From Nostoc carneum NIES-2107 (GTDB lineage: Bacteria > Cyanobacteriota > Cyanobacteriia > Cyanobacteriales > Nostocaceae), in NCBI GenBank assembly GCA_002368155.1, contig AP018180.1, positions 124,001 to 188,000 on the forward strand: a DNA stretch of 64,000 nt. The letters are read 5' to 3'. Numbering within the stretch: the first letter of the stretch is position 1; every line of letters begins with the position of its first letter. Shown piece after piece: positions 1 to 64,000 of this stretch. The position numbers were made by a program, and so were the translations under genes. A model generated the notes under the pieces. It made no database searches, had not been told where the DNA came from, and saw only the letters and a list, made by a program, of their open reading frames with translations.

Positions 1-120
1 GTCAACACAGTTTTTTCAGAAAAATTTACCAAAAAAAGATACTGTTAAGGTTTGATGACCTCTATCTTAGAGAATAATTCGATATGTCTATCGGAAGACA
101 GATGACGCAATAGTCAAAAG

Positions 121-1857
121 TTACGAAATTTGACCTTTTACTATTAATTGTGGTTGTCCCCACAGGATACGCTCTTGTTTGTAAATAGCAATTCCAGGTT
201 TCGCTCCTTTGGGTTTGTAGACATACTTTGGCTGAGTGTATACTATTGGCACTTGGTCACTTTGCCGAGCGCGGCTATAGTAAGAAGCGAGGTTTGCAGT
301 AAATTGCAAATCGGCTTCTTCGGGAACTGCGCCTGGTTCTAACCGCAATAAAACATGACTACCAGGAATTTCTTGTGCGTGGAACCATAAATCATAATCT
401 CCAGCTACCCGAAAAGTTAATTGGTCATTCTGGCGATTGTTGCGACCAATTAAGACTTCAAAGCCGCTGGGAGTACGATAACGATGAAAGTTGCTGCTAC
501 TATCTTCGTTGGTAGTACGGTTGCGGTATTCTGGATCTTCTAAATATCGTTGTCCAATTAGCTCATCGCGGATTTCTTCGAGTGCTTGTAAATCTTCAGG
601 TGTTTGATATTTTTCTATCTGAGCGATCGCAGCTTCTACTTGCTCTAAGTATTCTATTTCTGTGTTCACTTCTGCAAGTAGTGGTTCGACAGCAGCACGT
701 GCGCGTTTCAGCTTTTGGTGTTGTTTATAAAGGCTTTGAGCATTTTGCACAGCATTTTTATCTGGTTGCAGAGCGATCGCTACTGGTAAGTTAGTCTCAA
801 AATCAGGAAGGGTAATTTCTTTCATCCCTGCTTCCCAATTGTGCAAGTTAGCCATTAACAAATCGGCTTTGTGGCGATATTCATCGGCTCTATCTGATTG
901 TTGCAAGCGTTCTGCAAAAGTGTTGGCTTTTAGCCTTAATTTAGCCAAGATATTATTTAGTTTTTGGCTCAACTGATGGCGGAGTTGAGCAAATACTTGT
1001 TCGTTGAGTTGGTCAGTATAGTAGCGGTTGAGTAATTCTTGTGTATCCTTTGCTGGTGTCTCCCCACCCCAACCCATGACGGTGTATCCGTTCTCTGTCC
1101 AAGCAGGGTGAAACTTCTCGGCTTGTAATGCTGCTAGCCATACTTGCCATTGTTGGAATAATTGTTGCCAATCTTCTGGTGTCAGGCTATCGGTGGTTGT
1201 TTCTGGTGGTATATTTGCCGATCGCACCATTGATTCTACCAGCGATGCACTTAAACCACTATAACTTTTGAGCAACTGACGCTTAATAGCTCCTGGTACT
1301 AAACTCACTCGTTCTTGCCAACGTTGTGCAGATTCACTCACACTAGGAACTGGGCCAGTGAGTTTCGGTGGAGTTTCATAAGTTTGTCCGGTTTGGATAG
1401 GACGGACGCTAGATTGTTGCTGACTAACTTGATGCGCGGCAGTGATAATTAAATTGTTAGCATCGGTGAGGATGACATTGCTGTATTTCCCCATAATTTC
1501 CACGTAAACGTGATATAATGCGCTTTCTTGGGGACGACGAGCAAATTGGAAATTAACAACACGCTCCCAAGGTGCGATCGCTTCAATACCTACTAATGCC
1601 AAACCACCCAATTGGTGTATAAGTTGTTGGCTAAAAGTAAAAGTATCTGGTACCCGTGGCGGCGGATTACCAATACAGATACGTGCAGCTTGAGGATGCC
1701 AAGAAATTTCTAGCCAACCCCGCTGTTTTAGGGTACGTAAGGCGATAGAAATAGTATAGCGATCGCGCTGGAAAACCTGCTCTGTTCTGGATGGTAACCA
1801 GTAAGTGCGAAGTTCGCTACAAGCAGCGGTGAGGGTAGTCAAATCAACTGGTTGCAC
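121..1857 (-). CDS. rqcH: NFACT family protein (RqcH/Rqc2-like)
   Basis: A 578-residue protein of usual length for the NFACT family (Rqc2/NEMF/FbpA). In bacteria RqcH binds the 50S subunit carrying a stalled peptidyl-tRNA and directs C-terminal alanine tailing. The N-terminal NFACT-N part holds the conserved stretch around residues 100-130 (FQFARRPQ, then VEIMGKYSNVIL). A helical, glutamine-rich middle (about 270-430) should form the coiled-coil arms. The C-terminal NFACT-R/DUF814 domain (about 455-570) contains GFEVLIGRNN and DLWFHAQEIPGSHV. The gene begins at the first ATG and has no close neighbour on its strand. The older label 'fibronectin-binding protein' is misleading here. Family membership is secure; alanine-tailing in this organism is inferred. 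Confidence 0.88.
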   Translation of the reverse strand: MQPVDLTTLTAACSELRTYWLPSRTEQVFQRDRYTISIALRTLKQRGWLEISWHPQAARICIGNPPPRVPDTFTFSQQLIHQLGGLALVGIEAIAPWERVVNFQFARRPQESALYHVYVEIMGKYSNVILTDANNLIITAAHQVSQQQSSVRPIQTGQTYETPPKLTGPVPSVSESAQRWQERVSLVPGAIKRQLLKSYSGLSASLVESMVRSANIPPETTTDSLTPEDWQQLFQQWQVWLAALQAEKFHPAWTENGYTVMGWGGETPAKDTQELLNRYYTDQLNEQVFAQLRHQLSQKLNNILAKLRLKANTFAERLQQSDRADEYRHKADLLMANLHNWEAGMKEITLPDFETNLPVAIALQPDKNAVQNAQSLYKQHQKLKRARAAVEPLLAEVNTEIEYLEQVEAAIAQIEKYQTPEDLQALEEIRDELIGQRYLEDPEYRNRTTNEDSSSNFHRYRTPSGFEVLIGRNNRQNDQLTFRVAGDYDLWFHAQEIPGSHVLLRLEPGAVPEEADLQFTANLASYYSRARQSDQVPIVYTQPKYVYKPKGAKPGIAIYKQERILWGQPQLIVKGQIS

Positions 1858-1983
1858 AACAATTAGTTAGCCATTGGCGTTCATACTATCGATGCTAAGT
1901 ATAGTCTTAAATGCCAAGAGTCAAGAGTCAATAGTCCAAGATATCTAAAGAATATCTCAAAACCAATTACCCTTGACTTTTGT

Positions 1984-2008
1984 ACAGACGCGATTCATCG
2001 CGTCTCTG
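1984..2008. terminator. GACGCGAT palindrome, possible terminator
   Basis: The arms GACGCGAT and ATCGCGTC around a 2-base centre form a perfect hairpin about 11 bases beyond the stop of the glycosyltransferase gene. The same palindrome recurs at 53680-53703 behind another gene, so it is probably a dispersed repeat that may also end transcription. There is no long T run on either strand. Confidence 0.45.
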
Positions 2009-2018
2009 CTGTTACTGC

Positions 2019-3356
2019 TTATCTTTGCAAAGCTGGTTCTTTGCTAACTTGCGCCGCAGGTTGCGCGACAGATTTTTCCAAACTAGACACTAAAGCTGGT
2101 ACTAAATCTGGAACTACAGGCTGTTCTAACAGTTGGGTGTAAAGTTCACTCAGCTGAGATGCAACACCATCCCAACTAAACTTGTTGATCACACGTTCCC
2201 TAGCAGCTTTCCCTAACTGTTCTCGCCATTCGGGATTCATCAGAATGCGGTCAATCGCATCTGTAAAGGCTCGTACGTCTCGAGGTGGCGCTAATATCCC
2301 AGTTTTTTCGGAAACTACAGTAAATTGTAATCCTCCCACATCGCTGGCGATGACTGGTGTACCGCTAGCCATAGCTTCAATTGCTACGAGTCCAAAGGGT
2401 TCGTAGTGGCTAGGAACAACGCAAACATCAGCCGCAGCGTAGTAAGTAGGTAGGACAGTTTGACAGAGGCGACCGGGTAGGGTGGTCATGTCGTTCATAC
2501 CCAGTTCATTGATAATGCCTTCAATGCGATCGCGTTCTATACCGTCGCTGTTACCTGGGGTGCTACCACCGCCAATAATCAATTGCAGATTTTCCGAACC
2601 ACGTAATTTTGAGGCTCCAACGGCACGAACTACGGTTTCTATACCTTTACGAGGGTCAAACCGTCCAACGTACAATACTACTTTCGCATCTGATGCAATT
2701 CCTAACTTTTCTCGCGCTGCTTCTCTATCTATAGAGCCAAATCGCCGAATATCTGTACCGCAGGGAATGATATCAATATTACCTTTGGTGGAAACGAGCG
2801 ATCGCATATGTTGCTTTTCTTGGGGACTCGTCGCCACAATTGTTTCTGCTGTCTCTAATACTTCTTTTTCTACTGCTAAACGTTTACTAGCAATTGCGGG
2901 AATATTGTCTATGGTGTTGTACTTTACAGCTCCTAAAGAGTGGTATGTATGAACCTGTTTGCTTCCTTGGATTTTCTTTAATTGCATCCCCACCCAGCTA
3001 GAAAGCCAGTAGTTGGTATGAACTAAGTTATAGGTAATACCGTTCTCTTGCTGGAATTGGCGGAACTTCTCAATAAATTCTGGTAAATAAACAAAAAGAT
3101 TATCTCTTGGCACAAACTCTAAAGGCCCAGCTTGAAAGCGAATGGTGCGACAGTTAGGACTGTGCTGCACAATTGTCTCTTGCTCCGCATTCACTTGGCG
3201 GGTAAACATATCAACCTGCCATCCTAGCCGCGCTAGTGCTTCACCTACGTTGCGGACGTAAACATTCTGACCGCCGGCTTCTTCCTTCCCTATTTCAATC
3301 GCGGGGTCTCCGTGGACTGAAATTAAAGCGATGCGTTGTTCCGTGGTAGCGTTCAT
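2019..3356 (-). CDS. GT4 glycosyltransferase, sucrose-phosphate-synthase-like
   Basis: A 445-residue GT-B fold glycosyltransferase of family GT4. The N-terminus has the donor/acceptor loop of the sucrose synthase/SPS group (ISVHGDP, then GKEEAGGQNVYV). The C-terminal domain has YVGRFDPRKGI and the E-x7-E signature (EPFGLVAIEAMASGTPV) that binds the nucleotide-sugar donor. Cyanobacterial SPS proteins of this size consist of the glucosyltransferase domain alone, without the phosphatase domain of plant enzymes. Sucrose-6-phosphate synthesis is therefore the best guess, relevant to heterocyst carbon supply and salt stress. Another GT4 acceptor cannot be excluded. The last 40 residues are a low-complexity Ala/Pro/Val tail. 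It is transcribed alone, with 880 bases of non-coding DNA upstream. Confidence 0.75.
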   Translation of the reverse strand: MNATTEQRIALISVHGDPAIEIGKEEAGGQNVYVRNVGEALARLGWQVDMFTRQVNAEQETIVQHSPNCRTIRFQAGPLEFVPRDNLFVYLPEFIEKFRQFQQENGITYNLVHTNYWLSSWVGMQLKKIQGSKQVHTYHSLGAVKYNTIDNIPAIASKRLAVEKEVLETAETIVATSPQEKQHMRSLVSTKGNIDIIPCGTDIRRFGSIDREAAREKLGIASDAKVVLYVGRFDPRKGIETVVRAVGASKLRGSENLQLIIGGGSTPGNSDGIERDRIEGIINELGMNDMTTLPGRLCQTVLPTYYAAADVCVVPSHYEPFGLVAIEAMASGTPVIASDVGGLQFTVVSEKTGILAPPRDVRAFTDAIDRILMNPEWREQLGKAARERVINKFSWDGVASQLSELYTQLLEQPVVPDLVPALVSSLEKSVAQPAAQVSKEPALQR

Positions 3357-4239
3357 AGTTTGTTGTTGTGCTGATTGTTAAGAAGTTTTAGGCAGTTCCA
3401 AGATTGCGCCTAGCACTTTTACTGAAAAGATTTATAACTTTTGATTAAACTTGATCTCAATTTAATAGGTCAATTCTTTTTATGCATCTACTACGGGAAA
3501 TATGCTTTTTGGCACCGTATTTATATTTAATCTTTTTATATATGCATTGGTATATTTATATCTAATGCTGGGGATAGAGGAATTTCTCAAACTTTTTTGC
3601 TACCACAGTATACAGAGGGATATGCATATGTTATTAAACGTTTTTAACTGCTAATACTCTACTTCCCACGCATCATTTTTAGCTGTTTCGATTCAGTTTT
3701 AATACGGGATTAAATATGTATTGAACGCTAATTAACTATATACAGATTCTTGCTTTTAGCCTTCAGAATGTTAATTAATCAAGAGTTTTATTACTTTAGT
3801 GTTTTCCCTCAGACAATATACCAAAATAAATACATTGTATTTTCTTATACTCTTAAAAAGATAGATATTTTTTTGTTACATAAGATACAGCATTTACAAA
3901 CATCAATAATTTGCACCTGATAGCAAAGGTTCATATTGCCAAATGTTAAGCATAAGAAAAAGCTTATAAAAGCCATAGGATATACTTATACTTCAAACTA
4001 CTTGAGCACAAGCTGCAGCAAATTTGTTTACGGGCGATTTGAGCAATTCCACAACTCAGCAATAGGATTTACTTGTTGATTAATCATGGGTGTAGCGTTA
4101 CCGATGAGCAGCTATTAAGCAAGGCAAAAACCAGAAATTGCGAGTAAAGTGGAGAAATATCTAGCCTAGTCTCTAACTGTTGTGCGATCGCAGTTATGTG
4201 TAATAAGACATAGGTAAGATAAATTGTCATCTCAAGTTT
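3357..4239. other. AT-rich intergenic region
   Basis: 883 bases between divergent genes (the glycosyltransferase leftward, the sensor kinase rightward). It is strongly AT-rich, with several ATATGCAT-like motifs but no convincing reading frame, tRNA or strong hairpin. It must hold both promoters; I could not assign specific -10/-35 boxes. Confidence 0.5.
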
Positions 4240-7200
4240 ATGCAGCCACTCTCCCAAACTCAATTCCTGCAAAAGTGTCCACTAACGCTAGCGCCGAATA
4301 CATCAGTTGAGTTTGCAGTTCAAGTCATGAACCAAGAAAACAGCAGCTATGTCTTGGTTGTAGAGCAACATCAGCTCGTGGGAATCTTTACGCAAGGAGA
4401 TTTAGTCAAGGCGATCGCATCTGGTGTGAACTTGAGTGTGGCGACTTTATCAGATGTGATGACTGCAAACGTCATTACTATTAAGGAATCGGAGTTAGGC
4501 GATGTATTTCATATATTGCGACTGCTGAAACAGCAGCAAATTTCCTACCTACCAGTTTTAGATGAACAAGGAAAATTAGTAGGTGCGATCGCACTTGCGA
4601 ATTTGCCAGCAGCATTGCTTGAGGAAATTGAGCATCGTGAACAAGTTGTACAAACTCAACCAAATTGCCAAACTCAGCTTGATGTCATTCTGAGCAGCAC
4701 GAGAACAATTATTAGTAGAATTCGGCTGCCATCATCTCAAGAATTCCGCTGTGAATATATCTCTCCTAGCTGTCAAAGCATTTTAGGATATTCTTCTGAT
4801 GAATTCTTAGCAGATCCTCATCTTTGGGCTTCTAGGCTATTACCAGAAGATCAGAATTTGATTTTGCATCATATTCAGGATGCGATTCAGTCTGAGAAAA
4901 TACTTACCATCGAGTATCCCTTCACTCACAAAGATGGCTCAATCTGCTGGATTTGCGATACTTTTAGTTCTGAGTGGGATGAAAGTACCCAATCCTGGCA
5001 GGTAATGAGTGTCAAAACAGATATCACTCAGCGCAAACAAACCGAAGAAGCCTTACGCACCAGTGAAGAACGCTTGCAGCTAGCCTTAGAAGCATCTGGA
5101 GAAGGGGTTTGGGATTGGAACATTATTACAGGGTATCTTTATCTCAGCCCTCTTTGGTGTGAAATGCTGGGCTATGCTGCTGATGAACTAGCTGATGATG
5201 TCACTACTTGGGAGCAATTGCTGCATCCAGAAGACCGTCCTTGGGTAATGGATGTATTACAATCTCACCTGATGGATAGTTCCATTCCTTACACTTTTGA
5301 ATATCGAATGCGAACTAAATCGGAAGGGTGGAAATGGATTGCTAACTATGGCAAAGTTGTGAGTCGAGATAAAAATGCTCAAGCTTTACGGATGGCGGGA
5401 ATTCACCGCGACGTGAGCAATCGCAAACGCGCCGAACAAGCTTTACAGGAACGTGAATCTTTTTTAAGAGCCATTGGAGATAACATTCCCCATAGTTATA
5501 TTTACCAAGTCATCCGCGAAAGGGATGGTAGTTATCGCTTCTACTATATTAGTGCTGGTGTGGAAGCTACAAATGGTTTCCATCCCACAGCCGTGTTAGC
5601 AGATTCCAGCTTACTTTATAACAACTTGCTACCAGAGGATCAGCTTTACGTTAGCCAGAAACAAGAGGAATCTGCTAGAAACATGTCAGTCTTTGATGTT
5701 CAGGTGCGAGAATATACCCCACAGAGAGATATTCGTTGGATACGCCTCTGCTCCACACCTCGCCGTTTAGATGATAAACGGATTTGTTGGGATGGTATTC
5801 GACTGGATATTACCGAACAGAAATTAACTGAAGAAAGACTACGCAAAAGCACGGCTCTACTGACAGAAGCTCAACAGGTAGCTCAAATTGGTAACTGGGA
5901 ATATGATTTAGCTACGCAAAAAATTACTTGGACGGAAGAGCTTTTCCATATCTTAAACCGAGATCCAGCAATACTAGAACCTAGCTATGATGAAAACCTG
6001 CAAATTTATCAGCCACAAGATGCCCAAAGGCTGCACAAAGCCGTTGAAACCACAATTACAACAGGTGAATCATATAAGCTCATACTAAAACGTAATCCCC
6101 GTCCTGATGGCTCTATCCGCTACATTGAAGGTACTGGACAAGCCGAGTTTAATGCTGATGGACAAGTGATTCGGCTTTATGGAACCGCTCAAGATATTAC
6201 AGAGCGTTTCTTAGCACAACAAAGCTTACAGAACAAGGAAGAATTTTTAAGCAGTATTTATAACGGTGTTGAACAATGTATTTTTGTGGTGGATGTTTTG
6301 GCAGATGGTGAAATTTCCTTTGTAGATATCAACCCTGCCTATGAACGGTTAACAGGGATTAGTGCTTCCAACATCCAAGGCAAAACATTAGATAAGTTAC
6401 TACCACCAGAAGTTGCATCATTAGTGCGCCAGCATTATCAAGCCTGTGTTGCTGCGAGAGAGACTGTTACCTATGAGGAATGTTTACCAATCTCCGGACA
6501 AGATACTTGGTGGATCACGAGTTTAACTCCTTTACTTGACGAAAATTCATGTGTTTATCGTATCGTTGGTAGCAGCACCAATATTAGCGATCGCAAACGT
6601 TTAGAACTAGCGCTGCAAGCTTCCGAAAGCCGATTAAATAATATTTTGACTACAGCTAACGCTTCTATTGTCAGTTTTCGTGTGTTTGCCAATTACGATT
6701 GGGAATATGACTATCAGTCTATTGGTAGTGAAGCTCTATTTGGCTATACTCCGGCAGAAATCGTATCTGACAAACAGATGTGGATGTCACAGGTATTTGC
6801 AGAAGATAGAGAACAAGTTTTATATCCGCTGTTTGAGGAAATATTGCGGGAACGCACTACTACAATTGAATTTAGATTTCATCACAAAGATGGTTCTCTG
6901 CGGTGGATTTCTGCAACCTACTCTTCCCATCGAGACGAAGCTGCTGATTGTTGGATTGTCACGGGCGTAAGTATTGATATTAGCGATCGCAAACGCTTAG
7001 AACTAGCACTGCAAGCTTCTGAAAAACGATTACAAAATATTCTCTCTACAGCCAGTGCTTCTATATTTAGTTTTCGGATCTCTGCTAATCAAGAATGGGA
7101 ATATGAATATCAGTCTGCTGCTAGCGAAATAATTTTTGGTTATTCTCCTGCAGAAATTCTGGCAGATAAAAAGCTGTGGATTTCACGGGTACTTCCAGAA

Positions 7201-8460
7201 GACCGAAAACAAGTTATGAATGCTCGGTTTCAGCGCAGTATTGCTGAAGGCACTCACTCTATCGAGTATAGATTTCGTCATAAAGATGGTACTGTTCGCT
7301 GGATTTCTACCACTTATTCTTCTGTTCGCCAAGAAGAAACTGATACTTGGGTGGTTATTGGTGTCAGCATTGATGTTAGCAGCCTGAAACTAGCGGAAGA
7401 AGCCATGCGGCAAAGCGAAACTTTATTTCGGACTCTCAGCGATTCTGCACCTGTGGGTATTTTTAGAAGCGATACTCTGGGCACAAATATCTATACAAAT
7501 CCCCGCTTTCAATCAATTTGTGGATTAAGTTTAGAAGAATCATTTGGCGATAGCTGGTTACAATATATTCATCCAGAAGATTTAGCAGTATTTTGGACAC
7601 AGTGGCAAGATTTAGCAACAGCAAACCAAGAATTTTGTACAGAGTTACGTTATATTCGTTCTGATTCAACATTGCATTTTTTACGTATCACTATTGTCCC
7701 AATTATGTCTTCTCCCCATGAAATTATAGGGTACGTTGGCACAATCGAAGATATTACTGAAAGTCGCGCAATTGAGAAAATGAAAAACGAATTTATCTCA
7801 ATTGTGAGCCATGAATTACGAACACCACTAGCATCTATTCGTGGTGCTTTAGGTTTGCTCTCCTCGGGAGTATTGCAAACGCAACCAGCAACCGCTCAAC
7901 AAATGTTAGATATTGCTTACAGCGATACGGAACGTTTAGTACGTTTGGTAAATGATATTTTAGATTTAGAACATTTAGAATCTAACAAATTTTCCCTTGT
8001 TAAGCAGCGGTGTGATGCTGCTACATTGATACGCCAATCTGTAGAAGCTTTACAGCCTTTAGCTACAGCTAATAATGTGGCATTAGAGATGTCGCTAACT
8101 TCTATCGAGATATATGTAGACCCCGATCGCATTATGCAAACCCTGCTCAACTTAATTGGTAATGCCATCAAATTTTCCCCAGCTAATAGCACAGTCACGC
8201 TGAGTGTCGAAGATTTGAGCGATCGCACTTTATTTAAAGTTCAAGACCAAGGTCGAGGAATACCTCATGATATGTTAGAAACTATTTTTGGACGCTTTCA
8301 GCAAGTTGATGCTAGCGATTCTCGCCAAAAAGGTGGCACTGGTTTAGGATTAGCTATTTGTCGTGGTATTGTGCAACAACATGGTGGCACAATTTGGGCA
8401 GAAAGTGTTTTAGGTGAAGGGAGTATTTTTTATTTTACAATTCCTAAACCAGAAGTATAA
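4240..8460 (+). CDS. CBS-PAS multi-sensor histidine kinase
   Basis: A 1406-residue sensor kinase with no obvious membrane segment, so probably cytoplasmic. In order it has a CBS-domain pair (about 10-130), eight PAS/PAC modules (about 145-265, 275-390, 400-525, 535-653, 660-782, 790-915, 920-1046, 1055-1170), a HisKA domain with the phospho-acceptor in SHELRTPL (His about 1191), and HATPase_c with the N box (NLIGNAIKFSP), G1 (DQGRGIP) and G2 (GGTGLGLAI). Several PAC ends repeat SDRKRLELALQASE, and modules six and seven are near copies. CBS pairs usually bind adenosine nucleotides; PAS ligands cannot be read from the sequence. There is no receiver domain, so phosphate must pass to a separate regulator. 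Three receiver-containing genes lie just beyond it on the other strand and are candidates. Confidence 0.93.
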   Translation: MQPLSQTQFLQKCPLTLAPNTSVEFAVQVMNQENSSYVLVVEQHQLVGIFTQGDLVKAIASGVNLSVATLSDVMTANVITIKESELGDVFHILRLLKQQQISYLPVLDEQGKLVGAIALANLPAALLEEIEHREQVVQTQPNCQTQLDVILSSTRTIISRIRLPSSQEFRCEYISPSCQSILGYSSDEFLADPHLWASRLLPEDQNLILHHIQDAIQSEKILTIEYPFTHKDGSICWICDTFSSEWDESTQSWQVMSVKTDITQRKQTEEALRTSEERLQLALEASGEGVWDWNIITGYLYLSPLWCEMLGYAADELADDVTTWEQLLHPEDRPWVMDVLQSHLMDSSIPYTFEYRMRTKSEGWKWIANYGKVVSRDKNAQALRMAGIHRDVSNRKRAEQALQERESFLRAIGDNIPHSYIYQVIRERDGSYRFYYISAGVEATNGFHPTAVLADSSLLYNNLLPEDQLYVSQKQEESARNMSVFDVQVREYTPQRDIRWIRLCSTPRRLDDKRICWDGIRLDITEQKLTEERLRKSTALLTEAQQVAQIGNWEYDLATQKITWTEELFHILNRDPAILEPSYDENLQIYQPQDAQRLHKAVETTITTGESYKLILKRNPRPDGSIRYIEGTGQAEFNADGQVIRLYGTAQDITERFLAQQSLQNKEEFLSSIYNGVEQCIFVVDVLADGEISFVDINPAYERLTGISASNIQGKTLDKLLPPEVASLVRQHYQACVAARETVTYEECLPISGQDTWWITSLTPLLDENSCVYRIVGSSTNISDRKRLELALQASESRLNNILTTANASIVSFRVFANYDWEYDYQSIGSEALFGYTPAEIVSDKQMWMSQVFAEDREQVLYPLFEEILRERTTTIEFRFHHKDGSLRWISATYSSHRDEAADCWIVTGVSIDISDRKRLELALQASEKRLQNILSTASASIFSFRISANQEWEYEYQSAASEIIFGYSPAEILADKKLWISRVLPEDRKQVMNARFQRSIAEGTHSIEYRFRHKDGTVRWISTTYSSVRQEETDTWVVIGVSIDVSSLKLAEEAMRQSETLFRTLSDSAPVGIFRSDTLGTNIYTNPRFQSICGLSLEESFGDSWLQYIHPEDLAVFWTQWQDLATANQEFCTELRYIRSDSTLHFLRITIVPIMSSPHEIIGYVGTIEDITESRAIEKMKNEFISIVSHELRTPLASIRGALGLLSSGVLQTQPATAQQMLDIAYSDTERLVRLVNDILDLEHLESNKFSLVKQRCDAATLIRQSVEALQPLATANNVALEMSLTSIEIYVDPDRIMQTLLNLIGNAIKFSPANSTVTLSVEDLSDRTLFKVQDQGRGIPHDMLETIFGRFQQVDASDSRQKGGTGLGLAICRGIVQQHGGTIWAESVLGEGSIFYFTIPKPEV

Positions 8461-8810
8461 AATATACAGTAGAAATTTAAAAATGCTTGTAATAAATATT
8501 ATGTAGGGTGTGTTGTCGCTTAGCGCAATGCACCGACGCTGATCATAAATACATTTAAGGTGTGTTATCGCCAAGCGCTGCACCGATGCAAACTAAATAA
8601 TTCTAAGTGCCGTATCTTCAGTATGAACACATCTTATTCTAAATTTATATTTGTGCTCATAATTAAAATTTTATCACTGAATTCCCCGTAGGGATTAGCT
8701 GGTATATTACAATCTCGCTCATCTAATGCTGAATTCAAATAGGTAGTATTATGGGAAATTTCTGGAAGTATTTAATGATTAGGATATTTAATCTAAAATC
8801 CAAAATCCTA
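8461..8810. repeat. Intergenic region with two degenerate GTGTGTT..GCACCG repeats
   Basis: Two related units lie at about 8502-8535 and 8560-8590. Each reads roughly GGTGTGTT, a short GCGCTAAGCG-like core, then GCACCGA. They resemble the dispersed palindromic 'GTGCGTTA...TAACGCAC' repeats common between cyanobacterial genes. The rest of the 350 bases between these convergent genes is AT-rich with nothing recognisable. Confidence 0.5.
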
Positions 8811-9188
8811 TTAATTCCAACCCAAAATACCAGCTACCTGTTCCGCCAGTCGTAAAGGATCAAAAGGTTTATTAATCACACCTGCAATTCCTAATTGGGT
8901 ATATTGTTCATGCTTAGTAGGTTCCACTTTAGCAGTGATCAACATAACTGGAATACTTTGAGTTGCAGGATTCTTTTTTAACTCTTGTAACACAGTAAAT
9001 CCATCTAAATCTGGCATCATGACATCAAGCAAAATAGCATTCAGCGTTTCAGTTTGCGCTTTCAGTAAGCCTTCTCTGCCAGATTCAGCTTTTAGTACTG
9101 TCCAATCAGCTAAGTTTTCTAGACAGGCTTGAATTACTGTGGACAGAGATTTTTCATCATCAATCAAAAGAATACGTTTTCTGGACAT
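8811..9188 (-). CDS. Single-domain response regulator
   Basis: A 125-residue CheY-like receiver with no output domain. The acidic pair is at residues 10-11 (LLIDDE), the phosphorylated aspartate is Asp55 (AILLDVMMPD), the Thr/Ser switch lies in MLITAK and the conserved lysine in INKPFDPL. It is about half identical to the regulator at 9990-10370, with the same length, the same D55 and the same GWxF/N ending, so the two are paralogues. Such stand-alone receivers act as phosphate shuttles or through protein contacts. With the multi-PAS kinase upstream and the Hpt-containing protein downstream, a branched phosphorelay is plausible but inferred. Confidence 0.92.
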   Translation of the reverse strand: MSRKRILLIDDEKSLSTVIQACLENLADWTVLKAESGREGLLKAQTETLNAILLDVMMPDLDGFTVLQELKKNPATQSIPVMLITAKVEPTKHEQYTQLGIAGVINKPFDPLRLAEQVAGILGWN

Positions 9189-9989
9189 ATTACAGATGCT
9201 AATTTTCAGTATTGAAATACCATAGATACGCGATTACGCAGTTAATCCTAGATTTCGCCATTGGGTTGTTAAGAGTCCTGATCTAAACACTAGATTGGAC
9301 ATGAGAACGCCAGCCATCTCTCCCATAGGAGATGCTACGCCTAGCTTGCTTCCCCACAGGGGTAGAAGTTGCGTGCGATCGCTATAGGTACTGACTCCTC
9401 TGAACAAAGGAAAATTTGAATCGAAGAATAGATTATCTCAGCGCGTATCGGCTGCTCTTTAGCCAGCCACAAAGAAGATAAATAGTCAGCCAAACTATTT
9501 CTTTATCTTCCCATTATTTACCTTTTTCTAACTAAACTTATTACTTAGGGTAAAAAATAAATATGAGGAAATTATGAGGTATTTTATTTGGTGAAAAATA
9601 AAAAATTAATCAAATCCTCACTAGTAGCATTTCTGGAAAATAGAGGCTAAGGGCTGAAGGATAGAGATTTTTATATCCTTGTTGTGTGATTCATCAGATG
9701 ATTGCCTAGTTCTCCTTAATAGCACTATTAAAGAACTTCTACTTGGTTGTACTAAAACTCTATAAAACTTAAATGGCTTGTTCCCTGTTTCACTGTTAAG
9801 CTAAAACACATCTAATCCAATATGTGGGACGGACAACTCACCCTGATGATGGAACTAAAATGCCATTAGCTGCGGTTAGATTTTCAAGTCAACCATTCTA
9901 CGCCAAGTTTTGCACAAGCAAGCATGAAAATCTGTCTTTCCCATGTCCCATGCCCATTTTCAAGTTAGTATATTTTTTAGCTCAAAGCC
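9189..9989. other. Intergenic region between two response regulators
   Basis: 801 bases without a convincing gene. A palindromic CTCCCATAGGAGATGCTACGC fragment near 9316-9340 belongs to the dispersed 'GCGTAGC...GGAGA' repeat class also seen near 34245. There is a HIP1-like site near 9376. I see no tRNA or clear terminator. Confidence 0.45.
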
Positions 9990-10370
9990 TTAAAACTGCC
10001 ACCCCAGAGTGTTTGCAACTAGTTCTGATAGACGCAAAGGATCAAACGGTTTAGAAATCACTCCTGCAATTGCCAACTGAGAAAATTCGTTTAAATCGAC
10101 TGCTTGTACTTTAGCTGTTAGTAAAATTACGGGTATATTATTAGTGGTTAAATTTTCTTGTAGCCTTTGAAAAAGGGCCATTCCATTGATATCTGGCATC
10201 AAAACATCTAAGAGAATTGCATCTGGATGTTCACTTTTAGCTACAGCGAAACCTTCAGTACCAGACTGTGCTACTAAAACTTGCCAACGTCCAATATTCT
10301 CTAAACAAGCTTTAATCACTGTACAGAGATTTCTTTCATCGTCAATGACCAAAATGCGTTTTTTTGACAT
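9990..10370 (-). CDS. Single-domain response regulator
   Basis: A 126-residue receiver paralogous to the one at 8811-9188. It has the acidic pair in LVIDDE, Asp55 in AILLDVLMPD, the switch residue in ILLTAK and the lysine in ISKPFDPL. It starts 13 bases after the stop of the large multi-domain regulator on the same strand, so the two are almost certainly co-transcribed. That places it as a likely partner of the Hpt and receiver domains of its neighbour. No DNA-binding or enzymatic output is present. Confidence 0.92.
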   Translation of the reverse strand: MSKKRILVIDDERNLCTVIKACLENIGRWQVLVAQSGTEGFAVAKSEHPDAILLDVLMPDINGMALFQRLQENLTTNNIPVILLTAKVQAVDLNEFSQLAIAGVISKPFDPLRLSELVANTLGWQF

Positions 10371-10383
10371 AGCATCACCCTGG

Positions 10384-12249
10384 CTACTGATAATATTTAT
10401 GTAATAATTTTTTGCTCAGATGCGTGCGTTCTAACCGATTCAAAATTCGAGCAATTAATTCTGGTTCTACAATTGGTTTTCTGATATAGTCGTCGGCTCC
10501 AACTAAATAAACTTGATAGAGTATTTCCGGTTCAAAATGGGCAGAGAGAAACAAAATTGGTAAGCGATGCCAACAATGATCGTTCCGGATGATTTGGCAT
10601 AATTCTATACCATTAAAATCTGGCATCTCAATGTCTAAAATTAACAGATCTGGTTTAGTGGATTCTAATACTTCCCAAAATCTTTGAGATTCTTGTAATG
10701 GCGTAACTTGTAATCCCCAAGGTGAGAGTAACGTCGTCACCTTCTTGAGGATGAGCGGATCATCATCTACAACTAAAACTTTTGCATCTGTAGCAGTTTG
10801 TTGATTAAGCGCTATATTAATAGCGGTTAAAACCTCTACAGCAGACATAGTTTTGTTTAAAAAGCTCTGTGCGCCTAAACGAGCAGCTTCTACCCTATTT
10901 TGCAATTGATTATTAGTAGTCAATACTAAAACAGGAATCTCTGGATGCGTCTGGCTTAGTTCCGCAAGAAAAGTTAAACCATTCTCTTCTTTAGCAGGAA
11001 ACGATAAATCCAGTAAGATAACTTCGACTGAATTTAAGGAAAGTATGGTTCTCGCTGTTTTGATATCTGCTGCGACATCTACATTAAAACCCCAGGATAT
11101 AGCTTCTAATTTAATCCGTTCCGTCAGTGTCGTATCATCATCAACAATCAGCAGGTGTGCTGATGATGTAATTTGAGCATTGGCAGGGTTAACTGGTGAA
11201 GATGGCTGTTGCTGCAATGTTTGTTTGAGTAATTTCAGTAACTCCACCAACTGCAAAGCTATTCTCTGGTAGGGAACAGTGTATCTTTCTAGCAGTTGTT
11301 CTATGTCACGCGCTATTTTGGAACCTTCTAGAAAACCGTAACATCCCAAAGAACCAGCTAAACGGTGTGCTTCAGCCTGTGCTTGTTTTAATATTCGCTT
11401 GTCTGGAGTTACAGTTGATAATTGCGCGATCGCTTGTTCTAATAACTCAAACTTTTCGCTAAAACTTTTGAGAAATTCTTCCCGCATATTTGCCACTACA
11501 GCCATGACTTTAGCTTCGGCTTGCTCTTTCTCTGACAAATTCTGACTGGGAAGATTTGGCTTTTGCGGCTGATTTTTTGGTTCTTTCAGCCGATAACCTA
11601 AACCATATACTGTTTCTATGAAATCTGCGGTCATTCCTGCTGCTTTGAGCTTCTGGCGCAAACCCTTGATTTGGGTTGTCACCGCTTCTTCCCCAGGAAA
11701 CTCATCAGCAGACCAAATTCTATCTAATAAAACACTTCTACTAAATATGCGGCGCGGATTTTGCAAAAAAAGTTCTAATAAACCATACTCTTTAGGGGTA
11801 AGGTGCAGACGCTTGCCAGCATAGGTGACTTCTTTGATGTTAATATCAAGCTCTAAATTCTCCCAGACTAGCACCTTAGCAAGAATTGTCTTACCTCGCC
11901 GCATTAAAGCTCGAATTCTGGCGATTAGCTCTGATAGCTCAAACGGTTTGTTAATATAATCATCTGCACCCGCCTCTAAACCCATGACGCGCATACTAAT
12001 ATCGTCCTTAGCAGTCAGCATCAGAATGGGTACTTGAGATCCTTCTAAGCGGAGTTGACGACAAAGACTAATCCCATCCAATTTTGGTAGCATCACATCC
12101 AAAATTAGCAAGTCATAATCAAATGCCTTCGCTAACTCTAATCCTGTTTCACCATCGTTAGTGGTCTCTATTTGGTAATTGAGAGTCGAAAGCGCTTTCG
12201 CTAGAACTAAATTTGTCTGCTTGTCATCTTCTATTAAAAGAATTTTCAC
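10384..12249 (-). CDS. REC-wHTH-Hpt-REC-REC response regulator
   Basis: A 621-residue protein with five modules. An OmpR/PhoB-type regulator comes first: receiver 1-118 with Asp51 in LLILDVMLPKLDG, then a winged helix about 128-225 (LTPKEYGLLELFL, ending in the wing GLGYRL). An Hpt domain follows (about 255-345) with the histidine in AHRLAGSLGCYG, then two further receivers (about 372-488, LLIVDDD and LLDLSFP; about 497-612, VLVVDDD and LLILDIEMPD). The first, DNA-binding part alone would be a complete regulator; the rest is a built-in phosphorelay. The order lets an outside kinase act through the later receivers and Hpt to the first receiver, or the reverse. It shares a transcript with the short regulator 13 bases downstream. 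Confidence 0.92.
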   Translation of the reverse strand: MKILLIEDDKQTNLVLAKALSTLNYQIETTNDGETGLELAKAFDYDLLILDVMLPKLDGISLCRQLRLEGSQVPILMLTAKDDISMRVMGLEAGADDYINKPFELSELIARIRALMRRGKTILAKVLVWENLELDINIKEVTYAGKRLHLTPKEYGLLELFLQNPRRIFSRSVLLDRIWSADEFPGEEAVTTQIKGLRQKLKAAGMTADFIETVYGLGYRLKEPKNQPQKPNLPSQNLSEKEQAEAKVMAVVANMREEFLKSFSEKFELLEQAIAQLSTVTPDKRILKQAQAEAHRLAGSLGCYGFLEGSKIARDIEQLLERYTVPYQRIALQLVELLKLLKQTLQQQPSSPVNPANAQITSSAHLLIVDDDTTLTERIKLEAISWGFNVDVAADIKTARTILSLNSVEVILLDLSFPAKEENGLTFLAELSQTHPEIPVLVLTTNNQLQNRVEAARLGAQSFLNKTMSAVEVLTAINIALNQQTATDAKVLVVDDDPLILKKVTTLLSPWGLQVTPLQESQRFWEVLESTKPDLLILDIEMPDFNGIELCQIIRNDHCWHRLPILFLSAHFEPEILYQVYLVGADDYIRKPIVEPELIARILNRLERTHLSKKLLHKYYQ

Positions 12250-12768
12250 ACAATTTTTTCCCCAACTTATCCATAACTCAGGTATTCGCTTTTGTTTTTC
12301 AATGCCTTACTTCTCTACTCGGCATTGCAAAAAAAATCTCAGAGGATGGTCTGCTAGGGATATTATTCCCAATGCCACAGTAGTTTTCATGATTTTTTAT
12401 GATTCTTTATCACAAAATTACCAACAGTGGGAACACAATAGCTGATTCGTTTTCCGTGATGATGCGGATGGGGGTGGATTTTAAATAGGGTCTAGCCGCT
12501 AGAAAATAAACATTACCCAACAAGGGATTAGCTGGAAGACAAGTAATTTATCCGTGATTTTCCGATCATAAAATTCTCAAGAATTAATAATTAACCGCGG
12601 ATAAAAACACTTAATACTCATTGAAAACGAAACTGGACTCCATGCAAGATATACATACAAATAACAAAAACCTCAACTATGTTCTAGAAAAGGTAAATTT
12701 AGTCACCTCACAGGCAACTTGCTATATGGTATTGTAGATTTCCTGCCCTAGTTTTCCAGCCAGTAAAA
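12250..12768. other. Intergenic region upstream of the multi-domain regulator
   Basis: About 520 bases between the start of the REC-wHTH-Hpt protein and the terminator of the RNA-binding protein gene. It is AT-rich with no recognisable gene, and presumably contains the leftward promoter of the regulator operon. Confidence 0.45.
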
Positions 12769-12815
12769 AATTAAAAATTAAAAATCAAAAAAATTCTGAT
12801 TTTTAATTTTTAATT
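12769..12815 (-). terminator. Terminator of the RNA-binding protein gene
   Basis: A perfect 19-bp AT-rich inverted repeat (arms 12769-12787 and 12797-12815) lies 16 bases beyond the stop of the RRM protein gene. Reading leftward, A/T runs follow the stem. This suits an intrinsic terminator despite the low GC content of the stem. Confidence 0.55.
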
Positions 12816-12830
12816 GTTTTCGCATCAAGA

Positions 12831-13334
12831 TCAATTTGTAGTTTGTGCAGCTAGCATCTGCTTCAGCTTTTCTAATTCAGAAGCCCAACGGGGATCTGGA
12901 CGAATAGCGTCTGAGTCAGATGTTGTAGTCGTATCGCGTCCGCCACTAGCCGCACCACCACGACGAGACTTCTTAGAAGATTTGTCGCGACGGTTGCTTT
13001 CTTTATGGGTAACAGGAGCAGGATTACTGCTACCAGCGCTTTGGTTAGCTTTGGGTGCTTGCTCGTCACCTTCGTCGCCCTTAGTGCGTGGTAATGCCTT
13101 CTCTAACTTAATGGCAGTGTCTTTGAACAATTGACCATTATACTTTTCAATAATTTGATCGGCTTGTTCATCATTATTCACTGTGAGAAAGCCGAAACCA
13201 CGGCATTTGCCTGTTTTCCGGTCTTTAATTAATTTTGTGGTGACAGCATCACCTTCAGCCGCAAAAACTGCTTGTAGTTCTTGACGATCTATTTCTTCTT
13301 TTGGCAAATTGCCTATATATAGGCGAACAGACAT
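12831..13334 (-). CDS. RRM RNA-binding protein, Rbp3-like
   Basis: A 167-residue protein with one RNA recognition motif at residues 1-82: RNP2 is LYIGNL, RNP1 is CRGFGFLTV, and the segment KDRKTGKCRGFGF is conserved. The C-terminal half is a charged, disordered tail rich in Lys, Arg and Gly, unlike the short Gly-rich tails of cold-induced cyanobacterial Rbps. The N-terminal sequence and length match the Rbp3 type (Synechocystis Slr0193), which in that organism helps place thylakoid mRNAs at the membrane; that role is carried over by analogy only. The gene is monocistronic, with a perfect AT-rich hairpin after its stop and a good AGAGTT-then-ATG leader. Confidence 0.85.
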   Translation of the reverse strand: MSVRLYIGNLPKEEIDRQELQAVFAAEGDAVTTKLIKDRKTGKCRGFGFLTVNNDEQADQIIEKYNGQLFKDTAIKLEKALPRTKGDEGDEQAPKANQSAGSSNPAPVTHKESNRRDKSSKKSRRGGAASGGRDTTTTSDSDAIRPDPRWASELEKLKQMLAAQTTN

Positions 13335-14003
13335 GAACTATACCTCCAGAGTTGAATGAACAAGGCAAAATGAGAAAACAATCACTTGGCTTTGGCTTTC
13401 AAATATATGCTATTTCCCAAGAGTGCCATACACCAATTTTTTACTCAAAACTGTCAACCTATACAATACAATTTTTCGTCGGGGTCAAGCTTGTTTAATG
13501 CCAAAGAGCAAACGAAGCTCAATTAAATACCACCTTAGTTATAAGAATTGTAAATTTAATAGTTTACTGTCTGCTAAAGTAAACGTTTTCTTGTGCCCCT
13601 GTTCGCAGAATTAAACACCATTCCTTACATTATCACGGTATTTTCTACGTAGCTAGTTCAGCGCACACATTTCTGGCATATTCTTGTAATCGAATCGTAA
13701 CATAAAATACAATTTTTTCTCAAGAGGCAAAGATAAGGAAACAAAAACCAGCCGGTGGCTGGTTGATTTACTGCTGTGTTGGGAGAATCACAAAGATAGA
13801 TTGGCGCAAGCGTTGGTGATTAATAACTAAGCTGGAGTGCTGAGTTATATAAATTAGAAATGTTTATGTAAATAAATGTAACACTTGCTGGCGATAATTG
13901 CAAATTTTCGTAACATTTTTTGGGCATGGGGCATTGGGAATTGGGCATTGGGAATTTGTCTTTCTTGTCCCCTCTGCTTCCCCTGCTTCCCTGTCTCTAG
14001 CTC
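13335..14003. other. Intergenic region with hairpin and 7-base repeats
   Basis: 669 bases. It holds a perfect AACCAGCC/GGCTGGTT hairpin at 13746-13764 and, at 13921-13956, a run of G-rich heptamer-like units (GGGCATT, GGGAATT). The part next to the RRM gene must carry its promoter and leader. No reading frame looks real. Confidence 0.5.
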
Positions 14004-16253
14004 CTAGCCTCTGAGAAAAATAAAAGCTCCCCATGCTTGGGCTGCAACTGCGATGATGGTAGACCAAATGGGATGAGCGCTATTAACGGTTTGACCGTTT
14101 TGGGTTTGCATGGTTTGGATATCAATCCAGGGGGTTGCGCCGCGTCGGAACCAGCCTGTAACTGTAATTTGCCTACCAATGAAGTCTTGAGGATTGATGG
14201 ATTGTCCCAGCCAGGGGATGTGGTGCAATTTCACTAACCCGGTGTTGGTTTGCAAAATTAAGTCTTGTGCAAGAGAATTGCTGATGCCTGGACGACCTAA
14301 GAGCTTACCTGCAAGGCAAACATTGATACTATCGATGGGTATAGCTGAAGGGTTAGCTAACAGGCTGGGTAGGCGATCATCAGTTTGTAAAGCTTGGGGT
14401 TGGATATCCGGGAAGAAAGAATTCATGCGGATCACCATACCGATGCTAAAGCCAATCAACAAGCAACCTGAGACAAAAGACCAATCCTCATAGATCCATT
14501 TGAGGTTTAAAATTTTGAGTGCATAGGTTATCTGCCAAACTAACCAGATTAAGCCTGCAAACAAAAAACCGAAGGGAATACCCAACCAAGGAGCAATTTG
14601 TAAAAAGAAAGGATGCTTTTTCGGTCTTAAGGATTGCTCGTTAATTAAATGTAGTTCTGGTTCTAAATGCCAGTGACGGGCAATTTTACTGAGGCGTTGA
14701 ATGCGATCGCCTATTAAAGGATGACTATTATTAATAGTGAACCAGTGACGATGGGGATTGAAATTATCCCACATCAATAATGATGTAAAGGGAACTTGAC
14801 CAGCTAGACTACCTAAAGAAATACTTTGCTGATAGCTCACCGGTGCTACCAGATTCAAGCTTTCTAACTGCCAACTAGTTTGTTCTTTTTGGGAAATATC
14901 ACCAGCTACACCAATGGCAATTTTCAATAAGGCGCGGGTTAAAGCATTGGGATTACCAGTAATTTCCGAGGCGGTGCGATCGCTATAATAAAGCCGCAAC
15001 TTCGACAACCACAAAGCTATCCCAGTCAGTAAACACCAAATCCCATAGGTAAGACTAGCTAAGACTCTAGCAGGCCAGCGCCCAAATGCAGATGAGATGC
15101 TGTTGCCCCACTCCGATATACTCTGATATATTTTGTGAACAATCACGCTCACCAGCAATATCAGAGACATCACCATAAAATCTTTGTGAATGATATGCCC
15201 TAACTGCGTGGCGTAAATAACGGCGATTTCATCATCAGCTAGTTGATCTAATAGCCCTTGACTGATCACTATCCGGGCATTGCGAGCTAAATTACCATAG
15301 GTTAGAGCAATGGGGGCAGCCATTGGTAAAATTCGCAGTTTAGGAAATGGCCAGCCTTTCTGTTGACATGAACGTTGTAATACCCGAATTGCTTCTCGAC
15401 TGCGATTATTTAACTGCTCTTTGGGTAATTCTTGCTGTCCATAAAAATTTGTGAGTAACCGATCTAGCAACCAAGGTGATAAAGCCAGCGCTATCACTAA
15501 TACCGCCATGACAACTACTGTTGGATCGCGATATAAAAATTGCCAAGGCTCTAAATAAGGTAGTTTAACTAAAATCTGATTTATTAAACCCATTACCAGC
15601 TTCAGCATTTCCCGCATCACCCAAAATAGAGCGAAAAATGTGCCAGTAGCCAGTAATTTTAAAGGAATTAAATTTAGCTTATGTAGGGGTTGCCAAACTT
15701 TTGCCCGGCCTGCGTGTCGCCAATAGATAGTGAATAATTTAGGTTGTGGGCGATGGAGAGAACCAATATAATTGGCTCCCATCATGGTGTCTACATTGGT
15801 ATTTTTAATACTACTGGCTGGTAAAGTTGATGTAGTACCCGCATTATTCGTGGCTTTCACCCCTGAATTTTTGGTCTGCTGTGGTGATGCAGTATTTACA
15901 GGCGCAGCATCTGGTTTATGAGCATTATCAAAAGCTACAAATCCAGTTGCAGAATTTTTGGATGAGGTCTTTTTACGTTGTTGGTGCTTTTTTAAATGTT
16001 CAAGAGCACGTTCTGCCCACTCTTGAACCTGCGGATTTGGACTCACAATCAGATTGTTACACACAGCGATCGCTTTGGGGACTTGGCCACTACGCGCATA
16101 GGCCATAACCAAGCCCACCTGCGCCTGTAAGCCAGTTTTGCCATCTTTCTGGCTATTGGCCACAGGTTCCAGGTGAGCGATCGCTGTGGGATAATTTCCC
16201 TGTTTTAGAGCAACTAAACCAGCCTCCAAAGACGATTCGGCATGTGAAGGCAT
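14004..16253 (-). CDS. M48-like membrane protein lacking zinc ligands
   Basis: A 749-residue protein. Residues 1-95 look like TPR-type helices (QGNYPTAIAHLEPVA, AYARSGQVPKAIAV), followed by a low-complexity linker. Then come transmembrane segments near 205-225, 250-270 and 360-385, and an HtpX/Ste24-like domain at about 285-530. The domain keeps the frame of M48 peptidases (DDEIAVIYATQLGHIIHKDF, the DRTASEITG segment, HPLIGDRIQRL). But the first His and the Glu of HEXXH are replaced (TQLGH), and the usual Glu ligand in REYxAD is Tyr (LYYSD). Two further membrane segments and a C-terminal domain with a GWFRRG..PWIDI motif follow. It is probably inactive as a protease and may be a scaffold. It lies 94 bases downstream of prfC on the same strand. 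Confidence 0.75.
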   Translation of the reverse strand: MPSHAESSLEAGLVALKQGNYPTAIAHLEPVANSQKDGKTGLQAQVGLVMAYARSGQVPKAIAVCNNLIVSPNPQVQEWAERALEHLKKHQQRKKTSSKNSATGFVAFDNAHKPDAAPVNTASPQQTKNSGVKATNNAGTTSTLPASSIKNTNVDTMMGANYIGSLHRPQPKLFTIYWRHAGRAKVWQPLHKLNLIPLKLLATGTFFALFWVMREMLKLVMGLINQILVKLPYLEPWQFLYRDPTVVVMAVLVIALALSPWLLDRLLTNFYGQQELPKEQLNNRSREAIRVLQRSCQQKGWPFPKLRILPMAAPIALTYGNLARNARIVISQGLLDQLADDEIAVIYATQLGHIIHKDFMVMSLILLVSVIVHKIYQSISEWGNSISSAFGRWPARVLASLTYGIWCLLTGIALWLSKLRLYYSDRTASEITGNPNALTRALLKIAIGVAGDISQKEQTSWQLESLNLVAPVSYQQSISLGSLAGQVPFTSLLMWDNFNPHRHWFTINNSHPLIGDRIQRLSKIARHWHLEPELHLINEQSLRPKKHPFFLQIAPWLGIPFGFLFAGLIWLVWQITYALKILNLKWIYEDWSFVSGCLLIGFSIGMVIRMNSFFPDIQPQALQTDDRLPSLLANPSAIPIDSINVCLAGKLLGRPGISNSLAQDLILQTNTGLVKLHHIPWLGQSINPQDFIGRQITVTGWFRRGATPWIDIQTMQTQNGQTVNSAHPIWSTIIAVAAQAWGAFIFLRG

Positions 16254-16347
16254 AGAATTTCTGGCACTCCCATCTGTTCTAACTGATCCACGTTTATGCT
16301 CAAGCGCATAATGTTTAGATTCCCCAGCTAATACCTTGCGTCCGGAA

Positions 16348-17976
16348 TTATCCCTCCACTGATTGCTGAGTAGAATACACCGGAGCGATCGCGCTTAATT
16401 TTAACTTGGGATGATCTCCCTGTAATTGTTGGCAATTCCATTCATTACGGAACAGCAATACTGGCCGTCCCATATTGTCTTTGACTGTGGTGGTATTGAA
16501 TATTCGTCCCACCTCATTCAATGCTTCCCAACCGCCTTCAACCCAACGGGCGACGCTATAGGGTAGCAAGTCTAATATGGTTTCTACACCATACTCGTTT
16601 TGTAAGCGGAACTGCACTACCTCGAACTGCAACTGACCCACCGCCGCTAAAATTGGATCGCGTTTGGCTTCGTCAGTGGAGTACATAATCTGTACTGCAC
16701 CTTCTTCCCGTAATTCCGAAATCCCTTTTTGAAATTGCTTAAACTTGGAAGGGTTGGGGTTCCTTAAAGTTGCAAACAATTCTGGTGAAAAATAAGGAAT
16801 TCCTTCATATTCGAGCTTTTGCCCAGTGTAAATAGTGTCGCCGATCGCAAAGACACCAGGATTATTTAAACCGATAACATCGCCTGGATAAGCAACATCA
16901 ATTGATTCTCTCTCTTGGGCGAAAAGTTTTTGTGGGCGAGACAGACGAACGATTTTGCCTGTGCGGGCGTGAGTTACCGTCATATCTTTTTCAAACTTAC
17001 CCGTGCAGACGCGGATAAATGCCACGCGATCGCGGTGCTTCGGGTCCATGTTAGCCTGGAGTTTAAAGACAAAGCCAGAAAACTCTGGGTAAGTAGGGGG
17101 AACTTCACCGACGCTACTATTATGAGTTCCTGGTTTCAAGGCATAATCCAAGAAGTGCTTCAAAAATAGCTCCACCCCGAAGTTAGTCATGGCGCTACCG
17201 AAGAATACTGGTGTCATTTTTCCTTGATGCACCAAATCTAAATCTAGTTCCGGGCCGACTCCCTCCAAGAGTTCTAAATCGTTTTTCAGTTGGTAATAGA
17301 GATCCTGTTCTAGCAGTTCCTCAATTTTGGCATCGCCCAAATCGACTATCGTGTCTTTCGCTTCTCTACTACCGTGGGCGCTACGTTCAAATAAGTGAAT
17401 TTGTTGATTTTGACGGTCAAATACACCTTTAAAGCGATCGCCCATGCCAATCGGCCAGTTGACTGCATAGGTTTGCAATCCCAATTCTTGCTCGATTTCG
17501 TCTAATAATTCCAGAGGTTCGCGTCCTGGACGGTCGAGTTTATTTACAAAGGTAAAGATGGGGATACCGCGCAACTTACAAACTTCAAATAGTTTGCGAG
17601 TTTGGGGTTCTAAACCTTTTGCCACATCAATCAGCATCACTGCATTATCGGCAGCAGCCAAAGTTCGGTACGTATCTTCACTGAAATCTTGGTGTCCAGG
17701 GGTATCTAATAAGTTGATATAACAGCTACGATATTCAAACTGCAATACTGTAGATGTGATAGAAATACCCCGTTGCTGTTCCATCGCCATCCAGTCTGAG
17801 GTGGCTTTACGCTGTGCCCGCCGGGCTTTGACTGCACCAGCTTCGTGAATCGCACCTCCGTATAATAGAAGTTTTTCGGTCAGAGTAGTTTTACCTGCGT
17901 CCGGGTGTGAAATAATCGCAAAGTTGCGGCGAAGTTCAACAGCCTGATGCAGATCTGAGTTGAGTTCAGTTGACAT
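16348..17976 (-). CDS. prfC: Peptide chain release factor 3
   Basis: A 542-residue translational GTPase of normal RF3 length; it removes RF1/RF2 from the ribosome after peptide release. It has the P-loop [16 protein letters not shown] near residue 25, the switch I region ending in RGISITS, G3 as [14 protein letters not shown] and G4 as [10 protein letters not shown]. The long RF3-specific domains II/III include [19 protein letters not shown] and the C-terminal [19 protein letters not shown]-like proteins lack these. The gene starts at ATG, with a promoter expected in the 145 bases before the mobile element. The M48-like gene follows on the same strand and may share its transcript. Confidence 0.96.
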
Positions 17977-18122
17977 AAGTGTAATTGTTTGCTCTTTAGT
18001 TAACTTAACTTAATTTTTTTTCAAGATTGGTGAGTCTTTTCATCTTAGAACAACGATGCACGCGATCAAGTCGTAAATCGCGAACTACCTGCGATCGGGT
18101 ACGAGGAATTGGGAAGCAGTAG

Positions 18123-18236
18123 TACTGTACGTTCGCTTATTTTTGAAGTGTGAGAGGAATTAACGCCTTACTGTTAAAGGAAACAATACGATTTTGGATC
18201 TCCTAAAACCATCACCGTGTAATACTTGGGAAAAGG
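18123..18236. repeat. Left terminal inverted repeat of the IS1634-like element
   Basis: It matches the reverse complement of 20740-20853 at about 106 of 114 positions. The inner end includes one copy of the CCGTGTAATAC palindrome half, so the repeat carries a possible protein-binding site as well as the transposase-recognised tip. Confidence 0.88.
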
Positions 18237-18402
18237 AGAACGAGCTTTACCATGTATTACATGGTAAAAGAAATTGCGACTTTGCGTGTATTACAGGGAT
18301 GAAAGAAATATATTGAGAGACTGTTACCGGAAGTTAAGCTCTTCAGTGTAATACATGGAAGAGTAGCAATATTCAAAGTTCAATTTACGGTGTCTTACAC
18401 GG
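18213..18402. repeat. Left array of 15-bp palindromes (CCRTGTAATACAYGG)
   Basis: Five sites lie downstream of the transposase stop: 18213-18229, 18246-18268 (a perfect 23-bp palindrome centred on CCATGTATTACATGG), 18284-18298, 18343-18359 and 18387-18402. Spacing is irregular, roughly 30-60 bases. They have the size and symmetry of a dimeric or tetrameric repressor operator. Confidence 0.7.
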
Positions 18403-18480
18403 AAATTGCTAATATTGAAATGGGACTTCAATTGTGTGTATCCTCCTTCAGGAGTGGTACAGGTAATTGAGTAAGATGAA

Positions 18481-20187
18481 TTATGTCGAGCGCACCACTG
18501 AATCTATCTGATAAAGGGATTCAGGCATTTTCATTAAAGAAAGAATTTGTTTTTGAAGCGCGTTAATTGGTGTGATGAAGATGGTAGAATCAGGTAAAAA
18601 ATAAAGAGTTAAATTACAAAAAGCCTTGAGCATTTGTTCAGCAGATGGGCGAGCAGTTTTTCGCTTTGGATTACCGTCATAAAGACCTGCCAAAGATTGT
18701 TGGGTTTGCTCAAGAGCCAGCCGTACTACAAACTCCATTAGAGTAAATACACGCAAAGCTATGTTCAACAGGAACATTAAGCCAGTGATTCGGTCAGTAT
18801 TTTGAAAGTAAATGGGTAGGGCTGGCAAAGAACCCCTTTTAAAACGGTGAAAACCTCGCTCTAAAAGCCATTCATCCCGATAATACATCACAGCAAGTGG
18901 TAAACTCATCTGGCTACTATCGGCATTAGTAACATACAATCGCCACCCTGCCAAAGTTTCTGCCTCCTGAATTGCAGTATCTATCTTCTGGATATGAAGT
19001 TGAAGACAAATATCTGTCAATTCCTCTGTGGTCGAGTTTTTTGATGGTCGTCCCCGTCCGAGATGACGAGTTTTTTTAGTGATCTGTTCTGTAATCATGG
19101 TTGAGAAAAAATTTTTGACACGATAGCGCTGGAGAATGTTTTCTACTTTATGGGTGAGTAGCTCCCGATCTGAGCCTGGCTTGTTAGCTAAACTTTGGAG
19201 AGCGGTTTCAGCAGTCAAGATGCGTTGCTGTTGTCCACGTATCATTGATGCGGCAAGGCTTTGGGAGTAAACTACTAAGTAGCGTTCTAGCCAACGCACC
19301 CATTTGTTGGTTTGTTTGTTGAACCAAAACTTACCTAACTCCACTTCAAAACCTTTTCCCACCGCAGGTTCTTCTTCATCTTGTCGTGGTAAACGAATGG
19401 GCACAATTTCCGCTGGTGGGTTGAGAACCCATTGCTGAAGATATTGAGGGTGTTGCCCACTCATGGCTACAGGAACGCAGTAAATACCCCTAGAAGCGGC
19501 GATTTGAGCGCGAGTTGCAATCGACCCAGCTTTACAATCAGCGATGAAGACAAACTTTTTATGTCCAATCACTTGTGCTATTTTTTGCCAAGTGGGGAAA
19601 TATAATGGGTCGTCAGCTCCATTACCTTCAAGGGTTGTGCTGACTAATGGCATTCCCATTGGGTCAAGGGTTGCCAATAATTGACGGTATTGCAACAAAT
19701 CTGGGCGTTTGTCCTTGGAATAGCCATAACGTAATATATTTTCTTCTGGAGAATCTCCCTGTTGATGATTCACGCTAAAACTAGTCGTATCGGTTCGTGC
19801 CACTTGTGTGGGCAATTCGTAGGCGCGAATCAGATTTTGTCCTAACTTGACCTCTATTTCCTGCGTTGCTTGTGTTTGCTTACCTAACTCTTCGACTACC
19901 CTTGCCAATCTGTCATCACTGGTATCTTTTTCTCCTATCGACCACCCTGTACTTAACTCTAAAATCCTTCGATGTGCCTTTACCCATGATTCCACTGCAC
20001 ACAACCGATGGTCTGATTGAGTAATTATGTATGTCAGTAACAATACACTCAATTGACCATAACTCATGCCTTTGTGGTTTCCGTGTGGTTTTTTGAGTTT
20101 TTGGTCAATACATTTAGCTATCCCCATCTGAACAAGCCATTCCACGATGACGGGAATATCGTCAATCCGCTCAGAACTTATGTCCAC
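18481..20187 (-). CDS. IS1634-family DDE transposase
   Basis: A 568-residue transposase. Its N-terminus (DDIPVIVEWLVQMGIAKCIDQ) is the DUF4277-type helical domain typical of the cyanobacterial IS1634/IS4-like group. Catalytic acids can be assigned as Asp in VARTDTTSF (about residue 137), Asp in FIADCKAGS (about 217) and Glu in the late motif YRDEWLLERGFHRFKRG (about 440). This motif is the Y-R-E-K signature of the IS4 superfamily. Length and motifs are intact. It reads toward the left end of the element and lies 36 bases downstream of the accessory gene, suggesting one transcript driven from the right-hand palindrome region. Confidence 0.93.
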   Translation of the reverse strand: MDISSERIDDIPVIVEWLVQMGIAKCIDQKLKKPHGNHKGMSYGQLSVLLLTYIITQSDHRLCAVESWVKAHRRILELSTGWSIGEKDTSDDRLARVVEELGKQTQATQEIEVKLGQNLIRAYELPTQVARTDTTSFSVNHQQGDSPEENILRYGYSKDKRPDLLQYRQLLATLDPMGMPLVSTTLEGNGADDPLYFPTWQKIAQVIGHKKFVFIADCKAGSIATRAQIAASRGIYCVPVAMSGQHPQYLQQWVLNPPAEIVPIRLPRQDEEEPAVGKGFEVELGKFWFNKQTNKWVRWLERYLVVYSQSLAASMIRGQQQRILTAETALQSLANKPGSDRELLTHKVENILQRYRVKNFFSTMITEQITKKTRHLGRGRPSKNSTTEELTDICLQLHIQKIDTAIQEAETLAGWRLYVTNADSSQMSLPLAVMYYRDEWLLERGFHRFKRGSLPALPIYFQNTDRITGLMFLLNIALRVFTLMEFVVRLALEQTQQSLAGLYDGNPKRKTARPSAEQMLKAFCNLTLYFLPDSTIFITPINALQKQILSLMKMPESLYQIDSVVRST

Positions 20188-20223
20188 TGTTTTCCCCGCT
20201 TACTGATACAAAACAGCGAATTC

Positions 20224-20619
20224 CTACTGTTGTGTATACTCGCTATTTAGTACCACAATAAAATGATTGAGGGCTTTGAGTGCTGCTTTGTAGCCCGGTG
20301 ATTGCTTACCTAACTTCAACTCCAATATTACTTGGTTACGTAAACTTTCGAGTGTTGCCACCTTTAGAGGCATGGTCGCAACTTCAACAACACTAGTTTT
20401 GGCTTTATGTGCCAACTTTTTTTCCCGTGTAATACTTGGATGAGCATTCCTTCTAATCACCTGTTCAACGTAATCAGCTCTAGTCATACCCAAGCATTCG
20501 GCAGCGATCCCCAAAGCCTTCCAGGTTTCATCCGTTAATCTTAAAGAGCGCACTTGACGATAATCATCGTCTTTGAGGGCGAACTTCCCTTGAATATCCC
20601 GCTTTAACATTCGCCTCAT
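20224..20619 (-). CDS. Ribbon-helix-helix-like accessory protein of the IS
   Basis: 131 residues from the chosen ATG at 20619. An upstream TTG at 20649 and an ATG at 20610, preceded by GGATGAGG, are alternatives. Residues 10-50 (RQVRSLRLTDETWKALGIAAECLGMTRADYVEQVI) have the strand-helix-helix pattern of Arc/CopG-type DNA-binding proteins; the tail is basic and then helical. It lies within the inverted repeats of the IS, upstream of the transposase with a 36-base gap. A palindrome (20619-20634) overlaps its start and another lies inside it (20424-20440). Autorepression, or repression of the transposase, through these sites is inferred. IS1634 members as I know them usually carry only the transposase, so this gene is unusual. 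Confidence 0.65.
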   Translation of the reverse strand: MRRMLKRDIQGKFALKDDDYRQVRSLRLTDETWKALGIAAECLGMTRADYVEQVIRRNAHPSITREKKLAHKAKTSVVEVATMPLKVATLESLRNQVILELKLGKQSPGYKAALKALNHFIVVLNSEYTQQ

Positions 20620-20764
20620 CCGTGTATTACATCGTAAGTTTAACCCCAAATTAGTGAAGTTTAAAGTGTAATATTCAGTATTACAGATGAGATGTTAATG
20701 AGCCATAGCTTCCATGTAATACATGGAAAGGGCTTTTTTCCTTTTTCCATGTATTACACGGTGA
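20424..20764. repeat. Right array of 15-bp palindromes
   Basis: Sites lie at 20424-20440 (inside the accessory gene), 20619-20634 (over its start), 20664-20687 (two half-overlapping copies), 20710-20728 (perfect, TTCCATGTAATACATGGAA) and 20745-20764. They share the sequence of the left array. The four upstream of the accessory gene lie where its promoter must be. Confidence 0.7.
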
Positions 20765-20853
20765 TGCTTTTAGGATATCCAAAATCGTATTGTTTCCTTT
20801 AACAGTAAGGCATTAATTCCTCTCACCCTTTAAAAATGAGCGAACGTACAGTA
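20740..20853. repeat. Right terminal inverted repeat of the IS1634-like element
   Basis: It is the inverted copy of 18123-18236 and ends in ...CGAACGTACAGTA. Its outer tip is followed directly by GTAG, which also precedes the left tip. Confidence 0.88.
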
Positions 20854-20899
20854 GTAGTTCCACACACAAATATTGACAGGTGTAGATTGGGGAAAGGGT

Positions 20900-20934
20900 A
20901 AAGGGGAAGGGTTTAAAACCTTTACCCTTTCCCC
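20900..20934. terminator. Hairpin between the two insertion sequences
   Basis: GGGGAAAGGGTAAAGG pairs with CCTTTACCCTTTCCCC further on, in the 106 bases that separate the two elements. It is not part of either element and is probably old host DNA, perhaps a terminator. No T run follows. Confidence 0.4.
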
Positions 20935-20972
20935 CTGTCAAAACAACTTTGGCAGACTAGTACTCCACCACA

Positions 20973-21680
20973 TTAATTCTGATGGGTACACGCCAGAGCG
21001 ATCGCACAATCACACATTGGCTGTTGAAGATTTTTAATTTCGTCAGATTCCTGTGTTTTTGGATATAATTTTTGCAACTTGACACGAGCATCATCATTTG
21101 TAAACCGCCAGGTAATAGTTGCTTTTTCTTGATTTCTTGTCTGCTCCCAAGCAGCGATTTCAGATTTTAAAATTTTCTGATTTGGGATGCGTCGATTTAA
21201 ACATTGGCGAGAAAGAACTGACAATTCAATTTCTGCCATATTCAACCAACTACCATGTTTAGGAGTATAATGAAACTCTAGTTTTTTCAAAATTCTTCTA
21301 GCTTCTTCGGGATGAAAAGCTTGGTATAAAGCAGATGGCGTATGAGTATTTAGGTTGTCCATAATAATCCTAATTAACTCAGCTTTTGGATAATGAATGT
21401 CTACCAAATCTTTCATACAATGAGCAAAATCTACCGCAGTTCTTCTATCTGTAACTTTAATGTGTCGCCAACCTTTTGTTGGTTCTATAAACGTGAATAA
21501 ATTACAATTGCCCAAGCGCTCATACTCGTAATCAACGCGTCTTGCTTGTCCTGGTTTTGCCGGTATGGGAACTTTTGTATCACCAAGTAATTGTACCGGA
21601 CGCTCGTCAAAACAAACTCTCGGACGTTTTGGATCATCTGTTTGAGCATATAAATCTAAGACATCTTCCATTCGCCACAC
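20973..21680 (-). CDS. IS630 transposase, DDE part (orfB)
   Basis: The catalytic half of an IS630 transposase. The first Asp is in VCFDERPVQLLG, the second in IRIIMDNLNTHTP and the Glu in PKHGSWLNMAEIELS; all three are present. The ATG at 21680 is probably not the real start. The open frame continues upstream (WLVEQWCIPTVSPEFV) to the A8 run at 21739-21746, where it meets the orfA frame. The natural product is then a fused protein of about 380 residues made by -1 slippage, as known for several IS630 members. Confidence 0.9.
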   Translation of the reverse strand: MWRMEDVLDLYAQTDDPKRPRVCFDERPVQLLGDTKVPIPAKPGQARRVDYEYERLGNCNLFTFIEPTKGWRHIKVTDRRTAVDFAHCMKDLVDIHYPKAELIRIIMDNLNTHTPSALYQAFHPEEARRILKKLEFHYTPKHGSWLNMAEIELSVLSRQCLNRRIPNQKILKSEIAAWEQTRNQEKATITWRFTNDDARVKLQKLYPKTQESDEIKNLQQPMCDCAIALACTHQN

Positions 21681-21718
21681 GAACTCCGGACTGACTGTTG
21701 GAATACACCATTGCTCTA

Positions 21719-22159
21719 CTAGCCACGGCTTGATTTCGTTTTTTTTAAAGTTCGACGTACAGTTTCATCGCTAATATTATCTACAATTTCAAGTTGTACT
21801 AATTTATTAGCTAGTAATTCCATTGTCCAACATTCTCGCCCTGAAGGTGGATTACTACATGCGGTAGCAACTAAAAAAGCCTCTGCTGTCCCATTTAACT
21901 TTCTTACTTTACCTGGACGGGGTTTTTCATTTAAGGCTGACTCCAATCCTGACGATACAAATTTTTTCCGAATTCGCTCTATAGTTGCTACACTCACACC
22001 TATTATGTTGGCTATCTCTTCATCTTTATATCCAGCAGATGACATTAATAGTATCTGCACCCGTTTTAGTTTTCTTGCCTGAATTTTTCCTTTTTTAGTA
22101 ATTTGTTCAAGTTGTTCTTTATCCTCAATGGTTAAGTTGACTTGATGTTTGATAGCCAT
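21719..22159 (-). CDS. IS630 transposase, helix-turn-helix part (orfA)
   Basis: A 146-residue DNA-binding part. Two helix-turn-helix units are visible: KDEEIANIIGVSVATIERIRKKF near residues 55-80, and the paired-like region ending ISDEtVRRTLKK near 130. It recognises the inverted repeats. Normal translation ends at TAG 21719-21721, shortly after the A8 run. A -1 shift there opens the DDE frame. Starts at ATG 22159, inside the right inverted-repeat flank. Confidence 0.88.
   Translation of the reverse strand: MAIKHQVNLTIEDKEQLEQITKKGKIQARKLKRVQILLMSSAGYKDEEIANIIGVSVATIERIRKKFVSSGLESALNEKPRPGKVRKLNGTAEAFLVATACSNPPSGRECWTMELLANKLVQLEIVDNISDETVRRTLKKTKSSRG
21739..21746 (-). other. A8 slippery site for -1 frameshift in IS630
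   Basis: On the coding strand the run reads TTA AAA AAA ACG in the orfA frame and provides A-AAA-AAA for tandem -1 slippage. Slipping gives ...LKKNEIKPWLV, joining the two transposase parts. Transcriptional slippage on A8 would have the same result. No strong stimulatory hairpin is obvious in the next 30 bases. Confidence 0.7.
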
Positions 22160-22265
22160 GATGAATAAATTTTTATATCCAACTTACTAATGCCTTAATT
22201 ATCCAGCTTATACTAGTATACGATCGCTCTGGCGTGTACCCATCAGAATTAATGTGGTGGAGTAC

Positions 22266-22764
22266 TAGTAGCAATAGAGTGAAGGGTAATTTTTTGCATA
22301 TCAAACACACATCCTCGATAAAAATTACCCACGATCAACTATGTATCTAGGGAAGGATGCATTTTTTGTATCATTTATGTTTTTTGATTTGTGCCTGATA
22401 TTTCTAAAACTCAAAGGGTAAAAGCGTCAATTTGTACACAACTAATTAATAAAAATTTTTATTTTTTTGAGCGCAGTCGGTCAATAGTATTTACAAAAAA
22501 TGCCAAAGAATCTATTAATTTCTTCTTTAATGTATGGCTTTATGGAAGAATAGATTGCAGTACTACTTTAAGTAAGCTTGAGATTCTTCCCCTCATAGGT
22601 AAAGGGTATCTACTAAACTGGGGGCTAATTATAGTTTTGGGCAATAGCGCTGGTATTTAGCAACCCAGATTCACCAAACCATTAGGCATTCAGTTGCAGA
22701 GGTTGTTTCGCGCTAATTATGGTACTTGGTAATGCCGCAGCAGTCATTAGGTAATTGATAATAT
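22266..22764. other. Intergenic region after IS630
   Basis: About 500 bases. It begins with a hairpin of AGGGTAATTTTT and AAAAATTACCC (about 22285-22333). An 89-codon open stretch (22391-22660) is AT-driven, rich in Phe/Asn/Ile, without a good ribosome-binding site, and I do not regard it as a gene. Confidence 0.45.
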
Positions 22765-23025
22765 TTATAGTTGAGAAACATTAGTTTCTGCACTACTCAT
22801 TACCAAATTTCTGCAATTAATTTTGGGGGATTTTTTATCAGGTTTTTTTTGCAGTGCGTCGAAGTGATGTCTATCACGCTGTACAATACGAAATTGCCCC
22901 ACAGCTTCATCAACAGTAGGGCAAAGGACAGTTAAGCACTGCTGGTAGTCTGTCCTAACTAAGTAAGGTTTTTCCTTGCTTTTGTGACGCTTTCTATTGT
23001 GTCCATTTGCGTTGTAATTCTTCAT
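22765..23025 (-). CDS. Hypothetical 86-residue basic protein
   Basis: I do not recognise it. It is very basic at the start (KNYNANGHNRKRHKSKEK), then has a more ordinary stretch (YLVRTDYQQCLTVLCPTVDEAVGQFRIVQRD), then a second Lys-rich part. Its ATG lies only 8 bases from the divergent hemB ATG, leaving no room for separate promoters. If it is real, its promoter lies within hemB, or hemB is transcribed from inside it. The balanced composition of the middle part argues mildly for a real gene; it could equally be non-coding leader of hemB. Confidence 0.35.
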   Translation of the reverse strand: MKNYNANGHNRKRHKSKEKPYLVRTDYQQCLTVLCPTVDEAVGQFRIVQRDRHHFDALQKKPDKKSPKINCRNLVMSSAETNVSQL

Positions 23026-23033
23026 AAAACTTT

Positions 23034-24014
23034 ATGTTTCCAACTCACCGCCCCCGCCGTCTGCGTACACATCCCCAACTGCGCCGGATGGTACGAGAAA
23101 CTGTTTTATCAACAAGTGATTTGATTTACCCACTTTTTGCGGTACCAGGTGAAGGAATTGCTAACGAAGTCAAATCCATGCCTGGAGTTTACCAGCTGTC
23201 GGTAGACAAAATTGTTGAAGAGGCAAAGGAAGTTTATGACTTAGGAATTCCCGCCATCATTCTATTTGGTATTCCCGCAGATAAAGATGTAGATGCTACT
23301 GGCGCTTGGCATGATTGCGGTATTGTACAAAAAGCAGCTACTGCGGTGAAGGAAGCAGTACCAGATTTAATTGTGGTGGCTGATACTTGTCTGTGTGAAT
23401 ATACAAGTCATGGTCATTGCGGTTACTTACAAGTAGGTGATTTAACGGGAAGAGTGTTAAATGACCCAACTTTAGAATTACTGAAAAAAACAGCAGTCTC
23501 TCAAGCCAAAGCTGGTGCTGATATCATTGCGCCTTCAGGAATGATGGATGGCTTTGTGCAAGCAATTCGTGCGGGTTTAGATGAAGCGGGATTCCAAGAT
23601 ACACCGATTTTATCTTATGCGGCTAAGTATGCTTCGGCTTATTACGGCCCATTCCGAGATGCGGCTGATTCTACACCGCAATTTGGTGATAGAAGAACTT
23701 ACCAAATGGATCCTGGTAACTCCCGCGAAGCGATTAAAGAAATTGAACTTGATATCGCAGAAGGCGCTGATATGCTGATGGTGAAGCCAGCCTTAGCATA
23801 CATGGATATTATTTGGCGTGTTAAGGAAGCTAGCAACCTTCCTGTTGCGGCTTATAACGTTTCCGGTGAGTATTCCATGATTAAAGCTGCTGCTCTCAAT
23901 GGTTGGATTGATGAACAACGCGTAGTGATGGAAACTTTAACTGGCTTTAAACGTGCTGGTGCTGATTTAATTTTGACTTACCATGCCAAAGATGCGGCGC
24001 GCTGGTTAAATTGA
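23034..24014 (+). CDS. hemB: Porphobilinogen synthase (ALA dehydratase)
   Basis: A 326-residue enzyme of normal length that condenses two 5-aminolevulinates to porphobilinogen, the common step to haem, chlorophyll, phycobilins and corrins. The cysteine-rich site [15 protein letters not shown] (about 121-135) indicates the zinc-binding type. The active-site lysines lie in [12 protein letters not shown] (near 200) and in [13 protein letters not shown] (near 252). The N-terminus [18 protein letters not shown] is typical. A solo TnpB element sits directly behind its stop codon and supplies the hairpin that may end its transcript. The coding sequence looks complete. Confidence 0.97.
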
Positions 24015-24018
24015 CACT

Positions 24019-24039
24019 CCCCGAATTTCTAATTCGGGG
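24019..24039. terminator. Right-end hairpin of the tnpB element / hemB terminator
   Basis: A perfect 9-bp stem around TCT. On the plus strand it is followed by ATTCTTG, so it may end the hemB transcript. On the minus strand it should form the 3' end of the omega RNA scaffold. Confidence 0.6.
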
Positions 24040-25240
24040 ATTCTTGCTTCACAGGGATTCCAACGAATTTACCCTCAGCAAGCATCTTGACCGTATGCCC
24101 TACGGCTGCAAGTCCTCTTATCAGAATTACCTGTGCGGCTGCTACATCTCTATCGGTTGTATAGCCGCAATTTGAACAAACATGAGTACGTTGTGATAAC
24201 TCTTTAGTACCTGTCTCGACACCACAGTTAGGGCAAATTTGGCTAGTTTTACGGCTGTCTACTTTCTGGAAATAGACACCACGCTTAAAACAAGTTTGCT
24301 CTAAGATGTTGAAGAATTGACCAAACCCAGCATCTAAACAATGCTTACCCAACATCCCACGGGATAGTCCAACCAAGTTTAAATCCTCGACAAACACCAT
24401 TCCGGTATCGTCGCAGATTTGGTGAGATAATTTTCTGTGCCAGTCTTGACGACAGTTAGCAACGTACTCATGTAGTTTCGCCACTTTCTTTTGAGCTTTG
24501 TGCCAATTTTTCGAGCCAATACGTTTTTTTGAGACACGCTGTTGCAGTAATTTCAGCTTGCGTTCGGCATCTCCAAAAAACCTTGGACGCTTGACGGTTA
24601 GCCCGTTAGAAGTGGCAATAAAACTTGTTAACCCTACATCAATTCCTACTCCTTCCCCGTGTGGCAGACTTTGAGGTACAGATACATCCCATTGAACAGT
24701 TAGCATCACATACCAACCAGAAACACGCTTCACCACACGAGATTGCTTGACTACGCCACTGTCAGGTATTCCCCTTGATTGTCGGAATTTAACCCATCCA
24801 ATCACAGGCAAATTAACCATCCCTGGTTTAAGTCTTTCACCTTGCATTTGCGGAAAGACAAAAGACCGCATTCGTCCCGATTTTTTGAATCGGGGGAAAC
24901 CGTGATTTCTCTCCCACATAGCCACAAATGCAACTTCTAGACGCTTTAATGTTTGCTGCAAAACTTGAGACTGTACTTTTTTAAGCTCAGGAAACTCTTT
25001 TTTGGCAGCAGTTAACGCTTTGCACTGGCTGGCGTAGGTTGGGCGGGGTGTGTCGGCAGGGATAATATATTCGTGCTTAAGTGAACAAGCGTTGATCTGA
25101 CAACTACGTGATAAATACCAGTCCTTGCGTTCAGCCAAAGCATAGTTATAGACACGACGATTAATTTCTAGCCAGTCTTCAAATATTTGGCTTTGTGCAT
25201 GGGTGGGCTTTAACTTAAATTCGTATGTCAGGTTAAACAC
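24029..25240 (-). CDS. tnpB: TnpB RNA-guided nuclease
   Basis: A 403-residue TnpB, ancestor-type of Cas12. The RuvC residues are intact: Asp in GIDVGLTSFIATSNG (about 198), Glu in FVEDLNLVGLSRG (about 282) and Asp in TDRDVAAAQVILIRGL (near 376). The zinc ribbon has all four cysteines (CPNCGVETG, then HVCSNCGYTTD). The N-terminal helical/WED part includes FNLTYEFKLKPTHAQ and the basic KVQSQVLQQTLKRL. TnpB uses an RNA from its own 3' end to cut the donor site left by transposition. With no TnpA here it must rely on a relative elsewhere or persist as a stand-alone nuclease. Intactness suggests recent activity or selection. Confidence 0.93.
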   Translation of the reverse strand: MFNLTYEFKLKPTHAQSQIFEDWLEINRRVYNYALAERKDWYLSRSCQINACSLKHEYIIPADTPRPTYASQCKALTAAKKEFPELKKVQSQVLQQTLKRLEVAFVAMWERNHGFPRFKKSGRMRSFVFPQMQGERLKPGMVNLPVIGWVKFRQSRGIPDSGVVKQSRVVKRVSGWYVMLTVQWDVSVPQSLPHGEGVGIDVGLTSFIATSNGLTVKRPRFFGDAERKLKLLQQRVSKKRIGSKNWHKAQKKVAKLHEYVANCRQDWHRKLSHQICDDTGMVFVEDLNLVGLSRGMLGKHCLDAGFGQFFNILEQTCFKRGVYFQKVDSRKTSQICPNCGVETGTKELSQRTHVCSNCGYTTDRDVAAAQVILIRGLAAVGHTVKMLAEGKFVGIPVKQESPN

Positions 25241-25279
25241 TTGTTCATCACCTCCTTTAATATTATAAATCGTATTTAC

Positions 25280-25347
25280 GCTTTGTAAGCGAACAGGACA
25301 AATTTATTTTTCCTGTTCGCTTATATACCCCGATTAAAAATACGGGG
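25280..25347. repeat. Left-end hairpins of the tnpB element
   Basis: Two or three stem-loops lie in tandem: CGCTT/AAGCG at about 25280-25291; an 11-bp stem AGCGAACAGGA/TCCTGTTCGCT at 25288-25321; and CCCCG/CGGGG at 25328-25347. Subterminal hairpins of this kind are what the single-strand transposase TnpA recognises. Confidence 0.6.
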
Positions 25348-25352
25348 GCTTT

Positions 25353-25574
25353 ACGCATCACAACTCGTAGATATTTATACGAAACTATACGGATATTTAA
25401 AATTTCTATCTAAACTTTCTTACGGGATATTACAGAAATCAAGCGTTGCGGCGTTTGCCAGAGGGGTAGGCGATCGCTTATAAAGTATATAGTTAATAAA
25501 ATGCTAACAATTGATATTTTATGTCAATTGATTTAATAAACAAAATGTAAATTATTCAATAGGAGCATGGGATT
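25353..25574. promoter_or_regulatory. Upstream region of the XRE regulator
   Basis: 222 bases, AT-rich, containing a HIP1-like GGCGATCGCTTATAAAG near 25470. The ribosome-binding site AGGAGC lies about 9 bases before the ATG at 25575. I cannot place the promoter precisely. Confidence 0.35.
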
Positions 25575-25865
25575 ATGGATATGCAAGTCCTGAGAGAACG
25601 TGCTGGTCTTAGCCGTGCTGAGGTTGCCTTCAGGCTTGCAATCAGTGAAACCAGTGTTCGCAACTGGGAAGCTGGGCGGACTGAACCCACAATGACACCA
25701 AAGAAATATTTAGATGCTTTGCGTTTGTTTAAATGCACACCTGAAGAATTGGCAGCAGCTAGTGAAAAGTCCATAAACCAGAGACATAAACGCAAACCAG
25801 GAAGACCAAAACGCTTTCCAGACGCAGTGGTAGCTCAAGTCACTGATTCGCTTGCCAGTTTGTAG
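25575..25865 (+). CDS. XRE-family regulator with AT-hook-like tail
   Basis: A 96-residue protein with an HTH_3 domain at about 3-62 (LRERAGLSRAEVAFRLAISETSVRNWEAGRTEP), followed by a short basic C-terminus containing RKPGRPKRFP, the core of an AT-hook. Two DNA-binding elements in so small a protein suggest a nucleoid-like or bending regulator. It starts at ATG 25575 with AGGAG upstream. It lies between the tnpB element and pdhB on the same strand as pdhB, but 330 bases and a repeat stretch separate them, so it is probably transcribed alone. Its targets are unknown. Confidence 0.82.
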   Translation: MDMQVLRERAGLSRAEVAFRLAISETSVRNWEAGRTEPTMTPKKYLDALRLFKCTPEELAAASEKSINQRHKRKPGRPKRFPDAVVAQVTDSLASL

Positions 25866-26197
25866 GATTGGGGACTGGGGACTGGGGACTGGTGAGAAGG
25901 AAGCAGTCCCAATGAAAAAATTTTCACAGGCCTTGCATGAAAGTCGAGGCGGGGATTTTTACTCAGCAACGCCAGTTGCTTCAAGTCGGCAGAGCCGCCC
26001 AACGCACTGGCTCCTCAGCACTCAGCACTTTCAAAGTAGGGGAGACAGGGAGATATAATACCTGTCCAAATTTCGATGCCCCATACCCAATGCCCTATGC
26101 CTTATGCCAAAATTTCCAAGTAGTGCGATCGCTCACGGTATTTGCCAACGGTGGCGCGATAAGATTCTAAAACAATAATTGTGAATACAAGGTTTAA
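25866..26197. repeat. Heptamer repeats upstream of pdhB
   Basis: Tandem GGGGACT units stand at 25869-25893, and C-rich units (GCCCCATAC, CCAATGCCC, TATGCC) at 26080-26107. These are the short tandem heptamers typical of Nostocales. The last 90 bases before pdhB must contain its promoter; AAGG lies 6 bases before the pdhB ATG. Confidence 0.6.
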
Positions 26198-27181
26198 ATG
26201 GCAGAAACTCTTTTCTTCAACGCCCTCCGTGAAGCCATTGACGAAGAAATGGCGCGTGATTCTAATGTATTTGTTCTTGGGGAAGATGTCGGACACTATG
26301 GTGGTTCCTACAAAGTTACCAAAGACCTTTACAAAAAGTATGGTGATCTAAGAGTTCTTGACACCCCTATCGCCGAAAATAGCTTTACTGGCTTGGCTGT
26401 GGGAGCTGCGATGACTGGGTTAAGACCCATCATCGAAGGCATGAATATGGGTTTTTTGCTGCTAGCCTTTAACCAAATCTCTAATAACGCTGGGATGTTA
26501 CGCTATACTTCCGGCGGGAATTTTAAAATTCCAATGGTAATTCGTGGCCCTGGTGGTGTTGGTAGACAGCTAGGTGCAGAACATTCCCAACGTTTAGAAA
26601 CTTACTTTCAAGCTGTTCCTGGATTAAAAATTGTTGCTTGCTCTACACCTTATAACGCTAAAGGACTTCTGAAATCAGCAATTCGCGATGATAACCCAGT
26701 ACTGTTCTTTGAACATGTTCTGCTTTACAACTTAAAAGAAGACCTGCCAACAGAAGAATATTTACTTCCTTTAGATAAAGCCGAAGTTGTGCGTCGTGGT
26801 AAAGATGTCACAATTCTTACTTATTCACGGATGCGCCATCATGTATTACAAGCCGTGAAAACTTTAGAAAAAAAAGGTTACGACCCAGAAGTCATTGATT
26901 TAATATCACTGAAACCCTTAGATTTTGATACCATCGGTGCATCTATTCGCAAAACCCATCGCGTAATTGTCGTAGAAGAAGCGATGCGAACAGCAGGTAT
27001 TGGCGCAGAAGTCATCGCTTCTATTAATGACCGCTTATTTGATGAATTGGATGCGCCTGTACTACGCCTTTCATCTCAAGATATTCCCACACCATACAAC
27101 GGTAATCTAGAGCGTCTAACCATTGTTCAGCCAGAACAAATTGTAGAAGCCGTAGAAAAAATGGTGGCTATGCGAGTTTAG
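26198..27181 (+). CDS. pdhB: Pyruvate dehydrogenase E1 beta subunit
   Basis: 327 residues, full length for the E1-beta subunit. With E1-alpha, encoded elsewhere, it decarboxylates pyruvate to acetyl units. The thiamine-pyrophosphate glutamate region is in [16 protein letters not shown], followed by [22 protein letters not shown] and the typical [20 protein letters not shown]. The C-terminal transketolase domain contains PYNGNLE near the end. The sequence is the cyanobacterial/chloroplast type, not the Gram-negative E1 homodimer. It is followed by 7-base repeats and then secD on the same strand. Confidence 0.96.
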
Positions 27182-27300
27182 GTTGGGGATTGGGGACTGG
27201 GGATTGGGGATTGGGGAAAAGGGGAAAGGGGAACAAACAGCAATTACCCATTACCCATTACCAATGCCCCATGCCCAATGCCCAATGCCCCATTCCAGTA
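27182..27300. repeat. Heptamer tandem repeats between pdhB and secD
   Basis: GGGGATT/GGGGACT units at 27183-27215 are followed by CCCATTA and GCCCAAT units at about 27245-27297. The G-rich and C-rich runs can pair into a long imperfect hairpin, so they may act as a terminator for pdhB. Confidence 0.65.
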
Positions 27301-27385
27301 ATAATTCTTACTAATAACCAATAACTCATAACTATTAAAAAGAACGCTATTATAGCCTTTGTCAGTTGCGAGTGATGGTTATGGT

Positions 27386-28798
27386 ATGCAAAGACAGCGA
27401 TCGCTATTAGCTTTAATTGTAGTGTTGATTATCGCCGCTTTTGCGGTGATTTTCACAATCCCTATTCCTCTCGGGTTAGATTTGCGGGGTGGCTCACAGC
27501 TTACAATTCAGGTGAAAACTACCGCAGAAATTAAGCAAATCACCGAAAAAGAATTGGAAGGGGTAAAGAAAGTTGTTGAAGGACGGATTAACGGACTTGG
27601 CGTTTCTGAACCAGTAATTCAAACTGTAGGTACAGACAAGATTTTAGTACAACTGCCTGGGGTTAACGATCCAGAACAAGCAGAACGAGTTCTTGGTGGT
27701 ACAGCACAGTTAGAATTTCGCAAACAAAAATCTGGTACAGAACCTCAACTATTTGCTTATCAAGCATCTAGGGCAGAATTAAAAGCCAAGCAACAGGAAT
27801 TGAGAACCAGCAATGATGCTGCTGCGATCGCTAAAAATCAAGAAGAGTTGCAGAAAAATAATCAAGCGATCGCAGAATTGTTTGAAAGTACAGATCCACC
27901 TCTGGGTGGTCAATATCTAGAAAATGCCTATGGCGAACCCACCCAAGGTAACAACTGGAATGTTGCTCTCCGCTTCAAACCAAAAGGTGGTGAACTGTTT
28001 GCTGAATTAACCAAAAGCCTTGCTGGGACAGGGCGCGGTATTGGCATTTTTCTCGATAATGAATTGATTAGTTCTCCTAGTGTCGGCCCTGAATTCGCAG
28101 CTACAGGGATTACTGGTGGTTCTGCGGTCATTACAGGTAGGTTTACTGCTCAACAAGCCAATGACTTAGGCGTGCAGCTACGTGGTGGCGCATTACCTGT
28201 ACCAGTAGAAATTGCCGAAAGACGCACAGTAGGCGCAACCTTAGGTAAAGATAGTATTCAAAGCAGCATCTACGCTGGGATTGGTGGTTTGACTTTAGTA
28301 CTTATATTTATGGTTGTGTACTATCGACTACCAGGGCTAATTGCGGATATTTCATTAGTAATTTACTCTTTGTTGACTTGGGCGTGTTTTGCGTTGCTGG
28401 GTGTAACCTTGACTTTGCCAGGAATTGCTGGTTTTATCCTCAGTATTGGGATGGCGGTTGATGCTAACGTACTGATTTTTGAGCGTACCAGAGAAGAACT
28501 ACGTGCAGGTAAATCATTGTATCGTTCTGTAGAATCTGGTTTTTACCGAGCATTTTCGAGTATTTTAGATAGCAACGTCACAACATGGATTGCTTGTGCT
28601 GCTCTGTTTTGGCTAGGTTCTGGCTTAGTCAAAGGCTTTGCCTTAACTCTAGCTTTAGGGGTAGCAGTGAGTATGTTTACTGCAATTACCTGTAGTCGCA
28701 CATTGTTGTTTTTGGCAATTTCCATTCAATCTTTACGGAAGACAGAACTTTACTGTCCTAACGTACCAGTTGCGAATAAGGCAGAGGTCGCACAATGA
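27386..28798 (+). CDS. secD: Protein translocase subunit SecD
   Basis: About 470 residues from the ATG at 27386. A TTG at 27359 would add nine residues, but [14 protein letters not shown] is the normal SecD N-terminus. SecD works with SecF to drive export through SecYEG using the proton gradient. The first membrane helix is followed by [15 protein letters not shown]. The large periplasmic/lumenal P1 region ends near residue 300. The six-helix RND core carries the conserved [20 protein letters not shown]. Its stop overlaps the secF start by 4 bases (ATGA), so the two are translationally coupled. Confidence 0.95.
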
Positions 28799-29763
28799 AA
28801 CTGACTATTAATAAATCGCGATCGCTATGGTGGACTGTTTCCGCTGCCTTTATCCTCAGCGGTATCATCTCAATGGTGATTTCTTGGCAAAATCCTAATA
28901 TCCACGCACCGCTACGTCCTGGTTTGGATTTCGTTGGTGGTACGCGCTTACAATTTGAACGCGACTGCACAAAAGCAGGTAACTGCGATAAACCAATTGA
29001 TATCGGTGTGGTGCGGGATGTCGCCAAGGAACAAGGATTAGGTGATAGCAGTATCCAAATAGTGGGTGATAACGGTATCTTAATTCGGACAAAAAACCTT
29101 GATGCCGATCAGCGTACCAAATTACGCAATACCTTAAGCGAAAAAGTTGGTGAATTTGATCCGCAAAAAAACCAAATTGACTCTGTTGGGCCGACTTTAG
29201 GAGCAGAGTTATTTCGCTCTGGGATTCTGGCTTTGGTTGTGTCTTTCGTGGGAATCACTATTTACATGGCTTTCCGCTTTCAATGGGACTATGCCATTTT
29301 TGCGATCGTTGCTCTATTCCACGATATTTTAATTACCGTTGGGTCTTTTTCAATTTTGGGTTTGCTATTAGGCATTGAAGCAGATAGCTTATTCATCGTC
29401 GCCTTGCTGACAATTACAGGTTTTTCTGTAAATGACACAGTGGTAATTTACGATCGCATTCGCGAAACTATCAAAGTTCATCCAGATAGACCAATTGCTG
29501 AGATTGTCGATGATGCGGTTAATCAAACTTTAACCAGGTCAATCAATACGACCCTAACCGTACTACTGACATTACTTGCTATCTTTCTATTTGGCGGAGA
29601 AACTTTAAGAAATTTCTCCCTAGCTTTAATTATTGGCTTCACAATGGGAGCTTATTCGAGCATTTTCATTGCTAGTACTCTATTAGCTTGGTGGCGAGAA
29701 CGTACAGGTCAATCTGTAGCAGTAGCAACTGCTAATGCAACTGATACCTCCGCCAGTTCTTAA
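28795..29763 (+). CDS. secF: Protein translocase subunit SecF
   Basis: 322 residues. The N-terminal helix is followed by [15 protein letters not shown], the SecF counterpart of the SecD motif. The helix-four signature is [18 protein letters not shown], and the last membrane helices end in [13 protein letters not shown]. It forms the SecDF complex in plasma and possibly thylakoid membranes. Translation is coupled to secD through the ATGA overlap. A short Ala/Thr-rich tail ends the protein. Confidence 0.95.
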
Positions 29764-29960
29764 TAGAGTTAAGCTGGTTTATGTTCATAACTGGGTCGAA
29801 CAATTTTGGATTTAGATTTGAGATTTGAGATTAATGCATATCACTGAAGATTAAAAATTTAAAATTTAGTGGAACACAGCCAAAATCAGTGTTAATAATC
29901 AAAAATATCAAATTCTAAATTCCAATTTGGTATAACCCAAACCTTGCAGTTTTACAGGAT

Positions 29961-30395
29961 ATGGAACACTCAGAACAGCCATCAATGAATGGCAATCATT
30001 TTGATAATTCTGACCCAGTTTTTGGGCAACAAGTCCAAAGACTACATCGGCTAACAGTATACGGAAGGTGGTTGTTTGTGGCTTGTTTATGGCTCACAAT
30101 CGCACCTATTTCCTTGTGGAATTTACAATCAGAAATTGCAATTTGGAAACAATACTTTACCTGGGTGGCAGTGCGATATGGGCTTGTGTACCATCCACTG
30201 GCTACAATTGGTTTAGCATTTTGTATTGCCACGACAGCTTCGGTTTTAATTTGGCAAAGTCGTAATATCTTAGTAGGTCTCCCAGAACCAGAAAAGCAAC
30301 GTTTAGAAAAGCAAGTTTTTCGCATCCGTCAGCAGGGACAAAGTCATCCTTTATGGAAGTGGGTTTGCCAGCCTCAGCGAGAAATTAAAGATTAA
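29961..30395 (+). CDS. Hypothetical two-helix membrane protein
   Basis: 144 residues with no family I can name. Two transmembrane helices are visible (about residues 33-52, WLFVACLWLTIAPISLWNL, and 75-96, GLAFCIATTASVLIW), separated by a short loop with YFTWVAVRYGLVYHP. A basic, amphipathic C-terminus (EPEKQRLEKQVFRIRQQG) probably lies in the cytoplasm. It starts at ATG 29961. It may be a conserved cyanobacterial membrane protein. It follows secDF by about 200 bases on the same strand, so co-transcription is possible but not evident. Confidence 0.75.
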   Translation: MEHSEQPSMNGNHFDNSDPVFGQQVQRLHRLTVYGRWLFVACLWLTIAPISLWNLQSEIAIWKQYFTWVAVRYGLVYHPLATIGLAFCIATTASVLIWQSRNILVGLPEPEKQRLEKQVFRIRQQGQSHPLWKWVCQPQREIKD

Positions 30396-30575
30396 AAATA
30401 CTTGAGCAAGATGAGTAAGTCTCTAACGAAAATTTAAAATTGGCTGATTCTAAATAAATTACCATCAGGGTAAATCTAAGCTAGAAATGAATTTAGTTTT
30501 ACTGTGTTTCTATCCAAGCAATTAATAGCGCTCTTAGTAGCTACAATTTTTTCTATTAAATAAAAAATTATATTT

Positions 30576-30806
30576 ATGCAAGAAATTGAAAATTTAGGAG
30601 TGAGTGTAGAAGAATATTTAGATGGATTAGCTGCAGGAATTGACATCTTGGATTTGAAGCGCTTAGAAGCCAAGAGAATTTCTACTCACTTGGCTTTGGA
30701 AGTCATGACTATCAATCAAAAGATTATCGATGCTACAGCCACCCCAGAAGAGATTGTCCGAGGATTAATGATTTTGACACCATCTTTAAGGCAACAAATT
30801 GAATAG
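30576..30806 (+). CDS. Hypothetical small helical protein
   Basis: 76 residues, unrecognised. It is acidic and predicted largely helical (VSVEEYLDGLAAGIDILDLKRLEAKRISTHLALEVM, then ATPEEIVRGLMILTPSLRQQIE). Composition is normal for coding DNA and the ATG is followed by a clean frame, but there is no strong ribosome-binding site (TTTATATTT before the ATG). No membrane segment or signal peptide. It stands alone. Confidence 0.55.
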   Translation: MQEIENLGVSVEEYLDGLAAGIDILDLKRLEAKRISTHLALEVMTINQKIIDATATPEEIVRGLMILTPSLRQQIE

Positions 30807-31136
30807 TTCCTTAAAATACGGCATTATTTCGCTATTATCTGCTAAATAAAAACTGTAAGATATTGCACGTCAAATAATCAGGAAAAACTCTCATCAACAG
30901 AGAACATAAAATTTCAGATTTTTCGGCAATATATTATGAAAAGTCTTATCCTGTGCTGATTTGAAATTCCTATATTAAAATCAAAAAAGCTATTTTTTGC
31001 CTTGCTGATTCGAGGCTGCACCGATGAAAAACGTGGGTGCGATCGCTAGAGATGATAGCGTAAAAAATAGCAGATTCATCTGTGGCAAAATCTGTAAAAA
31101 TTGAAATAATCGGTAGTCAAAATACTGCTAAATCGG
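30807..31136. other. Intergenic region before the GNAT gene
   Basis: 330 bases, AT-rich, with a HIP1-containing stretch (GTGCGATCGCTAGAG near 31036). The GNAT promoter is expected here. Nothing else is recognised. Confidence 0.4.
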
Positions 31137-31145
31137 GTGTTGTAC

Positions 31146-31613
31146 ATGAACTATCCTCAAATTCAATTTAGCGATCGCAAGTCTGAAATTGATCTAGAAC
31201 AACTGCAACAGCTATTTAATATCTGCGCCTTTTGGGCGAGAGAACGTAGTATTGAAGATTTGAGTATAGCGATTAGCAACAGCGAACCAGTAATTTCTGT
31301 ATGTGATGGAAACCGACTCGTTGGCTTTGCTCGCGCCACTTCCGATGGCATTTATCGCGCCACAATTTGGGATGTTGTCATTCATCCAGACTATCGTGGT
31401 ACAGGATTAGGCAGCAAATTAGTAGAAACAGTCTTGAGTCATCCTCGCATGAGGGTTGAGCGTGTCTATCTCATGACTACTCACCAGCAAGGTTTTTACG
31501 AAAAGATTGGTTTTCAGCGCAATACAACTACCACTATGGTGTTATATAACCAAGCTAACCTTGAGCCTCTACCGGCTGAGGAAATTCAGCTTCAGGAATT
31601 ACGAGGGGGATAG
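31146..31613 (+). CDS. GNAT-family N-acetyltransferase
   Basis: 155 residues from the ATG at 31146; an in-frame GTG at 31137 is less likely. The GNAT acetyl-CoA site is clear: VIHPDYRGTGLGSKLVETVL (R/Q-x-x-G-x-G/A), after the beta-4 strand [19 protein letters not shown], and a C-terminal GFYEKIGFQRN. The GFARATSD...ATIWDVV stretch is shared with the Ycf52-like protein at 38022-38549, so the two are related, but this one lacks the N-terminal extension. The acceptor amine is unknown. Its 3' end overlaps the convergent kinase gene by 59 bases. Confidence 0.9.
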   Translation: MNYPQIQFSDRKSEIDLEQLQQLFNICAFWARERSIEDLSIAISNSEPVISVCDGNRLVGFARATSDGIYRATIWDVVIHPDYRGTGLGSKLVETVLSHPRMRVERVYLMTTHQQGFYEKIGFQRNTTTTMVLYNQANLEPLPAEEIQLQELRGG

Positions 31614-32089
31614 ATACCTGCAGCCTAGTGATTTCGGGAATTTCTGGTTGATTGGTTGGAAATGGCACAATTTCCAACTTTCCTCCCATCTCTTCCAACA
31701 AGGTCTGATTGAGTAATAGCCTCATTCCTGGAGTTAATGTAGAGTTTTCTGTTTTGTCCAAAATAGCTTTGTCTGGCGAGTCCAAAAAATCTATCGATTT
31801 AATAAAATCTATAGACTCGCTCCCAGGTAGAGTATGAATTGGCACATCTAGCCAAATATATACAGAATTCTTATTAGGTGAAAGACTACTACAAATGGAG
31901 ATACCGCCTTCTTCCATTTGAGAAATGCTGGTGTCTACTAAGCTAATTAAAACTTGGCGTAGCCACCGAGGATCTGCCAAAACATAAATTCCTGGATCTG
32001 GTGGCGACATTTGTAACTTAAAGTTACGATTCGCCGCCAGCATATAAGTTAATTTATCAACTTCCTGTAAAACTTCTTTAAGTGATAGA
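31555..32089 (-). pseudogene. Sensor histidine kinase, C-terminal fragment
   Basis: The 3' part of a kinase gene split by the insertion at 32090-33590. It encodes the end of the dimerisation region and an HATPase-like domain (EVLQEVDKLTYMLAANRNFKLQ, VLADPRWLRQVLISLV). The nucleotide-binding boxes are weak: the N-box Asn is Asp/Thr (LVDTSI) and no DxGxG box is evident, so catalysis may have been degenerate already. Removing the IS and one copy of the 10-bp duplication restores an unbroken frame (PLSL-KEVLQ) of about 315 residues. Upstream of 32090 the open frame continues into the IS by chance only. The end overlaps the GNAT gene. Confidence 0.85.
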
Positions 32090-32125
32090 CTGGAGTTTAG
32101 ACTAAATGGGAGAGATGAAAGAGAA

Positions 32126-32159
32126 AAAGGGGATGTCTGATTGAAGACAGTCCCCCTTT
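32126..32159. terminator. Stem-loop inside the left end of the IS
   Basis: AAAGGGGATGTCT pairs with AGACAGTCCCCCTTT around a six-base loop, with one or two bulges. It lies upstream of the transposase start on its strand. It could insulate the transposase from read-through or hide its ribosome-binding site in long transcripts, as known for IS10 and IS50. Confidence 0.45.
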
Positions 32160-32201
32160 CGGCAGAAGCTAAGAGAGAATCACCTACTCTTATCTGCCAA
32201 T

Positions 32202-33509
32202 ATGAAACGTGCCAGACTCGAAGAATTTCGTCAAGCAGCCTATACGCATCTAGGCAAAGCACATGATGCAACATTTGAACTAACAGATGCGATACTGTTG
32301 ACCCGTAATGTCTACAGTCTGGCAGATTTATCTTTATCGCCAGTGTTTAGACGCAAATGGCCGAGTATCTATGAAGCGATACAAGATACCAAACCAGACC
32401 GCGAGAAATTAATGGAGTTATATATCAAGCAAATACCAACAGAAAAACGCATATTGTTGGCAGGAGATCATACAGCTTGGTCACGCCCAGATGCGGTGAC
32501 ACTCAAAGAACGGACAATAGAACACAGTAGCACAGAGATCGCGGGAAATAAACCGATTACGATTGGGCAGGGATATAGTACTATAGCTTGGATACCAGAG
32601 GATTCAGGAAGTTGGGCACTACCGCTGAGGCATGAACGGATTACCAGTTGGGACAATCCGATTGAGAAAGCAGTTGAACAACTCAAAAAGGTATGTGAAT
32701 CAATGTCTGTTCGACCAATTTCGCTTTGGGACAGTGAATATGGTTGTGCGCCTTTTGTGTTAAAGACAGCTAGTATAAAAGCCGATATCTTAGTTAGACT
32801 ACGTTCAAATCTGTGTCTATGGGGCGCACCACCTGCTTACTCTGGCAAGGGTCGTCCTCGCAAGCATGGTGCTCAATTTAAACTCAATGAACCCTCAACC
32901 TGGGGCGAAGTGGCATCTGTGCTGGAAGTAAATGACCCAAAATTGGGACGAGTTAAAGTCAGTCTGTGGGAAGATTTGCATTTTCGCAAAGCTGCTACAC
33001 GCCCCATGACGCTACTGAGGGTGGAACGTCTTGATCTTGATGGCAATTTGAGAGTATTAAGACCCTTGTGGTTAGCTTGGGTTGGGGAACAAATGCCACC
33101 ATTGGATGAAGTTTGGCGATTGTACTTGCGCCGATTCACGATTGACCATTGGTATCGCTTTCTCAAGCAACGCTTACATTGGACAGTACCAAAATTCAGT
33201 ACTCCAGAACAATGTGAACATTGGAGTGACTTAATGCCGTTAATGACCTGGGAGTTATGGTTAGCTCGTGATATAGTTGCTGATAATCCTCTTCCCTGGC
33301 AAAAGTCAATGGATAAATTGACCCCAGGACGAGTTGCTCAAGCTATGGGTGGAGTTTTCGCTGCGATTGGTACTCCTACCTCTCCACCCAAACCTCGTGG
33401 AAAGTCCCTTGGGTGGACACCAGGTAAAGCCCGTAACCGGAAAATACGATATCCAATTGTTAAAAAGACTGCTTCTAAACCACGGAAAGAGGAACAAAAA
33501 TCTGCTTAA
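32202..33509 (+). CDS. DDE transposase (IS4-superfamily-like)
   Basis: A 435-residue transposase. The first Asp is in LLAGDHTAWSRPDA (about residue 89) and the second probably in SLWDSEYGCAPFV (about 183). The Glu region may be the WLARDIV/LYLRRFTIDHWYRFLKQRLHW stretch, which has the Y/R...H-W-Y-R-F-K pattern seen in the IS701/IS4-like DDE_5 group rather than a classic YREK. The C-terminus is basic (KPRGKSLGWTPGKARNRKIR). It is complete and runs antisense to the kinase it interrupts. The exact IS family is unsure. Confidence 0.85.
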   Translation: MKRARLEEFRQAAYTHLGKAHDATFELTDAILLTRNVYSLADLSLSPVFRRKWPSIYEAIQDTKPDREKLMELYIKQIPTEKRILLAGDHTAWSRPDAVTLKERTIEHSSTEIAGNKPITIGQGYSTIAWIPEDSGSWALPLRHERITSWDNPIEKAVEQLKKVCESMSVRPISLWDSEYGCAPFVLKTASIKADILVRLRSNLCLWGAPPAYSGKGRPRKHGAQFKLNEPSTWGEVASVLEVNDPKLGRVKVSLWEDLHFRKAATRPMTLLRVERLDLDGNLRVLRPLWLAWVGEQMPPLDEVWRLYLRRFTIDHWYRFLKQRLHWTVPKFSTPEQCEHWSDLMPLMTWELWLARDIVADNPLPWQKSMDKLTPGRVAQAMGGVFAAIGTPTSPPKPRGKSLGWTPGKARNRKIRYPIVKKTASKPRKEEQKSA

Positions 33510-33590
33510 TCTCAAATATCTTCATTCTTGAAGGTTGTGTTTTATGAACTCAGCACTGCTGGGTCATTTGTTGCTGCCTAGTCTAAACTC

Positions 33591-34013
33591 AAGTGATAGA
33601 GGTTGAATATCTAATTTATTGGTTCCATGCTCAACTCTGGCAACATTGAGAACTTCATCCATCAATTTGAGCAACTTAAGCGCTCTTTCATGAGCTTGAG
33701 CTACAAATTCTCGCTCTTCTTCTGGGTTTTCGCATAAATCTGACAAAATTAATTGATGTAAACCAATTAACCCATTAAGAGGCGATCGCAATTCATGGGT
33801 AGTGCGCGCTAAAAAACCCGCTTTAAACTGGCTCATCTCCTTTGCCATTTCGTATGCGAGTTGTGTTTGTTGTAGCTGTGGAAAATGCTGTGGCTGTGTT
33901 GTTTCTACTAGCTGATTGCTAGTTTTAGAGTTGGAAGATTTGGGAAATAACCACCGTAAACTTATACCCAATGCCAGCCCCGATCCTAAATATACCCAAT
34001 TAATCCAGTCCAT
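33591..34013 (-). pseudogene. Sensor histidine kinase, N-terminal fragment
   Basis: The 5' part of the interrupted kinase. One N-terminal membrane helix (WINWVYLGSGLALGISLRWLF) is followed by a short linker and a HisKA domain with the phospho-acceptor in TTHELRSPLNGLIG (near residue 75), then DEVLNVARVEHGTNKLDIQPLSL, where the insertion begins. As it stands, translation ends nine codons inside the IS (EFRLGSNK). The fragment keeps the dimerisation/phosphotransfer region but cannot autophosphorylate on its own. Confidence 0.85.
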
Positions 34014-34337
34014 AATATTTAGCAGTTATTCAGCTTTATTTGTTGATCGCCAAGGCTCAAAATCAAGTTCCTTCTTCTCAGGATTTATAACGGTAAGATT
34101 GCCGATGTTTTGCAGAAGTGAGAAAAACTGTGACAGAGCAATAGTGGTAAATAAAGATACCATACCCTAAAAAGTTATGGCAGTTATTAATTTCAATCAG
34201 ACTGTACTTAGAAGTAATACAAATTGAATTTGGCGAAAAGGTGTTCGCGTAGCGTCTCCGCAGGAGAAAGGGTAAAGGTTTTTTCTTTCCCTTTCACCCT
34301 TACCCTTTTCCCTACAAGTATAAAGAGATAGATACAG
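34014..34337. other. Intergenic region with REP-like repeat
   Basis: 324 bases upstream of the broken kinase and downstream of the Sua5 gene. At 34240-34265 lies GTTCGCGTAGCGTCTCCGCAGGAGA, a dispersed Nostocales palindromic repeat. It is followed by GGGTAAAGG / CCTTTACCC-like arms (about 34269-34310) that may form the Sua5 terminator. Confidence 0.5.
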
Positions 34338-34922
34338 CTATAACTTGATCGTACCTTGTCGCAAAATTTGCCAACTCGTCCCTGTCCATTTAGCAACTGT
34401 AGAAGGTACACCTATTGCTGAGACTTCCGTTTGAGATTCTGTGGTGATTAAAGTCAAAGCTTCAGGAAACTGAGCATCAATTTCTGCCATCGTCTGCAAA
34501 GGTGGCTGTCCAGAAAGATTAGCGCTGGTAGTAGCCATAGGGCCTGTCTGCGCCAAAATTTGTTGAGCGATCGCACTTGCTGGTACTCTAATTCCGATTG
34601 TAGTGGGGTCTGTAGGGTTCATCTCCTTTGGTACTAAACCTGAAGCTGGTAAAACCAAAGTTAGACCCCCAGGCCAATATTTAGCTGTTAATTCTTGCCA
34701 AATTTGATATTCGTGATCGCTTCCCTGGACATAAGGCCACAAATCTGCTCCCCTAGCCGCCATCAAAATCAACGGTTTATCTTGACTGCGCTGTTTAGCT
34801 GCAAATATTAAAGCCGCTTTTTCTGGTAACGTTGCCAGTGCGGGAACCGTATCTGTAGGAAAGCTAACTAAATTGCCAGCACGTGCGCCAGCTACCAGTT
34901 CTGCCAAGGAAACTTGTGTCAT
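34338..34922 (-). CDS. tsaC: L-threonylcarbamoyladenylate synthase (Sua5/YrdC/TsaC)
   Basis: 194 residues, the short YrdC/TsaC form without the C-terminal Sua5 domain. It makes threonylcarbamoyl-AMP from threonine, bicarbonate and ATP, the donor for t6A at position 37 of ANN-decoding tRNAs. The nucleotide-binding signature is FPTDTVPALA (near residue 22) with KQRSQDKPLILMA; later TTSANLSG is the classic YrdC motif, and PSTVAKWTG follows. TsaD, the enzyme that uses this donor, is encoded at 40859-41905 in the same window but not in the same operon. Confidence 0.9.
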   Translation of the reverse strand: MTQVSLAELVAGARAGNLVSFPTDTVPALATLPEKAALIFAAKQRSQDKPLILMAARGADLWPYVQGSDHEYQIWQELTAKYWPGGLTLVLPASGLVPKEMNPTDPTTIGIRVPASAIAQQILAQTGPMATTSANLSGQPPLQTMAEIDAQFPEALTLITTESQTEVSAIGVPSTVAKWTGTSWQILRQGTIKL

Positions 34923-35087
34923 CGGAAGTATGAAGGATGAAGAAAACTGATAAATATTATGAGGCTATGGTACAAATGCTTGCATTTTTATACCAATTTG
35001 AAAAAAATGCGACAGTAGGGGCAAGCCTTGCCCTCGAGAATATTATTGATGTGTCGCAAACTCAGAATTGGATTCCATGAAAGCTAA

Positions 35088-35142
35088 AAGGGAAAGGGTT
35101 CAAGGCTGTTCTTTACCTTTTCCCCTTACCCTTTTCCCTTTA
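35088..35142 (-). terminator. Hairpin downstream of prmC
   Basis: AAAGGGAAAGGGT and ACCCTTTTCCCTTT pair across about 28 bases, some 55 bases beyond the prmC stop. It is purine/pyrimidine-rich and could form a long stem in RNA. Confidence 0.45.
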
Positions 35143-35194
35143 ACCCAAAGCTTGACAAAGTAATTAGAGGCTAAAACCTCCAATTTTCCGCCTT

Positions 35195-36118
35195 TCACCC
35201 TTCATCCTTTAAGTAAGCTAAGGCAAAACGTTCAATTCCCTCTAAATCAGAATGAATTTGAATATTTCTATAGCTACCGTGATTTTGCAAAATTTCTCGC
35301 ACGCTATCAGCTTGTCCTGCCATCATCTCAATTAGCCATACGCCACCAGGCCGTAAATAGCTAGGAGAGATTTCAATTAAATGGCGGATGCAATCTAAGC
35401 CATCACCACCACCATCTAAAGCTAAATGTGGTTCATGGCGAATTACTTCTGGTTGTAGGGTAGGTAAGGCACTGGTAGGAATATAAGGCGGATTCGATAC
35501 CATCCCACTAAACTGACCTTTCATCGGTGTTAGTGGCTCCCACCAGGAACCTTGATAAAACCTAATTTTGTTGGCAAATCCCAACTTTTGGGCATTTGCC
35601 GCTGCGATCGCCAAAGCTTCAGGACTGTAATCAACGGCGTGAATGGTTGACTCTGGAAAGACACTTGCTAGTCCGAGAGCGATCGCTCCACTACCAGTAC
35701 CTAAGTCCACCCAATGTCCTTTTGTTAATGATGGGATAGTCCCACTAGTTGCAGCTGCTGTTACGGCTAAATCAATTAAGCATTCCGTTTCTGGCCGGGG
35801 AATCAAAACTGCGCTCGATACGGCAATTTTAAACTGTCGCCAAGGTGTAACTCCTGCGATGTACTGTACTGGCAAGCGATCGTGTAATCGCCTTTGCCAC
35901 AATCGATCCAAATCTTCTAAAGACAACTCCAGTTGAATTTGAGGCCAATTTTTGTACGATTCCAAACGGAGAGCCAAGCGATCTAAACCAGCTATCTCTT
36001 GTAGCAGCCAATCAACTTCCGCTACTGAAACATCTGTGGCGATCGCAGCTTGAATTGCCTTCTGTCGCCACTGCCAAAGTTGTAAACCAGAAATTACTTT
36101 TGGCTGTGTATCCGTCAT
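35195..36118 (-). CDS. prmC: Release factor glutamine methyltransferase
   Basis: 307 residues. It methylates the glutamine of the GGQ loop in RF1 and RF2. The SAM site is VDLGTGSGAIALGLA (about 148), the acidic loop is HAVDYSPEALAIA, and the catalytic NPPY lies in MVSNPPYIPTSAL (about 207). The N-terminal helical domain binds the release factor. Its start is 9 bases from the tic22 stop on the same strand, so the two are likely co-transcribed. RF3 is encoded about 18 kb away. Confidence 0.95.
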   Translation of the reverse strand: MTDTQPKVISGLQLWQWRQKAIQAAIATDVSVAEVDWLLQEIAGLDRLALRLESYKNWPQIQLELSLEDLDRLWQRRLHDRLPVQYIAGVTPWRQFKIAVSSAVLIPRPETECLIDLAVTAAATSGTIPSLTKGHWVDLGTGSGAIALGLASVFPESTIHAVDYSPEALAIAAANAQKLGFANKIRFYQGSWWEPLTPMKGQFSGMVSNPPYIPTSALPTLQPEVIRHEPHLALDGGGDGLDCIRHLIEISPSYLRPGGVWLIEMMAGQADSVREILQNHGSYRNIQIHSDLEGIERFALAYLKDEG

Positions 36119-36127
36119 GCTTTCAGG

Positions 36128-36955
36128 TTATCGAGGCTTGGGAGCTGGTGTATTATTCCGCGCGGGAGCCTTGGGTGCATTGGCATTATTATCTCTAGGC
36201 AGAGTCTTGATATATTCTCTAGATTCTGGAGATGGCACTAAAACAACTTGATTCAGCCAAGGATCGTTTTTATCCTGTAATGTTTTAATGACTCCGTCTA
36301 CATCAATTACCTGAATATCAGCCTTGGGATATTTTGGCTTGACTTGGCTTAATAAACCCTGTGCGTCTTGCTTACTTAAAAACAAAGGAATCAACTGCTG
36401 TTCGTTAGCAGTCAGTTTAATCGGTACATATCCTTGATCTGGTGCAAATCTTACCGCGAAAACAGGCACGCTCTTAAACTGATCTACCTTTTGTCCGCTT
36501 TGACGCAGCAAGTCCATTGCCCCTTGAATTTCCTGATCTACAGGTTTAAAGGCAAATAAAAGACGGTTGGGTTGGTTTTTGCTTTGTTGTAATTGCTGAT
36601 AAATTACCCCCAGAGGTACTGCTGTCACCTGGAGACTTTTAAGCATTTCTTGAATTTTCGGATCTTTTTCTTTGGTATTTCGCAAATCGTTGATAAATTT
36701 TTGGGCTTCTTGTCGGCTCAAATAAACTCCTGTCACTGAGCCACCAGGTTTTTGTCCGTTTTGATTTTCTGGTAAAGGACGGCTGAGGGGTAAACCTTTT
36801 TCATTCGTCACTAAATAAACAGGTACGGAATCTAACTTGTCTTTTATCTGCTGTTCAGACAATGCCAGCACTGGTATATTGCCTGCAAAGACTGATCCTA
36901 GGAGTGTACTGCCAACTAGACCTAATGTTGCGCCCCAGCGAACCAATGATTTCAT
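36128..36955 (-). CDS. tic22: Tic22-family protein
   Basis: 275 residues from the ATG at 36955, chosen over 36994 because GAGGAG precedes it by six bases and it begins the signal peptide (MKSLVRWGATLGLVGSTLLG). The mature part has the two-fold Tic22 repeat: VPVYLVTNEKGLPL..VYLSRQEAQKFINDL and VPVFAVRFAPDQGYVPI..LFLSKQDAQGLLSQV. It ends in a Pro/Asn-rich tail. Cyanobacterial Tic22 lies in the periplasm and thylakoid lumen and is linked to Omp85-dependent outer-membrane biogenesis, the ancestral role of the chloroplast import component. It probably leads an operon with prmC. Confidence 0.9.
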   Translation of the reverse strand: MKSLVRWGATLGLVGSTLLGSVFAGNIPVLALSEQQIKDKLDSVPVYLVTNEKGLPLSRPLPENQNGQKPGGSVTGVYLSRQEAQKFINDLRNTKEKDPKIQEMLKSLQVTAVPLGVIYQQLQQSKNQPNRLLFAFKPVDQEIQGAMDLLRQSGQKVDQFKSVPVFAVRFAPDQGYVPIKLTANEQQLIPLFLSKQDAQGLLSQVKPKYPKADIQVIDVDGVIKTLQDKNDPWLNQVVLVPSPESREYIKTLPRDNNANAPKAPARNNTPAPKPR

Positions 36956-37563
36956 GACTACTCCTCGTGTCAACAATTTAATTCTTTCAAGCAAACAGTT
37001 GGATTTGCAAAACCAACTTGTTTTAGTTATATAGCAATCCCTTAAAAATGTGAAAAATTGCTGCTATCTATTGCATGTAAATAGACAACCCTCAAAAAGT
37101 AATATTCTCCAATAATTTAGGATTGCTACAGGATCGCCTTCACCTATTGATGATGCTTAAATGCTGCTTACTCAATGTTAACTAGGCTATTTTTGCTCTA
37201 GGGGAGAAAATGCCGTAGATGCTTATTATATGGTGCGATCCGGACTGGATAAATTGCTCAAATTATTTCAGCGCTAAATGTCATTTGATTTTCTTTATCC
37301 TGCTATAAATGACGACATTATATAGTGAATCGTTCCAATTGCCTTTAATTTCAAATCTACTGAAATTTATCTAGCTATGTATAATATTCAGGCTCTAGAT
37401 AACTAGCTGCTAAACTGACAATTTAGTCTACAATCGCTTACACAATAGCCTAAGAGCAGCAAAGCTAAATTACACTTCTCCGAAAAAATATCTAATTTAG
37501 CGGCACATATATTGGACAAAACAAACTCTCCCATTAACTATCGATTTTTTTTATTCAATAATT
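36956..37563. other. Intergenic region between tRNA-Pro and tic22
   Basis: About 600 AT-rich bases with no recognisable gene. The tic22 promoter should lie near its right-hand side. Confidence 0.4.
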
Positions 37564-37601
37564 AAAAAACCGTAGCTCTACTTATAGAACTACGGTTTTT
37601 T
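37564..37601 (-). terminator. Intrinsic terminator of tRNA-Pro
   Basis: A perfect 12-bp stem (AAAAAACCGTAG / CTACGGTTTTTT) around a 14-base loop, 14 bases beyond the tRNA 3' end. A/T runs on both sides make it work in either direction. Confidence 0.8.
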
Positions 37602-37614
37602 AATCTAATTTCAA

Positions 37615-37688
37615 TCGGGATGACAGGATTTGAACCTGCGGCATCCTGCTCCCAAAGCAGGCGCGCTACCAAGCTGCGCTACATCCCG
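37615..37688 (-). tRNA. trnP: tRNA-Pro (anticodon UGG)
   Basis: 74 bases reading CGGGATGTAGCGCAGC..., with a 7-bp acceptor stem (CGGGATG/CATCCCG), the D-loop AGCTTGGTAGC, the anticodon arm CCTGC-TTTGGGA-GCAGG with anticodon TGG, and the T-loop GGTTCAAATCC. The discriminator base is A and CCA is not encoded. There is no intron. Confidence 0.97.
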
Positions 37689-38021
37689 TTAGTCAATCTA
37701 TCTTTTAGTTGCGCGATCGCATTCTGAAAAAATAGCTTGAGTATTGAACAACTACCAAAGTACTAATCAATTCGGTAGCCGAGCAAAGCACTATGCTTAG
37801 TATATCAGACTTAGCAGATATTGGCTAACTTTTTTTTTGCATCTGCCAATAGTCTAGATTTTATCAGCTTTTAGCACCCATAAATAATAATCAACGCCAA
37901 CCAAGGTTAACCATCAAGATACTTGATGGCATCCCAAATAAACCTTTTAAAACTAATTTTTAGGAGATTCTGCCTATATTAACTAAATTAGAGTGGCAAG
38001 TTAGTGATTTCTCTCAAAGAT
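37689..38021. other. Intergenic region upstream of tRNA-Pro
   Basis: 333 bases, AT-rich, including the tRNA promoter and the 3' flank of the GNAT gene. No terminator or other gene is obvious. Confidence 0.35.
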
Positions 38022-39037
<1,016 letters not shown>

Positions 39038-39757
39038 ATGGCTTCTGGTTTAAAATCTTCCACACTTGAACTTCTAAAGCGCTTTAATCGAGCGTTTCCC
39101 CAGTTTTATGAACAATTTGTTAGCAGTGAGATTCAACTACAAAACCTACGATTAGCCTACCGTCTCTATAAAACCAGACGCGCCGTCATCGAGTTGAAAC
39201 CGGAAGGTAGTAAAAGTGCCTTACATTTTGCCTACCGTAACCAGTCTTTTCTCCTCAGCGATATTTTTGGCGTGCTGGCGGCTTATGGGCTAACAATCCA
39301 CGGTTTGAGCCTATACGGGCAAATTCGAGCGCCGATGCTAGTGTTTATCAAGCTGCTAGTGTCTCGCGGTAGCAAAGCTTTGACCGAAAAAACCGCTGAT
39401 AATGTCTGTCGAGCAATTCGCGAGGCATTAGGAGGACGGTTTGAGGTTGAAGAAATGCTAGCTGTAGAATTCAACCTCGATAACGGCTTAGATTTGGTAC
39501 AGACAGAATTCTATGTCGATCCGGTCTTTCATCTCCCAGCCCTAGTTATTGAAGCTGATAATCAACCGGGATTATTTTACAAAGTCATGTACGCCATCTG
39601 GCAGGAAGACCTGTTGGTAGTCAACGCCAACTTACTAGTTTGGCGTGGACGTACAAGGCTGATTCTGTATTTGCTGGGCCCCAACGAAAGCTTGATTCCC
39701 GAATATTTAGGTCACAAAATTGCTGAAGGAGTCCGGCACAGGTTATTAGGTAAATAA
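39038..39757 (+). CDS. ACT-domain-like protein, function unknown
   Basis: 239 residues from the ATG at 39038 (MASGLKSSTLELL); an in-frame TTG at 39005 is less likely. Two alpha/beta units resemble ACT domains: residues about 65-145 (FLLSDIFGVLAAYGLTIHGLSLYGQIRAPMLVFIKL) and about 165-235 (PALVIEADNQPGLFYKVMYAIWQEDLLVVNANLLVWRGRTRLILYLLG). The second has the D-x-P-G-L-L/F-y signature of ACT domains of GlnD and ACR proteins. No enzymatic domain is attached. It may bind an amino acid and act on a partner. The target is unknown. Confidence 0.72.
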   Translation: MASGLKSSTLELLKRFNRAFPQFYEQFVSSEIQLQNLRLAYRLYKTRRAVIELKPEGSKSALHFAYRNQSFLLSDIFGVLAAYGLTIHGLSLYGQIRAPMLVFIKLLVSRGSKALTEKTADNVCRAIREALGGRFEVEEMLAVEFNLDNGLDLVQTEFYVDPVFHLPALVIEADNQPGLFYKVMYAIWQEDLLVVNANLLVWRGRTRLILYLLGPNESLIPEYLGHKIAEGVRHRLLGK

Positions 39758-39868
39758 ATTAAGAATTATTAATTAAGCAGGAGAAAATTTTTCCACTTTG
39801 GCGTTTAGTCTTCATCCTGTAGCATTGCGTATTTAGTCGTACCCGCCCTTAAAGGTACGATATTAAGT

Positions 39869-40777
39869 ATGGCAACCATCGAAATCTTGGGCGTTCCCCA
39901 CGCATACGAATTAACAGCTCCTACCTCTTGCCCTCATACTTTAGTTTTTATCCACGGTTGGCTAAATAGCCGTGGATACTGGCAGCCTGTTATTTCGCGG
40001 CTGTCATTAGATTTTCAGTGCTTGTCTTACGATTTACGGGGTTTTGGTGAGTCACAGTCCCAGCCAGAAACGGATTTTAACCGAGAGCAAATTTCTGTAA
40101 ATCTACCTCCCACTCCCAGTAGTCCAGTTGGCTCCAGCTTCGATCCTCTATATACTCCATCTGCTTATGCTCAAGATTTAGCAGTGCTGTTGCAGCAGCT
40201 AAATATCACTAGTGCTTGGCTGATCGGCCACTCTTTAGGTGGGACGATCGCTCTTTGGGCAGCAGCACAAATGCCTGATTGTATTCAGGGAGTCATCTGT
40301 ATCAATGCCGGTGGTGGTATTTATCTCAAGGAATCCTTTGAGCAGTTTCGTTCGGCTGGGCAGCGATTTTTACAGATGCGTCCGCGCTGGCTATCACAAA
40401 TACCTTTGATTGATTTGCTGTTTACCAGAGCCAGTGTAGCGCGTCCTTTAGAGCGTTATTGGGCACGTCAGCGAGTGATTGATTTTGTCGTAGCCGATCC
40501 AGAAGCAGCTTTGGGATCGCTGTTAGATTCGACAACCGAAGAAGAAGTTAACCGCTTACCACAATTAGTCTCCCAACTGAAGCAGCCAGTTTATTTCTTA
40601 ACGGGAACCAATGACAAAGTTATGGAACCCAAGTATGTTCGCCACCTAGCTAGCTTTCATAGGCTATTCCAATACTCTGGAGACAATGTGATAGAAATTC
40701 CTGATTGCGGTCATTTGGCAATGTTAGAGCAGCCAGAGGCGGTGGCTAGTCATATCAGCTCAATTGTTGAAGCCTAG
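39869..40777 (+). CDS. Alpha/beta hydrolase
   Basis: 302 residues, a single-domain alpha/beta hydrolase. The oxyanion region is LVFIHGWLNSRGYW (HG), the nucleophile elbow IGHSLGGTIALWAA (Ser about 126), the acid LTGTNDKVMEP (Asp near 250) and the histidine in PDCGHLAMLEQPEAV (near 285), so the triad is complete. The insertion between strands 6 and 7 should form the cap. No signal peptide or membrane helix. The substrate cannot be told. It stands alone, followed by short C-rich heptamer repeats. Confidence 0.88.
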   Translation: MATIEILGVPHAYELTAPTSCPHTLVFIHGWLNSRGYWQPVISRLSLDFQCLSYDLRGFGESQSQPETDFNREQISVNLPPTPSSPVGSSFDPLYTPSAYAQDLAVLLQQLNITSAWLIGHSLGGTIALWAAAQMPDCIQGVICINAGGGIYLKESFEQFRSAGQRFLQMRPRWLSQIPLIDLLFTRASVARPLERYWARQRVIDFVVADPEAALGSLLDSTTEEEVNRLPQLVSQLKQPVYFLTGTNDKVMEPKYVRHLASFHRLFQYSGDNVIEIPDCGHLAMLEQPEAVASHISSIVEA

Positions 40778-40779
40778 GT

Positions 40780-40858
40780 ATGAGGGAGCAGAGGGAGCAG
40801 AGGAAGCAGGAAAGTAATAACCGATACCCTATGCCCCATGCCCCATGCCCTATGCCCA
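40780..40858. repeat. Short tandem repeats between hydrolase and tsaD
   Basis: GGGAGCAGA units at about 40784-40810, then CCCTATG/CCCCATG heptamers at 40827-40857, between the convergent ends of the two genes. Same repeat class as at 26080, 27245 and 43705. Confidence 0.6.
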
Positions 40859-41905
40859 CTAACCTTGTTGATACAGCTTCATCACCTGAGCCAGCGATAA
40901 CCTAGATTCTACGCCCAGCGTTAGAGGAGAGGTATGCCCTCGCGATAAATGTTCAGCGGCAGCACAGGCAATCATGGCAGCGTTATCGGTACAAAATTTT
41001 AAGGGGGGGAAGAGGACACGCAAGTTATGCTCAGCCGCAGCAGCTTGTAAGTTTTTTCTCAGTCCTCTGTTAGCTGCTACACCTCCACCCACAGCAATTG
41101 TACTGAGTCCATAATCTAAGGCACAGGCGATGGCTCTTTTGGTAAGCGATCGCGCTACAGTTTCTTGAAAGCTGGCTGCAACATCGGGGATAGGGATGGG
41201 AGTATTATTCTTCTCTAGTTGCTGCACTAACCGCAGTACAGCTGTCTTCAAGCCGCTAAAACTGCCGTCATAGCGATGATATCCCCCGCCAGGGAGGGAA
41301 ACTTTGCCTTCTGGCAAAGCAAAGGCTTGGGGATTGCCTGTTTGTGCCAATTGATCAATTACTGGCCCACCTGGATAACCCAGCTTTAACAGCCGCGCTA
41401 TTTTGTCAAAAGCTTCTCCTGCCGCATCATCACGGGTTTCTCCTAGGGTTTCGTAAATACCACAATCCTTGACATAAATCAAGCTTGTATGTCCTCCCGA
41501 AACGAGTAAGCTAAGGAAAGGGGGATTTAAAGTTGGCTCACTCAAGTAAGTTGCGTAAATGTGGCCTTCGAGATGGTGAACTCCCAAGAAAGGCTTTTTT
41601 TGGATGATTGCTAAAGTTTTGGCAGCAGTTAACCCTACCAACAGCGCGCCGACAAGTCCAGGGGCGCAGGTGGCGGCTATGCCATCAATTTGCTCCCAGC
41701 TTAATTGGCTTTGCTCTAAAGCTTGAGCGATCGCCCAATTGATCGTTTCTAGGTGCTGGCGAGATGCTACCTCTGGTACTACTCCACCGTATTGCTGATG
41801 GATAGGAATTTGGGAAGCTATGATGCTGCTACAAACCTGACGATTGTTAACAATTGCTACGGCAGTTTCATCACAGCTAGTTTCGATTGCTAAAACGGTT
41901 GCCAT
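40859..41905 (-). CDS. tsaD: tRNA N6-adenosine threonylcarbamoyltransferase
   Basis: 348 residues (Gcp/Kae1 family). It transfers the threonylcarbamoyl group to A37 of ANN-reading tRNAs, with TsaB and TsaE encoded elsewhere. It begins [18 protein letters not shown]; the metal ligands are in HLEGHIYA (two His, near 111-115) and a late Asp in [11 protein letters not shown]. The ASKH ATPase motifs ([21 protein letters not shown]) are intact. Its donor-making partner TsaC lies 6 kb away in this window. Confidence 0.97.
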
Positions 41906-42069
41906 TGCTACACAAGAATTATGAGTATTGAATGGGGAGTCTAAAGTCCTGGGTTTTGGCGTTCAGTGATCAGCCTTGAATAAGCTCAAATATTACGAAA
42001 TTTTACTCGGCAGTTGGCACGCTGAACTCAGAACTCAATAGAAACTTAGTTGAGAAGCTTTAACTTTTA

Positions 42070-42088
42070 TTTACTTAAACTTTACTCG
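42070..42088 (+). promoter_or_regulatory. Direct repeat upstream of psaF, weak HLR1-like
   Basis: TTTACTTA and TTTACTCG repeat with an 11-base period about 110 bases before psaF. RpaB sites (HLR1) at photosystem genes are two TTACAw-type octamers with a 10-base period, so spacing and sequence are off. Recorded as a possibility only. Confidence 0.2.
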
Positions 42089-42197
42089 GTTCCCCGGCAA
42101 GAGTATGATGACTTGCTAGTTATCTAAATAAACACTGTACAAGCCGCTTCGTTTTGTACAAAAAACTTTTTGTTTTGTAATAAAAGGAAACAACTCC

Positions 42198-42692
42198 ATG
42201 CGACGATTGTTTGCTTTGGCTTTAGCGATTTGTCTTTGGTTCAATTTTGCCCCGCCTGCGAAGGCGCTGGGGGCTGATCTGAAACCATGTGCAGACACTC
42301 CCGCTTTTCAAGAGCTAGCAAAAAATGCCCGTAATACTACCGCCGATCCCCAATCAGGCCAAAAACGGTTTGAGCGTTATGCTCAAGAATTGTGTGGCCC
42401 CGAGGGTTACCCCCACTTGATTGTGGATGGTCGTCTCGATAAAGCAGGTGACTTTTTAATTCCCAGCATTCTGTTCCTTTACATTGCTGGTTGGATTGGT
42501 TGGGTAGGTCGTACTTATCTGCAAGCTATCAAAAAGGCTTCTGATACCGAACAAAAAGAAATTCAAATCGACCTCGGTTTGGCGCTACCAATTATGGCAA
42601 CAGGCTTTGCTTGGCCTGCAGCTGCTATCAAGGAATTACTCTCTGGTGAATTAACCGCTAAGGATACAGAAATTCCCATTTCCCCACGCTAA
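42198..42692 (+). CDS. psaF: Photosystem I subunit III (PsaF)
   Basis: 164 residues. The signal peptide ([23 protein letters not shown]) directs the N-terminal half to the lumen. The mature part begins about residue 24 ([14 protein letters not shown]). The Cys pair (CADTPAF and [16 protein letters not shown]) and the hydrophobic helix [18 protein letters not shown] are typical. PsaF helps plastocyanin or cytochrome c6 dock in algae, and in cyanobacteria it stabilises the antenna edge near PsaJ. It starts at ATG with AAAGGAAA upstream. psaJ follows after 39 bases and psaL about 270 bases later. Confidence 0.97.
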
Positions 42693-42731
42693 TTCATCAC
42701 CACTAATTAACTTGTTTTGGAGACTAAATTT

Positions 42732-42881
42732 ATGGCAGACAAAGGCGATAGCTCATCATATTTGATTAAGTTTATTTCCACGGCACCTGTAGCAGCTACC
42801 CTATGGTTGACAATTACAGCCGGGATTTTAATCGAATTTAACCGCTTTTTCCCTGACCTACTTTTCCACCCATTACCATAA
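42732..42881 (+). CDS. psaJ: Photosystem I subunit IX (PsaJ)
   Basis: A 49-residue single-helix protein ([20 protein letters not shown], then a membrane helix [17 protein letters not shown], ending [10 protein letters not shown]), 39 bases after psaF. The helix with Glu-Phe-Asn-Arg-Phe-Phe-Pro is the PsaJ signature; the Glu ligates a chlorophyll in known structures. TTTTGGAGA precedes the ATG by about 10 bases. It is easily missed because of its size. Confidence 0.95.
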
Positions 42882-42987
42882 ATTGAAGACGGTATTTTCA
42901 TAATTTGAATTTGTTGTCTTCTGTCTTATATCCTGTAGTTATATACTTCAACCTCATGGGGTGAAAATATAACTACAATAGGCGTTA

Positions 42988-43040
42988 TCAATAAATGAAA
43001 CTCGTAATGCTGTCAACAGGTTGCGAGTTTCATTTATTGA
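42988..43040 (+). terminator. Hairpin after psaFJ
   Basis: A perfect 17-bp stem (TCAATAAATGAAACTCG / CGAGTTTCATTTATTGA; 42988-43004 and 43024-43040) about 105 bases behind psaJ. It probably terminates or attenuates the psaFJ transcript, with psaL continuing from its own promoter or by read-through. Confidence 0.6.
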
Positions 43041-43148
43041 AATGAGCTAAATTAATTTTTCTAAACTTCTCTGCCAAAAATCACCGTTAGATACAATTAT
43101 TATTAATATGAAACTGCCACAATTCTAAATTTAGAGGCAACATAAAAT

Positions 43149-43664
43149 ATGCAAGCAGTAGATGCATCCAAAAATAATCCCGCCGATCCTAGAAATCGTG
43201 AGGTTGTTTTTCCCGCAGGACGCGATCCACAAATAGGTAACCTAGAAACACCAGTTAATTCTTCTCCCTTAGTGAAGTGGTTTATTGGTAACTTACCTGC
43301 ATATCGTCCTGGTCTGACTCCTTTTAGACGTGGGCTAGAAGTTGGTATGGCTCATGGTTACTGGTTGTTTGGCCCCTTTGCTAAATTAGGCCCACTGCGG
43401 AATACACCCAGTGCTGACTTAGCTGGCTTACTCGGAGCAGTCGGCTTGGTTGTACTTCTGACCGCTGCTTTGTCTTTGTATTCCCACAGCAATCCTCCCA
43501 AAGCACTTGCTAGCGTTACCGCTGGTAATCCTCCAGATGCTTTTACTAGCAATGAAGGCTGGAATAACTTTGCCAGTGCTTTCTTGATTGGTGGTATTGG
43601 TGGCGCAGTAGTTGCTTACTTTTTGACTATTAATTTGGAACTAATTCAAGGCCTAGTAGGTTAA
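43149..43664 (+). CDS. psaL: Photosystem I subunit XI (PsaL)
   Basis: 171 residues. PsaL forms the contact between monomers in PSI trimers and, in Nostocales, tetramers. The cytoplasmic N-terminus has VVFPAGRDPQIGNLETPVNSS; LPAYRPGLTPFRRGLEVGMAHGYWLFGPF leads into the first helix, and later helices cover LLGAVGLVVLLTAALSLY and FASAFLIGGIGGAVVAYFL. It is separated from psaJ by 267 bases with a hairpin. Placing psaL directly after psaFJ is a layout of heterocystous strains with tetrameric PSI. It ends opposite gmk with a shared terminator between them. Confidence 0.97.
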   Translation: MQAVDASKNNPADPRNREVVFPAGRDPQIGNLETPVNSSPLVKWFIGNLPAYRPGLTPFRRGLEVGMAHGYWLFGPFAKLGPLRNTPSADLAGLLGAVGLVVLLTAALSLYSHSNPPKALASVTAGNPPDAFTSNEGWNNFASAFLIGGIGGAVVAYFLTINLELIQGLVG

Positions 43665-43780
43665 ATTTATCTGTTGTCATCCCAGCCATTGCTGTGGTGG
43701 ATGAGAGCGAACATGGGGCATAGGGTATGGGGTATGAGATATGAGACAAATATCAATGCCCTGTTCTTTATGCCCCAAGT
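43665..43780. repeat. G-rich short repeats after psaL
   Basis: ATGGGGCATAGGGTATGGGGTATGAGATATGAG at about 43712-43744 is a run of degenerate heptamers (GGGGCAT, AGGGTAT, GGGGTAT), with a C-rich partner at 43767-43776 (ATGCCCC). Confidence 0.5.
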
Positions 43781-43853
43781 ATTTTGCTGGCTGTTCATAC
43801 CATTATGAAGTGGGATGAAAAATCAAGCGCCGACTAACTGTAATAAAGCCAAC

Positions 43854-43892
43854 AAGGACAGATAAAACAGCCAGGCTGTTTTATCTGTCCTT
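43854..43892. terminator. Bidirectional terminator between psaL and gmk
   Basis: A 19-bp perfect stem, AAGGACAGATAAAACAGCC (43854-43872) and its inverse (43874-43892), followed by TTTT on the plus strand. It lies between the convergent ends of psaL and gmk. Confidence 0.8.
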
Positions 43893-43941
43893 TTATCTAG
43901 TGAATTGTGAAAGCGCTTAAGCTGGGAATAAAAATGCCAAA

Positions 43942-44541
43942 TTACCCGAATAATTCTGCTTCTAACGCATTTAAAGCGGTTTCAAAATCGTCATTAACGA
44001 TTTGAACATCAAATTCATCTGCTGCTTGAATTTCTTCTTGAGCGCGGCGCAGACGACGGGCGATCGCTTCTTCAGAATCTTGAGCGCGACCGCGTATCCG
44101 CTTTTCCAGTTCCTCGAAGGAAGGTGGCAATATAAAAATGCTATGGGCACTAGGGAAAGAAGCACGAATTTGTCTTGCTCCTTCCAACTCAATTTCTAGT
44201 ACCACTAACTTTCCAGAATTAACCTGGTTAAGCACAACTTCACGGGGTGTTCCGTAGTAATTACCAGCAAATTCTGCCCATTCCAAGAATTCGCCTTGGG
44301 CCACTAATTGTTCAAACTTGCTCCGGCTTACAAAATAATAATTTTTGCCGTTGATTTCCCCAGGACGAGGAGAACGAGTCGTCATGGATACAGAATAATA
44401 GAGTTCCGGATGACGTTGCAAAAGTACACGCATTAAAGTACCTTTGCCAACTCCACTGGGACCAGTTAAAACAATTAGCCGACCATGAGGCAGGCATTCT
44501 TTAGTAGTAGCAGCACTCTGGATGGGTAGAACTTGCATCAT
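43942..44541 (-). CDS. gmk: Guanylate kinase
   Basis: 199 residues. Phosphorylates GMP to GDP. P-loop [17 protein letters not shown] (near 25-38), GMP-binding [21 protein letters not shown], and the lid with Arg in [17 protein letters not shown]. The start at 44541 gives 20 extra residues before the fold, and alternatives are few. It follows remA by 168 bases on the same strand, an arrangement (DUF370/RemA next to gmk) shared with many bacteria. Confidence 0.96.
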
Positions 44542-44709
44542 CCGCTAAACCTGTGAATTAATCAATAGACGGGATTTCTTAGTCTAGTATTGGTGAACTT
44601 GTAACTTTCGACGAAGAAATTAGTAACAGGGGTCACATAAAATACCGTCTAATTCACATAGTACTGCCGATGTGGTGCAAATAGGGTAGGGCTATTAGCC
44701 CACCCTGAT

Positions 44710-44976
44710 TTAATTTTCTACATTTTGATGTTCGCGGGAAATTACGAAGCGATTCGCTACAGTTTCTGGTTGAATCGCTGACAAAATGACGTGGCTGGAA
44801 TCGGTAATAATCACAGCTCTCGTCCTCCGACCATAGGTTGCGTCAATCAGTTGACCTCTGTCGCGGGCATCAGTGATGATCCGCTTAATCGGTGCAGATT
44901 CTGGACTAACAATGGCAACTACGCGGTTGGCAGATACGATGTTGCCAAAACCTATATTAATTAATTGAATTTCCAT
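44710..44976 (-). CDS. remA: RemA-like regulator (DUF370)
   Basis: 88 residues of the DUF370/RemA family. [32 protein letters not shown] and [31 protein letters not shown] are the family hallmarks, including the RRTR basic patch. In Bacillus RemA forms oligomeric rings that wrap DNA and activate matrix genes. In cyanobacteria the role is not established. It precedes gmk on the same strand, as in Bacillus relatives. Confidence 0.93.
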
Positions 44977-45506
44977 AAATAAACGGATACCAAATGGTAT
45001 GTGAGCAGTCAGTACTTAATTATTTCCATGTTATCCCTAAAAAATTCGAGTTACAACGCTTAAATTAACGTTATTCCTAGTTTTTATATAAAAATTGCTA
45101 TCTTTAGCGATTTCTACACTAATTTACCTGAAAATCATCCTAAAGATATATGCGAAATAAACCTTAGACAAATTATACTTACACGTCTTTTTTAATACAT
45201 AAACCTATTAATACCAATTCTCGACAATTTGGCAACAGGTGAAAACCCTAAAACCTAGATTATTTAAGATTTTCGTCATTACAGATTGATACGCAACATT
45301 TATCAGCGCATATCCCATAAAAAATCTTTGTTACGCATTGATTATCAGTAAAGGCGCGTAATGATATGCTTATAATCTCTCAGAATTAAATTCATTGCTG
45401 CAAACAGAGGACACAAAGGCAACTTGTGTAATTAATTGTCTTTAGTCACTTACCGACATATTTGTCGCATTCGATTTTCACACTGGTATAAAGGTAAAAA
45501 AACAAA
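44977..45506. other. Intergenic region upstream of remA
   Basis: About 530 bases, very AT-rich, with no convincing gene, tRNA or repeat. The remA-gmk promoter is expected at its left side. Confidence 0.4.
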
Positions 45507-45539
45507 AAAGTAAGGGATAAATCATCATTCCCTTACTTT
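45507..45539 (-). terminator. Terminator of the transglutaminase-like gene
   Basis: An 11-bp stem AAAGTAAGGGA / TCCCTTACTTT with an 11-base loop, 33 bases past the stop codon. Leftward on the minus strand it is followed by TTTTTTG, as in an intrinsic terminator. Confidence 0.75.
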
Positions 45540-45572
45540 AAGTTGCTAAATCTATAAGATAGAGAACTTAAG

Positions 45573-47921
45573 TCATCGGTTTTTTAAATTCGGTTTAGTG
45601 GAGCTAGTTGTTACTTCTTGCCATCGTTGTCGTAGTTGCTGCAAGTTAGGAGTATGGCTACCATAACGCCACTTCACATAGGCTTGACAAATTTCATCAA
45701 TGATCTGGGCGTTACTTGGGGAATGATGCTGGTAAGCAACTCTGGCATACTCTAAGGGTGTTTGTGCCGGATGCTTGCCTAAACCTTGTTTTGCTGTCCA
45801 TTGCAGCATTTGTTGATAAAGGCTTTCCATTGGTGATAATCTCTTTAACCATCGGCGGTTTAGCCACTCGCGCCACTGTACCCAACCCAGCCAAGTAAAG
45901 AAAGCGGTTGTGGTGGACAAGATTAAGCCAGTCAACACACCTAGCCAACCTTGAGAGAATAAAGCAAAAAACCAAGCGATCGCTTTACTCAAAGAGATAA
46001 ATATTGTCCCAAATAGATAATCCAGCCAGCCTTTAACAGGGGAAGGTAACCAGCCAGCCACCCAGCGCCACAGTTGGTTGAGTACGCTAAAAGTCTGAGT
46101 ATCTTCTATTGATGGGGGTATCAGAGGATGGTTAGGAATTGGATCGAAGGCAAACCAGCCATATTTAGGAAAGTAAACTTCCGTCATGGCATAGGCATCT
46201 GTATTCCGGACAACATACATCCCCGTAAAGGGATTGAATTGTCCGGGGCTAAATCCTGCTACCAAGCGTGCGGGAATGCCTATAGAACGCAGCATAATCG
46301 TGAGTACTGTAGAAAAGTGGTCTGGGTAGCCTCCTTGATACTTAAACAAGAAAGTATCCACCAAGTCTTCCTTATCACCTAAATAAGGTAGCCCTAAAGG
46401 ATCATCGGGAATAGAATAGTTTTGTTTCAAGTACTGGGCTAGGTAAAGAGTTTTTTCATAGGCAGAATCTAAGGTTTTATTTGACTTACCTACCCGTTCC
46501 CGATTGTAGTTAGCGAGAATTTCTTCTGTGCGTCGTTTAACTTTTTCGGCAATTTCTGGGGGAATTTGCAGATAATAATTTTTGATACTTTGGGGATATT
46601 TAGTAGAGGCTTGTCCTAAATTAGTGCGATCGCGGTATGGTACTTCCGAAATGACTGTATAGGTGAGATCCTCTGATAATGCCACAGGCGATCGCAAGCC
46701 ATTTTCGCGATCAACAGCAATGATCGATGTGGGGAAGTAAATTTCTTTGGGATAACTCAGTGCAGGGATTAAGTTAGGTAAATCTGATACAACCGTATAA
46801 GTTTGTACTATCTCTTGAGTTTTGCCCCCAATAATCGGCCGTGGTAGAAAAATTTGGTAAGACCAAGGCGATCGCCGCAGGGTGGTAACATCTTCATTGC
46901 GAGATACTTCCCAGCCTTTACCTGTATAGCGATCAAATGCTAGTACCCGCCAAAAACCCTCAGCCTGCGATCGCACCCGCATCACTACCTTGGGCTTCAT
47001 TGCGCCCCGCAGGTTTTGGTTCATTTGGCTATTAAAGCCGTAATAAAAATTGTCATCTACTTTGCCTGGTTGACCGTTTGCGCCTTGGCCATTCCCATCA
47101 CCATTGTTGCCATTACCTTGATTTTTGTTATTACCTTGACGGACATAACCAGGATTAATAATGCTCCGACCTGTAAAATTACCTTTAATAGGAATAGAGG
47201 AACTCACAGGAAAAGTACGTAATTGATAACCAGGAAATCTCGGTAAAACCGCAAAAATCGCCAGCCCTAGAGCCAAAATTAATGTAAATAGTAAAAAATA
47301 AAAAGGTAAAAGAGAAGATAATTTTTTCTCTTTTACCTTTGCTGGTTTCAGGTTTAGTTTCTCCAAGCCCAGTCTGGAGCGATAATCTTGGACTAAAGTT
47401 GGCAGTGCGATCGCTAAAAATAACAACAGCACAGGCGCAAATGCTAAAGTCTGACTCAGGGTTGCTGCCACACCTAGTAAAATTAGCCCAATGACAATTG
47501 AATAGCCCAAATCTTTCCGACGGGGCGTATCAAAGCTGTGGAGTATTTGAAGTTGAATCAGCAACTCTGCTAAACCCAACCGCGTATCATTTAATTCCCC
47601 TAATAACCGCCCAAAGAAAGCACCCAGTGCTACTAACATTCCTATGGCAATGCAGAACTTGACTGTAATATTGGCATTGCGGCGACTACGGTAACTCCAA
47701 ATTGCACCCATAACACTTACAGGAATAGCCCAAAGACTAAAATTAGTCTGGGAGGCAATATCCGTCGCCCCAATTCCCGTAATTACCAAAGCTAACACTA
47801 GCACCCGTAAGGCAATTGAATCTTCCACTTCTATCAAAGGCGACTTCTGCTGATTTTGCCGCCAATCGTCATGTCCTACAGGTAGACGCCAAAACCGATT
47901 GATCCTGGATAAATTAAACAT
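45573..47921 (-). CDS. TgpA-like transglutaminase-fold membrane protein, likely inactive
   Basis: 782 residues. The N-terminal third has seven or eight hydrophobic helices up to about residue 230 (DUF3488/TgpA_N), then an outside region with a Gly/Asn-rich insert near 270-290. The transglutaminase-like core lies about 470-610, then another membrane helix (WLGVLTGLILSTTTAFFTWLG near 685) and a DUF4129 tail. In active members the core reads GYCEHF and DAHAW. Here it is GYPDHF and DAYAM, so catalytic Cys and His are Pro and Tyr; only the Asp in FDPIPN remains. The rest of the core (SIGIPARLVAGF) is well kept. It probably works as a binding or structural protein at the envelope. It is transcribed alone. 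Confidence 0.82.
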   Translation of the reverse strand: MFNLSRINRFWRLPVGHDDWRQNQQKSPLIEVEDSIALRVLVLALVITGIGATDIASQTNFSLWAIPVSVMGAIWSYRSRRNANITVKFCIAIGMLVALGAFFGRLLGELNDTRLGLAELLIQLQILHSFDTPRRKDLGYSIVIGLILLGVAATLSQTLAFAPVLLLFLAIALPTLVQDYRSRLGLEKLNLKPAKVKEKKLSSLLPFYFLLFTLILALGLAIFAVLPRFPGYQLRTFPVSSSIPIKGNFTGRSIINPGYVRQGNNKNQGNGNNGDGNGQGANGQPGKVDDNFYYGFNSQMNQNLRGAMKPKVVMRVRSQAEGFWRVLAFDRYTGKGWEVSRNEDVTTLRRSPWSYQIFLPRPIIGGKTQEIVQTYTVVSDLPNLIPALSYPKEIYFPTSIIAVDRENGLRSPVALSEDLTYTVISEVPYRDRTNLGQASTKYPQSIKNYYLQIPPEIAEKVKRRTEEILANYNRERVGKSNKTLDSAYEKTLYLAQYLKQNYSIPDDPLGLPYLGDKEDLVDTFLFKYQGGYPDHFSTVLTIMLRSIGIPARLVAGFSPGQFNPFTGMYVVRNTDAYAMTEVYFPKYGWFAFDPIPNHPLIPPSIEDTQTFSVLNQLWRWVAGWLPSPVKGWLDYLFGTIFISLSKAIAWFFALFSQGWLGVLTGLILSTTTAFFTWLGWVQWREWLNRRWLKRLSPMESLYQQMLQWTAKQGLGKHPAQTPLEYARVAYQHHSPSNAQIIDEICQAYVKWRYGSHTPNLQQLRQRWQEVTTSSTKPNLKNR

Positions 47922-48246
47922 TTAAAGTACGAGCCAAGCGATGATGTAGACGCTAAGACACTATGCTGGGTATGGAAATTAACTAACCCGCCTCCAGCTA
48001 CTACCCTACCCTACTCTATGGAAATGCCTTTAGCGAATGGGAATTTCCTAAGTAAAGTGGTAGCAAAATATAAATAGCATCTCTGTGAATCTACGCGTCT
48101 TGTGCTAGGTTCTACCAATCAATATATGTTTGCGTAGGCTCCCTCAATACCGCTTGTTGAAAAAAAAGATAAGTTTCAAAACCAGGATAATCTGCAATTA
48201 TCTATTGACGTTTATCAAACTAGGGTGCTAGTCATTACCATTTCAC
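47922..48246. other. Intergenic region between patU-like and TgpA-like genes
   Basis: 325 bases with no visible gene or strong hairpin. The TgpA-like promoter should lie near the left side. Confidence 0.4.
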
Positions 48247-49227
48247 TTATGTTGGATTAATCACAAACAAAAGTGGCTGTTGGTCGATTTCTGGGAAATC
48301 CACTTCTAAGGTGTAAGTTTGGTTAATGTACTGGCAAGGTAATTCTACAATCAGGCTTCCCATGCTAGAAGACTGCGCTACGGCTTGGGTACCATTACCT
48401 TGAAGTTGGAAAATACCTCTTGTGGGTAACTCACCCTGAACGCGCAGTTTACCTTTCTGGGATTGGTATTCAATTTTCAGTTTCAGAACACCCACAGTAG
48501 TCAGCCATTCTCTTTCTATCACTGGATTAGTGAGTGAGATGGGTATAGTTAAAGTCTCTAGTAGTTGCTTAACTGTGAGTAACGACAACGCCATTTGTTG
48601 AGATTCTTTTAAATCTGAGTAATCGTTCTGAAGATTAGGCATTGCTTCCAGTGCTTCTACAGATCGAGAAGGACTTCTCAGAACTAATCCAGCTATGCTG
48701 TTGAGGTTGTTTAGGGTTTGAGTATCGCTAGGAAATAACTCTTCCACGGCCTGAACTAATTTTGCCCCCAAAGGTAGGGAAGATGTCAGTAATACTTGAC
48801 ATTTTGCTAACAACTGACGGAAAATGCTTTCCGGCAGAGTCACTGGCAAATTCAGCTTTGACTGTTGTGCTATCCAACCCCAAGTAGGAACAAAAGCTAC
48901 CGATGGCTCGTCGGCGTAATCGGGGTAGTCTACTAATTGTGTTTCCCAAGGGAATAAGGGAGGACGGTTTTGAATTTGAAGTTGTAACCGATGTTTAATG
49001 ACGGCTTGAAAACGTTCTTGCACAGTAGGAATTTCTCCCAATTGAAAGGTTTGGGGTGTCCCACCCAACTCTTGCCTCCCACCTTCAAAATCGGTAGTTT
49101 GCTTAAGTGGGTTTTCCACCCCGTTAATTTCCTGACAATCTACCGAGGAGAACTCAGTGGTGGTGACATCTTCTGCCAACACCAAACTAAGTAATTGGTG
49201 ATGAAAGGATTCTGAGTCACTATTCAT
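48247..49227 (-). CDS. patU: DUF1822-type protein, probable PatU
   Basis: 326 residues from the ATG at 49227, which overlaps the hetZ end by 8 bases; a GTG at 49239 is possible. I see an acidic N-terminus, a central FVPTWGWIAQQSKLNLPVTLPESIFRQLLAKCQVLL and a C-terminal beta-rich part ending in LPEIDQQPLLFVINPT-like sequence (residues 300-326). This matches what I remember of DUF1822. Its position right behind hetZ is that of patU, a gene that in Anabaena 7120 is split into patU5 and patU3 and affects heterocyst pattern. Here it is one intact frame, as in Nostoc punctiforme. Naming rests on synteny more than on a motif. Confidence 0.65.
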   Translation of the reverse strand: MNSDSESFHHQLLSLVLAEDVTTTEFSSVDCQEINGVENPLKQTTDFEGGRQELGGTPQTFQLGEIPTVQERFQAVIKHRLQLQIQNRPPLFPWETQLVDYPDYADEPSVAFVPTWGWIAQQSKLNLPVTLPESIFRQLLAKCQVLLTSSLPLGAKLVQAVEELFPSDTQTLNNLNSIAGLVLRSPSRSVEALEAMPNLQNDYSDLKESQQMALSLLTVKQLLETLTIPISLTNPVIEREWLTTVGVLKLKIEYQSQKGKLRVQGELPTRGIFQLQGNGTQAVAQSSSMGSLIVELPCQYINQTYTLEVDFPEIDQQPLLFVINPT

Positions 49228-50410
49228 GAGTAGATGCACCTGATCCGGACACTAAAGAGTTACGAATTTCCCAAGCTTGTTCAAGAATTTTAAACCAGCG
49301 TTTTTGTAGTTGAGCCATAGACAAACCTAAGGTTTTGGCAATTTTTTCATCAGGTTCTCCTTGTTGCTTCATATCTAGTAGAGACCGCTGTTTTTCATCT
49401 AGCTCTGCTGTATATGCTTGCCACTGCTGGGGAGTCAAGCCTAAATTCGTAGGCAATGAAGCTTCTAACCATTCATGAACCAATTCCCAACGATGCAACA
49501 AGGCAAACCGAATTAAATGATATTTAAACCGTTGTTGTAAGTAATCCCTCTGGCGAGGGGTTAAGCCCAAAATCGACTCTATTTCCTGTGCTGAGAGATC
49601 CTGAAGACGGAGACTAAAGTAATCAGCACAGTCGTTTTGTTGGCGTTGTTCAAGATAATCTAATAGTTCCGTAATGACAACAGAGCGTAATGTGTCTTCT
49701 TCTGGTTCTGGTTCTGCTTGCGTAGCCATTGCCGAACGCAATTGTTGTACTGCTGGTTCTTCCCAAGAACCATCAGCTTCGTTAGCACTACCTTCTGAGG
49801 CTTGTTCAATATCTACACTTGTTTCTGGAGGTTGCTGTTGCGAGAAGGTTTGCGCTCGGAGAATAATTAGCTGCTGTTGTCGTCCTGGCAAAGGTATCCG
49901 TCGCTTACCGTAGCGCTCGGTAAATGCCATGTACTCTGCCAATTCCAACAGTGTTTGGGGGCGATAGGCACTACCCAATTGATTTTCGCGGCGGAAAGCG
50001 TTCAAAGCCTCCAAATAAAAGCTCTGTAGGAAATCTTCAATGATAGTTAACCGCCCTTGATAACTCAATTGCTTCTGAGGCGGGTTAATATAGCGATAAA
50101 TGATGGCACTCAAAGTGCTATGTAGTTCGACCCTACCCCGATTTGAACCCAACTGATAGTATCTAATACACTGTTGCAGTCGGTGTTTGGCTAGAGTCAT
50201 TGCTGAATTTTCTATAGCACCGGAAGCTTGAATACGTTTACTCTCGGTGCAAATGCGGTATACTTCGGCGGCAATTCGTGTTGCCACATCATGGCAATTC
50301 CGCTCCGAAGCTTTGGTTGACTGTTTAAGCTCCTTGAATAGGAGTTGAAATATCACCTCCACGCCGATAGAATCTTCTCCCTGAATAGTTGCGGTTGCGG
50401 CTGAATTCAT
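49220..50410 (-). CDS. hetZ: HetZ-like heterocyst regulator
   Basis: 396 residues, close to the 401 of Anabaena HetZ. No catalytic domain. The N-terminal half (GVEVIFQLLFKELKQSTKASERNCHDVATRIA, then RRIPLPGRQQQLIILRAQTFS near 170-190) is all-helical. Residues about 195-235 are an acidic, Gln-rich linker. The C-terminal half has two helix-turn-helix-like segments (LSAQEIESILGLTPRQRDYLQQRF near 275; PDEKIAKTLGLSMAQLQKRWFKIL near 355) that resemble sigma-factor region 4. HetZ is controlled by HetR and needed early in heterocyst differentiation. Synteny with amiC, murI and patU supports the name. It starts at ATG 50410 and is coupled to patU. Confidence 0.78.
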   Translation of the reverse strand: MNSAATATIQGEDSIGVEVIFQLLFKELKQSTKASERNCHDVATRIAAEVYRICTESKRIQASGAIENSAMTLAKHRLQQCIRYYQLGSNRGRVELHSTLSAIIYRYINPPQKQLSYQGRLTIIEDFLQSFYLEALNAFRRENQLGSAYRPQTLLELAEYMAFTERYGKRRIPLPGRQQQLIILRAQTFSQQQPPETSVDIEQASEGSANEADGSWEEPAVQQLRSAMATQAEPEPEEDTLRSVVITELLDYLEQRQQNDCADYFSLRLQDLSAQEIESILGLTPRQRDYLQQRFKYHLIRFALLHRWELVHEWLEASLPTNLGLTPQQWQAYTAELDEKQRSLLDMKQQGEPDEKIAKTLGLSMAQLQKRWFKILEQAWEIRNSLVSGSGASTHE

Positions 50411-50614
50411 AGTCTCTGTTTTTAAAAGACCCTAACATACTTAAACACAACCTGTACGACCGTGGGTGTTGGCTTGATGATTTTGCGTATAAGCTAAACG
50501 CAGACAAATCCTGCATTCAAGATTTGGTTTAATTTATTATTCCCAACTTGGTTGGGTTGATCATACTCTGTTTTGATGTTATGGCCATTACCCAGGAGCC
50601 GTGGACAAGTCATT
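50411..50614. promoter_or_regulatory. Divergent control region of hetZ
   Basis: 204 bases between hetZ (leftward) and a hypothetical gene (rightward). It must hold the hetZ promoter, which in Anabaena is bound by HetR. One half-site-like GTTAGGGTCT lies on the minus strand near 50430-50441, but I do not see the full palindrome. Confidence 0.4.
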
Positions 50615-51088
50615 ATGGATTTAGAAGCACAAATTCAATTGTTGATTGATAATGCACCTCACGATGGTATAACACCACAACTTGTTACAGCAATTGCCCC
50701 TGCTTTGAAGGCGATTGCTCATCAGTTAAGTTACTCTCAGTATTATATTCTCCAAAGTGTGGAGTCTGAGTGGGTTTTAACTACATTGAGCAATCGGGCA
50801 AACCCAAGATTAGAAAAACGTGTTATTTACGCATTTCCTACCTTAAAAGATGCCTCACTGGCCTCATCTGCGGGGGTTGAGGAGCAAGTAATAGCTACAG
50901 AAATTCCTGTAACTCACATTTTGTTCCAACTGGTGGCACTAGAAACCGTAGATAGTATAGTATTTTTTGAAACTTCTGGCATGAGTACAAACGCTGTCGA
51001 AGTGCGGCGATCTGATTTACAAAACCGGATTCAGCAACAACTGCAAAAAAAGCGATCGCCAAGACAAGTACCACCTGATATTGCTTGA
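50615..51088 (+). CDS. Hypothetical protein beside hetZ
   Basis: 157 residues from the ATG at 50615 (MDLEAQIQLLIDNAPHDG); 50573 is an alternative. No family recognised. It looks like an alpha/beta single domain: an N-terminal helical stretch (TPQLVTAIAPALKAIAHQL), strands (SQYYILQSVESEWVLTTLS; KRVIYAFPTLKDAS), a helix-rich end and a Lys/Arg/Pro tail (QLQKKRSPRQVPPDIA). It is divergent from hetZ and shares its control region, so it could be co-regulated. No signal peptide. Confidence 0.72.
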   Translation: MDLEAQIQLLIDNAPHDGITPQLVTAIAPALKAIAHQLSYSQYYILQSVESEWVLTTLSNRANPRLEKRVIYAFPTLKDASLASSAGVEEQVIATEIPVTHILFQLVALETVDSIVFFETSGMSTNAVEVRRSDLQNRIQQQLQKKRSPRQVPPDIA

Positions 51089-51143
51089 AGGGAATGGGGC
51101 ATTGGGTATTGTCATATACTACCCAGTTTCTAGCCCCTAATCC

Positions 51144-52115
51144 TTAATACAGCCTACTCAGCACATAGTTAGCCATGTTAATTAAGGCTTGACGAGATTC
51201 TGAGGGTGGTAGAACTGCAATATGTTCAGTGGCGAGTTTTGCATGGTGATCTGCTAATTCTCGCGCCTGCTGTATTCCTTGGCTTTCTTGAATCAGCCTC
51301 AGTGCTTGCTCTAAATCTCCTTCTTGGGCAAACTCTCTCTCAATCAATACTTCTAAATAAGGTTTTTCCGCTAGAGCAAATAAAACTGGTGCAGTGAGAT
51401 TTCCACTCTTGAGATCAGAACCCACTGGTTTACCCAAAGTCTCTACCGAACTCGTGAAATCGAAAATATCATCCACAATCTGGAATGCTAGACCCAGATG
51501 GCGACCGTAGTTATACAAATGTTCGGCGGTTTCTGGGGATACATCACTGAGTAAGCCAGCTGCTTTTGAGCTGTTGGCAATTAATGAAGCAGTTTTGTAA
51601 TAGCTCTTGTTTAAGTAAGTCTCTATCGAGATATTAGTATCAAAGCGATTTAGTCCCTGCTGGATTTCTCCAGCCGCCAAATCCATAATCACTTCAGAAA
51701 GCAGTTTCACGACTTCTAAATTGTCCAAGTTGGCTAAATACCAGGAGGATTGGGCAAAGAGAAAGTCTCCTGCTAATACGGCTATGCGGTTACCGAACAA
51801 ACTATGAACAGTCGAGACACCGCGTCGCATCTGAGATTCATCCACCACATCATCATGCACCAAGCTTGCTGTGTGGATCATTTCTGTAATCTCAGCTAAG
51901 CGTCGGTGACGGGATGTAATGTCTTGTTCTAGCATGGTCGCTCGCGCAATCAGCAGAACTATAGCTGGTCTAATGCGCTTTCCCCCAGCACCAAATAGGT
52001 GTTCGGCTGCTGCATAAAGTATGGGGTGGCGATTTCCAACTAGCTGTTTGAGATTATCTGCTAGTATTCGCAGGTCTGCTTCCACAGGGGTAAACAGGGA
52101 GGTGGCTGGGGTCAT
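51144..52115 (-). CDS. sds: Polyprenyl (solanesyl) diphosphate synthase
   Basis: 323 residues, a trans-prenyl synthase. The first Asp-rich motif is VHDDVVDESQMRRG (near 90) and the second IVDDIFDF (near 212), both intact; GGKRIRPAIVLL near 50 completes the diphosphate pocket. It condenses isopentenyl diphosphate to long chains, most likely the solanesyl (C45) side chain of plastoquinone. The sequence is of the long-chain type (small residues before the first DDxxD) and unlike GGPP synthase. It stands alone. Confidence 0.9.
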   Translation of the reverse strand: MTPATSLFTPVEADLRILADNLKQLVGNRHPILYAAAEHLFGAGGKRIRPAIVLLIARATMLEQDITSRHRRLAEITEMIHTASLVHDDVVDESQMRRGVSTVHSLFGNRIAVLAGDFLFAQSSWYLANLDNLEVVKLLSEVIMDLAAGEIQQGLNRFDTNISIETYLNKSYYKTASLIANSSKAAGLLSDVSPETAEHLYNYGRHLGLAFQIVDDIFDFTSSVETLGKPVGSDLKSGNLTAPVLFALAEKPYLEVLIEREFAQEGDLEQALRLIQESQGIQQARELADHHAKLATEHIAVLPPSESRQALINMANYVLSRLY

Positions 52116-53044
52116 GGATGGGCGGACTCTGGCTTAGGTTACGAAAGTTTACATATCCTATACTCATTTTAAGATAACCCAGGGCCAGCGCAAACTTTTG
52201 ATCCGGGAATACCTCACTTAGGACTCTTGAGTGAGAGACGAAAGTCTTGATATTCCTGATTTATTGGTTTTTTCATGTTGATGAAAATAGCGGACAGGGC
52301 AAAATTAACTGTCATTAGCAACCGCAAAATTCTCATAATTTTTATCTGAGACATCGAAGTCTATTGTCTTTTAGCCCCTTTTAAGGTGATACTCGTCCCT
52401 AGTCCCCATAGCAAAAGTGTTAGTTCGTCAGTTAGAACCCTCTTCCCTTTGAAAGGTTGAAGCATTGGCATTCACCAAAGGTGAATCAGGGATTACTCAT
52501 AAGTGACTAAAGCTTTTGAAGTTCGGCTGAAATTATTGAGCAAAGTGTATCTTCAGCTACAGCAAAAAGTTATAATTATCTGCATCTTAATTTCTCAAGA
52601 CAAACTTGAAATCTATCAGGTTTTTAGGATCTTCGGATAAGTTCACTACATCTTTACAGGTAAATAATAGGAATTACTTAAGTACTGCCGTATTATTTCG
52701 TAATAATAGTTATTTTTAATACTTTACAATAGGTCTGCCTAAAAACAATTTTGGTGAGCTATATTTCTTTCTCGAAAAAATTTATTATTTCACTTTTATT
52801 TACTGAGTTACTTTTATGACAATAAATTAATTTTGCTATCTATAAATTATTTAGTATAATTGAATACCCACATTATTAGTTGTTCAGCTAAATTTTTCTC
52901 ACTTGTTTAAGCCATTGAGAAATTTTAAAATTTAGCCACAAAGTTGGCTTAAAAGTCGGGAACCTTGTGTTACGCTAAGATCTAGGGATTTTAAATTTTT
53001 CAGATATTCACTAGCCAAAAGTAAATTACCTTTAGGTAATTATA
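52116..53044. other. Long AT-rich intergenic region
   Basis: About 930 bases. Near 52430-52510 short inverted bits occur (TTCCCTTTGAAAGG, TTCACCAAAGGTGAA). No gene is convincing. The right end leads into the structured RNA candidate, for which a promoter would be expected near 52980-53040. Confidence 0.45.
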
Positions 53045-53310
53045 CTCTTTAGGAGTTGTGAGTCAATAGATTGTCGCGGTTAAGTCAAGGGAGTGATTCC
53101 TGATTTAATAACCGTGACCTGCAGCCTCTTGGTTTGGAGTTATACGCTAGCCTTACAGGAAACCGCTCGGTTTTACTTGACTTTGAGCTTTAGCGTAACT
53201 CCTGTAAAAGCGGCGTGAGCAGCAATAACACGGGCTAGGTAGACTGCTGAAGAGAGTAGTTAGGGGTTGCCGTATGGCAATTTAACTGCTCTGGAATGTA
53301 TAGTCCGTGA
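53045..53310 (+). ncRNA. Candidate structured RNA with loop-loop pseudoknot
   Basis: A GC-richer block in an AT-rich gap, able to form: stem A, 53073-53082 with 53109-53118 (9 of 10 pairs); stem B, GGAGTTA..CGCTA 53136-53149 with 53191-53202 (12 pairs, 2-base bulge); an inner hairpin AAACCG/CGGTTT 53160-53173; stem C, 53251-53262 with 53281-53292, capped by TTGCC/GGCAA; and a closing AGACT/AGTCC. The loops of A and B hold a perfect 8-base complement, AAGTCAAG (53082-53089) and CTTGACTT (53176-53183), a likely kissing interaction. It could be an orphan HEARO/omega-RNA, a group I relic (TATAGTCC end) or a leader of the 65-residue gene. Strand and ends are uncertain. Confidence 0.45.
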
Positions 53311-53470
53311 AAAATTAAGTTAAATACTAAATCCGTTTTCCGTAGAGAATTTATCCCTACGGAGTAGTCTAGCATAGCAAACTACAGCCATCAAGAATCC
53401 TCTTGAATGGTAGAAGTTTTACTTATGTGTTGAAAGTGCATATTCGTTTGAGAAAGGTGCTGGTAGAACA
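53311..53470. other. Leader of the small membrane protein gene
   Basis: Contains a CCGTAG/CTACGG hairpin at about 53339-53361 without a T run, then AT-rich DNA. GAGAAAGGTG lies about 14 bases before the ATG at 53471. Confidence 0.4.
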
Positions 53471-53668
53471 ATGATTTACGGAAATATGCCTATGATGATT
53501 TTTATTTTAGCTGCTGGATATTTGTTCACCGTTTACCTACTCTTAGCACTAGCAAAGCGAACAGGAAAAAACAGTGATGCTACAAATATAAATTTGGCAG
53601 GGCAGCAGAAACATACACAAGAGCTATCAGTAGCGCCAAAGGTGACTGAAGTTGTTAATAGTCAGTAG
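53471..53668 (+). CDS. Small single-helix membrane protein
   Basis: 65 residues, unrecognised. It has an N-terminal membrane helix (MMIFILAAGYLFTVYLLLALA, residues 8-28), then a short basic stop (KRTGKN) and a polar tail. A small membrane partner of a larger complex is a typical role for such proteins, but no partner is evident. It lies directly after the structured RNA candidate on the same strand, and could be controlled by it. It is followed by a palindrome and hairpin. Confidence 0.55.
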   Translation: MIYGNMPMMIFILAAGYLFTVYLLLALAKRTGKNSDATNINLAGQQKHTQELSVAPKVTEVVNSQ

Positions 53669-53679
53669 TCAAGGGTGGG

Positions 53680-53740
53680 AGAGACGCGATTAATCGCGTC
53701 TCTACTCAAAAAGTCAAAAAATTGTTTTGGACTTTTGACT
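53680..53740. terminator. GACGCGAT palindrome plus hairpin, convergent terminator
   Basis: A perfect 24-bp palindrome with core GACGCGATTAATCGCGTC (53680-53703) is followed by AGTCAAAA...TTTTGACT (53712-53740). It lies between the converging small membrane protein and murI genes. The same palindrome is found at 1987-2004. Confidence 0.6.
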
Positions 53741-53775
53741 CTTGACTCGTAAACACTTCTATAAATAAATTGTTT

Positions 53776-54639
53776 TTATAGATAAGAGGCTTTAGCTTCA
53801 CTGAAGCTAACTTCCTCAACTAATGGAGTATAGCCTAACCACTGCAACCCTGATTGGGCAAACTGTTGGGCACAGCCGCTAACCGCAAAGCGTGTAGGTA
53901 GTGGGGGATGGGTATTCCTTAAACCTAATAAGTCTAAATCTTGGATACAAGCGGCGACAACATTTACTGCTGGATCAACTAGCTTCACATGAGCAGGAAG
54001 AAGCGATCGCAGGACAGGGGCAAGGTGAGGATAATGGGTACAGCCGTAAACTAAAGTATCGATTTCCTGCTTGATTAAGGGTTCTAAATATGAGCGCGCC
54101 ACTTCAGTCGTGTAGGGGTCATGAATCCGGTTTTGCTCAATGAGGGGTACAAATTCTGGGCAACCAACTTGCCAGACTTGGACATGAGGATCAATCTCTA
54201 GTATAGCTTGCTTATAAGCATTACTTTTAGCAGTGGCGGGGGTAGCAATCACACCAATTCGCTTGCCTTGTTGCACTGCAGCTCTAGCACCTGGGAGAAT
54301 CACGCCAAGAATTGGCAGATTAAATTCTGCACGGACAATATCTAGAGCTAAAGCCGAACTGGTGTTACAAGCCATAATCACCATTTTGACCTGTTGCTGT
54401 TGCATCCAGGTCAAAATTTCGCGCACATATTGTAGAATTTCTGCTTGTGAACGAATGCCATAGGGCAGTCGCGCTGTATCGCCAAAATAAATAACAGATT
54501 CGTTAGGAAGTTGCCGATAAACTTGTCGTAATACCGTTAAACCACCCACGCCACTATCAAAGATACCTATGGGGGCGCGTTGCGGTTCTTGCTCGGAAAA
54601 ATTATACAGATTGCCTTCAAAGATGGAAGATGAATACAC
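53776..54639 (-). CDS. murI: Glutamate racemase
   Basis: 287 residues from a GTG at 54639, the only start before the fold. It converts L- to D-glutamate for peptidoglycan. The two catalytic cysteines are in VIMACNTSSALAL (about 95) and VYGCTHYPHL (about 206); the aspartate is in GIFDSGVGGLTVLRQV (about 30). It follows the amidase genes with a 130-base gap on the same strand, so envelope genes cluster here. Confidence 0.95.
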   Translation of the reverse strand: MYSSSIFEGNLYNFSEQEPQRAPIGIFDSGVGGLTVLRQVYRQLPNESVIYFGDTARLPYGIRSQAEILQYVREILTWMQQQQVKMVIMACNTSSALALDIVRAEFNLPILGVILPGARAAVQQGKRIGVIATPATAKSNAYKQAILEIDPHVQVWQVGCPEFVPLIEQNRIHDPYTTEVARSYLEPLIKQEIDTLVYGCTHYPHLAPVLRSLLPAHVKLVDPAVNVVAACIQDLDLLGLRNTHPPLPTRFAVSGCAQQFAQSGLQWLGYTPLVEEVSFSEAKASYL

Positions 54640-54768
54640 GGGCAGATATGGGTTGAGTTTTTTGATTTAAGATACAGGATTTAGTAGCCAATTTGCTAAG
54701 ACTCATAAATCCTGTATGCAAAAGAAGTCTGATATCACCTCTTTAACTAGGTAAGTTCTACTACATTT

Positions 54769-56694
54769 TTACCTTCTTTGTAAGTACTTGAGAATGCCAT
54801 TAGCGATCGCTTCTGCCATCCGGTTTTGGTATTCTGGGCTACCTAGTCTCGGATTGTCTTCTCGACCAGTCATATAGCCAGTTTCCACCAAAATTGAAGG
54901 CATAGAACTCTTTCTGAGGACATAGAATCGAGCTTTACGCGTGCCTCGGTCTTTGATAGTGCCGATATTCTGGAGAATCGACTTGCGGACAGTTTCGGCT
55001 AGACCGTAACCGCTGTCGTAATAATATACTTCTAATCCATTGACATCAGGGCGACGATCAACTGAGTTAGCATGAATGCTGACAAATAAAGTCGCATTTA
55101 CTCGCTCGGCGATATCTACCCGTCCCTGAAGTTCTACAAAGAAGTCAGCATCCCTAGTCAACACTACTTGTACGCCATTTTGCTGCAAAATCGAGGCTAC
55201 TCGTTTGCCAATGGGTAATACCACATCTTTTTCTAACAGTCCTCCTAAGCCAGGTGCACCAGAATCCTTACCACCATGTCCCGGGTCAATAACTACTAAC
55301 AATTTGCCTCTAGGAACTGTAGGACGTGGTGTTGGCTGCGGTATAGTTCGGGGATTATCTGCAGGGTCTGGTAATTGCCCTTGGGTGGGTGGTAGGGGTG
55401 GTAAAGCTACAGGGGGTATTCTGGGCGATGTAATTGCTCGAGAACGTTGTAATTGTAACGCTACTAACTGATTGCCAATTTGATTAAGTTCGCCAATTTG
55501 TACGCCTGCTGCTGGTTGAACATAGACAACTACTGTATTTGGTTCTTGGGGTTGTAGTTTCACTCGCAGAATCGGGCTACTGGCGTTTAAGGCTGGCCCG
55601 CTCACCCTAGGAGCTAACTTAGCATTAGGAATGGTAATGCGGAACAAACCAGAAGATCTATCCCAACCACCTGTAGCAGATAAAGCTTGGTCACCACGAA
55701 TTAGTAACTGCGTACCATTTCCAGCTAATTCTACAGATTGAATTGTCGCTGGAGAGTTGGTACTGGGGATGACAACATTAGCATTATTATTCCCAGCAGG
55801 TAATCTCACCCCAGCACTATTGGGTAAAAGTACAAAGCCGCCCACACTGCTATTACTGGCTCGCCAATCGGGACTATTGCTATCTACCCGCATGGTCATC
55901 CGTACTACAGGCGGTTGAGATTGTAATTGGCTAAATTGAATGCGATTCACGCCATAGCGGTTAATTGAGACATCTTGCTGCTCAAATGTGGGTGCCAAAG
56001 CAGCCCCAGCAATATCAATATTAATTGTCTTTCTGTCTTCAGTGCGGTTGACCTGAATCCTGGGGTTACCGCCACTGGTACGGATGAAAAAGCCATCACC
56101 AGTGGGTTGTAACTTTTGAATTTGAGTTGCGCCTGAATTAGAGTTAACCGCAGTGCGATTATCGATGGGGGTAACCGGGGCGGTTCTCACTACATTGTAA
56201 ATATTTCTTGGCGGTAATGAGGTGGCAGGTGGTTTAGCAGGAGTGATAGTTCGAGGAACTGGTGTTTGTTGCTCTGGAAGATTATTAGACGCAGACACCT
56301 GCTCCATTTTGGGATTAGGTAACTTTACTGACCACCGACTGGCAGTGATACCTGTAAATTTTATTTGTTGGGGGTCTATGGTGTAACCTGGGTTCAGTTC
56401 GACCACAATGCGAGTTGTTTCTGGGTCAAACTGTCCCACACGCACTGAACGAATTCCGCCGCCTACTGGTTGGGTTACCTGGGGACGACCAAATACGGTT
56501 TGTGGTAAATCAATTACTAAACGGGTAGGGTTAAAAATGAGTTGTGCCTTTGGTTGTACACCACCGGCGGTGTTGATTTCTAACTGATTTTGACTGGCAT
56601 CAAAACGCCAAGATTCTAGTCTCGCTGCAAAAGCCGGCGACGACAGTATGAAGATGGTTCCAAAAGTACCGGGTAGTAACCAGTGTAATTTCAC
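54769..56694 (-). CDS. amiC2: AMIN-domain N-acetylmuramoyl-L-alanine amidase
   Basis: 641 residues. Signal peptide (LLPGTFGTIFILSSPAFAA), AMIN domain about 24-115 (LESWRFDASQNQLEI, VQPKAQLIFNPTRLVIDLPQ), two more AMIN-like beta blocks about 195-290 and 315-420, a Pro-rich linker, and the Amidase_3 domain about 450-640. Zinc ligands are His in VIDPGHGGKDSGA, Glu in LLEKDVVLP and His in VSIHANSVD; the catalytic Glu is in ILVETGYMTG. All present. Anabaena AmiC2/HcwA drills the septal nanopores needed for cell-cell exchange and differentiation. Name by position downstream of the paralogue. Confidence 0.9.
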   Translation of the reverse strand: MKLHWLLPGTFGTIFILSSPAFAARLESWRFDASQNQLEINTAGGVQPKAQLIFNPTRLVIDLPQTVFGRPQVTQPVGGGIRSVRVGQFDPETTRIVVELNPGYTIDPQQIKFTGITASRWSVKLPNPKMEQVSASNNLPEQQTPVPRTITPAKPPATSLPPRNIYNVVRTAPVTPIDNRTAVNSNSGATQIQKLQPTGDGFFIRTSGGNPRIQVNRTEDRKTINIDIAGAALAPTFEQQDVSINRYGVNRIQFSQLQSQPPVVRMTMRVDSNSPDWRASNSSVGGFVLLPNSAGVRLPAGNNNANVVIPSTNSPATIQSVELAGNGTQLLIRGDQALSATGGWDRSSGLFRITIPNAKLAPRVSGPALNASSPILRVKLQPQEPNTVVVYVQPAAGVQIGELNQIGNQLVALQLQRSRAITSPRIPPVALPPLPPTQGQLPDPADNPRTIPQPTPRPTVPRGKLLVVIDPGHGGKDSGAPGLGGLLEKDVVLPIGKRVASILQQNGVQVVLTRDADFFVELQGRVDIAERVNATLFVSIHANSVDRRPDVNGLEVYYYDSGYGLAETVRKSILQNIGTIKDRGTRKARFYVLRKSSMPSILVETGYMTGREDNPRLGSPEYQNRMAEAIANGILKYLQRR

Positions 56695-57542
56695 AGTCCT
56701 TTCTCCTGATTCGCATTCATGGGAGCCGTTAAGCTTTCAAAATATTGATAAATCCTCACACCGTCACCGCCCAAACATTAGCTTTAATGCAGCAAAAACA
56801 ATTTGCGCTGGCATTAACAACATACTTAATGGCGTGGAATTTTAGCATATTTTTGCAACTTTGCCATGTTGTGAATGCTGCCAAATTCCATCTCCAAAGC
56901 ATTACGGTACACCAAAAAAAGATAATTAGAATTAAACTGACCATTGAAGTATGTTCGTAAAGTGTTTCTGAACAATCAGGATCAAGTCTCAAGAAGTAAA
57001 AAACAGAATTTTCTCCAAAGTAAGTAAATTTAATTAGGTCGCACAATAAAGAGGTATTTTGAGGTCAACTCCCGCAAAAATCAGGTAGCTTGTTTTGGTC
57101 TAGCAGATTTATCTTCAGGTATTAGCTTCATACTTCCCTCTTTACCCTTTATCCTGCAGTTAACTGTTTGTTTACTAGTAATTAATGCACCTAGTGTAAA
57201 ACTCTAACTACGTTTAGTTTGTGTACCAAGGCTAGTGACAGCCACTCTTTAATATTTAGAAAAATATTTTATAGATGGGTGTGTCGAACTGTACAGATGA
57301 GATTAATTGACTTTATAAGTGAGTTAGTGTTGATAAATTTTTCAACATGATTGTCTGGAAAATAGTCCTGAATGTTGACTGTTGATTGTTGACCATTGAC
57401 TGGTGAGACAGAGTTTCATCGATATTTCTTGTAGTAGTTATTCAGCAATAAATATTTTAATCCTTAAGTTGGTATTAAAATTACGTAAGTATCTATTTTG
57501 AGAAACCGCTGCTAGTGAAATTACTCAACTTTTGCTGCTTGA
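56695..57542. other. Intergenic region between the two amidase genes
   Basis: 848 bases without a convincing gene. It is long enough for an independent promoter of the second amidase, expected within the last 300 bases before 56694. Open stretches on both strands look like chance. Confidence 0.45.
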
Positions 57543-59363
57543 TTATCTTTGTTTGAGATACTGGAGGATACCGCGAGCGATCGCTTCCGCCATTTGATTC
57601 TGATAATTTGAGCTTTGGAGGTTGGCAACATCCACTCGACCAGTTAAATAGCCAGTTTCTACCAAAATAGAAGGCATGGAACTTTTTCTGAGGACATAAA
57701 ACCTAGCTCGTCGCACTCCTCGGTCTCTGACATTTAAACTTTGGAGAATGTTGGTATGAACAATGCGAGCTAAACTGAGACCACTGTCGTAATAATACGT
57801 TTCCAATCCATTCACATCAGGACGACCTGCACCTGCTGAATTAGCATGAATACTGACAAAGACATCAGCTCTTGCTCTGGCTGCCATCGCAACTCGTCCT
57901 TCCAAGCTGACAAAATAGTCAGAATTACGGCTCATAATTACTTGCACGCCATTTTGCTGCAATATCTGTGCCACTCTCATGCCAATGGGGAGGATGATAT
58001 CCTTCTCACGCACTCCGCCAATCCCAATGGCCCCTGGGTCTTTACCGCCATGTCCGGGGTCAATTAGCACTACCATTCGCCCATTAGGAATTGTGGAACC
58101 TGAACCAGGTAGGGGAAGATTGCTATCTGGCAGATCTGAAGGCGATTGCGGTGGTAAATCGAGAGGTGGTCTAACTTGAGAAAAGCGTTGTAGTTGTAGT
58201 GCTATCAGCTGACTACCAACTTGGTTAAGTTCGCCAATTTGCACTCCGGATGCTGGCTGCACAAAGACAACTACTGTATTTGGTTCTTGGGGTTGGAGTC
58301 TTACCCGCAAAACGGAACTAGTAGCATCTAAAGCTGGCCCTTTAACTCTGGGAGATACTTTAGCATTGGGGATTGTAATGCGAAACAAACCAGAAGATCT
58401 GTCCCAACCACCTGTTGCAGATACAGCTTGGTCAGCACGAATCAGCAATTGTGTGCCGTTCCCTGCTAATTCTACAGATTGAATATTGGCTGGGGAGTTG
58501 GTAGAAGATGTTACAGGCGGCCGATTATCATCTTCGCTTGATGCCACGCCACTATTATTGGGCAAAACAACTAACTCACCAACCCTGCTACTCATAGCTC
58601 GCCAATCAGGGCTATTACTCTCTACCCGCATTGTCATCCGCACTACAGGCGGTTGATTTTGTAATTGCCTGAATTGAATCCGATTTACGCCATAGCGGTT
58701 AATTAAGATATCCTGTTGGTCAAACCTTGGTGATAAAGCAGCGCCGGAGATATCGATATTAATTAACTTTTTATCCTCAGTCCGATTTACTTCAATCTTC
58801 GGGTTACCACCACTAGTCAAGATAAAAAATCCATCACCCGTGACTCGTAATCTCTCAATTTGAGTCACTCCGGCTGTGGCGTTCACCAACGGGGGTAACT
58901 CAGGTTTGGATGTAACATCTGTTGCAGGTGCATTGTAAATATTGCGATCGCCAGATGGTATTTTCACCACTTCTGGGTCTGGTAATTTTACCAGCCAACG
59001 GCTGTCATTAATCGGCGTAAATTGCACCCGTTGGGGGTCTATGGTATAGCCTGGGTTGATTTCGACTACAATGCGGGTTGTTTCTTGGTCAAACTGTCCC
59101 ACACGAATTGAGCGAACTGCTCCGCCAAAATTTTGCGTGACTTGGGGACGGCCAAATACAGTTTGTGGTAGATCAATTACTAGACGAGTCGGGTTGAAAA
59201 GTAATTGTGCCTTCGGTTGCACAGCACCCATCGTATTGATTTCTAGCTGGTTTTGATTGGCATCAAAACGCCAAGAATCTAGCCTCGCTGCCAACGTTGG
59301 TGATGCTAGCAACAAAACAGTTCCTAACGTACCAGATATTAACCAATTTAGATTCAAAGTCAT
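57543..59363 (-). CDS. amiC1: AMIN-domain N-acetylmuramoyl-L-alanine amidase, paralogue
   Basis: 606 residues, the same layout as its neighbour: signal peptide (LISGTLGTVLLLASPTLAA), AMIN domain with the same LDSWRFDANQNQLEI and QPKAQLLFNPTRLVIDLPQ segments, later beta blocks, and Amidase_3 with DPGHGGKDPGA, GGVREKDIILP, VSIHANSAG and ILVETGYLTG. The linker before the catalytic domain is shorter. The high similarity of the N- and C-terminal parts points to tandem duplication; the linkers have diverged most. In Anabaena the first of the pair is AmiC1. It is transcribed toward the second gene. Confidence 0.9.
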   Translation of the reverse strand: MTLNLNWLISGTLGTVLLLASPTLAARLDSWRFDANQNQLEINTMGAVQPKAQLLFNPTRLVIDLPQTVFGRPQVTQNFGGAVRSIRVGQFDQETTRIVVEINPGYTIDPQRVQFTPINDSRWLVKLPDPEVVKIPSGDRNIYNAPATDVTSKPELPPLVNATAGVTQIERLRVTGDGFFILTSGGNPKIEVNRTEDKKLINIDISGAALSPRFDQQDILINRYGVNRIQFRQLQNQPPVVRMTMRVESNSPDWRAMSSRVGELVVLPNNSGVASSEDDNRPPVTSSTNSPANIQSVELAGNGTQLLIRADQAVSATGGWDRSSGLFRITIPNAKVSPRVKGPALDATSSVLRVRLQPQEPNTVVVFVQPASGVQIGELNQVGSQLIALQLQRFSQVRPPLDLPPQSPSDLPDSNLPLPGSGSTIPNGRMVVLIDPGHGGKDPGAIGIGGVREKDIILPIGMRVAQILQQNGVQVIMSRNSDYFVSLEGRVAMAARARADVFVSIHANSAGAGRPDVNGLETYYYDSGLSLARIVHTNILQSLNVRDRGVRRARFYVLRKSSMPSILVETGYLTGRVDVANLQSSNYQNQMAEAIARGILQYLKQR

Positions 59364-60052
59364 TTCTGCTGATTTACATTCATGGGAGTAGTTAATATTT
59401 CAACATATTGGTAAATTGTCACACTTGCATCACCTAAAATGAATTTTTATGCCTATTTGAGCTGGAACATTGCTATTAAGACATAAACTTAAGAGCATCA
59501 AATTTGCCACAGGCTTTGATTTTGCTAGCGATCGCATCAGACCACAACCACAAAAAATCACCAGAATTGACTTTAAGCAGTAAATCCCAGTCAGTCAAAC
59601 TTGAATTAGTCAGGTAATTGAGTTCAAGTTATGCGATCGCTAGCAAAAGTCCTGAGTACAGAGTCTAAGTACAACATACTAGTCTCTATTCCCTTGCTCA
59701 TACGTGGTGTATGCCGTTAATGACTACTACTTACTTCCTCACTGCTGAAAACATAACCAAATAAAGATAGTAAAACAGGGAAAAGCTAGCAACCGAGTAG
59801 AGGCCAAATACTGGTCTGAATGAGAAAAAACAAATTAACAATCTTAGGGGACGGACACTCCAAGCTATAAGTTTCCCGTAGCCATAGGAGAATACTCAAG
59901 TACATTGAGGACTATGACCACGGAATGCTACTTAGCCAACACCGAGAGCGATCGCATTTAACCTGACTGAGTTCTGAATAATTACAACTCAGAACTCAGT
60001 CTTAATCTACCTCAGTAGATAATCAACAGAGTGTTTCTACCTAAGAATCCAA
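59364..60052. other. Intergenic region upstream of amiC1
   Basis: 689 bases. It includes HIP1-containing stretches (GCTAGCGATCGCATC near 59524, TGCGATCGCTAGC near 59632), which form a distant inverted pair around 100 bases apart. No gene is convincing. The amiC1 promoter is expected in the left part. Confidence 0.4.
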
Positions 60053-61531
60053 TTAACTCTCTGAAGAATCCGGAGCCGATTCTAAATTAGCGACATCTGG
60101 CGATTTTGCTGTCATCAACTGAGGTTGTTCGATGGTTAAGGATGTAGCGCCAGCACCATCTAATACCAATTTCTCTGTATCTGTTGTTTCGTTAGCTGGA
60201 TCTGGAAAGACAAACCTTAACAGCGGTGGTGCTAAAAAGGTTGTCAAAATTACCATCATGATAATTGCTGCTCCCAGTGGTTTGGAGAGTGCTCCACTAG
60301 CAGCACCAACACCAGCAAATACTAATCCTACTTCGCCTCTAGGAATCATCCCCACACCAATGGCTAAACGGTTGATTTCTGGCTGACCAAATACCGTTAA
60401 GCCTGTAATTACTTTTCCAATAATGGCTACGATAATCAGGAAACTAGCCATGATTAAACCTTCCCGATTAGTGGGAATCGCAGGATTTAATACACCCAAA
60501 TCAGTTTTTGCACCGACAGTGACAAAGAAAATTGGCACTAACATATCGGCAATGGGAATGACTTGCTTTTGCAATTCTTTACGCTTATCTGTCTCTTCCA
60601 AGACTAAACCAGCCGCAAAAGCTCCCAAGATGGCTTCTAATTGGATGACAGCAGCGAGATATGCCATAACAAAGGCAAAGATGAATGCTGGCATTACCAA
60701 TTCACCCCGCGTTTTGAGACGGTTGACGATTGCGACAAAAGACTTATTGAAAAAATTCCCTAGCAAAATTGCGCCTAGCAGGAAAGTAGTTGCACTGATA
60801 ATGAGAAAAATAACTTTAGTGACATCTACTTCACCATCTTTAGCCAAGCTAGCAACCACTGCCAAGACAATAATTCCTAGTACGTCATCAATTACAGCTG
60901 CACCTAGAATAATCTGCCCTTCTTTAGAATTGAGTCGTCCAATTTCTGAAAGTACCTTGGACGTAATCCCAATACTAGTAGCGGTCAAAGCTGCGCCAGC
61001 AAAAATCGCCGGAACAGCATCAATACCAAACAAAGTCATCAACCCCACAGTACCCGCAGCAAAAGGTGCTACTACCCCAACTACTGCAACAATCGTGGCT
61101 TGGATACCTACTGCCATTAAGTCTTTTAAGTTTGACTCCAAACCAATTTCAAATAGCAGAACGATTACACCTAGTTCTGCTAAGACAGAAATCACTTCTG
61201 ACTGTGCTGCAAACACACCATCCGCAGCTTGTGGAGTTAACCCAGCAGTAGATTGTAGGAAGGCGATAATTAAAGAACTAGAACTATCTGTACCACCTTC
61301 AGGAAATACTAAAAGGTGCAACACAGAGATACCGACGACAACACCACCTACCAGTTCGCCTAAAACTGGGGGTAAACCAACCCTGTTAGATAACTCTCCG
61401 CCAACTTTGCTAGCGAAGTAAATTACCACTAAACTTAGCAGCACTGCTGCCATTACCATTGAACTGTCTACTGTCTCTGTGGCGCTGGCCAACAGGGGAA
61501 CAGAGGAGCTGATTGCATTTAAAAACTGCAT
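60053..61531 (-). CDS. Cation:proton antiporter (CPA2, NapA-like)
   Basis: 492 residues, about 12-13 membrane helices. The N-terminal region LSNRVGLPPVLGELVGGVVVGISVL is typical of CPA2. The ion-binding Asp-Asp pair is in GAAVIDDVLGIIVLAVVAS (about 213), as in electrogenic NapA-type Na+/H+ antiporters. The unwound-helix region is PRGEVGLVFAGVG. No TrkA/RCK domain follows, unlike KefB/KefC; the C-terminus is a short acidic tail. It should exchange Na+ or K+ for protons in the plasma or thylakoid membrane. Confidence 0.93.
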   Translation of the reverse strand: MQFLNAISSSVPLLASATETVDSSMVMAAVLLSLVVIYFASKVGGELSNRVGLPPVLGELVGGVVVGISVLHLLVFPEGGTDSSSSLIIAFLQSTAGLTPQAADGVFAAQSEVISVLAELGVIVLLFEIGLESNLKDLMAVGIQATIVAVVGVVAPFAAGTVGLMTLFGIDAVPAIFAGAALTATSIGITSKVLSEIGRLNSKEGQIILGAAVIDDVLGIIVLAVVASLAKDGEVDVTKVIFLIISATTFLLGAILLGNFFNKSFVAIVNRLKTRGELVMPAFIFAFVMAYLAAVIQLEAILGAFAAGLVLEETDKRKELQKQVIPIADMLVPIFFVTVGAKTDLGVLNPAIPTNREGLIMASFLIIVAIIGKVITGLTVFGQPEINRLAIGVGMIPRGEVGLVFAGVGAASGALSKPLGAAIIMMVILTTFLAPPLLRFVFPDPANETTDTEKLVLDGAGATSLTIEQPQLMTAKSPDVANLESAPDSSES

Positions 61532-61692
61532 TGGTTCTGCGAAAATCTTTCTCTTTAATTTTTACCTGTTTCCACAAGAAGCCTGCTGCTATCTCTTGAG
61601 ATTAAGGCAGAAAGCAGGGGGAGAGGAAATAATATTTAGTTACGCAAGATGTGAATAGAAACCTTATTCTTACGTAACTTTTCACAAGAGTG

Positions 61693-62106
61693 TTAAATTT
61701 TGCTGTCTGCTAACTGCATTAAGCGTTGCCAATAGGATTCCGAAACTGGAACGACAGATAATCTAGGGAGTCTTAGTAAGTCAAAGTCTGTAAAAAAGCT
61801 ATCTTGCTTGACTTGGGCTAAGGTAACAGGCTGTTTGACTGTGTTTACTGCTCGTACATCTACAACTGTGCGTTTGGCATCATTTAATGCTGGATCGGCG
61901 TAAGGTTGACTGACTATCTCTGCTACACCTACAACCTGCCGTTCTTTACCTGTATGGTAAATCAAAGCCAAGTCACTAATCACCATTGTTCGCAGATGTT
62001 TTAAAGCCAGAGGATTGTTAACTCCATCCCAAACTGTACTACCATCTCTTTCTAAATCAGAGTAGGAATAACTATCGGGTTCAGTTTTCAGCAGCCAATA
62101 CGCCAT
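61693..62106 (-). CDS. EVE-domain protein
   Basis: 137 residues from the ATG at 62106, chosen over a TTG at 62124 because GGAG precedes it by seven bases and MAYWLLKTEPDSYS is the usual EVE start. The EVE fold (PUA-like) is seen in YWLLKTEPDSYSYSDL, WDGVNNPLALKHLRTM, LALIYHTGKERQVVGVAEI and a final DFDLLRLPRLSVVPVSE. EVE/thymocyte-nuclear-protein-1 homologues bind modified bases in DNA or RNA; the target here is unknown. It stands alone. Confidence 0.93.
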   Translation of the reverse strand: MAYWLLKTEPDSYSYSDLERDGSTVWDGVNNPLALKHLRTMVISDLALIYHTGKERQVVGVAEIVSQPYADPALNDAKRTVVDVRAVNTVKQPVTLAQVKQDSFFTDFDLLRLPRLSVVPVSESYWQRLMQLADSKI

Positions 62107-62599
62107 CAAAATCTCCACAGTCAAACAATTTTAGATTTTAGATTTTAGATTTTGGATTGACCCCGTAGCGAAACGGGGGCTTAAGGATTTTATATTGATT
62201 CCACAGCAAAACGGAGGCTTGTAAGTAGTCTGACAGAATTAATTACACAAAGTCATTGCGAATGGAGCGAAGCAATCCCAGCCCTTACGATTGCTTCGCT
62301 TCTCTTCGAGACGCTAACGCGAACGCTCGCAATGACTGTAAATATTTTTGTCCAAGTACTTACCATCAATGAATTATTGGTTAGGTGTAATTTTTTTAGT
62401 TTCAAAAAATGAAACCATTTCCGTTTTTGACTGTAACAGTGTCAAAGTATAAACATACAAATCGTATCTATTCAATCCATAAGAATTGTGAAAACTTAGT
62501 GGTGGCGGTTGACTATGCACAGTTGACCGTTAAATCTTGATTGTTAGATATGCTCTATGAAAAACATCCGAGATAACTTTTTTGAGGAGTGCAAATTTT
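62107..62599. repeat. Repeat-rich intergenic region
   Basis: 493 bases with three repeat types: TTTAGA/TTTTAGAT tandem units at 62131-62156; two half-similar ACCCCGTAGCGAAACGGGGGCTT-type units at about 62159-62182 and 62199-62222 (hairpins); and a nested palindrome at 62251-62337 (outer AGTCATTGCGA/TCGCAATGACT, inner GCGAAGCAAT/ATTGCTTCGC). These are dispersed repeats of Nostocales genomes. The promoter for the SIMPL gene lies to the right. Confidence 0.65.
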
Positions 62600-63352
62600 A
62601 TGTTGAGAGCCGCTTTATCATCCGGTTCACGGTTTAATGTTGGCAATTTTTGTAAAACTTTACCTTTAGCTTTGCTTGTCTGTGTAACTTTTATACAGCC
62701 AGGGTTAGCCCAAGAAAAAGAAAAATTGTGGCGAACGCTGACTGTGAGTGGTCGTGGTATGGAATCAATTCCTACTACCCTATCTTTAGTTAACTTAGGG
62801 GTAGAAATTCAGGGTAAAACAGCCCAGGAAGTACAGCAAGAAGCAGCCCAGCGTTCAGCCGCTGTAGTGGCACTACTCAAGAGCCGGAATGTGGAGAAGT
62901 TACAAACCACAGGTATTCGTTTGAATCCAGTTTATAGTTATACCAATAACGTGCAGCGAATTACTGGGTATGCTGCTAGCAATACTGTGAGTTTTCGGAT
63001 TGCAACCGAAAAAGCTGGCCCCTTATTAGATGAAGCTGTAAAAGCTGGTGCTACACAAATTAATGGTATTAGTTTTGTGGCAACTGATGAAGCGATCGCA
63101 GCTGCTCAAAAGCAAGCACTCAAAGAAGCTACCCAAGACGCGCAAGCACAAGCACAAGCAGTTTTCGGTTCCTTGGGTTTGACATCTAAAGAAGTAGTAA
63201 GCATTCAAGTTAACGGTGCGAGTGCGCCACCACCATTACCTGTTTTATACCGTGCTGAGTCTGCGAAGCTAGCTCAAGCTGATGCTTCGACTCCAGTAAT
63301 TGGTGGCGAACAGCAAGTAGAAGCATCTGTGACCTTACAAATTAGTTATTAG
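62600..63352 (+). CDS. SIMPL-domain (DUF541) periplasmic protein
   Basis: 250 residues from the ATG at 62600, with GAGGAG 12 bases upstream; the in-frame TTG at 62582 lies before that Shine-Dalgarno. Signal peptide (LPLALLVCVTFIQPGLAQ). Mature domain: LTVSGRGMESIPTTLSLVNLGVEIQGKTAQEVQQEAAQRSAAVV, then LQTTGIRLNPVYSYTNNVQRITGYAASNTVSFRI and a C-terminal half with Ala/Gln-rich helix KQALKEATQDAQAQAQAV. These are SIMPL hallmarks. The function of this periplasmic, oligomerising family is not firmly known; oxidative-stress protection is reported for some. It stands alone and converges on ssb. Confidence 0.92.
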   Translation: MLRAALSSGSRFNVGNFCKTLPLALLVCVTFIQPGLAQEKEKLWRTLTVSGRGMESIPTTLSLVNLGVEIQGKTAQEVQQEAAQRSAAVVALLKSRNVEKLQTTGIRLNPVYSYTNNVQRITGYAASNTVSFRIATEKAGPLLDEAVKAGATQINGISFVATDEAIAAAQKQALKEATQDAQAQAQAVFGSLGLTSKEVVSIQVNGASAPPPLPVLYRAESAKLAQADASTPVIGGEQQVEASVTLQISY

Positions 63353-63372
63353 TCAACAGTCAACGGTCAACG

Positions 63373-63416
63373 GTCAAAAGTCCAGGGTCAAATTATATCG
63401 ACCCTGGACTTTTGAC
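63373..63416. terminator. Bidirectional terminator between SIMPL and ssb genes
   Basis: A perfect 17-bp stem (63373-63389 and 63400-63416, arms GTCAAAAGTCCAGGGTC and its inverse) with a 10-base AT loop, placed symmetrically between the convergent stops. Confidence 0.82.
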
Positions 63417-63428
63417 TTTGGACTCATT

Positions 63429-63791
63429 TTAGAAATGTTCTGAGGACATATCTGTCATTGCTGCTTCACTATCGCGTTTAGAACCTAACAACTCTAGTTG
63501 GTCTACTCTGATAATTGGCGAAGATCTATTTGCTCCGGTTTGGCGATCGCTCCATGTGTCAAACTTTAAGGAGCCTTTGATACCAATTAAGCTACCTTTA
63601 CGCACATAATTACCGGCAATCTCTGCTGTTTTATCCCATAATTCTAATGTGAACCAATCAGGCTCATCTCGATTTCGCGATCGCCTGTTTACTGCTAACG
63701 TCAATCTACACTTGACACTGCCGGACTCAAAATATTTAATATCTGGGTCGCTGCCTACACGACCAACAAGGGTGACAATATTGATACTCAT
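63429..63791 (-). CDS. ssb: Single-stranded DNA-binding protein
   Basis: 120 residues from the ATG at 63791; the ATG at 63797 is two codons upstream, and AAAGG is better spaced for 63791. OB fold: INIVTLVGRVGSDPDIKYFESGSVKCRLTLAVNR, then EPDWFTLELWDKTAEIAGNYVRKGSLIGIKG and RQTGANRSSPIIRVDQLELLG. The tail is very short and ends MTDMSSEHF instead of an acidic DDDIPF tip that recruits partners. Similar short SSBs are known as a second SSB in cyanobacteria. Confidence 0.9.
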   Translation of the reverse strand: MSINIVTLVGRVGSDPDIKYFESGSVKCRLTLAVNRRSRNRDEPDWFTLELWDKTAEIAGNYVRKGSLIGIKGSLKFDTWSDRQTGANRSSPIIRVDQLELLGSKRDSEAAMTDMSSEHF

Positions 63792-64000
63792 GTGCATTAC
63801 CTTTCAGTACATACGTACTTATTTATTCTGAATTCCATCATAGCGAATTGTGAAAGTGTTGAAAATATGTTAAAGAATTAGCAATATAGTTGCGTCTAAA
63901 AATGATACAAATTACCCAGAAGATTGTAGAAAAGTTTACGGATATACTGAGCCAGTCACAGAAGATCAAAAAATAGAACGACTGAGTTGTCGTAAAGATT
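63792..64000. other. Window end, no gene recognised
   Basis: About 200 AT-rich bases upstream of ssb. A 24-codon frame at 63902 stops early and is not considered a gene. The ssb promoter is expected here. Confidence 0.4.

Follow-up and report, generated by a model that had tools for sequence, protein, structure and literature searches.

Insertion sequences are usually thought to be self-limited by weak promoters, frameshifts or antisense RNA. Copy-number repressors of CopG type, known from rolling-circle plasmids, are small ribbon-helix-helix (RHH) autorepressors with a palindromic operator. According to excerpts of PMC9938897, cyanobacterial type V-K CRISPR-associated transposons carry the RHH proteins Arc_1 and Arc_2 and the MerR-type regulator CvkR; a repressor role was studied for CvkR and suggested for the Arcs, which are 53–72 aa long and are encoded upstream of cas12k, in reverse. 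In Tn3 transposons, according to the excerpts of PMC7157771, antitoxins that bind DNA, among them RHH or ParD types, are encoded next to the transposase and are proposed to regulate. Members of the IS1634 family are 1500–2000 bp long, make duplications of 5–6 bp and have ends starting with C; their terminal consensus is C-----YT, and the ends are described as poorly conserved (PMC2266710, likewise in excerpt).

The element described here lies in a window of 64,000 nt, the whole stretch of Nostoc carneum NIES-2107 DNA that was analysed, and carries an RHH gene beside an IS1634-family transposase gene. An RHH homologue of its protein on a small plasmid with a rep gene is reminiscent of CopG, although the target of the window protein would be the transposase. 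As far as the excerpts go, the RHH and MerR regulators of the CRISPR-associated transposons are the nearest precedent, with the Tn3 toxin-antitoxin genes next. The window gene resembles the Arcs in being an RHH-type regulator on a cyanobacterial transposon, but the description of the Arcs (PMC9938897, in excerpt) sets it apart from them, as it encodes 131 aa and lies on the same strand as the IS1634 transposase, 36 bp upstream; its family (about 115–177 aa) has an additional C-terminal domain and occurs in IS elements beside the transposase, with several transposase families. Like the Tn3 modules (PMC7157771, in excerpt) it places a predicted DNA-binding protein beside a transposase, but no toxin partner was seen in the window element. 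The transposase family, the 5–6 bp duplications and the ends starting with C are those of the IS1634 family as excerpted from PMC2266710, whereas the length of 2727 bp, the second gene and the inverted ends of 140 bp are not. Searches of open-licence papers gave no description of an RHH gene in IS1634 or IS1182 elements, and the excerpts of the three papers describe neither one regulator common to several transposase families nor an RHH gene in an IS.

The two-gene element and its copies

The element ends with CTGTACG..CGTACAG at 18125 and 20851. Its main features, in window coordinates, are:

18120–18124, no strand: target duplication TAGTA, left copy
18125–20851, no strand: complete IS1634-family element with second gene, 2727 bp (ends in 13/15 copies; empty sites in G387 and G388)
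18125–18264, plus strand: terminal inverted repeat of about 140 bp on the transposase 3' side, with 89% complementarity to its partner (repeat search)
18481–20187, minus strand: IS1634-family DDE transposase, 568 aa, GTG start (NCBIfam NF033559, 290 bits; Pfam DDE_Tnp_1 and DUF4277)
20224–20619, minus strand: RHH protein gene, 131 aa from ATG, 36 bp upstream of the transposase ORF on the same strand
20712–20851, minus strand: terminal inverted repeat on the RHH (promoter) side (repeat search)
20852–20856, no strand: target duplication TAGTA, right copy

The score of the transposase is above the cut-off of the NCBIfam IS1634 model (100 bits), and the 5-bp duplication fits the value of the family. 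The element end CTGTACGT has C1 and T8 of the consensus and a G at position 7. To our knowledge, IS1634 elements carry one gene, and the window element departs from the family in both length and gene number. The transposase is a member of the IS1634 family; the whole element is a variant. An earlier note on this DNA had set the borders at 18123 and 20853; the element is real, but each border was 2 bp off. The inverted repeats of 114 bp given there were too short, as the raw repeat search revealed arms of 145 nt (89%), corresponding to 140 bp inside the element ends.

The genome of 9.36 Mb in four contigs has 18 transposase matches, of which 15 are near-identical and three are remote (23–25% identity). 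The RHH gene is present with all 15 near-identical copies and absent from the three remote matches. The claim of an intact second gene upstream of the transposase is confirmed. Both ends are kept in 13 of the 15 copies. Over the 2725 bp compared, twelve of these 13, the window copy included, are free of mismatches, and the other differs at one position. In the copies L026 and L027, roughly the outermost 50 bp on the RHH side are replaced, a length inferred from 38 and 35 mismatches. Exact target duplications of 5–7 bp border eight of the 15. On contig C4, certain copies have a flank in common, as after duplication or recombination. The clean empty sites proposed as a check in the earlier note were found in two of seven other genomes of the genus (G388 and G387), where the joined flanks align across the junction; in the remaining ones only the left flank matched. 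Given the identity of the copies, the duplications and the empty sites, the window element is a recently active, complete unit.

Several other ORFs of the window were labelled by reading the sequence. An IS630-like transposase in two frames adjoins the IS at 20973–22159, and a TnpB-like ORF is located at 24029–25240. A transposase-like and a kinase-like ORF (32202–33509 and 31555–32274) overlap on opposite strands, possibly through an insertion that interrupted the kinase. Adjacent similar amidase-like ORFs at 54769–56694 and 57543–59363 are likely a tandem duplication.

The RHH protein and its relatives

The mechanical ORF of the RHH gene has 141 aa from TTG at 20649, and the family alignment makes the ATG at 20610 the likely start. 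In the AlphaFold model (mean pLDDT 67.9), an N-terminal RHH part is followed by a low-confidence linker (residues 61–83) and a C-terminal helical hairpin. The N-terminal 57 residues modelled alone have mean pLDDT of 79.6, with a strand at 21–26 and helices at 27–39 and 44–55 (block pLDDT 78–94), that is, in strand-helix-helix order. The best Foldseek match of this domain model is an antitoxin (E 0.5, probability 0.96, 1.5 Å over 36 columns). The top six are antitoxins and NikA, all known RHH proteins, at E 0.5–1.2, none of them reaching E 0.001. Chains of Arc, MatP, PutA and FitA are lower in the ranking, mixed with unrelated chains from rank 7. No cut-off of the curated RHH models in Pfam and NCBIfam was reached, the best being TacA1 with 13.9–14.4 bits (cut-off 21), and an RHH profile run against PDB sequences gave a single weak, irrelevant match. 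As a structure prediction, the RHH fold of the 131-aa protein is well supported; the Arc/CopG-like strand-helix-helix pattern noticed earlier reappears in both AlphaFold models and agrees with the six first Foldseek matches. The gene has dN/dS of 0.15–0.40 in 13 pairs, which indicates purifying selection. According to the ORF list, the element has no toxin-like second gene and the transposase is the sole gene after RHH, which is not the arrangement of a type II antitoxin.

Scanning genome contigs with the RHH alignment yielded 97 relatives. The analysis covers the best 80 of them, several being copies within a single genome. All records of these 80 are labelled as Cyanobacteria except L111, labelled as a Candidatus Gracilibacteria MAG. 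The neighbour is an IS1182 transposase at 37 loci, an IS1634 transposase at 14 and TnsAB/TnsC at eight. Sixteen loci are near an IS end only, an assignment that allows 2 mismatches in 12–15 bp, so that a few may be due to chance, and five (L097, L098, L099, L133, and L154) were left without an assigned element. The IS1182 assignment was verified for three proteins (318–341 bits, cut-off 270), TnsAB was identified by its TnsA, rve and Mu C-terminal domains, and TnsC by AAA and TniB. The Westiellopsis copies L084, L085, L086, L088, and L089 hold stretches of N and were left out of the judgement of intactness. The gene had been proposed as a dedicated regulator; the regulatory part of this proposal is well supported by the palindromes described below, but with IS1182 at 37, IS1634 at 14 and TnsAB/TnsC at eight of the 80 loci the gene is not dedicated to one element.

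Many cyanobacterial members of the IS1182 family carry the same RHH-palindrome module as the window element, although their transposase family is different and their ends are of GAYACTGTTGGCGAA type. Three gene orders occur in them: RHH follows the transposase, or the two genes are convergent or divergent. Both ends of this type (≤3 mismatches) were found in 23 of the 25 RHH-bearing IS1182 elements checked, and six of the 23 (L078, L105, L130, L139, L157, and L195) have a duplication of 6–7 bp. In the tree of RHH proteins (57 rows), the eight IS1634 proteins form one clade (100/99), and mapping the seven context labels ('orphan' is one of them) takes 14 changes, the minimum being six. From this clade and these changes, exchange of the gene between transposase families looks rare and change of arrangement less rare.

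The palindrome and its linkage to the gene

The RHH gene is accompanied by the 15-bp palindrome CCRTGTAWTACAYGG, with copies at both element ends in the raw repeat output. The sites of the window element, all without strand, are:

18215–18229: palindrome CCGTGTAATACTTGG, 91 bp from the transposase-side end (1 mismatch)
18250–18264: palindrome CCATGTATTACATGG, 126 bp from the same end (exact match)
18284–18298: weaker palindrome GCGTGTATTACAGGG (2 mismatches)
18344–18358: palindrome CAGTGTAATACATGG (1 mismatch)
18388–18402: weaker palindrome CGGTGTCTTACACGG (2 mismatches)
20425–20439: palindrome inside the RHH coding sequence, encoding PSITR of the linker (1 mismatch)
20620–20634: palindrome CCGTGTATTACATCG, just upstream of the RHH start (1 mismatch)
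20712–20726: palindrome CCATGTAATACATGG, 126 bp from the RHH-side end (exact match)
20747–20761: palindrome CCATGTATTACACGG, 91 bp from the RHH-side end (exact match)

All five IS1634 elements checked have mirror-image sites at distances of about 91 and 126 bp from either end, apart from one site at 123. The window element contains 6 promoter-like matches, no more than the 6.1 expected by chance. The genome contains 109 matches to CCRTGTAWTACAYGG at ≤1 mismatch, and the reversed pattern has 2. All 109 are in or at RHH-carrying transposons, seven in each of the 15 IS copies and four at L016, a TnsAB/TnsC-associated RHH gene that is the only other close RHH homologue in this genome. A regulator of host genes, spread by transposons, could be imagined from a predicted DNA-binding protein in up to 15 copies, but with no site at ≤1 mismatch away from the RHH-carrying transposons of this genome such a role is very improbable.

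A site (≤2 mismatches) was found in the 150 bp upstream of RHH at 72 of 74 loci with 68 distinct upstream sequences, and in none of 1270 control windows more than 2.9 kb away; rows and loci are related, and the counts are not independent. Six of the 80 loci had no 150 bp upstream and were excluded, and the misses are L114 and L135. Chance co-occurrence is ruled out by these counts and by the 109 of 109 in the Nostoc genome. Adjacent upstream sites are 33–36 or 43–47 bp apart in 45 of 59 cases and never 37–42 bp, which gives two classes about one helical turn apart. At L047:1049–2205 (G296), seven palindrome-like sites (≤2 mismatches) precede the gene of a 238-aa RHH protein whose C-terminus is different; three pairs of these sites are 45 bp apart.

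In 22 IS1182 elements, hand-picked for near-complete transposases, a site precedes RHH in every case, and 15 elements also have one in the 250 bp before the transposase (0.0009 in shuffled transposase upstream regions). Four of the 15 have divergent genes with a common region; of the 18 non-divergent elements, 11 thus have a site at a transposase promoter distinct from that of RHH. No site was found within this distance upstream of the transposase in seven of the 22, nor upstream of TnsAB in L102 and L110, the two with more than 300 bp upstream. The sharpest test of the linkage is the comparison for absence in IS1182 loci. Among ten loci from a search of 386 genomes (IS1182 transposase query, E ≤ 1e-80; in most genomes with more than three candidates, no more than three were scored), four with RHH and one with a remnant carry 2–6 sites, and none of the five without RHH carries a palindrome.

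Sites are also written into the gene itself. The motif P[SC][IN]T[RWQPL] occurs 80 times in the linkers of 45 of the 57 distinct proteins, one to three times per protein. Thr is encoded there by ACA in 78/80, Arg by CGG in 55/59 and Ser by AGT in 54/55, as compared with 37%, 18%, and 21% for the same codons across all codons of the RHH genes; the rows are related and not independent, and the bias is still far beyond background. The codons follow the palindrome and not the usual choice of the gene; the linker sites are conserved at the DNA level. Operators within a repressor's own coding sequence would be an unusual feature in itself, and searches of open-licence papers gave no earlier description of it.

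Optional pairing and the role of the gene

Relatives without RHH occur in both IS families. The IS1634 elements L182 and L181 have the same kind of ends and intact transposases 78–82% identical to that of the window element. L182 (78%) has no sites and an exact duplication TTCTTA. L181 has two sites left at the far end and groups with the RHH-bearing partial transposase L091 (95/92), which suggests loss of RHH. L064 (53% identity) has one site and no RHH in the 218 bp upstream examined, and L066 (G278) has kept IS1634 ends and palindromes and lacks RHH and a part of the transposase. Among RHH-less IS1182 elements, L198, L200, and L202 have exact duplications, which is three of the four with both ends (six of 23 in RHH-bearing ones). 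Transposase frames are open in L198 and L199 and broken or split in L200, L201, and L202; L201 is without a proper end pair. An obligatory gene pair is rejected by the relatives with open frames (IS1634 L181 and L182, IS1182 L198 and L199). The exact duplications of RHH-less elements show that transposition can do without the gene. RHH and transposase form a unit that recurs but is not required, and this makes an obligatory transposition cofactor unlikely. The earlier note had offered a cofactor as the alternative to a regulator and had named as the refuting case relatives with the same ends lacking the second gene; L182 and L181 are such relatives, and they speak against the cofactor, if obligatory.

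Unrelated transposons combine the gene with the palindromes at similar positions, and at the level of sequence the palindromes support a regulatory role of the protein well. The RHH gene is probably an autorepressor keeping its own transposon quiet. Its protein would bind the 15-bp palindromes as cooperative oligomers, and the sites upstream of RHH would shut down the RHH-transposase transcription unit; in IS1182 elements, the repressor would also act on the transposase promoter. A newly arrived element would give a burst of transposase, falling as the repressor accumulates and copies multiply. Fifteen recent copies in one genome are, however, unlike what tight repression alone predicts. The IS1182 transposases (7/22) and the TnsAB genes of L102 and L110 without an upstream site also count against autorepression, as do the promoter-like matches at chance frequency and a protein for which Pfam reaches no RHH cut-off.

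The mirror-image sites at 91 and 126 bp from both ends, together with the intragenic sites, may allow the repressor to bridge or cover the ends via its C-terminal helical domain, and this would limit transposition further. Such fixed-distance sites in five IS1634 elements, near-mirror sites in the IS1182 elements L138 and L139, and a modelled hairpin that could bridge sites would also suit a mainly architectural cofactor, which binds both ends and aids assembly of the transposition complex, with autoregulation secondary. This is unlikely, as relatives with neither gene nor sites have exact duplications (L182; IS1182 L198, L200, and L202), and in RHH-bearing IS1182 elements no site is within 260 bp of either end in L130 and L134, or of one end in L103 and L104.

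On plasmids, all seven cyanobacterial records matching the L080 IS1182 transposase at at least 50% identity (H62–H66, H68, and H69), among 60 listed of 118 matches, have an adjoining RHH match, and all 22 plasmid records with an RHH match are cyanobacterial. The Planktothrix plasmid PLAM_p (L180, NZ_LO018306.1, 4522 bp) encodes an RHH homologue at 199–555 with a rep gene downstream, four palindromes at or in the RHH gene (115, 162, 322, and 548) and two more at 3333 and 3437 (≤2 mismatches). Homologue and rep gene together suggest a link to plasmid copy control. The same palindromes on this 4.5-kb plasmid, and the three different gene orders in IS1182 elements, would also be compatible with a self-controlled passenger, for example a gene that once served in plasmid copy control or as an antitoxin, which brings its operators along and leaves the transposon unaffected. 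Autoregulation alone explains the sites at RHH-adjacent promoters and those in the four divergent elements, but not the sites at distinct transposase promoters, found in 11 of the 18 IS1182 elements that are non-divergent, or those at both ends of five IS1634 elements. With no toxin-like partner in the ORF list of the element, and presence in three transposon kinds, which suggests benefit to the transposons, a passenger is likewise rather improbable.

Beyond autorepression in single elements, a portable copy-number controller can be proposed tentatively, with a little less than even confidence. One RHH repressor with its palindrome set would circulate among cyanobacterial IS1634, IS1182, and TnsAB/TnsC transposons and small Rep plasmids, with the operator copied into its own coding sequence, and elements of different families would silence each other in one cell because their operators are the same. 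If true, a repressor-operator module swappable across unrelated transposase families would be a different kind of copy-number control, and such a common module would predict cross-immunity between families. A mini-element of 643 bp with RHH only and a 7-bp duplication was found as one case in two records (L056 and L109), maybe from one strain; under the same proposal, such transposase-less elements would be mobile repressors.

Two further loci of the Nostoc genome were recorded. L169:6839–10780 (contig C4) is a TnsAB/TnsC/RHH remnant in which the TnsB end and the TnsC start are missing and the remainder forms one 1154-aa frame. At L017:1504–3201 (contig C1, about 5706441), the N-terminus of a PAS-rich sensor protein, in an open frame of 1764 aa, weakly matches RHH_1 (20.3 bits; cut-off 20.5).
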